22,985 nt of DNA from a virus: IMG/VR virus record IMGVR_UViG_3300025128_000361, positions 1-22,985 of that record, one strand, 5' to 3'. Below, one piece after another: positions 1 through 22,985 of the stretch. Positions within the stretch are counted from its first letter, which is position 1, and every line of letters starts with the position of its first letter. The position numbers and the translations under genes are program-made. The notes beneath the pieces were generated by a model, which saw only the letters and a list, made by a program, of their open reading frames with translations, did no database searches and was not told where the DNA came from.

Positions 1-159
1 GCCCATAGCACCGCCTTTAGCCATGCCTTTAGCCATCTTCATAGCACCACCTCTTGCCATGTATTTACTTTTCTTCATAGCACCGCCTTTAGCCATACCC
101 TTAGATTTTTTCATGGCTCCACCGCCAGCCATCATTTTAGATTTTTTATGTCCCGGCAT
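1..159 (-). CDS. Gly-Gly-Ala-Met repeat basic protein (3' end outside window)
   Basis: An open frame starts with ATG at 159 and runs off the left edge after 53 codons. It is preceded by an AGGAG ribosome binding site about six bases upstream, which fixes the start. The protein begins MPGHKKSK and then repeats a unit of about 12 residues of the form K-x-M-A-(K/R)-G-G-A-M-K, so it is made almost wholly of Lys, Gly, Met and Ala. Met- and Gly-rich basic repeats of this kind recur as small unassigned proteins in marine phages. I do not know a function. It is the last visible member of a row of tiny basic proteins and probably belongs to the same transcript. Gene reality is well supported by the start site and the periodic translation; role unknown. 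Confidence 0.8.
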   Translation of the reverse strand, partial: MPGHKKSKMMAGGGAMKKSKGMAKGGAMKKSKYMARGGAMKMAKGMAKGGAMG

Positions 160-173
160 TTTATCTCCTGTAA

Positions 174-491
174 TTACCTTCTGCCAAACAAACCCATATT
201 GTTTGAACTTTTAACTATTTTACCACCAATTTTCTTCTTAATGATAGTCTTTACATTTGTTGGTTTGCCACCAACACCTTGTCTCACTGCTCGCTTTCTT
301 TTGACCGCTGATTTAATCTGTCCCTTAGACATTCCTTTTGCTTTGGAACGAGGCACACATTTAGGATACTTTCTCTTAGAACCTTTCGCTGACTTTCTGC
401 CACAGGCTTGAAACTTACCGTCTTTTTTTGGAGCACCAATATCTACCCAATCTCCCTTCGAGCCTTTACCAAACCATTCTTTGAGTGACAT
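174..491 (-). CDS. small Cys/Lys-rich basic protein
   Basis: This encodes 105 residues, strongly basic, with a segment WVDIGAPKKDGKFQACG then KRKYPKCVP. The W-V-D-I-G and C-G-R-K-S-A-K-G-S-K-R-K-Y-P-K-C pattern resembles small uncharacterised proteins of marine phages and large DNA viruses. The two Cys around residues 30 and 45 could pair or bind metal. The C-terminal half has VGGKPTNVKTIIKKKIGGK and ends GLFGRR. The ATG overlaps the stop of the upstream gene as TAATG, so it is probably translated by re-initiation. No catalytic motif is visible. A DNA-binding, RNA-binding or virion-cementing role would suit the charge but is inference. Confidence 0.85.
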   Translation of the reverse strand: MSLKEWFGKGSKGDWVDIGAPKKDGKFQACGRKSAKGSKRKYPKCVPRSKAKGMSKGQIKSAVKRKRAVRQGVGGKPTNVKTIIKKKIGGKIVKSSNNMGLFGRR

Positions 492-781
492 TATTTATTC
501 CTTGCCCTTCTTAAATCTTGTTTGCCTTTTTTGAAAATGTCAACTTGAGCTCTTTTGCCCATGACTTTTGACCTCTGCTCGCCAACGGTTAAAATTTGTA
601 TTTTTCGTGCAAAAGATTTTTTTGTTCTTTTCACTTTCGCCACTGTAGCTTTCGCATCGGCTGGTGTTTTGAATTTTATAGATACGGTATCAGATGGTCG
701 TTCATCTGTGTAAAGGTCGCTGTGCTTAGATGCTGGTCTTACTTTACCGCTTTTTGTTTTTCTTGGTATTCTTCTTTGCAT
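491..781 (-). CDS. conserved small basic protein
   Basis: This encodes 96 residues, rich in Lys and Arg. Residues about 10 to 35 (KSGKVRPASKHSDLYTDERPSDT) are followed by an alternating beta-like stretch VSIKFKTPADAKATVAKVKR, then a conserved-looking ILTVGEQRSKVMGKRAQVDIFKKG. It looks like a folded alpha/beta domain rather than low complexity, but I do not recognise a named family. The start at 781 lies inside the 3' end of the 45-residue gene 744-881 in another frame (38 bases overlap), and its stop shares a base with the next ATG (TAATG). Function unknown; probably a virion or nucleoid-type accessory protein of the same operon. Confidence 0.85.
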   Translation of the reverse strand: MQRRIPRKTKSGKVRPASKHSDLYTDERPSDTVSIKFKTPADAKATVAKVKRTKKSFARKIQILTVGEQRSKVMGKRAQVDIFKKGKQDLRRARNK

Positions 782-881
782 TGCTCATAACCTTAATATG
801 TTTTTTTATGATATTAGACTGTCGTTTGTGCAACTTAGAGGCATTGCTTAGTTGTTTTACTACTTTTTTTAACTTTCTCAT
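744..881 (-). CDS. tiny Lys-rich helical protein, 45 aa
   Basis: An ATG at 881 opens 45 codons ending at TAA (744). The translation starts MRKLKKVVKQLSNASKLHKR, continues with a helical segment ending KHIKVMSN, and finishes in a poly-Lys/Asn tail. The A-S-K-L-H-x-x-Q-x-x-x-I-x-x-H core resembles tiny proteins in marine phages, from memory only. The start overlaps the stop of the upstream 46-residue gene as TAATG, the same junction used repeatedly in this operon, and the 3' end overlaps the next gene by 38 bases. Together with 881-1021 it fills an otherwise empty gap. Function unknown. Confidence 0.7.
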   Translation of the reverse strand: MRKLKKVVKQLSNASKLHKRQSNIIKKHIKVMSNAKKNTKKNKKR

Positions 882-1021
882 TAGCGATACTTTTTACTTT
901 TTCGTTTAGTGCCATCTGCTCGTTTAATTAAACCACGAGCTTTAGCAGAGGCCCTTTCACTAAACCCTAACTTTTTGCCCTGCCTAACTTTTCTTTTTAT
1001 GGTACTGGCTTTTGCAACCAT
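881..1021 (-). CDS. tiny basic protein, 46 aa
   Basis: An ATG at 1021 shares a base with the upstream stop (TAATG) and opens 46 codons ending at 881. The sequence contains SERASAKARGLIKRADGTKR and ends KSKKYR. The R-G-L-I-x-R-A-D-G-T-K-R-K-S-K-K-Y-R ending looks like a conserved phage motif that I have seen in small uncharacterised proteins, but I cannot name the family. Over a third of residues are Lys or Arg. It is too short for usual ORF cut-offs, but tight packing on both sides supports it. Function unknown. Confidence 0.75.
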   Translation of the reverse strand: MVAKASTIKRKVRQGKKLGFSERASAKARGLIKRADGTKRKSKKYR

Positions 1022-1374
1022 TAGCTAGGTACTTTTGTTCGCTTTCTTTTGCCTTGCATCATAGCACCACAGCCACGGCTTTGTACCATAACAGCTCCGC
1101 CATTCTTCATAAAACCCATTTTGTTTCTAACTCTTTTTGGTAACTTAGGTAATCCTTTGTTATCACTAGGTATAGGTTTTAGGCCTTTGACTTCGCCACC
1201 AGCCGCCTTTTTTGCACCTTTATATTTGCCACCCATTCTTTTGTACTCTTGCACCATGTAACCTGAGGCATAAGCGGATGGGAAAACATCGAACTTAGCT
1301 TTTGCTTTTGCTCTAGCTTTTCGATACAAACTTGGGTTTGCTACATTGCTTGGAACTTTACTTTTTTCAGCCAT
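1021..1374 (-). CDS. conserved basic phage protein (DUF5872-like)
   Basis: This encodes 117 residues. The N-terminal part has VPSNVANPSLYRKARAKAKA followed by FPSAYASGYMVQEYKRMGGKY. The P-S-A-Y-A-S-G-x-x-V-x-E-Y-K-R-x-G-G-x-Y signature is, as I recall, that of the DUF5872-type small proteins of marine phages and giant viruses. The C-terminal part carries KNGGAVMVQSRGCGAMMQGK, a Gly/Met/Cys tail like that of the GGAM repeat protein at the window edge. The ATG lies a few bases after the stop of the upstream gene with a GGAGA about 13 bases upstream. No enzymatic motif is seen. Role unknown, perhaps nucleic-acid binding or structural. The family label is from memory. Confidence 0.85.
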   Translation of the reverse strand: MAEKSKVPSNVANPSLYRKARAKAKAKFDVFPSAYASGYMVQEYKRMGGKYKGAKKAAGGEVKGLKPIPSDNKGLPKLPKRVRNKMGFMKNGGAVMVQSRGCGAMMQGKRKRTKVPS

Positions 1375-1380
1375 AATTTT

Positions 1381-1665
1381 TTAACATCTCCATCTTCTTC
1401 TTGCTTGTCTCAATCTCGAGTTCGGATTCTTAGCTGCCTTAGGAAACTTTTTCATCTGTCCCGCAGACCGAGCACAAAAAGATTTTCTTCTTGCTTTCTC
1501 TTTAGCAGTAAGATTTTTCTTCTTCGTTACTGCTGTCTTTAGTTTACTGCCGGGGTTTTCTCTACGATAACGAGCTACACCCGCTTTCGTCATCCCAGCT
1601 CCACTTTTTGTGGACCTAAAATACTTTTTAGTTTTCGGTGGGTTTTTACTTACCTTCCGTGCCAT
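1381..1665 (-). CDS. DUF6321-like basic protein
   Basis: This encodes 94 residues, very basic. It has KSGAGMTKAGVARYRRENPG, then SKLKTAVTKKKNLTAKEKAR, then RRKSFCARSAGQMKKFP, and ends RQARRRWRC. The order G-(M/L)-T-x-x-G-x-x-x-Y, S-x-L-K-x-x-V-T, A-R-R-K-S-F-C-A-R and a terminal K/R-W-x-C matches my recollection of the DUF6321 family of marine phages; no function has been assigned to it. The conserved Cys near residue 64 and the terminal Cys may be functional. No clear ribosome binding site lies upstream, so translation is probably coupled to the gene ending at 1669. Confidence 0.88.
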   Translation of the reverse strand: MARKVSKNPPKTKKYFRSTKSGAGMTKAGVARYRRENPGSKLKTAVTKKKNLTAKEKARRKSFCARSAGQMKKFPKAAKNPNSRLRQARRRWRC

Positions 1666-1668
1666 TCA

Positions 1669-2070
1669 TTAATAGTTTTTATTAAGAACTAAAATGATGT
1701 TGTAAGCATCTCCACTCGAGTGCCCGACAGTTGTAAAGTCTATATCTCCTGTCACACCACTACCTGCGTTGTTAGGAATCCCACTAAATAAATCAAAGTA
1801 TTCGTCACCCGTGCTATCTGCTGGTAAATGTATTAATAAAACATTCGAAGTAGCATCAAACTCAAGTTTGACACTCATACCAACAGTCGCCCAGTAAATT
1901 CTTTCTACACTTACAGAGGTACATGCCTGCCCAGCACTGTTTGATGCTAGGGCAGAAACATCTACTTTTTTTACGGCAGATTCACCTGTGCCATCAGAGA
2001 CATTAGTGAACCGCAAAATAGCTTTTCGTTCTCCGTCTTGTATAGTTTGTGAGGCTACTGCATCTGCCAT
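1669..2070 (-). CDS. conserved phage structural-type protein
   Basis: This encodes 133 residues. The sequence alternates beta-like strands: a start with TIQDGERKAILRFTNVSDGTG, a middle with IYWATVGMSVKLEFDATSN and an end with GDIDFTTVGHSSGDAYNIIL. This pattern (DG-R-K-A-I-x-x-x-T, SDGTGE, GMSV-x-L, NNAG-x-G-V-T-G-D-I, FTT-x-x-H) resembles a family of unassigned proteins that sit after capsid genes in marine phages. A beta-rich fold suits a head-decoration, neck or tail protein. An AGGAG site seven bases upstream of the ATG at 2070 supports the start. Exact role not known. Confidence 0.85.
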   Translation of the reverse strand: MADAVASQTIQDGERKAILRFTNVSDGTGESAVKKVDVSALASNSAGQACTSVSVERIYWATVGMSVKLEFDATSNVLLIHLPADSTGDEYFDLFSGIPNNAGSGVTGDIDFTTVGHSSGDAYNIILVLNKNY

Positions 2071-2079
2071 AATTTACTC

Positions 2080-2790
2080 CTATAACTCTGAGTTTGCTGT
2101 TCTTTCTTTCAAAGCATGGATGTAATCAACGGTTAATACCTTAGCCGCTGCGGCTCCATTTTGAATACCGAAAGATACATTCAACTCTTCATCGTCAGGT
2201 GCATTTGTATTAACTACTGTACCTGCCTCGACATTATCTTGGTAAACTCTGAACTTTTGGTCTTTTGGATTGTAAACGAATCCAACTGTCATAAAAGTAT
2301 CGTCTGCCAAAGAATTTGGTAAGGTTAGTGTTGACTGTGAGCTATCTTTTTCTACAACGAAATCTATGGTTGCGGCTCCGTCAGCTTTTAAGAAAAAAAT
2401 ACCATCGCTCACATCTAACGGTGTGGTATCTGTAAGTTGTAGACCAGCTACTATGTCAGATTGTGTGGCATCGTTTGCTTTGAATCTAAAATAGAAAGCG
2501 ATTTGTTTACCAGCCTCATACTTAAAACCTTCTTTTTTCAGTTGAAAAAAGTCATGGTCATTATCGCCAGCGGCATTTGTTATTTGCAACAAGCCACCAT
2601 CACCATCAATCAATGCCTCAGCCGCACTGCCTGAGCCATCTTCTGTGGTTGTAATAGTAAAATCTCCAGCATTGTAAATGTTGAAGTCATCGAAGTATTC
2701 GTGATACTTATGTCGGCTAGGTTGTTTTAACAAACCACCTGAACCTGAGGAGCTAACATTAGTAACTCCTGATGTAAAATGTGTAGACAT
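2080..2790 (-). CDS. ConA/LamG-like beta-sandwich structural protein
   Basis: This encodes 236 residues from ATG 2790, chosen over an upstream start at 2826 because a perfect AGGAGG lies seven bases before it. After a Gly/Ser N-terminus comes YHEYFDDFNIYNAGDF and then a run of beta strands: HDFFQLKKEGFKYEAGKQIA, FYFRFKANDATQSDIVAGLQ, GIFFLKADGAATIDFVV, VGFVYNPKDQKFRVYQDN. This matches the layout of concanavalin-type jelly rolls (LamG-like) often found in phage virion proteins. It probably binds surface sugars or decorates the particle. It is the first gene of the operon after the capsid terminator and has its own promoter. Lectin activity is inference. Confidence 0.85.
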   Translation of the reverse strand: MSTHFTSGVTNVSSSGSGGLLKQPSRHKYHEYFDDFNIYNAGDFTITTTEDGSGSAAEALIDGDGGLLQITNAAGDNDHDFFQLKKEGFKYEAGKQIAFYFRFKANDATQSDIVAGLQLTDTTPLDVSDGIFFLKADGAATIDFVVEKDSSQSTLTLPNSLADDTFMTVGFVYNPKDQKFRVYQDNVEAGTVVNTNAPDDEELNVSFGIQNGAAAAKVLTVDYIHALKERTANSEL

Positions 2791-2796
2791 AAACAG

Positions 2797-2802
2797 CCTC
2801 CT
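2797..2802 (-). promoter_or_regulatory. consensus Shine-Dalgarno AGGAGG
   Basis: AGGAGG on the minus strand, inside AAAAGGAGGC, lies six bases upstream of the ATG at 2790. It decides the start of the ConA-like protein and predicts strong translation of the first gene after the capsid terminator. Confidence 0.85.
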
Positions 2803-2853
2803 TTTGTTGACCATTACAGACACCATGCCTGTAACATTTATACTACAGATTCA

Positions 2854-2882
2854 ATAATACTACTCCGTATCGTTATGTGCAA
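2854..2882 (-). promoter_or_regulatory. putative sigma70 promoter of the distal structural operon
   Basis: On the minus strand, TTGCAC (2882-2877) and TATTAT (2859-2854) are separated by exactly 17 bases. The -10 box matches consensus at five of six positions and the -35 box at three. It lies directly after the intrinsic terminator of the capsid operon and before the gene at 2790, where a fresh start of transcription would be needed. A short inverted repeat, CTGTA then TACAG ten bases later, lies just downstream (about 2833-2852) and could be an operator or chance. Confidence 0.5.
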
Positions 2883-2888
2883 ACAAAA

Positions 2889-2916
2889 AAAAAGGACCCT
2901 AAACAGGGTCCTTTTT
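2889..2916 (-). terminator. intrinsic terminator after the capsid operon
   Basis: The perfect inverted repeat AAAGGACCCT / AGGGTCCTTT (2891-2900 and 2905-2914) has a four-base loop and extends by further A-T pairs. On the minus strand the stem is followed by a run of ten T, a textbook rho-independent terminator about 40 bases after the capsid stop codon. The other strand also has a T run of five after the stem, so it may act in both directions. Confidence 0.95.
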
Positions 2917-2951
2917 GTAATACTGAGTAACAAAGTGTATTACTACTTCGA

Positions 2952-3869
2952 TTAAGCTCCTTGTGAACCGTAGACACCTCTCCAGTCGGAGAAACCAAAA
3001 GAGTATCTCTCTCTTGCTTTGTATCTAATATTTCCAGTTGAGAAATCAGGTTCCATTGAATTTTCCATAGGTGACCTTTGGAACATCTTGAGTCCATCAC
3101 CCATTTCATTCACTGAGGTCAGAATGAAGAAAGCATCAGGGTCATTTAGATAATGATTGACAACATAACCACCCGGTAAAACACCAGTGTTTTTGATTGC
3201 GTTGACATCATTGTCTGCTGTCCCAGACCTTAAATCTGATTGTAGAATTCTATCAGCAACGAAGACTAACTGTGGTGGAACCACAAGTTTGTCAGGTTGT
3301 ACAGATATAATTAAACCTCTGTCATCAGTAAAGGTTGAAATATCAATGAAAGCATCCTCTAGTGATGCCTCGTTTAAGTCAGCCATTGTGCTTGCTCTGT
3401 TAGCCGCTGAGCCACCACCTGCTAGTGGGTGGTCAGATGCGATTAGAGATTTGCCATCGCCACCAAGGAAAGATGATGAGAACGCATTGTTTAAAACATC
3501 TGCTCCCTTAACTTCCTTAGTATTAGCCATAGATTTTGCTAATGCTTTAACATATCTCTTTCCGAGAGAATCATAAAGGTTGTCCTCTATGGCCTCCTCG
3601 GTTAACGCAAACGCAAGTGAAACAGTCTCATGTGTATAACGAGAACTGAAACTCTCTGATGCGTTGTCAAAGCTAACACCTTGACCTTCTGATTTTACTG
3701 GTGCTGAACCAAATCCAACGATTAATACTTCTTCTTCGAAAGCTCTGTTTGAATCTTCGATTACAAAAATATCTTCGTATTCTCTATCGTACTCATCGTA
3801 ATTCATACCAAAGAGAGAATTTAAGCCCGGCTCAAGTTCTTTCGCTAATTGTGCTCTTGAAATTGCCAT
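2952..3869 (-). CDS. major capsid protein
   Basis: This encodes 305 residues. The sequence begins MAISRAQLAKELEPGLNSLF and includes EYEDIFVIEDSNRAFEEEVL, DNASESFSSRYTHETVSLAF, ALTEEAIEDNLYDSLGKRYV and a C-terminal block with RSPMENSMEPDFSTGNIRYK then ERYSFGFSDWRGVYGS. This order (N-arm, E-x-x-x-EDNLYD spine helix, SDHPLAGGG loop, LVVPPQL, C-terminal R-Y-x-F-G-x-x-D-W-R-x-x-Y-G) is typical of HK97-fold capsid proteins close to the Mu-gpT-like group. It follows the scaffold gene in the conserved head-gene order and precedes a strong terminator, as expected of the most abundantly made virion protein. An AAGGA site eight bases upstream supports the start. No protease gene is seen, and the scaffold is separate. 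Confidence 0.92.
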   Translation of the reverse strand: MAISRAQLAKELEPGLNSLFGMNYDEYDREYEDIFVIEDSNRAFEEEVLIVGFGSAPVKSEGQGVSFDNASESFSSRYTHETVSLAFALTEEAIEDNLYDSLGKRYVKALAKSMANTKEVKGADVLNNAFSSSFLGGDGKSLIASDHPLAGGGSAANRASTMADLNEASLEDAFIDISTFTDDRGLIISVQPDKLVVPPQLVFVADRILQSDLRSGTADNDVNAIKNTGVLPGGYVVNHYLNDPDAFFILTSVNEMGDGLKMFQRSPMENSMEPDFSTGNIRYKARERYSFGFSDWRGVYGSQGA

Positions 3870-3881
3870 AATTATATATCC

Positions 3882-4469
3882 TTAAGCTAATCCAGCTCCT
3901 TTTTGTCCCATGATATGATTTTGAATCACGCATAGTACATTAGTGTTGGACGATGCAACATCGTCATTATCAGGGTCTTGGCTAATATCAATGCACTTAA
4001 GTGGTAAAGTAGCTGTAGTAGCTCCTGTTCCAACATCTAATTGTGCGGCTGATATGCCCGACTTTGTATCCCCTACAGGAGATGACTCTACTATATCGAA
4101 ATTACCAAATAGGTCTGCCACTGGAAAAGCGGCATCTGCTTGGTATTCAAATACGACATTAGGGTCATCTATTACAGAGGCGATTATATCCGATGCAGAA
4201 ATACTGCCCGGATAATGGTTTTTGAAAACCTGTTCTCCTGAGGTTGGGTCTGTATATTGAACTCCATTAAAAACTCCTACTACAGGAACCGTGCCTGTTG
4301 CGGCATGTCTTCCTATAACCCCAGCTGTAAGCTGAGTTACCAAGTCGCCTTGGAATATTGGAGTTGTGGCTCCACTAGCTATTCTGTACCTAGACTGGCC
4401 ACCACTATATGGTGCTCCACCCATCATTCGAACTGGCTTTGCTCCGAAAGGTGCGTTTTTATTTGCCAT
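3882..4469 (-). CDS. head structural protein, probable decoration protein
   Basis: This encodes 195 residues. It begins NKNAPFGAKPVRMMGGAPYS and continues with GGQSRYRIASGATTPIFQGD and LVTQLTAGVIGRHAATGT, then a beta-rich body ending LCVIQNHIMGQKGAGLA. The A-P-F-G-x-x-P and Y-x-I-A-S-G-x-x-x-x-I-F-x-G-D-x-V patterns recur in proteins next to capsid genes of marine phages. It lies 12 bases upstream of the capsid gene with its own AAGGAA site, so it should be made in similar amounts. A capsid-decorating or stabilising role is inferred from position and composition. Confidence 0.87.
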   Translation of the reverse strand: MANKNAPFGAKPVRMMGGAPYSGGQSRYRIASGATTPIFQGDLVTQLTAGVIGRHAATGTVPVVGVFNGVQYTDPTSGEQVFKNHYPGSISASDIIASVIDDPNVVFEYQADAAFPVADLFGNFDIVESSPVGDTKSGISAAQLDVGTGATTATLPLKCIDISQDPDNDDVASSNTNVLCVIQNHIMGQKGAGLA

Positions 4470-4494
4470 AATAATTCCTTAATTCAAATAATGT

Positions 4495-4971
4495 TTACTT
4501 TTTTCCAAAAGTAACTTCGGATTTCCTCTTAGAATCATACTTAACATAGCGACCATCTTTTGACGACTCGTTAAACATAGTGTTATCGAGTGCGGCACTT
4601 TTCGCAGATGTCTGTTGCTCATAATAAGCATTTCTTTCTTGCTTGGTTTCTACTGGTATTTTTGCTAAGAGTAGTCCATCTGTATAAACTAAACCAGCAT
4701 GTCTGCCTGAATCAGCTGTTGGGTAGTCGTACTCAGAAGGTAAATCAGTACCTCTTACGAGTTCCCAACCTTCTCTAAGTCTTCTACTTACATTAGCTCT
4801 ATCCTCTTGTCCCAACATAGACTCTCGTATCCAACGATACTCATAGCCTTCAGGTGGTGCAGGAGTCTCAAGTTTTCTTACTGGCCTCCATGGTTGTCTG
4901 CGAGATTGTTTATCGTGTGTCTCGGAATCACGAGAATTTCTAGTGTTTGTCACTTGCTCTTTATCGTTCAT
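4495..4971 (-). CDS. conserved head-module protein
   Basis: This encodes 158 residues, hydrophilic. The first 35 residues are charged and probably disordered (ending RRQPWRPVRKLETPAPPEGY). Then EYRWIRESMLGQEDRANVSR and REGWELVRGTDLPSEYDYPT give a small folded core, followed by GLVYTDGLLLAKIPVETKQE and a charged helix. The P-P-E-G-Y-x-Y-R-W-I-R-E pattern with R-E-G-W-E-x-V is, from memory, a conserved small gene between scaffold and decoration genes of marine phages. The start overlaps the scaffold stop as ATGA. Likely an accessory assembly factor or minor head protein; not established. Confidence 0.85.
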   Translation of the reverse strand: MNDKEQVTNTRNSRDSETHDKQSRRQPWRPVRKLETPAPPEGYEYRWIRESMLGQEDRANVSRRLREGWELVRGTDLPSEYDYPTADSGRHAGLVYTDGLLLAKIPVETKQERNAYYEQQTSAKSAALDNTMFNESSKDGRYVKYDSKRKSEVTFGKK

Positions 4972-5891
4972 TTTGCCTCCCTTGCATCGATTTTTTGCTT
5001 TTCCTTTGCAACGGATTTAAGCCATGCCTCTTCAGACATATTGTGTGGCTTAAGTCCACGAAGGCGGTCAACTTCCGATTTAGAGAAAGTAACACCGTTC
5101 TTCTTACTGCCCTGTGTTTTTTGTCGACCTCCAACGGAGGCTGAGGCAACCCTTTGCACAGCGGGTTCGCTTTCGTTTGCACCGACATTCCCTTTTAAGT
5201 TGGGATAAACTTGTTCAATTCTATTGTTTAACTCTTGATAATACTCACTAGAGTCAGCCTCGAAGCCTTCATCTATTAACATATTATGTTGAAAGTAAGC
5301 ATACTTAGTAGCACGCATGTTGTTTTCATCAGATTGGTCACCATACCAACTATTCTTCGCATACCAATCTAAAGCCTCTTTTGTTGGTTGTACATTTTGT
5401 GGCTCTTGTTGTTGATACTCTTGTTGATATTGTGGCACTTGTTGTGGTTGCTCGGCTCTTTGTTTTGCAACTCGCAACTTTTCTTTTTCGATTACAAGCT
5501 CACTTTTCAGTGTGTCTGCCTTACTAATTAGTTCTGCATCGTTACTAGCAAGAGCTTTTTTATAAAGCTCCTCTGCTTGTGTTTGTTTTGCATCTAAAGC
5601 CTCTTCTTGTTTGGCTAGTAAATTAGATTGACTCTCTACAGCAACATTACGCAGGCTAAGATTTTCTTGGTCTTTCTCAACTAGTCTTGCTTTTAGTAAA
5701 GCATTTTCTTCTTGTGTTTTTCTGTTTCTTTCGTTTAGTTTGTTTATTCTCTTAGAAACATTTTTTGTATAATTTTCTAATTCATCCTCTTTTGTCTCAA
5801 CGGACTCAGGGGCATCACTTGGTTCAGAATCAACTACCTCGACCTCTACTTCGTTTTCGTTATCTTGTACTTTCTTTTCTTCTTCACTCAT
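4968..5891 (-). CDS. capsid assembly scaffolding protein
   Basis: This encodes 307 residues. The N-terminus is acidic (EVEVEVVDSEPSD), followed by a long predicted coiled coil from about residue 40 to 165 (for example NVSKRINKLNERNRKTQEEN and ALASNDAELISKADTLKSEL), a Gln/Pro-rich hinge at about 170-195, then a helical region with WYAKNSWYGDQSDENNMRAT. The basic C-terminus has TFSKSEVDRLRGLKPHNMSE, AWLKSVAKEKQKI. A long acidic coiled coil with a short basic capsid-binding tail, placed upstream of the capsid gene, is the classic scaffold design. The start follows the GroES-like stop directly (TAAATG). Confidence 0.88.
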   Translation of the reverse strand: MSEEEKKVQDNENEVEVEVVDSEPSDAPESVETKEDELENYTKNVSKRINKLNERNRKTQEENALLKARLVEKDQENLSLRNVAVESQSNLLAKQEEALDAKQTQAEELYKKALASNDAELISKADTLKSELVIEKEKLRVAKQRAEQPQQVPQYQQEYQQQEPQNVQPTKEALDWYAKNSWYGDQSDENNMRATKYAYFQHNMLIDEGFEADSSEYYQELNNRIEQVYPNLKGNVGANESEPAVQRVASASVGGRQKTQGSKKNGVTFSKSEVDRLRGLKPHNMSEEAWLKSVAKEKQKIDAREAK

Positions 5892-6311
5892 TTATACACT
5901 CACTATGTCATCAGGATTTAATATAGTGGCAATAACTTCGTCATCGTTGATGATACGAACTTCTGCACCATCATCGAGTTTAAACCTAGAGCCGCTATAT
6001 CGTCCTATCAAAACCCATTGTTTCTCTTGACACCAAGGCTTGTCGCCAAACCTCTTAGTATCATTAAAACACAAAGGTCCCATTTTTACCACATAGGCCA
6101 CTACTGTAGCCAATGCCTCTCTGTTTATTGTCTCTTTTGCTAAGACTATACCACCTTTCGATGTTTTTTTACCTGCATAAGGTAAAACCAACATTCGCCA
6201 TCCTGTAGGCTGTGGCATCCTGTCGAGCACTGAGCCATCTAATTTTTCAGGGTCTAGCACTCGCTCCTCAGGACTTACATAAGCATCGTCTAATTTTTTT
6301 TCGTCACTCAT
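5892..6311 (-). CDS. GroES-like co-chaperonin
   Basis: This encodes 139 residues from ATG 6311, which overlaps the upstream stop by eight bases (ATGAGTGA) and is preferred to a GTG nine bases earlier. After a charged N-terminal extension of about 33 residues comes a Cpn10 beta-barrel: PTGWRMLVLPYAGKKTSKGG, IVLAKETINREALATVVAYV, CQEKQWVLIGRYSGSRFKL and VRIINDDEVIATI. The Gly-Gly-Ile-Val-Leu of residues 53-57 matches the GroES mobile loop that binds GroEL, so it may recruit host GroEL for capsid folding, as T4 gp31 does. An inserted Cys-containing loop (CFNDTKRFGDKPWCQ) replaces the usual roof region. Placement among head genes beside scaffold and capsid agrees with that role. No GroEL is in the window. 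Confidence 0.88.
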   Translation of the reverse strand: MSDEKKLDDAYVSPEERVLDPEKLDGSVLDRMPQPTGWRMLVLPYAGKKTSKGGIVLAKETINREALATVVAYVVKMGPLCFNDTKRFGDKPWCQEKQWVLIGRYSGSRFKLDDGAEVRIINDDEVIATILNPDDIVSV

Positions 6312-6498
6312 TATTGTCACTTTTTTTCAGCATGTCTCCTATGCCATTTGTAATATAGTATAAAGCAGAAAGTTCACCTTGCAAATATTTGTAGTGTTCC
6401 ATATCTTTCAGGCCACCACTCATCATAGTTTCTTGAATTTGTTTCTCTCTGTCCTCTAAAAGTTTTTTTAGCTTATCGAGAAAATCTATGTCATTCAT
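6304..6498 (-). CDS. small helical head-module protein, 64 aa
   Basis: This encodes 64 residues, almost all predicted helix: FLDKLKKLLEDREKQIQETM, then GLKDMEHYKYLQGELSALYY, ending GDMLKKSDNNE. It has the look of small proteins encoded beside phage portal genes (M-x-x-x-F-x-x-x-L-x-x-x-L-x-x-R-x-x-x-I-x-x-x-x-x-x-G-x-x-x-x-x-x-Y-x-x-x-x-G). The start overlaps the upstream stop as ATGA and the 3' end overlaps the GroES-like gene by eight bases. Function unknown, perhaps a portal- or scaffold-associated factor. Confidence 0.82.
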   Translation of the reverse strand: MNDIDFLDKLKKLLEDREKQIQETMMSGGLKDMEHYKYLQGELSALYYITNGIGDMLKKSDNNE

Positions 6499-6755
6499 TT
6501 AGATTTTTTTACTTTTACTTTTTTGCTTATTTGTTTAACTTTTTTCTTAACAGATTTTACTTTTGGTTTTACATCCTCTACTGGTAAACCTTTAGCTATT
6601 CTGTCTAATTTTTTTGCTATCCTTTCTTCGTTAGCAACTCTTTTCTTTTCTTCTAGTTCTCTTTGTTCTTTTTGAGCAACTGCCTCAGCCTCACGAAGAA
6701 GTTTCTTTTCAGCTTTAAGTTTTTTTTGTGCCTCTAAGCGGTATGATGTAGTCAT
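6495..6755 (-). CDS. Lys-rich coiled-coil protein, 86 aa
   Basis: This encodes 86 residues. Residues 8-50 form a charged coiled coil (KKLKAEKKLLREAEAVAQKE, then RELEEKKRVANEERIAKKL), and the last 30 residues are a Lys/Val tail like histone H1-type tails (KPKVKSVKKKVKQISKKVK). An AGGAG precedes the ATG, which is one base from the portal stop. The tail could bind DNA or acidic partners, such as the acidic scaffold N-terminus. I know no family for it. Confidence 0.82.
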   Translation of the reverse strand: MTTSYRLEAQKKLKAEKKLLREAEAVAQKEQRELEEKKRVANEERIAKKLDRIAKGLPVEDVKPKVKSVKKKVKQISKKVKVKKSK

Positions 6756-6756
6756 T

Positions 6757-9240
6757 TTAACTCCTAAATTTTTGTTCCAATTCTAATAATTTTAAATCGG
6801 CATTTTGTTTAAGTCTATTCTTAGACACCCCAAGTTTATCATCAGCTATAGCTTTTTGTATATCCAATCTTTGTAACTGTAATTGACTGTCTACTTGTTT
6901 CTCTTGTGCTCTTTGATTTTGTCTTGCAATAAATTGCTCTGACTCTTGGTCAAGTTCCTTGTCTCGCAACTGTAATTCAGCTTTTCTTATCTCTACTAAT
7001 GGGTCAGCATCCCCACCCATACCAATAGATTGTAGAAATTGTGCTGTTAAGGCAGCTAATATTGGCGAACTAAATTGGTCTAATATCATTTGTATTTCTT
7101 GAATAATCATTTGTGCCTCTTGTGGAGAAACCATCTGAATCTGTTGTTGTACGGCTTGTATTCTTTCCATCACCTCAGGTGGCATTTGTTGTTGTGCTAC
7201 CTGCACAGATAAAAACTGTAGATGTTGCATACAATGACTAACTATAAGTGCTTGTATTTGTGGATTCTGCATCACAACTGGAGTTAGAAACAAACCACTA
7301 TGTGCTTGTAAATGTGCCTCATGGTTCTGTCCCTCGAAGGCTTGAGCTGGCTGTCCCATCAAAAAACCTGAATTTTCTAGTCCAGCATCGATTGGTTTAG
7401 GTGTCATATCAGGCGGTGGTTGAATTAAAGCATCGACATTATCAACACCTAACGCACCATACATTCTTTTATATGCCTCATATATGCCCAAAGGCCCATG
7501 TATCTGCGGATTAGATTGCACCATTTGTAGTAACTCTTGTGCTAGAGTCACTCTTTGACTTTGTGAAAATATATTTGGGTCAGATACAGGAATAATATCT
7601 ACCTTGTCATCAAAATCTTGTTGTTTTATTTCTTGGTTCCCTGAACCAACTGCATACTCATATACTGGTGGTAAGAACTCATTAAATACTTTGGCAAGCA
7701 AGCCGAACTCTAACTTTTGGGCATAATGTAATCTTTTGTGAATAGCACTCATAACTTTGGTGCCCCTTTCCAGCAAAGCGACAGTAGTGCCAACAGGCAT
7801 GGCTTGGTTCATATCACCGACATTCATATCGGCAATAGCCGCAAATCTTTTACCTGAGTCTACTAATATACCAAGCAACTGCATAAGAACATTGCTCGGC
7901 TCTTTTATGGGTAGAGGTATCAAATTCTCTCTCAATGAACCGCCAGTAGTATCTATATCTCTGAACTCACCCGGCTGTAATGGGTCATCTTCATCCCTAA
8001 TACGCATACCTCTAGCCTTGAATCCAGCTGGCAAGTTGGCTAGTGTACCTGCATCAATAAGTTGTCTTAGTATAGAAGTAGATGCTTTAGACAGACCACC
8101 AATCATGTGCGATAAACCAAGGCCATAAAAGCCTAATCCGGGTAAAAACTTGTATTGCACAAAATAATTTATTTTGTTTTTCATAGGGTCGTTTGAGTCA
8201 TAGTTTCTACGAATAGACAAGACTCTTCTCGAGTTCTCGTCTATTGTTACGATGTAAGGTAGTTTAAGACCTGAAACCTCACCGTTTTCTTTTTTATCTT
8301 CGAAACCCTCTATGTCAAGAACAGTATGCACCTCAAAAACATTCCTGTTTCTTTCTTCTTTGTAACTAGGCTCAACACCTTGTATTTCATCGATAGCCTC
8401 TTCTATATCAGACATTTCAGGGTTGTAGCTTTCACTTTTTATATCGACATCGGCATAAAAACCTGCGAGCTGTTGTTTTTTTATCTCGTTTGTTGACATG
8501 CTAATTACATGAGTAATTCTCTCAGCAGAACTAATATCAGTAGCCTCGTAAGGTACTATTAAGTCCTCAGGCGGTACAAATTTTGATACTGCTCTATTCA
8601 AGGATTGGTCGTAATATATTTTTTTGAAAGCAGACCCAGCTAAAGGTAAATAAAATAAAAGTTGGTCTAACTCAGGGTCGTACTCATCCATTACATTCAT
8701 AATGTAATAGTTCATAAACTCTTGAACTCGCTCTGCTTGATTTTCTGTTTCTACCGTTCTCGCACCGATTATTTCTGTTTTTACTGGTCCTTTTGCAGGT
8801 AACATTTCCTTGTAACTTTGAGCTTGGAACTGGGTAACGGCTTCTGCCAAAATCGGATGAACAACTCCTGAACTGCCTTCAAAAGGTTGTGACCTAGATT
8901 CATCAAATTTCATACCGAGGTATTTTAGACCGTCTGTGTATGTCCTTTCCCACTCACTGCGTGATTCTTTGTCACTTCTTATAGAACTTAATAAATCGTT
9001 AGATATTTTTTGCAATACATCGTCACCAAGTACATCGACCAAGTTCATGTTGAAGTCATCTACAAGTTGAGGCTCTTGGTTTATTTCATCGTCTACTAAA
9101 AGTTGTTCTTCATTTACTAGAATCTTTGCTGCCTCTTTTATTTGGTCAGCTCTACTCTGTTCAGGTTGTATGCTAACAGCTGAACCTTGTTTTTTTATGT
9201 TCTCGTCATTTTCTGTGCCTAATTGTTTTTCAATAGCCAT
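6757..9240 (-). CDS. portal protein
   Basis: This encodes 827 residues, the dodecameric head-tail connector in well-studied phages. The typical clip/wing region starts near residue 85: SSIRSDKESRSEWERTYTDG, LKYLGMKFDESRSQPFEGSS, VVHPILAEAVTQFQAQSYKE and MLPAKGPVKTEIIG. Later come FYLPLAGSAFKKIYYD, FVPPEDLIVPYEATDISSAE, FLPGLGFYGLGLSHMIGGL and MNVGDMNQAMPVGTTVALLE. The length and these blocks fit the large P22-type portals of podovirus-like marine phages. The last 150 residues are Gln-rich and helical (MERIQAVQQQIQMVSPQEAQ), consistent with a barrel-forming C-terminus. It overlaps the upstream small gene as ATGA and stands in the terminase-portal-scaffold-capsid order. Confidence 0.93.
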   Translation of the reverse strand: MAIEKQLGTENDENIKKQGSAVSIQPEQSRADQIKEAAKILVNEEQLLVDDEINQEPQLVDDFNMNLVDVLGDDVLQKISNDLLSSIRSDKESRSEWERTYTDGLKYLGMKFDESRSQPFEGSSGVVHPILAEAVTQFQAQSYKEMLPAKGPVKTEIIGARTVETENQAERVQEFMNYYIMNVMDEYDPELDQLLFYLPLAGSAFKKIYYDQSLNRAVSKFVPPEDLIVPYEATDISSAERITHVISMSTNEIKKQQLAGFYADVDIKSESYNPEMSDIEEAIDEIQGVEPSYKEERNRNVFEVHTVLDIEGFEDKKENGEVSGLKLPYIVTIDENSRRVLSIRRNYDSNDPMKNKINYFVQYKFLPGLGFYGLGLSHMIGGLSKASTSILRQLIDAGTLANLPAGFKARGMRIRDEDDPLQPGEFRDIDTTGGSLRENLIPLPIKEPSNVLMQLLGILVDSGKRFAAIADMNVGDMNQAMPVGTTVALLERGTKVMSAIHKRLHYAQKLEFGLLAKVFNEFLPPVYEYAVGSGNQEIKQQDFDDKVDIIPVSDPNIFSQSQRVTLAQELLQMVQSNPQIHGPLGIYEAYKRMYGALGVDNVDALIQPPPDMTPKPIDAGLENSGFLMGQPAQAFEGQNHEAHLQAHSGLFLTPVVMQNPQIQALIVSHCMQHLQFLSVQVAQQQMPPEVMERIQAVQQQIQMVSPQEAQMIIQEIQMILDQFSSPILAALTAQFLQSIGMGGDADPLVEIRKAELQLRDKELDQESEQFIARQNQRAQEKQVDSQLQLQRLDIQKAIADDKLGVSKNRLKQNADLKLLELEQKFRS

Positions 9241-9419
9241 CAGTGAATTACCCTCGGTCTATGGACAAAATCTAAATCAAAAATGTCAGTTAATTCACCT
9301 GTCAGCACATACCCTTGCCCCTCAGCAATAATACGAGCATTTTCCTCCGTATCCGTATGTATGTCAGGCCCAGTATATTCTTGACCGTTGTGTATAAATT
9401 TTGTCGCAAAAATTTTCAT
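9240..9419 (-). CDS. small protein between terminase and portal, 59 aa
   Basis: An ATG at 9419, three bases after the terminase stop, opens 59 codons that end in TGA overlapping the portal ATG (ATGA). The product starts MKIFATKFIHNGQEYTGPDI and includes ENARIIAEGQGYVLTGELTD, ending RPRVIH. It looks like a small alpha/beta domain (strand, helix with E-E-N-A-R-I-I-A, strand). Tight fit between two essential genes and a sensible translation make it real although it is below usual length cut-offs. Position suggests a head or connector-related accessory; function unknown. Confidence 0.85.
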   Translation of the reverse strand: MKIFATKFIHNGQEYTGPDIHTDTEENARIIAEGQGYVLTGELTDIFDLDFVHRPRVIH

Positions 9420-9422
9420 CTC

Positions 9423-10907
9423 TCAATAATACACTACTCTGTTTTTTTTCAAAAATCTTACATCTTCTTGATAATCTTCATCAAGTGATACAAAACCACC
9501 TTGTCGGAAACGCATAAGTGCCATAGTAGAGCTATCGCAATAATCATCATGGTCACCGTATGGAAAAGCTGCCATTTCTTCTATAACATCATCAGCAAAA
9601 CTGTGGTCAGGTGCCCATACCATACCCGATTCGAAAATAGGAGCTACACTATTCATTCTAGCAACTTTGTCTTGCCCTCTACTCGGTGCATAAGCAGTTA
9701 CAGGTATGCCCATCCTTCTTAGTTCTTGTGTTAGAGGTGTACCACTCGCTTTTGCCTCTATTAAAACACAGTCAGGTTTCCAATATCTATATTCCTCTTG
9801 TGCTAACCTTTTCAATTCGGGAAAATCACAACGCACTCTTTTAGCATCTAATAAAATTATTTGGTCTGCGTTTTCATCACCAAGATTGAATATTGCCCAT
9901 GTGGTGATTGCAGAGTAGTCAGCTGTGTCTTTTTTAGAGAAAGCCGTGTCATAACTTTGTATTACATAACTATACTCAGGAACTTCGTCTTCCTCCCATC
10001 TCCGCCACCATTCTCTCTTTACTATAGAACCCTCTTCGGCAGTCGGATTTTGCATCCACTGACTGTTCCATTTACCAATAGGCAAAGATGCCTTTACTCC
10101 TAGTAGTTCTTCTTTTTTCCAAAACTCAGGCCACAGAGGTTCTTCTGACTCAGGCATAATTGCTGGGAACTCAATCAACTCCCATTTGTCTGCATTATCT
10201 TCACCTTGTTTTTTCAGCAACTTGCCAACCAAATCTTTTGTGCTCCATCTTGTCATTACTATCACGATTGTGCCACCCGGCTGTAGCCTTTGTCTTGGAC
10301 CTGAGGTGTACCATTCATAACAGGATTCTAGTGCCTTTGGTGACAAGGCATCTTGTTCAGATATTGGGTCATCTATTAATAACAAATCAGCACCTCGTCC
10401 AGTAATAGCACCACCTGTACCTGCGGCAAAAAACTCTCCGTCTTTGTTACTTGTCCACCTACCAGCAGATTTATTATCGGCTTGTAATTTCAAGTCAGGA
10501 AAAACCTGTTGATATTCTGCACTGTCTATTATGTTTCTTACTTTTCTACCGAACCTCACAGCCAACTCTGCTGTGTGTGTGGTTTGTATAATCTTTAAGT
10601 TTCCATGTTTACCCATCATCCAAGCTGGTAAATAGGTAGAGGCAAATTCAGATTTTGTGTGTCTAGGTGGTAGACAAACAATTAGCCTTTTGAGTTTACC
10701 TTCACCTATTTTGTTGAATTTGTCTGCGATTATTTTGTGATGTCTACCCTCTATAAAATCAGGCCAAAGATGTTTTACAAAAGAAAGAAAATCACCTTGA
10801 CAACTCTCTTGCATGTTTAGTTGGTCATATCTATTTATTAGGGCTAAAGCCTCTGCCTTATCTTGTTCTGACAATATATCGAAGTCTTTGAAAGATAAAT
10901 CACTCAT
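9423..10907 (-). CDS. terL: terminase large subunit (packaging ATPase and nuclease)
   Basis: This encodes 494 residues and powers DNA packaging into the procapsid. The ATPase domain has a Walker A-type loop CLPPRHTKSE at 78-87, a Walker B LLLIDD at 175-180 and a coupling-type motif around VMTRWSTKDL at 218-227. The RNase-H-like nuclease domain has acidic residues in SYDTAF (D320), LIEAKASG (E384) and GDHDDYCDS (D452-D458), so both activities look intact. The terminal YWKPDCVLIEAKASGTPL block is typical of the Terminase_6 type. There is no Shine-Dalgarno before ATG 10907; the preceding bases are a T run ending a hairpin, and a 19-codon leader ORF overlaps the start as ATGA. No small terminase gene was recognised. 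Confidence 0.95.
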   Translation of the reverse strand: MSDLSFKDFDILSEQDKAEALALINRYDQLNMQESCQGDFLSFVKHLWPDFIEGRHHKIIADKFNKIGEGKLKRLIVCLPPRHTKSEFASTYLPAWMMGKHGNLKIIQTTHTAELAVRFGRKVRNIIDSAEYQQVFPDLKLQADNKSAGRWTSNKDGEFFAAGTGGAITGRGADLLLIDDPISEQDALSPKALESCYEWYTSGPRQRLQPGGTIVIVMTRWSTKDLVGKLLKKQGEDNADKWELIEFPAIMPESEEPLWPEFWKKEELLGVKASLPIGKWNSQWMQNPTAEEGSIVKREWWRRWEEDEVPEYSYVIQSYDTAFSKKDTADYSAITTWAIFNLGDENADQIILLDAKRVRCDFPELKRLAQEEYRYWKPDCVLIEAKASGTPLTQELRRMGIPVTAYAPSRGQDKVARMNSVAPIFESGMVWAPDHSFADDVIEEMAAFPYGDHDDYCDSSTMALMRFRQGGFVSLDEDYQEDVRFLKKNRVVYY

Positions 10908-10963
10908 AAATAAAAACGGGCAAACAAATAGGTAGTGACATAGTATCTGTTCGCCCTAAGCAT
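10904..10963 (-). CDS. candidate leader peptide ORF before terL, 19 aa
   Basis: Downstream of the predicted promoter, an ATG at 10963 opens 19 codons, MLRANRYYVTTYLFARFYL, ending in TGA that overlaps the terL ATG as ATGA. The peptide has four Tyr and two Phe in nineteen residues. The reading frame spans the hairpin that precedes terL, and terL has no ribosome binding site of its own, so translating this ORF could both open the hairpin and deliver ribosomes to terL. The ATG has only an AGG three bases upstream and lies close to the predicted transcript start, so initiation is uncertain. A chance ORF of this length is quite possible. Confidence 0.4.
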   Translation of the reverse strand: MLRANRYYVTTYLFARFYL

Positions 10964-10972
10964 AAGCCTAGG
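10918..10972 (-). promoter_or_regulatory. tandem hairpins in the terL leader, attenuator- or terminator-like
   Basis: On the minus strand GGGCGAACA (10956-10948) can pair with TGTTTGCCC (10926-10918), nine pairs with one G-T wobble and a 21-base loop, followed at once by GTTTTTATTT. Just upstream, CCTAGGC and GCTTAGG (10972-10966 and 10961-10955) form a second small stem with a TTAT loop, sharing two bases with the first, so the two are partly mutually exclusive. The structure may end lysis-module transcripts, attenuate transcripts from the adjacent promoter, or hold the terL start. Confidence 0.55.
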
Positions 10973-10975
10973 TTT

Positions 10976-11004
10976 AGTATATCTCTACTTATATTGTGTG
11001 CCAA
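10976..11004 (-). promoter_or_regulatory. sigma70-type promoter for the packaging/head operon
   Basis: TTGGCA (11004-10999) and TATACT (10981-10976), each five of six to consensus, are separated by exactly 17 bases. The -35 box lies in the last codons of the lysozyme gene. The predicted start is near 10969, giving a leader of about 60 bases before terL. It is the best promoter match found on the minus strand and sits at the boundary between the lysis and packaging modules. Confidence 0.7.
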
Positions 11005-11435
11005 TCAGGATTACCGACAAATAACATAGCCTCTGCCTCTCTTCTCCTAATTAAACCATCTAACACTTTGCCACCAGCTTTATTCCACCTTCTTATTTCG
11101 CAAGGCACAGCATCGTAATCTTCTGCATTTAATTTTTTAAGCAAACCGGATTTTTTTAATGATGAGGGACCGAGATTGTATGTCCACGCAACTAAGGCAT
11201 CGAACTGGTGTTGCATCAAGGGTACCTTGACTAAATCATTAACATAGTTCTCAAACTCTTCTATATCCCCATCGAATCTTTCATCTGCGTATGCCTGTGA
11301 CCAAACATCGCCCTCCTTTACATCTTTAGTTGAACCCCAACCACATGTCCAAACACCGCCTGAGCATTTGTAACTTTCTAACTCACAACCTTCGAACTTT
11401 TTAATTAAAGATTTACCCTCTCCTGAAATATTCAT
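10989..11435 (-). CDS. endolysin, GH24 lysozyme
   Basis: This encodes 148 residues from ATG 11435, which has GGGGAG seven bases upstream and overlaps the nuclease stop as TGATG; a start five codons earlier lacks a good site. It is a T4/P22-type muramidase that cuts peptidoglycan between MurNAc and GlcNAc. The catalytic triad E-8-(D/C)-5-T is exact: E15, C24 and T30, within GKSLIKKFEGCELESYKCSG and GVWTCGWGST. Further blocks LVAWTYNLGPSSLKKSGLL and RRWNKAGGKVLDGLIRRREA EAM match the family; length is normal. Cys replaces the Asp of T4 lysozyme at C24, as in other family members. No signal or SAR segment is seen, so release should need a holin. Confidence 0.95.
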   Translation of the reverse strand: MNISGEGKSLIKKFEGCELESYKCSGGVWTCGWGSTKDVKEGDVWSQAYADERFDGDIEEFENYVNDLVKVPLMQHQFDALVAWTYNLGPSSLKKSGLLKKLNAEDYDAVPCEIRRWNKAGGKVLDGLIRRREAEAMLFVGNPDWHTI

Positions 11436-11815
11436 CAATAGTCTCCCCAAACTTTAATTTTTTTGCCACCGTAATATTCTACAGCATGTCCTTCATCGAT
11501 TAATATTTTACAAATATCTTTGCCATCTTCTGTGTAAGGGATACCCAAGATACGACCATATTTACCTTTGCCGAAAGACCTAACTTTTATTTTACCTTGA
11601 CATAATTCTTCGAGTCGAGCCTTTGCCGCTAAGCCAAGTTTCTTCTCTGCTAAGTCTCTTGTTCTCGATTCAGGAGTATCTATACCTTGTAGTCTTACTC
11701 TTTGTTTGTGTAATTTGACATCGAATCCTAAATCCAAACAACAGTCAAAAGTGTCACCATCTACGATTCGTTCTAGTGTGGCATTGTAAATATATGCCTC
11801 AGGATTGTCACTCAT
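11435..11815 (-). CDS. thermonuclease-family (SNase-like) nuclease
   Basis: This encodes 126 residues with the staphylococcal nuclease fold. The catalytic and Ca-binding residues are all present: D21 in RIVDGDTFD, R41 and D46-T47-P-E49 in RVRLQGIDTPES, and R88 in KGKYGRILG. The family cleaves single- and double-stranded DNA and RNA in a Ca-dependent way. No signal peptide is visible, although the family is often exported. It is coupled by overlaps to a spanin-type lipoprotein upstream (eight bases) and the lysozyme downstream, so it is expressed late with lysis genes; it may degrade host DNA at lysis or protect against superinfection, both inference. Confidence 0.92.
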   Translation of the reverse strand: MSDNPEAYIYNATLERIVDGDTFDCCLDLGFDVKLHKQRVRLQGIDTPESRTRDLAEKKLGLAAKARLEELCQGKIKVRSFGKGKYGRILGIPYTEDGKDICKILIDEGHAVEYYGGKKIKVWGDY

Positions 11816-12191
11816 TTTTTGGTTCAGTAGTTACTTCACGGTAGTAAACCACTACATCTTTTAGCTCAGTAATATATCTTTTGAGCTCCTGCATATTGTA
11901 AGCCATAAGTTCATAATCAGGAATAGTCATAGCTAAGAACACCAATTCACCCTCTTGCTCCTGTATAATTGCAAACTGTTCCTCATAATTTTCAGGTGTG
12001 ATTGTGAACCACTTAACAGATTTCAAATCAATCTCTCTTGGCATGACAGGTTGAACTATAGTTCTGTCAACAGGTTTAGATTGTATTTGTATATCTCTAG
12101 TTGGAAGAAGACTGCAACTGCAAGCCATCATCAAGACCATCAACAGTGCCACTGAGTTTTTCAATGTCTTCCATAATGTGTTTAGTTCCAT
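11808..12191 (-). CDS. outer-membrane spanin-type lipoprotein (Rz1-like)
   Basis: This encodes 127 residues with a short signal peptide (VALLMVLMMACSC) and candidate lipid-attachment Cys at residues 24 and 26. The -3 position is Met for C24 and Ala for C26, so which is modified is open. The mature part is hydrophilic with KWFTITPENYEEQFAIIQEQ and a C-terminal helix YNMQELKRYITELKDVVVYY. The gene starts 95 bases inside the 3' end of the i-spanin-like gene in another frame, the classic Rz/Rz1 architecture, with AAGGAAG seven bases before the ATG. It is longer than lambda Rz1 and is not Pro-rich. It would act with the partner to fuse inner and outer membranes at lysis. Confidence 0.75.
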   Translation of the reverse strand: MELNTLWKTLKNSVALLMVLMMACSCSLLPTRDIQIQSKPVDRTIVQPVMPREIDLKSVKWFTITPENYEEQFAIIQEQEGELVFLAMTIPDYELMAYNMQELKRYITELKDVVVYYREVTTEPKNE

Positions 12192-12492
12192 TATTTATCT
12201 TCCTTTGCATCTCTGCTGGATTTTCTAAAATCTTAGCAGTAAGTTTATAATTTTGTATGAACTCTGTATAGCGATTTAATTCTCTTTGTGCTGCTTGGCT
12301 TTTTTCTGTCATTTCTATCAAAGATTGTGCTTGTTTTGCAAAATCTTTTTGCAAAGTTTCTATTGCCTCTTGTTGAGTTGCTACTGCATTTTCTAGTTTG
12401 ACATTATTATCTTGCAGAACCTCGTTTTGTTGCCACAGATAATAACTGAACCCACTTAGTGCTAATATGATACCTATTAAGAATTGATACAT
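12097..12492 (-). CDS. inner-membrane spanin-type protein (Rz-like)
   Basis: This encodes 131 residues. One N-terminal membrane segment (FLIGIILALSGFSYYLW, residues 4-20) is followed by a long coiled coil (LQDNNVKLENAVATQQEAIE, then LQKDFAKQAQSLIEMTEKSQ) and a helical tail. This topology, size and the overlapping lipoprotein gene fit a type II inner-membrane spanin, needed to disrupt the outer membrane of a Gram-negative host. The start shares a base with the upstream stop (TAATG) and has GAGGA about seven bases before it. Sequence similarity to known spanins is not obvious, so the call rests on architecture and neighbours, including the lysozyme. Confidence 0.8.
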   Translation of the reverse strand: MYQFLIGIILALSGFSYYLWQQNEVLQDNNVKLENAVATQQEAIETLQKDFAKQAQSLIEMTEKSQAAQRELNRYTEFIQNYKLTAKILENPAEMQRKINNGTKHIMEDIEKLSGTVDGLDDGLQLQSSSN

Positions 12493-12710
12493 TACAGTTC
12501 CTCTATCTTATAATTCAAACCTTCTGCACCACGAATCTCAACAATTTCATCCTTGTGAGTTTTGAATTTTATGTATTTATCTTGTTTGTTATAAAATTTT
12601 TTCACAACAAATGTTTGGTCGTCCTTATCGCCCCATGTGGCATTGTAGCTAACAGTAAGTTTGTAAGTGGTTATGAAAAAACTTTTCAGCCACTCCCAAA
12701 ATTCGTACAT
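12492..12710 (-). CDS. small conserved phage protein, 72 aa
   Basis: This encodes 72 residues: an amphipathic aromatic N-terminus (MYEFWEWLKSFFITTYKLTV) followed by a small beta-rich part with ATWGDKDDQTFVVKKFYNKQ and ending VEIRGAEGLNYKIEEL. The Y-N-x-T-W-G-D-K-D-D-x-x-F-x-V-K-K-F and R-G-A-x-G-L-N-Y-x-I-E-E patterns are ones I associate with small uncharacterised proteins in marine phage lysis/tail regions. No ribosome binding site is visible; the start lies one base after the upstream stop, so coupling is likely. The first 20 residues may associate with membrane. Function unknown. Confidence 0.8.
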   Translation of the reverse strand: MYEFWEWLKSFFITTYKLTVSYNATWGDKDDQTFVVKKFYNKQDKYIKFKTHKDEIVEIRGAEGLNYKIEEL

Positions 12711-12711
12711 G

Positions 12712-13077
12712 TTAGTTTGCCAGTGGGTTGCCGTCTTTTTCTAGTTCTTCTATTTTTTCTTTAAGTTCCTCTATATCTTCTTTCGAATCAGATAGCTGTA
12801 CTTTTATTGCCGCTAATTCACTTTTGATTACAGAAACATCAGGTATATTAATGCTGTCTAATTCTTTTTCTAAAAAATTTACACTTGTTTCTATACCTAC
12901 AAATCTTTCTTCGATGACTTGTACTTCATTTTCGTTTTCGCTGATACCACCAATTTTTGCCTCAAGGTTCTCTAACCTATTTATGTAAGTGGCACCTGTG
13001 TACCCAAAGCCAGCAAGTGTACCGACTATTGATACTAAAGCTATAAGTTGTGTAGTTTTACTTTGAAACCAATCCAT
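12712..13077 (-). CDS. membrane-anchored coiled-coil protein
   Basis: This encodes 121 residues. One N-terminal membrane segment (TTQLIALVSIVGTLAGFGYT, residues 8-27) leads into a coiled coil that covers the rest (NRLENLEAKIGGISENENEV, later KSELAAIKVQLSDSKEDIEE) and ends in an acidic Lys/Glu helix. A strong AGGAGGA precedes the ATG, which overlaps the upstream stop as TAATG. The fold resembles a single-pass spanin- or XhlA-type protein, but the family is not recognised. It lies in the lysis region next to the spanin pair; a lysis-timing or membrane-scaffold role is inference. Confidence 0.82.
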   Translation of the reverse strand: MDWFQSKTTQLIALVSIVGTLAGFGYTGATYINRLENLEAKIGGISENENEVQVIEERFVGIETSVNFLEKELDSINIPDVSVIKSELAAIKVQLSDSKEDIEELKEKIEELEKDGNPLAN

Positions 13078-15395
13078 TATTCCTCCTGCAACTGTGGTTG
13101 GTTTTGTAACAAGATATTCATGGTATTTATATTGTCACCTGCCAAACCATAAAAAGCAGTTATGTTATCACTAAGGGATATATTACTATATATTTCTTTT
13201 GCTTGATACCACTCTGCTTGTTTTGGTATTTCTGCTGTCCTGTAACTGTCAAAACCGGGTACAAAACCTAAGTAAGCTACAAGTGTAGTTTGGTCTGCAT
13301 ACTCTCCTGTTTGTTCCTGTTCTTGTTGTATTTCTTCTTGTTGATTTCTAATATTGTTAGCTATGATTTGACTTGCGATTTCATCTGCCTCACTGGCCGA
13401 CACAACACCTGATGTTGCACTGCTAATGTCTCCTTGCAGATTTGTTATCTGTACTTCTGCCATAACTACTAGACCACCGCCTACACTTGGTAAAGGTATC
13501 AAATTAGTTGTGACACTACCTACTTGGGAATCACCACTACCACCACCTAAATTTTGTGACATAGATAGCAAATTATTAGTCTGCACCGATGCTGATGTAA
13601 TTTGGTCACTTATACTTGGTGAACTGCTTGTAGAGTTAGAACTTCCAGCAAAGCTACTGCTAGAGCTTGCATGTGCATTAGAACTGGCACTGTTACCTCC
13701 TGTACCATAGCCTCCTGAACTAGAATTTTGCGTACCATAATTAACACTATTCGCTGCCGCTTTTATAGAATCAGCGACAATGTTCATCTTCATAGCTTTT
13801 CTATCTTTATTATCAGCAACTAACTCTTCTTCATGCAGTTCTAATATTTCTTCTTCTTCAGAAACTTCTTCTTCTAGTTCTGCAACTTGTTCTTGTTCCT
13901 CTCTAATATCTTCTAAAACTTCTTCTACTTCTTGTTCAATGACAGCTTCTTCTCTTTGTTCTCTATCAGGTCTAGCATCCATTTGTGCTACTTCTTCGTG
14001 AGACTCTTCGTGTCTGCCTCTTTCATTTTCAAACCATTCATCTAATTCATCTATGCTATCGAACTCTACAAAAGTTGTTGGTTCTTGAAAGTCATCTATT
14101 AAAACAGTTTCTATTATTACTAACTCTGATATCAAAATATCATCACCTAAAGAAAGTAATGCTTGTGGCACATCATATTCAGGTAGAGGTGCTAACTGAC
14201 TTATTGGTTGTAAGTTATATGGAATAGGTCCATCTAGGCCTCCGTGTGGACTATGCAAGTCTTCATGCCTAGATGTTATGCTCATAGGTGCAAAACCATC
14301 ATCATTAAAATCAAAAAATATTGGCTCATCTAATAACGATTCTTCAAATATTTCTGCATCTCTGATAATATTTATATCTGCAAAAGGGTCACCTAATATG
14401 AAATCTTCATTAGAAAACATATCATCATGTCCAAACATATCTTCATGTTGCCCATCATTTCTTTGTCCACCAAAGTTCATATCATCTTCTTGAAAGAAAG
14501 CTACTGATTCTTCTTGTCTGTAGCCTGAACAAAATGGTCTATACTGTGGGTCTTCCTCACATTGTAGTTCGTCATAAGCATCATCATAGTTTGGACAGCT
14601 TGTGCTATATAGCTGAGATAAATTACATTGTTGATTAAGTAAAGCATCAGCATAACCAGCACAACTAGAATCGTTTAGAGGGTTACTACAATCTATGCTA
14701 TGGTCAGAACCATCGCTGTAAAGAGAACCACCATTTTCTAAACTTGTATTAAAAGATGTATTGTTCCAATCTGTATTTACACAACTACTTGAATTAGTAG
14801 TACCTGTATTACATTCATCGTGATATAAGTATGTATAAATTTTATTAGAGTCAGGTCCTTGTTCACCTATAAGTACATCGTGATTATTTATATCTAGTTC
14901 TCCGTATCTATATTCAAATGTATGATTTGACCATAATATTATTTCAAAACTATTATCTGAGCCGCTTCGGTTGAACTCTCTCATATCGTACCAACCAAAT
15001 ATCATTTTAGATGAATCGCCATAAGATTTTATTCTTGAATTACTATCTCTAATTAAATCTGTCCAAAAAGGATATAGTGTATTTTTGTATGCTGGCAAAG
15101 GGTCAGGAGTGTAGTCCCCACAATAGTCTGCATAAGCTGTGGATGTCAAACCAAAATGTAAACAACCATTCGTTGCTATTCTTGCCGAGTCAAAAGTGTT
15201 GCCATAAAAGTTAAAGTTAAAAGAAAAATCTATAGCTGGTGATATGCCATCATCTGCTATTTCATAAGCTAGTTCACCTTCAAAAGCACCAGCATTTGTT
15301 TGTAAATGATATAGAGGTTGATTAGGTTCGTATATGTATTGTGTTTGTGCTTGCAAGCAAAATACTAAAACTAACCATAAAATTCTTCTAAACAT
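13077..15395 (-). CDS. large exported protein with NIDO-like adhesion domain and conserved phage C-terminus
   Basis: This encodes 772 residues. A signal peptide (RRILWLVLVFCLQAQ, cleavage near residue 16) is followed at about 40-190 by a nidogen-like (NIDO) domain: DDGISPAIDFSFNFNFYGNT, IATNGCLHFGLTS, NTLYPFWTDLIRD and FEIILWSNHTFEYRYGELDI. A Cys- and Asn-rich stretch (about 195-290), an acidic region, a Glu-rich coiled coil (about 465-530) and a Ser/Gly-rich linker follow. The last 70 residues (TTLVAYLGFVPGFDSYRTAE and LSDNITAFYGLAGDNINTMN) resemble conserved ends of marine phage proteins. GAGG precedes the ATG, and the 5' end overlaps the Asn-rich gene by 25 bases. Adhesion or virion-surface function is inferred; alternatively it acts in the host periplasm. 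Confidence 0.85.
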   Translation of the reverse strand: MFRRILWLVLVFCLQAQTQYIYEPNQPLYHLQTNAGAFEGELAYEIADDGISPAIDFSFNFNFYGNTFDSARIATNGCLHFGLTSTAYADYCGDYTPDPLPAYKNTLYPFWTDLIRDSNSRIKSYGDSSKMIFGWYDMREFNRSGSDNSFEIILWSNHTFEYRYGELDINNHDVLIGEQGPDSNKIYTYLYHDECNTGTTNSSSCVNTDWNNTSFNTSLENGGSLYSDGSDHSIDCSNPLNDSSCAGYADALLNQQCNLSQLYSTSCPNYDDAYDELQCEEDPQYRPFCSGYRQEESVAFFQEDDMNFGGQRNDGQHEDMFGHDDMFSNEDFILGDPFADINIIRDAEIFEESLLDEPIFFDFNDDGFAPMSITSRHEDLHSPHGGLDGPIPYNLQPISQLAPLPEYDVPQALLSLGDDILISELVIIETVLIDDFQEPTTFVEFDSIDELDEWFENERGRHEESHEEVAQMDARPDREQREEAVIEQEVEEVLEDIREEQEQVAELEEEVSEEEEILELHEEELVADNKDRKAMKMNIVADSIKAAANSVNYGTQNSSSGGYGTGGNSASSNAHASSSSSFAGSSNSTSSSPSISDQITSASVQTNNLLSMSQNLGGGSGDSQVGSVTTNLIPLPSVGGGLVVMAEVQITNLQGDISSATSGVVSASEADEIASQIIANNIRNQQEEIQQEQEQTGEYADQTTLVAYLGFVPGFDSYRTAEIPKQAEWYQAKEIYSNISLSDNITAFYGLAGDNINTMNILLQNQPQLQEE

Positions 15396-16474
15396 TGTCC
15401 TCTACTTTTATATTTAGAAGCAAAAGGTTTATCACTTAAAGGAGAAGATATCTTTTCTCCCCACGACCTTTTTCTCCAATTTGGGTTGATTTCTTCCATA
15501 CATTTTCTTAAAAAATCTTCTTCGGCTTGTTTTCTGTCAGGTCTTTCCCAAGCGTTTGATACCCACTCTGCTTTTGCCTCATCACCAATTTTTCCATTAT
15601 AAGGACAAGGTGTGCCTGCTTTCCACATAGCTGAAAAGACTCTTTCATCCTGACACAGTAAAGCAACTGCGGCTACTTTCATCCCCATATCATAAACATA
15701 TTTAGATAATTTTAATCTTTCACAGTTTTCATCTCTAACACTCTTACCACCTGAGAAACCAAATATCTGTCCTTGATATGCAGCAGATAGTCCAGTTGTA
15801 CAAAGGTCCTGAGAATAACTCATTATGCTAGGTGCTATTGCAGATGCAGGTGGTGCTTCTGTTTTAACATTTTGATTGATAGTTTGTACTGACTCAGATT
15901 TATTATAGTTTCGGTTAGTGTTATCCGACTTAGAATTACTTTCATTATAGTTGCTATTATTAGTATTTACATTTGAGTTACTATTGCTTTCGTTGTAATT
16001 TCGGTTGGTATTATCAGAGGTACTATTACTTTCATTATAGTTGGTGTTGGTATTATTTGTAGTTGTATTGTTATTAACAGTTTGGTCTACAGTTGAGTTT
16101 ACAGTCGAGTTTGAGTTTGAGTTATTGTAGTTAGTATTAGTATTATTCGATGTAGAGTTATTGTTATTATTATTTGTATTATTTGAAGTAGAAGTCGATG
16201 TGTTGTTGTTAGTATTTGTGTTATTTGCAGTCGAACTATTATTATTGTAATTTGTGTTTGTTGCAGTAGATGTAGAAGTATTATTGTTTGTATTGGTATT
16301 ATTATTGGTATTGTTATTAGTATTGTTATTAGTGTTATTAGTTGTTGTATCGTTTGAAGTTGTTACCGCCTCACAATATTCTGTACCAGCAGGACAAGTG
16401 CCAGTCGCTTGAGCTTGTATTTCGTTGCCACACCATAAAAAAACGAAAAATAGTATAACTCTATTTATCTTCAC
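15371..16474 (-). CDS. exported Asn/Thr/Ser-repeat protein with conserved C-terminal domain
   Basis: This encodes 367 residues from GTG 16474, chosen because it gives a clean signal peptide (VKINRVILFFVFLWCGNEIQ, cleavage near AQA at 23) with AAGAG eight bases upstream; the ATG at 16510 lacks a site. Residues about 39-195 are almost pure Asn, Thr and Ser with units such as NTNYNESNS, likely a flexible stalk. From 205, a folded domain begins (ASAIAPSIMSYSQDLC) and includes RDENCERLKLSKYVYDMGMK and AAVALLCQDERVFSAMW. The A-P-S-I-M-S...C...DENCERLKLS order is, from memory, conserved in marine phage proteins, and six or more Cys suggest an oxidising compartment. It overlaps the genes on both sides, so it is probably made with the following NIDO protein. 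Role unknown. Confidence 0.82.
   Translation of the reverse strand: MKINRVILFFVFLWCGNEIQAQATGTCPAGTEYCEAVTTSNDTTTNNTNNNTNNNTNNNTNTNNNTSTSTATNTNYNNNSSTANNTNTNNNTSTSTSNNTNNNNNNSTSNNTNTNYNNSNSNSTVNSTVDQTVNNNTTTNNTNTNYNESNSTSDNTNRNYNESNSNSNVNTNNSNYNESNSKSDNTNRNYNKSESVQTINQNVKTEAPPASAIAPSIMSYSQDLCTTGLSAAYQGQIFGFSGGKSVRDENCERLKLSKYVYDMGMKVAAVALLCQDERVFSAMWKAGTPCPYNGKIGDEAKAEWVSNAWERPDRKQAEEDFLRKCMEEINPNWRKRSWGEKISSPLSDKPFASKYKSRGQCLEEFYG
15890..16360 (-). repeat. Asn-rich low-complexity repeat tract
   Basis: About 470 bases of short AAT/AAC/ACT-based repeats in the gene 15371-16474, with units of about nine residues such as NTNYNESNS and shorter Asn/Thr runs. Units vary in sequence, so this is a degenerate tandem repeat. 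Such tracts are prone to length change by slippage and would vary stalk length without breaking the frame when units are lost in multiples of three bases. Confidence 0.85.
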
Positions 16475-16844
16475 CTTTAAAACTCTTGGATGAGTTGGAT
16501 GTGCCAGCATATAGACCAAACCATGCGGCTCCTGCTCCAACTATGATTGATATTAAACCTGATTGTTCTAGTGAGGGTTCAGCGAGAGCCATAAACCACA
16601 TAGTAGAATAATAAAGTAGAAATATGTAGACACTAAGAAAAACTCGAGGAAATATTCTCCATGAGTCTACAGCTCTCGCTAGATGAATCCATTTTTGATG
16701 AGGATTTACATTTTTATCGTCTTCTAGTTCTCTGATTTTATCTTTCAGAGCACCTATCTCTTCGACCATAGCCATGAACTTTTTGAGGTCCATTTCGACC
16801 TCATTCCTATCCATGTCACCTCTGAATCTGCTGTCTTCGTTCAT
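16461..16844 (-). CDS. two-pass membrane protein, holin candidate
   Basis: This encodes 127 residues from ATG 16844, which overlaps the upstream stop as ATGA; an earlier in-frame start at 16895 would lie well inside the neighbouring gene. A charged coiled-coil N-terminus (NEVEMDLKKFMAMVEEIGAL, then KDKIRELEDDKNVNPHQKW) leads to two membrane segments: VFLSVYIFLLYYSTMWFMA (about 66-84) and LISIIVGAGAAWFGLYAGT (about 97-115). The short hairpin of two helices with charged tails and a lysis-region position fit a class II holin, which would release the lysozyme; the coiled coil is an unusual extra. No direct family match is recognised. Confidence 0.75.
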   Translation of the reverse strand: MNEDSRFRGDMDRNEVEMDLKKFMAMVEEIGALKDKIRELEDDKNVNPHQKWIHLARAVDSWRIFPRVFLSVYIFLLYYSTMWFMALAEPSLEQSGLISIIVGAGAAWFGLYAGTSNSSKSFKGEDK

Positions 16845-17023
16845 ATAAATTTTGTTAATATGACCGCACCGACAATAAAAGGGTAAACGGCCCATAGCAT
16901 AGACTCTAGCCTTTTAAATTTTTCTGAGCCTTCGTCTAAGCGGTTCTCTATATTTTTGTAACGCAGAGCACACTCTCTTTCGTGTGACTCTATTCTATGT
17001 AAAGCATCTTTAACTGTTGACAT
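16841..17023 (-). CDS. XhlA-like small membrane protein, 60 aa
   Basis: This encodes 60 residues: a heptad-like soluble N-terminus (VKDALHRIESHERECALRYK and NIENRLDEGSEKFKRLESML) followed by one C-terminal membrane segment (WAVYPFIVGAVILTKF, about 44-59). This tail-anchored coiled-coil design is that of XhlA-type haemolysin/holin accessory proteins. It overlaps the upstream gene by 14 bases and the downstream holin candidate as ATGA. It may act with that protein in timing membrane damage; the assignment is by architecture. Confidence 0.78.
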   Translation of the reverse strand: MSTVKDALHRIESHERECALRYKNIENRLDEGSEKFKRLESMLWAVYPFIVGAVILTKFI

Positions 17024-17195
17024 TGAGCTTAGGTCGTCCTCTTTTTTTCTTTACCCTGACCTCTTTATAAGCCTCGTTCACACCATCAGTTGATTTATCA
17101 TCCGCTACATAATGACCTTTTGAGTTTCTAGCACGAACTAATTTTCTTTCCGTACCAGTCACAAAATCCCAAAATTTTTTAAAAATATTAATCAT
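17010..17195 (-). CDS. small basic protein with AT-hook-like tail, 61 aa
   Basis: This encodes 61 residues. An aromatic amphipathic start (INIFKKFWDFVTGTERKLVR) is followed by ARNSKGHYVADDKSTDGVNE and a basic C-terminus KKKRGRPKLN. The R-G-R-P core with flanking Lys is the consensus of an AT-hook, which binds the minor groove of AT-rich DNA; this would suit an AT-rich phage, although a chance basic tail is possible. It is joined by ATGA to the membrane gene upstream and overlaps the next gene by 14 bases. Function unknown. Confidence 0.8.
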   Translation of the reverse strand: MINIFKKFWDFVTGTERKLVRARNSKGHYVADDKSTDGVNEAYKEVRVKKKRGRPKLNVNS

Positions 17196-17368
17196 TTATC
17201 TTTAGCTTTTCCTACATTTAAGGCTATCCAATCGATTACCTTATAAAACTTTCTTATTAGTGTATCATCTTTTGGAGTCGGTGTAAGTGCCGCTACCAAG
17301 GATGCAAACATGACAAGCCAAGGTATGACTTGCACCCATCTAATTATATATTCAAAAAACTCTAACAT
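17192..17368 (-). CDS. small single-pass membrane protein, holin-like, 58 aa
   Basis: An ATG at 17368 with AAGGAG seven bases upstream opens 58 codons ending at TGA that overlaps the next ATG (ATGA). The product has one membrane segment around residues 13-29 (QVIPWLVMFASLVAALTP), then TPKDDTLIRKFYKVIDW and ends LNVGKAKDK. The T-P-x-D-D-x-x-x-x-K-x-Y-x-x-I-x-x-x-A-L-N-x-G-x-A-K pattern is familiar to me from tiny membrane proteins in marine phage lysis regions. Strong start site, tight junction and hydrophobic profile make it a real gene. A holin or antiholin role is inference. Confidence 0.87.
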   Translation of the reverse strand: MLEFFEYIIRWVQVIPWLVMFASLVAALTPTPKDDTLIRKFYKVIDWIALNVGKAKDK

Positions 17369-17377
17369 TTTTACTCC

Positions 17378-17725
17378 TTAACCACCTAATTGTTTACTAA
17401 CAGAACTAGGACTTATTTGATTACTTATATCTGACTCTAATGCTGATTTAACGGATGCGACATTATCAGAACCCATAGCATTTTCTACCCAACCCTGCAC
17501 ATCAGAGGCACTTAGACTTGACCAGTTTATGAAACTCGATAAATCAGATGTATCTAAGTAAACTCTACCTATTGATACGGCAAAATAATTCTTTCCATCG
17601 CTATCTGTGTTGGTATCGTCTGTGCCTTTGAGTTCGTAATGCACTTTATGCACTACATTAGATTTACCACTTTTACTAGGATAAACTTCACAGTCTGATA
17701 CATTCCATTCAAAATTTACAGCCAT
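17378..17725 (-). CDS. conserved phage protein downstream of the fibre, DUF7936-like
   Basis: This encodes 115 residues. It begins VNFEWNVSDCEVYPSKSGKS and continues VVHKVHYELKGTDDTNT, then FAVSIGRVYLDTSDLSSFIN and a helical end with VQGWVENAMGSDNVASVKSA. The start with (F)-x-W-x-V-x-x-x-E-x-x-P...V-x-x-V-H-Y-x-x-x-G and the late W-V-E-N-x-M resembles small proteins encoded next to fibre genes in many phages (DUF7936-like as I recall). AAGGAGA lies seven bases before the ATG, which shares a base with the fibre stop (TAATG). A fibre chaperone or minor virion protein would fit, without proof. Confidence 0.83.
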   Translation of the reverse strand: MAVNFEWNVSDCEVYPSKSGKSNVVHKVHYELKGTDDTNTDSDGKNYFAVSIGRVYLDTSDLSSFINWSSLSASDVQGWVENAMGSDNVASVKSALESDISNQISPSSVSKQLGG

Positions 17726-19752
17726 TACGATTCTCCTTTGAGTTGTTGTATTTCATTTTGTAATACTTCTATTTGCTCTTGTTGTTCTTGCACAGCTTTA
17801 ACTAAGTTTGGTACGAGAGGAGAATAGTCTAACTCCCACTTCTCTGTGTCTGAACCAACTGTTACACCTCTAGCATATTCGCCTATATCATCAAAAGCCT
17901 GTTTGTAGGATTGTGCACCAAACCCACAACCATCAGTTACTCCTGTTTCTTCTCTCGTATATTTAATAGGTTCTAATCTTGAAATTAAATCTAAACCCAC
18001 TGCTGGTCCTGTAATTTCTTTATATCTTTCATCAGATTCTACTGCTAGAGAAATCGAATCTCCTGAGAGGTCGTAATCAAGTTTGGCTAAACTTGAGTTA
18101 GCATTTTTTCTATAAAATCTCATAAATCTATAGAAAGAGGCATCACCAGTATCAGAATCTAAAGCTAAAACTGCATCGTCATTGTTACCAGTTTTCTTGA
18201 TGTTACAGGCCTCATTTTCGAATGTGCTACCACTACCAATACGGACTGATTCACTTGTGTTTATAACACCATCAGACTCGATAGCAAATCTTAAATTTTG
18301 ACCATTAGTGTAGAAGTCAATAGAGCCAGTATCAGTTCTGAATGAAAAATCGTTAGCACTACCACCTGATTTGAGAGCATTACCACCAGCAATAAAACCA
18401 TAGTTAGTTGAACCATCGGTTAATGATATTCCTGTGTTTCCTGCTCCTGCTGTTAATGCAAGAGTATTGCCATTCCAAGTAGCATTAGCCTCACCTTCTA
18501 ATGTGTTAGCTGTGCCACTCCCTGTTATCAGTCTGTTGTCTGCATTGTTATTTATTGTGGTGCCACTAGCACTGGCAAAAGATAAAGCTCCACTACCGTT
18601 TGTTTGTAAAACTTGGTTAGCACTACCATCTGATGTTGGGAAAGTATAGGCATCATTAAATTTAACTACTTGACTGGCATTTATGCCAATAGCAATATTC
18701 GAACCTACTGTGCTACCGTTACCTATTAATAAATCATCTGCTGAGTCATCTAATGCTATGTAAAAATCTTGTGCATTACCGTCAAAAACTATCGAGGTAT
18801 CTACTGCGGCACCATCACCTATAACTACTGAATCATCATCAAGTGTTAGTATTGAATTTGTACCTACTGTAGAACCTACGCCTACTACTAATTTATCAGC
18901 CGAGTCATCAAGCCCGACATAAAAATCTTTTGCGTTGCCATCAAAAACTAAACTGGTGTCTTCTGCCCCTGCATCGCCTATGGTTAGACTTGGTGTTGTC
19001 CCGTTGATAACCACAGGACTTGCTATAGATATACTTGAGCCATCTGCTGATAAGCTATCTAATGCAATGTCACCAACATTTGTAATGTTCGCATCGTTGA
19101 AAGATGTTGCTCCGAAAGTGTTAGAGGCCGCTGTTGAAGTAATACCGTTTGCGGCTGTTATGCCACCTCCGTCTGCAATAGTTATAGCATTGTCGCCATC
19201 TGTAAATCCAATATTAGCAGTTTGTACTTCACCACTTACTAACAAATCACCACCCACTGAGGCATCGTCTGTTACTGTTAGATCGTCTTGAACTTTTAAA
19301 TCCACAGTAGATATGCTGGCAAAAGCATCTACCATAGCTCCACCTGAGCCAGCTCCGTCAGAATATATTACTTTGGTATCGCCATTAGGTATGGTGACTG
19401 TAGCACCTGTACCTTGTTTAATGACTATGTTGTAAGGTCCCGAACTGCCTGAGTCTGTAGTGGCATTTTCGATAAACCAAAGTTTAGAAATTGTGTTTGG
19501 TCCAATCGTGATAGTACAGTCAGAATCCAAAGCACCTGTGTATTTTAGGTACATAGACCTTGCCTCGTCTGTACCTCCGTCAGCTATTGTAGAAGTATGA
19601 GTGTTGGCATTGGTTGTGATGGCCTCAGTACCGAAACTAAAAGCCTCAGCTATGAGTTCTAAGTTTGTATTAGTAGTGTTACCCCATGTACCCGATTGTT
19701 CACCTGTGGCTATTTCTTCTAATCTTAAATCGTTTGTATAAGCACTTGACAT
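17725..19752 (-). CDS. tail fibre with C-terminal S74 self-cleaving chaperone
   Basis: This encodes 675 residues. The N-terminus (YTNDLRLEEIATGEQSGTWG, N-T-N-T-N-L-E-L-I) is a common virion-attachment module of marine phage fibres. The body is beta-rich and includes two copies of a 53-residue repeat (VFDGNAKDFYVGLDDSADKL / VFDGNAQDFYIALDDSADDL). The C-terminal 103 residues are a peptidase S74 intramolecular chaperone: the motif SDERYK gives Ser573 and Lys578, the same spacing as the catalytic pair in endosialidases, so the domain should trimerise, aid folding and then cut itself off just before Ser573. The last 25 residues form a coiled coil. It is the likely receptor-binding protein. AAAGGA precedes the ATG. 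Confidence 0.93.
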   Translation of the reverse strand: MSSAYTNDLRLEEIATGEQSGTWGNTTNTNLELIAEAFSFGTEAITTNANTHTSTIADGGTDEARSMYLKYTGALDSDCTITIGPNTISKLWFIENATTDSGSSGPYNIVIKQGTGATVTIPNGDTKVIYSDGAGSGGAMVDAFASISTVDLKVQDDLTVTDDASVGGDLLVSGEVQTANIGFTDGDNAITIADGGGITAANGITSTAASNTFGATSFNDANITNVGDIALDSLSADGSSISIASPVVINGTTPSLTIGDAGAEDTSLVFDGNAKDFYVGLDDSADKLVVGVGSTVGTNSILTLDDDSVVIGDGAAVDTSIVFDGNAQDFYIALDDSADDLLIGNGSTVGSNIAIGINASQVVKFNDAYTFPTSDGSANQVLQTNGSGALSFASASGTTINNNADNRLITGSGTANTLEGEANATWNGNTLALTAGAGNTGISLTDGSTNYGFIAGGNALKSGGSANDFSFRTDTGSIDFYTNGQNLRFAIESDGVINTSESVRIGSGSTFENEACNIKKTGNNDDAVLALDSDTGDASFYRFMRFYRKNANSSLAKLDYDLSGDSISLAVESDERYKEITGPAVGLDLISRLEPIKYTREETGVTDGCGFGAQSYKQAFDDIGEYARGVTVGSDTEKWELDYSPLVPNLVKAVQEQQEQIEVLQNEIQQLKGES
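18701..18822 (-). repeat. fibre repeat, copy 1 (122 bases)
   Basis: Imperfect direct repeat of 18860-18981, offset by 159 bases (53 codons), in the fibre gene. It encodes the unit IGDGAAVDTSIVFDGNAQDF plus LDDSADDLLIGNGSTVGS. Probably a beta-strand module that can be gained or lost by recombination. Confidence 0.85.
18860..18981 (-). repeat. fibre repeat, copy 2 (122 bases)
   Basis: Second copy of the unit at 18701-18822. It encodes IGDAGAEDTSLVFDGNAKDF plus LDDSADKLVVGVGSTVGT. Most differences are silent or conservative, pointing to a duplication maintained by selection. Confidence 0.85.
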
Positions 19753-19771
19753 AATTTAGTCCTTTTTATTT

Positions 19772-20251
19772 TTAGGCGGCATCTCGACCAGCCTCTATAG
19801 AAGTATAATTTGGACTTTGACTTGTTGCAATGTCTGAAAAGCTAGGAGTCTGACTGGTATCAACTTGACCATACACCAATAAGTTACCCAAACTAGCGGA
19901 AACAGAAACAGACTCAGGTGTTACATTAGCATCAGCTGTGGTTGTTGCTGTGCCTAAAGAACTGGTCATACTGAAACTTGGCAGATTGATGACCTCGTTT
20001 TCATGGACGATAACAGAACCGATGGCGGAAGTTGTGACTTGCGTGCTTGGTGAAACATTAGCTTTGGCTACGACAGAAAGTGAACCAAGACCTGATGCTA
20101 TTGCCTGCGTACTTGGTGAAACATTAGCTTTGGCAACTTGCGTGGTTGAGCCTAAACCTGAGGTGATCGCTAAGGTGCCAAGAGAAACAGATACAGATTC
20201 ACCGTTCCAGTTGCCTGAACCCCATGTGCCTCGTCCCCAACCGACACTCAT
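19772..20251 (-). CDS. repeat-containing tail-region protein
   Basis: This encodes 159 residues. It starts with SVGWGRGTWGSGNWNGE and then repeats a beta-like unit: VAKANVSPSTQAIASGLGSL and VAKANVSPSTQVTTSAIGSV, with more degenerate copies before and after (TADANVTPESVSVSASLGNL). Gly/Trp-rich starts followed by A-N-V-x-P-x-x-x-x-x-x-x-S-x-L-G repeats are typical of phage tail or baseplate-decorating proteins that I have seen without function. The start overlaps the upstream small gene as ATGA, and the fibre gene follows, so it is probably a fibre-associated virion protein. Confidence 0.82.
   Translation of the reverse strand: MSVGWGRGTWGSGNWNGESVSVSLGTLAITSGLGSTTQVAKANVSPSTQAIASGLGSLSVVAKANVSPSTQVTTSAIGSVIVHENEVINLPSFSMTSSLGTATTTADANVTPESVSVSASLGNLLVYGQVDTSQTPSFSDIATSQSPNYTSIEAGRDAA
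20041..20068 (-). repeat. 22-residue repeat, copy 1
   Basis: A 28-base segment with one mismatch to 20107-20134, offset 66 bases (22 codons), in the gene 19772-20251. It encodes the AKANVSPST core of one repeat unit. Confidence 0.85.
20107..20134 (-). repeat. 22-residue repeat, copy 2
   Basis: Second copy of the 28-base segment at 20041-20068. The near identity at DNA level shows a recent duplication or gene conversion compared with the more diverged copies around it. Confidence 0.85.
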
Positions 20252-20385
20252 AGATTGTCTCTAACCTCTTCTAACAATGATTTTATATTGTTAAGTTCTT
20301 CACGGACAGGTACAGTCATAAAATCTAGTGATAACATATTATCAATGTTATTTATAACTTGTATTATCTTTTCTTTATCAGACAT
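20248..20385 (-). CDS. tiny helical protein, 45 aa
   Basis: ATG 20385 opens 45 codons, beginning MSDKEKIIQVINNIDNMLSL and ending SLLEEVRDNL, predicted as two short helices. The start overlaps the stop of the 592-residue gene by eight bases (ATGTCTGA), and its own stop overlaps the next ATG as ATGA, so it fits the coupled chain. No Shine-Dalgarno is visible; a longer version from 20445 would run antisense to the possible plus-strand gene and has a hydrophobic Cys-rich extension that looks unlikely. Function unknown; since it follows a protein with a toxin-like domain it might be an immunity partner, which is speculation. Confidence 0.65.
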   Translation of the reverse strand: MSDKEKIIQVINNIDNMLSLDFMTVPVREELNNIKSLLEEVRDNL

Positions 20386-22156
20386 TGTTAGATTTTGTAA
20401 AATTTTGTATAATAGGGCTGATGGAATACAAATCAGACACATCATATTTTTCTTGGGAGTTAGGGCCAGCTGTCATTGAAACCCGTGGCAATGATAGGTT
20501 TGGTTTTTTTATACCACCAACAGAGGAAAACTGGATACCAGCTACACCCTCACAAGTTTTTGATTTTGTAGCGGATGGTTCAGAACTGTCCCAATCTGAG
20601 TTTGTAAAAATGTTTGGATCAAATCTTCCTGATCTGCCCAAAGATGTCACTTGACCACCCCGAGCTAACCGCACAGCAGTATTCTTAATTTCTTCAGGAA
20701 CCTCTCTTAACACATCACCAAACATGTCAATCATTTGTTTTTTGTATTTTCGAGCAAGTTTTTCTGCCTTTATAGCACCTGCACCTTTAAGTTCTTGGTT
20801 TTGCAGTTGTTTTTGTATAGCTCTAAATTGTTTATAAACAGGGTGCATCTTATTACCAGCCACTAACATTTTTGGGTGCACCAAAGCTATCTCTGCAACG
20901 ATTTTTTCACCCGAAGGAGCTGTGTATTGAATGTTCAGCTTTCTATCCATGTAGCCTGTTTGGTTGATCTGTCTTTGTGAATCAAGGGTTGGGTATTTTC
21001 TGCTGATTAAATTTACTAAAGCATCTTCCTCATCGCCACTACGCACTAATATTCTTGTTCTCATAGGGTCTGTTATATTCAAAAAATTACCTTGATATTT
21101 TTCAAACGATTTTTCTGTAATTCGATCCATGCCTTTAACCTCGCCCACAGGACTGCCAGTAACATCATCTATGTCGTCTAATTTTCTCGCTGTTCTAGTG
21201 CCGAGGCTTTCTGCAATATCAGAAATTTCATCCTGAAAGCCTTTGTTAAGTTTTACACTACGAGCAAACATCTCTTCGATTGAATTCAAATCTGCTTGGT
21301 GTTTGTTGAAAATACTTTTTGTGTATGCTAAAGGTTTGTTACCAAATTTTCTGACTAAAGCCTCTGATGTTAGATTACCAGCTTGCGGTTGAAACTTAAT
21401 CGCATCATATACTAGGTCTTGTGTTTTTCCTATCTTTCTTGCTGTGTCATATTGTTTGAAGAGTTCTTCAGATTTAAAGACCCGTACAGGAATATCTGTA
21501 ACCCCTAAATTTTGTAGTGCTTGTATAGAGGAGCCACCACCTAGCTGTTTGAAACGACCACCGGGCATTTGTAGAACTTCGATAGGTTGTCTTTTTTTTC
21601 TGCCTACTCCCTTATATATAAAACCATCTTCCATGTTTTTGATAACATCTTGTGCAAGTTCTATTCTTTGTTGTTTTTGTTTTTTTGTTACTCCTGAGGG
21701 TTGTTTGACATCTATTTTCTTGACATCCACCACTGTGTCTGCCTCTTCAACTTTAATTGCATTTTTTAGTGTTGGGTTAGTAACCTCTGTACCTGATTTA
21801 GTTTTGACAGCTTTCTTTAAGGCAATTTTCCCAAGATTGGCTAACTCACCGACTAGAGGTATTGCGGCAAGACCTGACAGGCCAGCGATACCTAAATTTA
21901 CAGCACCTTGCCCTACATTTCCTGCACTAAAATCTCTGACAGCATCACGACCATATTTTCCTGCGGCCACAACATCGAGAGCCATGCCGGGTGGTGTAAA
22001 GCCAGCACCGATTTGTGCTATTAATGGAACATTCTCTTCGTAACCAGTTACTAATCTGTCTAAAGCATCAGGACTTACTTCGCCACCTGCTTGTAGCTTT
22101 TTTATACTCTCGACTAAACCGCCTGATTGAAAGATGTCAACATCATCTAAGTTCAT
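20378..22156 (-). CDS. polyvalent-type protein with ParB-like and RelA/SpoT-like segments
   Basis: This encodes 592 residues. Virion-like Gly motifs at the N-terminus (FQSGGLV, LQAGGEV) precede a hydrophobic Gly-rich region at 45-115 (AQIGAGFTPPGMALDVVAAG and later IAGLSGLAAIPLVGELANLG) like the pre-toxin regions of polymorphic toxins. Residues about 190-228 (PIEVLQMPGGRFKQLGGGSS then IQALQNLGVTDIPVRVF) follow the ParB/sulfiredoxin pattern, but the usual G-x-x-R Arg is not evident. Residues about 338-440 resemble a RelA/SpoT nucleotidyltransferase: K341, R345, K349, D363 in ITDPMRTRILV, GY at 401-402 and E422 in AEIALVHPKM. Both calls are from motif reading. The last 90 residues are Ser-rich and lie antisense to a possible plus-strand gene, so the true end is uncertain. 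No ribosome site precedes the ATG. Confidence 0.8.
   Translation of the reverse strand: MNLDDVDIFQSGGLVESIKKLQAGGEVSPDALDRLVTGYEENVPLIAQIGAGFTPPGMALDVVAAGKYGRDAVRDFSAGNVGQGAVNLGIAGLSGLAAIPLVGELANLGKIALKKAVKTKSGTEVTNPTLKNAIKVEEADTVVDVKKIDVKQPSGVTKKQKQQRIELAQDVIKNMEDGFIYKGVGRKKRQPIEVLQMPGGRFKQLGGGSSIQALQNLGVTDIPVRVFKSEELFKQYDTARKIGKTQDLVYDAIKFQPQAGNLTSEALVRKFGNKPLAYTKSIFNKHQADLNSIEEMFARSVKLNKGFQDEISDIAESLGTRTARKLDDIDDVTGSPVGEVKGMDRITEKSFEKYQGNFLNITDPMRTRILVRSGDEEDALVNLISRKYPTLDSQRQINQTGYMDRKLNIQYTAPSGEKIVAEIALVHPKMLVAGNKMHPVYKQFRAIQKQLQNQELKGAGAIKAEKLARKYKKQMIDMFGDVLREVPEEIKNTAVRLARGGQVTSLGRSGRFDPNIFTNSDWDSSEPSATKSKTCEGVAGIQFSSVGGIKKPNLSLPRVSMTAGPNSQEKYDVSDLYSISPIIQNFTKSNNV
20385..20413 (+). 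promoter_or_regulatory. consensus-like plus-strand sigma70 promoter
   Basis: TTGTTA (20385-20390) and a perfect TATAAT (20408-20413) are separated by exactly 17 bases on the plus strand. The predicted transcript start near 20420 falls just before the ATG at 20421. It is the only promoter seen that points against the main transcription direction, and would drive the plus-strand ORF and antisense RNA to the gene 20378-22156. Confidence 0.5.
20421..20654 (+). CDS. possible plus-strand small protein antisense to the polyvalent gene, 77 aa
   Basis: The ORF begins MEYKSDTSYFSWELGPAVIE, includes GFFIPPTEENWIPATPSQVF and DFVADGSELSQSEFVKMFG, and ends LPDLPKDVT. The aromatic-rich, balanced composition reads like a folded protein, in contrast to the Ser-rich minus-strand translation of the same bases. 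G is about a third of first codon positions, as in coding sequence, but the minus frame also shows first-position G enrichment, so composition does not settle it. AGGG lies three bases before the ATG and a TTGTTA-17-TATAAT promoter just upstream. If real it may be an accessory gene inserted at the 3' end of its neighbour; function unknown. It may instead be a shadow ORF. Confidence 0.5.
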   Translation: MEYKSDTSYFSWELGPAVIETRGNDRFGFFIPPTEENWIPATPSQVFDFVADGSELSQSEFVKMFGSNLPDLPKDVT

Positions 22157-22192
22157 TAGAAGATTATGAACGAAGATATGTTTTTTTTCTAG

Positions 22193-22985
22193 TTAGTGGT
22201 AGGTGTCGTGCTGTCTGTTGTCTTCGTCTAGCAAGCCTTGAAACTTTCTATTTAAAATCCTTTGCACCTTGTGATAAGGGAACTGTGGATACTCAGGAAA
22301 AGAACTTTCGATTTGTTTCGATATAGCCTTGGCACCTCTGCCTCGACCAGCTAACTTGTAGATAGCTTTCAAAACTTCTTGCTCATTTGGTATAGGTTCT
22401 AACTTTGTGTGTTTACCTTCTTGGACTTTTCGATAACCGAAAGGTGTATGGCCACCGATTGAGTAACCTTTTTCTGCATAAGCTATTTTACCACCATAAA
22501 GCCTAGACATGATTTGTTCCCTTTCGAACTCAGCAAACATTGCAAGGTTGTTTACTAACATTTGGTTCGACATTCTAACCATGTCTAGTTTCATGTTTAG
22601 ACCAGTTTTGGTTTTATCTTTTGGCAAGGCGACTGGTATATCACCGAACATGTCGCAAAAATATAAGGTGATACCAGCCTCCTCAAACTTAGGTATTAGG
22701 TTGACCATCTCTAAAAATGACCTAGCTAATCTATCTAACTTGGTACACACAACAACATCGTTGGTATCCATAGTGTCGGTTAGTTCTCGTGAGCCTTGTC
22801 TTTCCATAATAGGTTTCATGCCACTGGTTCCCGCATCAACAAATATTTTATCGACCTCACGGTTGTATTTTTGTTTGACAAAAGCTCGGATAGATTCTTC
22901 TTGTTGCTCGAGAGAGCTACCGTGCTTGACCTGTTGTTCAGAAGACACCCTGATGTAGCCGTAAATATTATTGATCTGTTTTTTA
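22193..22985 (-). CDS. serine recombinase (resolvase/invertase type), N-terminus beyond the window
   Basis: The frame is open to the right edge, so the start lies outside. The visible sequence begins INNIYGYIRVSSEQQ, where the first Ser of RVSS is the expected nucleophile that forms the 5'-phosphoserine bond; a GTG at 22948 would delete it and is not the start. Further catalytic residues lie in VVCTKLDRLARSFLEMV (K, D, R, R) and EFEREQIMSRLYGGKIAYAE. A short region after it (GYSIGGHTPFGYRKVQEGKH) and a small C-terminal helix-turn-helix-like part (GRGRGAKAISKQIESSFPEY) give about 263 visible residues, larger than small resolvases and smaller than large integrases. It may integrate, invert fibre DNA or resolve dimers. 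No att or inversion sites were found. Confidence 0.9.
   Translation of the reverse strand, partial: KKQINNIYGYIRVSSEQQVKHGSSLEQQEESIRAFVKQKYNREVDKIFVDAGTSGMKPIMERQGSRELTDTMDTNDVVVCTKLDRLARSFLEMVNLIPKFEEAGITLYFCDMFGDIPVALPKDKTKTGLNMKLDMVRMSNQMLVNNLAMFAEFEREQIMSRLYGGKIAYAEKGYSIGGHTPFGYRKVQEGKHTKLEPIPNEQEVLKAIYKLAGRGRGAKAISKQIESSFPEYPQFPYHKVQRILNRKFQGLLDEDNRQHDTYH

Follow-up and report, generated by a model that had tools for sequence, protein, structure and literature searches.

The stretch of DNA analyzed here (the window) is a single linear virus record of 22,985 bases, and its major genes are carried on the minus strand. The gene order on that strand is endolysin, leader, terL (the terminase large subunit gene) and portal. 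We annotated the following features at the locus, all on the minus strand:

10989–11450, minus strand: endolysin (phrog_7), the upstream neighbor of terL in essentially all relatives of the group
10999–11004, minus strand: −35-like hexamer TTGGCA, inside the last codons of the endolysin; not a conserved −35 in all relatives
10976–10981, minus strand: −10 box TATACT; relatives have [TAG]ATA[CA]T in a constant position, preceded by TGn when the first base is not T
10969, minus strand: predicted transcription start, an invariant A, 7 nt past the last base of the −10 box
10958–10969, minus strand: hairpin 1 (S1), starting at the predicted transcription start; AGGC (10969–10966) pairs with GCTT (10961–10958)
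10918–10956, minus strand: hairpin 2 (S2), with arms 10956–10944 and 10930–10918 forming 13 pairs including G-U; strong covariation in relatives
10931–10943, minus strand: apical loop of S2, CTATGTCACTACC, with the near-invariant core GUCRCUAYC (10939–10931)
10908–10917, minus strand: linker GTTTTTATTT joining S2 to terL; its first G is invariant, the rest variable, with a lineage-specific U-run
10904–10963, minus strand: 19-codon ORF MLRANRYYVTTYLFARFYL, overlapping terL as ATGA; judged incidental
9423–10907, minus strand: terL (phrog_38, E = 3.7e-111), with its ATG at 10907 and no Shine-Dalgarno sequence
6757–9240, minus strand: portal, downstream of terL

Upstream of terL, 245 of 248 loci have this same endolysin, against an early impression that the gene varies. 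Several other features of the window were recorded along the way. The gap between terL and portal is occupied by a 59-codon ORF (MKIFATKFIHNGQEYTGPDIHTDTEENARIIAEGQGYVLTGELTDIFDLDFVHRPRVIH; 9240–9419, minus strand) that adjoins the portal start and is likely a small real gene. The head gene block includes a GroES-like co-chaperonin (phrog_3188; 5892–6320, minus strand), and a protein with long Asn/Thr/Ser repeats (15371–16540, minus strand) lies beside a 772-residue protein (13077–15395, minus strand) that has no PHROGs match. The phages that carry the locus form a large and widespread uncultured group, and the cultured phages closest to them are marine. GTDB genomes contained a single TerL relative (L423; 78% identity over 216 residues), encoded on a 4.4-kb contig in a gammaproteobacterial MAG, giving a weak hint as to the hosts of these phages.

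Two covarying hairpins ahead of terL

The leader in the window folds with a z-score of −3.4, with none of 200 shuffled sequences equally stable, and the minimum-energy fold holds S1 and S2 simultaneously. The original prediction, made from this sequence, had described two stems before terL. One is small and the other has 13 bp, and both are borne out as non-random by the z-score and by the covariation reported below. Its accompanying claim that the two hairpins are mutually exclusive finds no support in the fold, in which both stems are present at once.

TerL searches of IMG/VR yielded several hundred loci. Throughout the TerL group of the window, we observed the same two hairpins directly before terL, with a −10-like box ahead of them. 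Extending the collection to divergent members gave 104 variants with 49 different S2 helices, of which the 48 that were free of gaps were used to measure covariation. S2 was paired in 96.4% of cells across these helices, and both sides changed in nine out of 12 pairs, a count as high as this being reached in 0 of 500 shuffles. Doubly changed cells numbered 110 (13.6 in shuffles). In a control with the partner column displaced by one, pairing fell to 45%–47%. S1 showed similar covariation, over fewer pairs. Mapped onto a tree of TerL from 102 dereplicated loci, the changes in the S2 pairs comprised 18 double events of the compensatory kind and 60 single ones that preserved pairing, versus six that broke it.

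The types of pair that were retained allowed us to ask which molecule is folded. The 587 cells of the first 12 S2 pairs comprised 438 Watson–Crick pairs, 128 G-U pairs, a single A-C and 20 others, while column shuffles gave about 169 G-U and 48 A-C (minimum of 34 A-C in 1000 shuffles). A DNA palindrome would treat G-U and A-C alike, so an excess of 128 to 1 indicates that what is conserved is base pairing in the coding-strand RNA, and excludes that the pairs are maintained for a packaging site or a protein-binding dyad. An inverted repeat that adjoins terL could in principle serve at the DNA level, as a packaging start or as a protein-binding palindrome, but with the pairing maintained on one strand we consider this exceedingly improbable. 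Judged by its substitution pattern, S1–S2 is a structured RNA of the coding strand.

The predicted promoter and the proposed attenuator

Ahead of the hairpins, the TTGGCA and TATACT hexamers of the original prediction are present on the minus strand with 17 nt between them (11004–10999 and 10981–10976). A promoter scan alone performed no better than chance (34 matches vs. 32.4 expected). Across the variants, 6 nt separated the −10 box from the invariant A in 103 out of 104. TG was absent before the box in all 42 variants in which the first base of the box (position −12) is T, and TGn always preceded it in the 62 variants in which that base is A or G, with four joint switches of the −12 base and TGn on the TerL tree. 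With this −10 hexamer, TGn compensation and fixed purine spacing, the sequence would behave as a terL-specific promoter of the extended −10, sigma70 type, and standard −10-to-start distances would place the transcription start at 10969.

Almost all S1 mismatches fell at two positions upstream of the invariant A, a clustering that is explained if transcription starts at 10969. The same start would remove competition between the stems. The bases common to S1 and S2 are at most the two G's at 10956 and 10955, which pair with 10971 and 10972 in a longer form of S1, and these partners lie upstream of the predicted start and would be untranscribed.

It had been suggested that a terminator hairpin, ribosome progress through the 19-codon ORF, or both, gate the transcription of terL. 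The window taken alone does display such a layout, with a stem followed by GTTTTTATTT and an ORF coupled to terL through ATGA. The run of U's after the second stem is present as described, but the tail was U-rich in only six out of 117 variants, and the commonest linkers (GCTT, GATT, GACT and GACTTTATAAAA) have no U-run. The ORF is likewise present, but recurred only in two near-identical contigs (L002 and L003), limiting it to the population of the window; an ORF of at least 15 codons starting from ATG in the stem-1 region was found in five out of 117 variants. The original prediction had named relatives lacking the stem or the ORF as grounds for its refutation, and relatives kept the stems but missed the ORF. 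Attenuation by termination is thus left with neither a conserved U-tract nor an alternative fold, the stems folding together without competition given a start at 10969, and leader-peptide gating is left with an ORF that is not conserved among relatives. We regard an attenuator or leader peptide as highly improbable. From their distribution among the variants, the U-tract and the 19-codon ORF are accidents of lineage and not conserved functions, and a terminator or leader-peptide role may apply within the single lineage of the window. The broader idea that terminase expression is controlled here fared better: a predicted promoter of its own and a structured leader make control of terL probable, but not by the attenuator or leader peptide first envisaged.

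Another small ORF, starting from the S2 loop (AUGUCACUACCU...), was considered and rejected, as its first codon is AUG in 45 out of 117 variants and ACG or UCG elsewhere.

Gap-type and overlap-type loci

We counted the presence of the element in loci with a recognizable endolysin upstream of terL. In loci with an endolysin–terL gap of at least 80 nt, the element was detected by pattern in 324 out of 325, and the one exception (L471) has a diverged loop and the same two stems by folding. In overlap-type loci, in which terL starts 1–11 nt inside the end of the endolysin, the element was absent in 29 out of 29. The overlap type was nested among element-bearing lineages on the TerL tree, with two state changes and with L471 placed beside an overlap-type sister; under a midpoint root, the element was likely lost in the overlap-type sisters. 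The association with terL is exclusive. Each of 18 whole contigs had one copy of the element, at terL, and no copy turned up elsewhere in the contigs examined. A pattern match in L381 was rejected as a chance match in repeat DNA.

These sisters bear on the role of the RNA. A packaging motor that needs an RNA could not lose it, and overlap-type sisters do without the element, which argues for an expression element that can be replaced by coupling to the preceding gene. We conclude that the element probably acts in cis on terL expression and is replaceable by translational coupling. An alternative is a separate small RNA that acts in trans, as a packaging RNA, as a host regulator or, in the way of cabRNA, as a signal detected by host immunity. 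The terminase region of staphylococcal phages offers a precedent in cabRNA (PMC10686824), and phi29 packages its DNA with the help of an essential pRNA (PMC6765105), but the overlap-type sisters have closely related TerL proteins, so the motor does not need the element, which moreover keeps to terL and has no conserved terminator that would release a small RNA. We consider a trans-acting RNA very unlikely. The natural swap between a promoter with hairpins and an overlap of terL with the lysis gene would represent two interchangeable modes of terminase expression.

Several observations were made at the margins of this distribution. The GC-rich, diverged element of L471 (L471:1421–1503) retains both stems (z = −6.7), but its loop is altered and the start codon is TTG; it sits inside a clade otherwise without the element. 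An outgroup terL (L475:1421–1503) has a GGGCGGG/CCCGCCC hairpin shortly before its ATG, with TATACT upstream. This is possibly a remote version of the element; the hairpin is weak, with a non-significant fold z-score of −1.5, and was left out of the counts. Neither the element nor a shared structure was seen in the cultured or named relatives HTVC027P, HTVC023P and phage 023Pt_psg01, or in phages of their types. Residue 191 of TerL (window numbering) is Lys in 331 out of 333 element-type TerLs, and Thr or Ser in overlap-type TerLs and in L471. The change falls on a single branch, and the tracking of the element by K191 is only a lead.

A candidate translational operator and its relation to known leaders

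The loop core GUCRCUAYC was present in 104 out of 104 kept variants, partly by construction since the core served as the search anchor; in an independent check, all 80 loci fetched by TerL alone carried it. A sequence-conserved loop on a covarying stem is as expected of a recognition site, and S2 combines such a loop with a variable stem in the manner of translational operators. A G directly 3′ of S2 was found in 104 out of 104 variants. The position of S2 is also that of an operator, in being a leader hairpin near the start codon: the distance to the terL start codon was 4–18 nt in all loci measured, with a linker of 4 nt in 201 loci and of 7–18 nt in the remainder. The absence of a Shine-Dalgarno sequence before terL, another feature of the original prediction, holds in the window, whereas most neighboring genes have one. 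Opening the terL start region would cost 14.8 kcal/mol, the highest value among the window genes tested. In relatives this opening cost averages 10.4 kcal/mol, a moderate value that speaks against a simple block. By eye, the loop can be paired with the opening codons of terL in some lineages but not in others, and this pairing was rejected.

Nearly all other members also have no Shine-Dalgarno sequence, which we found only in a single clade; its 12 loci have the longest linkers (17–18 nt). In this clade the Shine-Dalgarno sequence is good, the hairpin and loop are still intact, and the S2 stem lies at the edge of the ribosome footprint. Together with the 4–18 nt range of linkers, this suggests that simple blocking of the start would be stricter in some members than in others.

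By analogy with a known phage operator, we propose, with a probability of about 0.52, that S2 in the leader RNA is a cis-acting translational operator that gates terL translation. A terL-specific extended −10 promoter would start the mRNA at about 10969, and the entire 5′ leader would consist of back-to-back hairpins, S1 from the 5′ end and S2 with a stem of 12–14 bp. Ending 4–18 nt before the start codon, S2 would sit within or at the edge of the ribosome landing site, and its folded stem would hold terL initiation low. A loop-recognizing protein, perhaps TerL itself or another late protein, would set the timing and amount of terminase, and the control of terL would thereby be separate from that of the co-oriented lysis genes upstream. 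The effect of the leader on translation, its binding partner and the direction of control are parts of this scheme that we infer. An operator is favored because a covarying stem that carries a conserved loop and adjoins the start codon follows the plan of phage translational operators such as that of T4 gene 43.

We weighed two further roles for the hairpins. As a ribosome-recruiting leader, S2 and its loop would aid the start of terL translation without a Shine-Dalgarno sequence, acting as an activator and not a repressor. The rarity of Shine-Dalgarno sequences fits this, as do a stem just 4 nt from the AUG, a conserved loop that could be a docking site, and the coincidence of the sole Shine-Dalgarno clade with the longest linker. 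The retention of hairpin and loop in that clade suggests, however, that S2 is not a simple substitute for a Shine-Dalgarno sequence, and a search of the phage DNA for a conserved sequence complementary to the loop gave just scattered matches in a few contigs; we think recruitment unlikely. Alternatively, S1 and S2 could guard the terL mRNA from decay, or constitute a processing site, without directly affecting the ribosome. With S1 beginning at the predicted start, no 5′ end is left unpaired, and a long stem with few mismatches fits protection or processing, but such a role explains neither the near-invariant loop nor the constant ending of the structure within 18 nt of the start codon, and it seems to us an improbable one.

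A bolder reading is that the S2 loop recruits the ribosome to an AUG 4 nt away without a Shine-Dalgarno sequence, or else that TerL binds S2 to control its own synthesis. This we put forward tentatively, as a possibility we would not expect to prevail; if true, a bacterial virus would here have a structured start site, or a terminase would regulate its own synthesis through RNA. Little is known of what determines how much packaging motor a phage makes, and when, and the leader described here comes with a covariance model and a loop motif that are concrete enough for bench tests and for the annotation of metagenomes.

We compared the leader with known RNAs. Rfam 15 gave no match in the window at gathering score, and five relatives searched with E values of up to 5 yielded a single chance match, to a snoRNA and away from the element. 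The element had no DNA match in 50,697 GenBank phage records, and no description of such a terminase-gene leader RNA was found in the literature (open-licence papers). On this basis the two-hairpin leader would be a new RNA family, a cis-acting leader RNA of a known kind for which the mechanism is proposed.

Intrinsic terminators and leader-peptide attenuators have the hairpin, U-run and short ORF that the terL leader displays in one lineage; the U-run and the ORF are not conserved. The nearest RNA by location is cabRNA, which derives from terS or terL of staphylococcal phages or from their boundary and is defined by its activation of CdnE03 (PMC10686824). Both are structured RNAs of the terminase region, but cabRNAs share no sequence (PMC10686824), whereas the terL leader is intergenic and conserved. 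Packaging in phi29 requires pRNA (PMC6765105), likewise a small structured RNA but a working part of the motor, in contrast to the terL element, which sisters with closely related TerL lack. In T4, the leader of gene 32 is under autogenous control through a pseudoknot 67 nt upstream and an A+U-rich track (PMC3014915). It too is the structured leader of a DNA-binding phage protein, but neither a pseudoknot nor an A+U track was seen in the terL leader. The closest parallel in plan is the operator of gene 43, the DNA polymerase gene of T4 and RB69, where hairpins of 16–18 bases have proven binding to gp43; the loop bases are conserved between phages while hairpin length differs, and the loop matters for polymerase binding (PMC3014915). 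In both systems, a phage enzyme that handles DNA has a hairpin in its leader, close to the start codon, with the differences that the gene here is terL, the stem has 12–14 bp, the loop has 13–17 nt or more, and binding of a protein is hypothesized by analogy.
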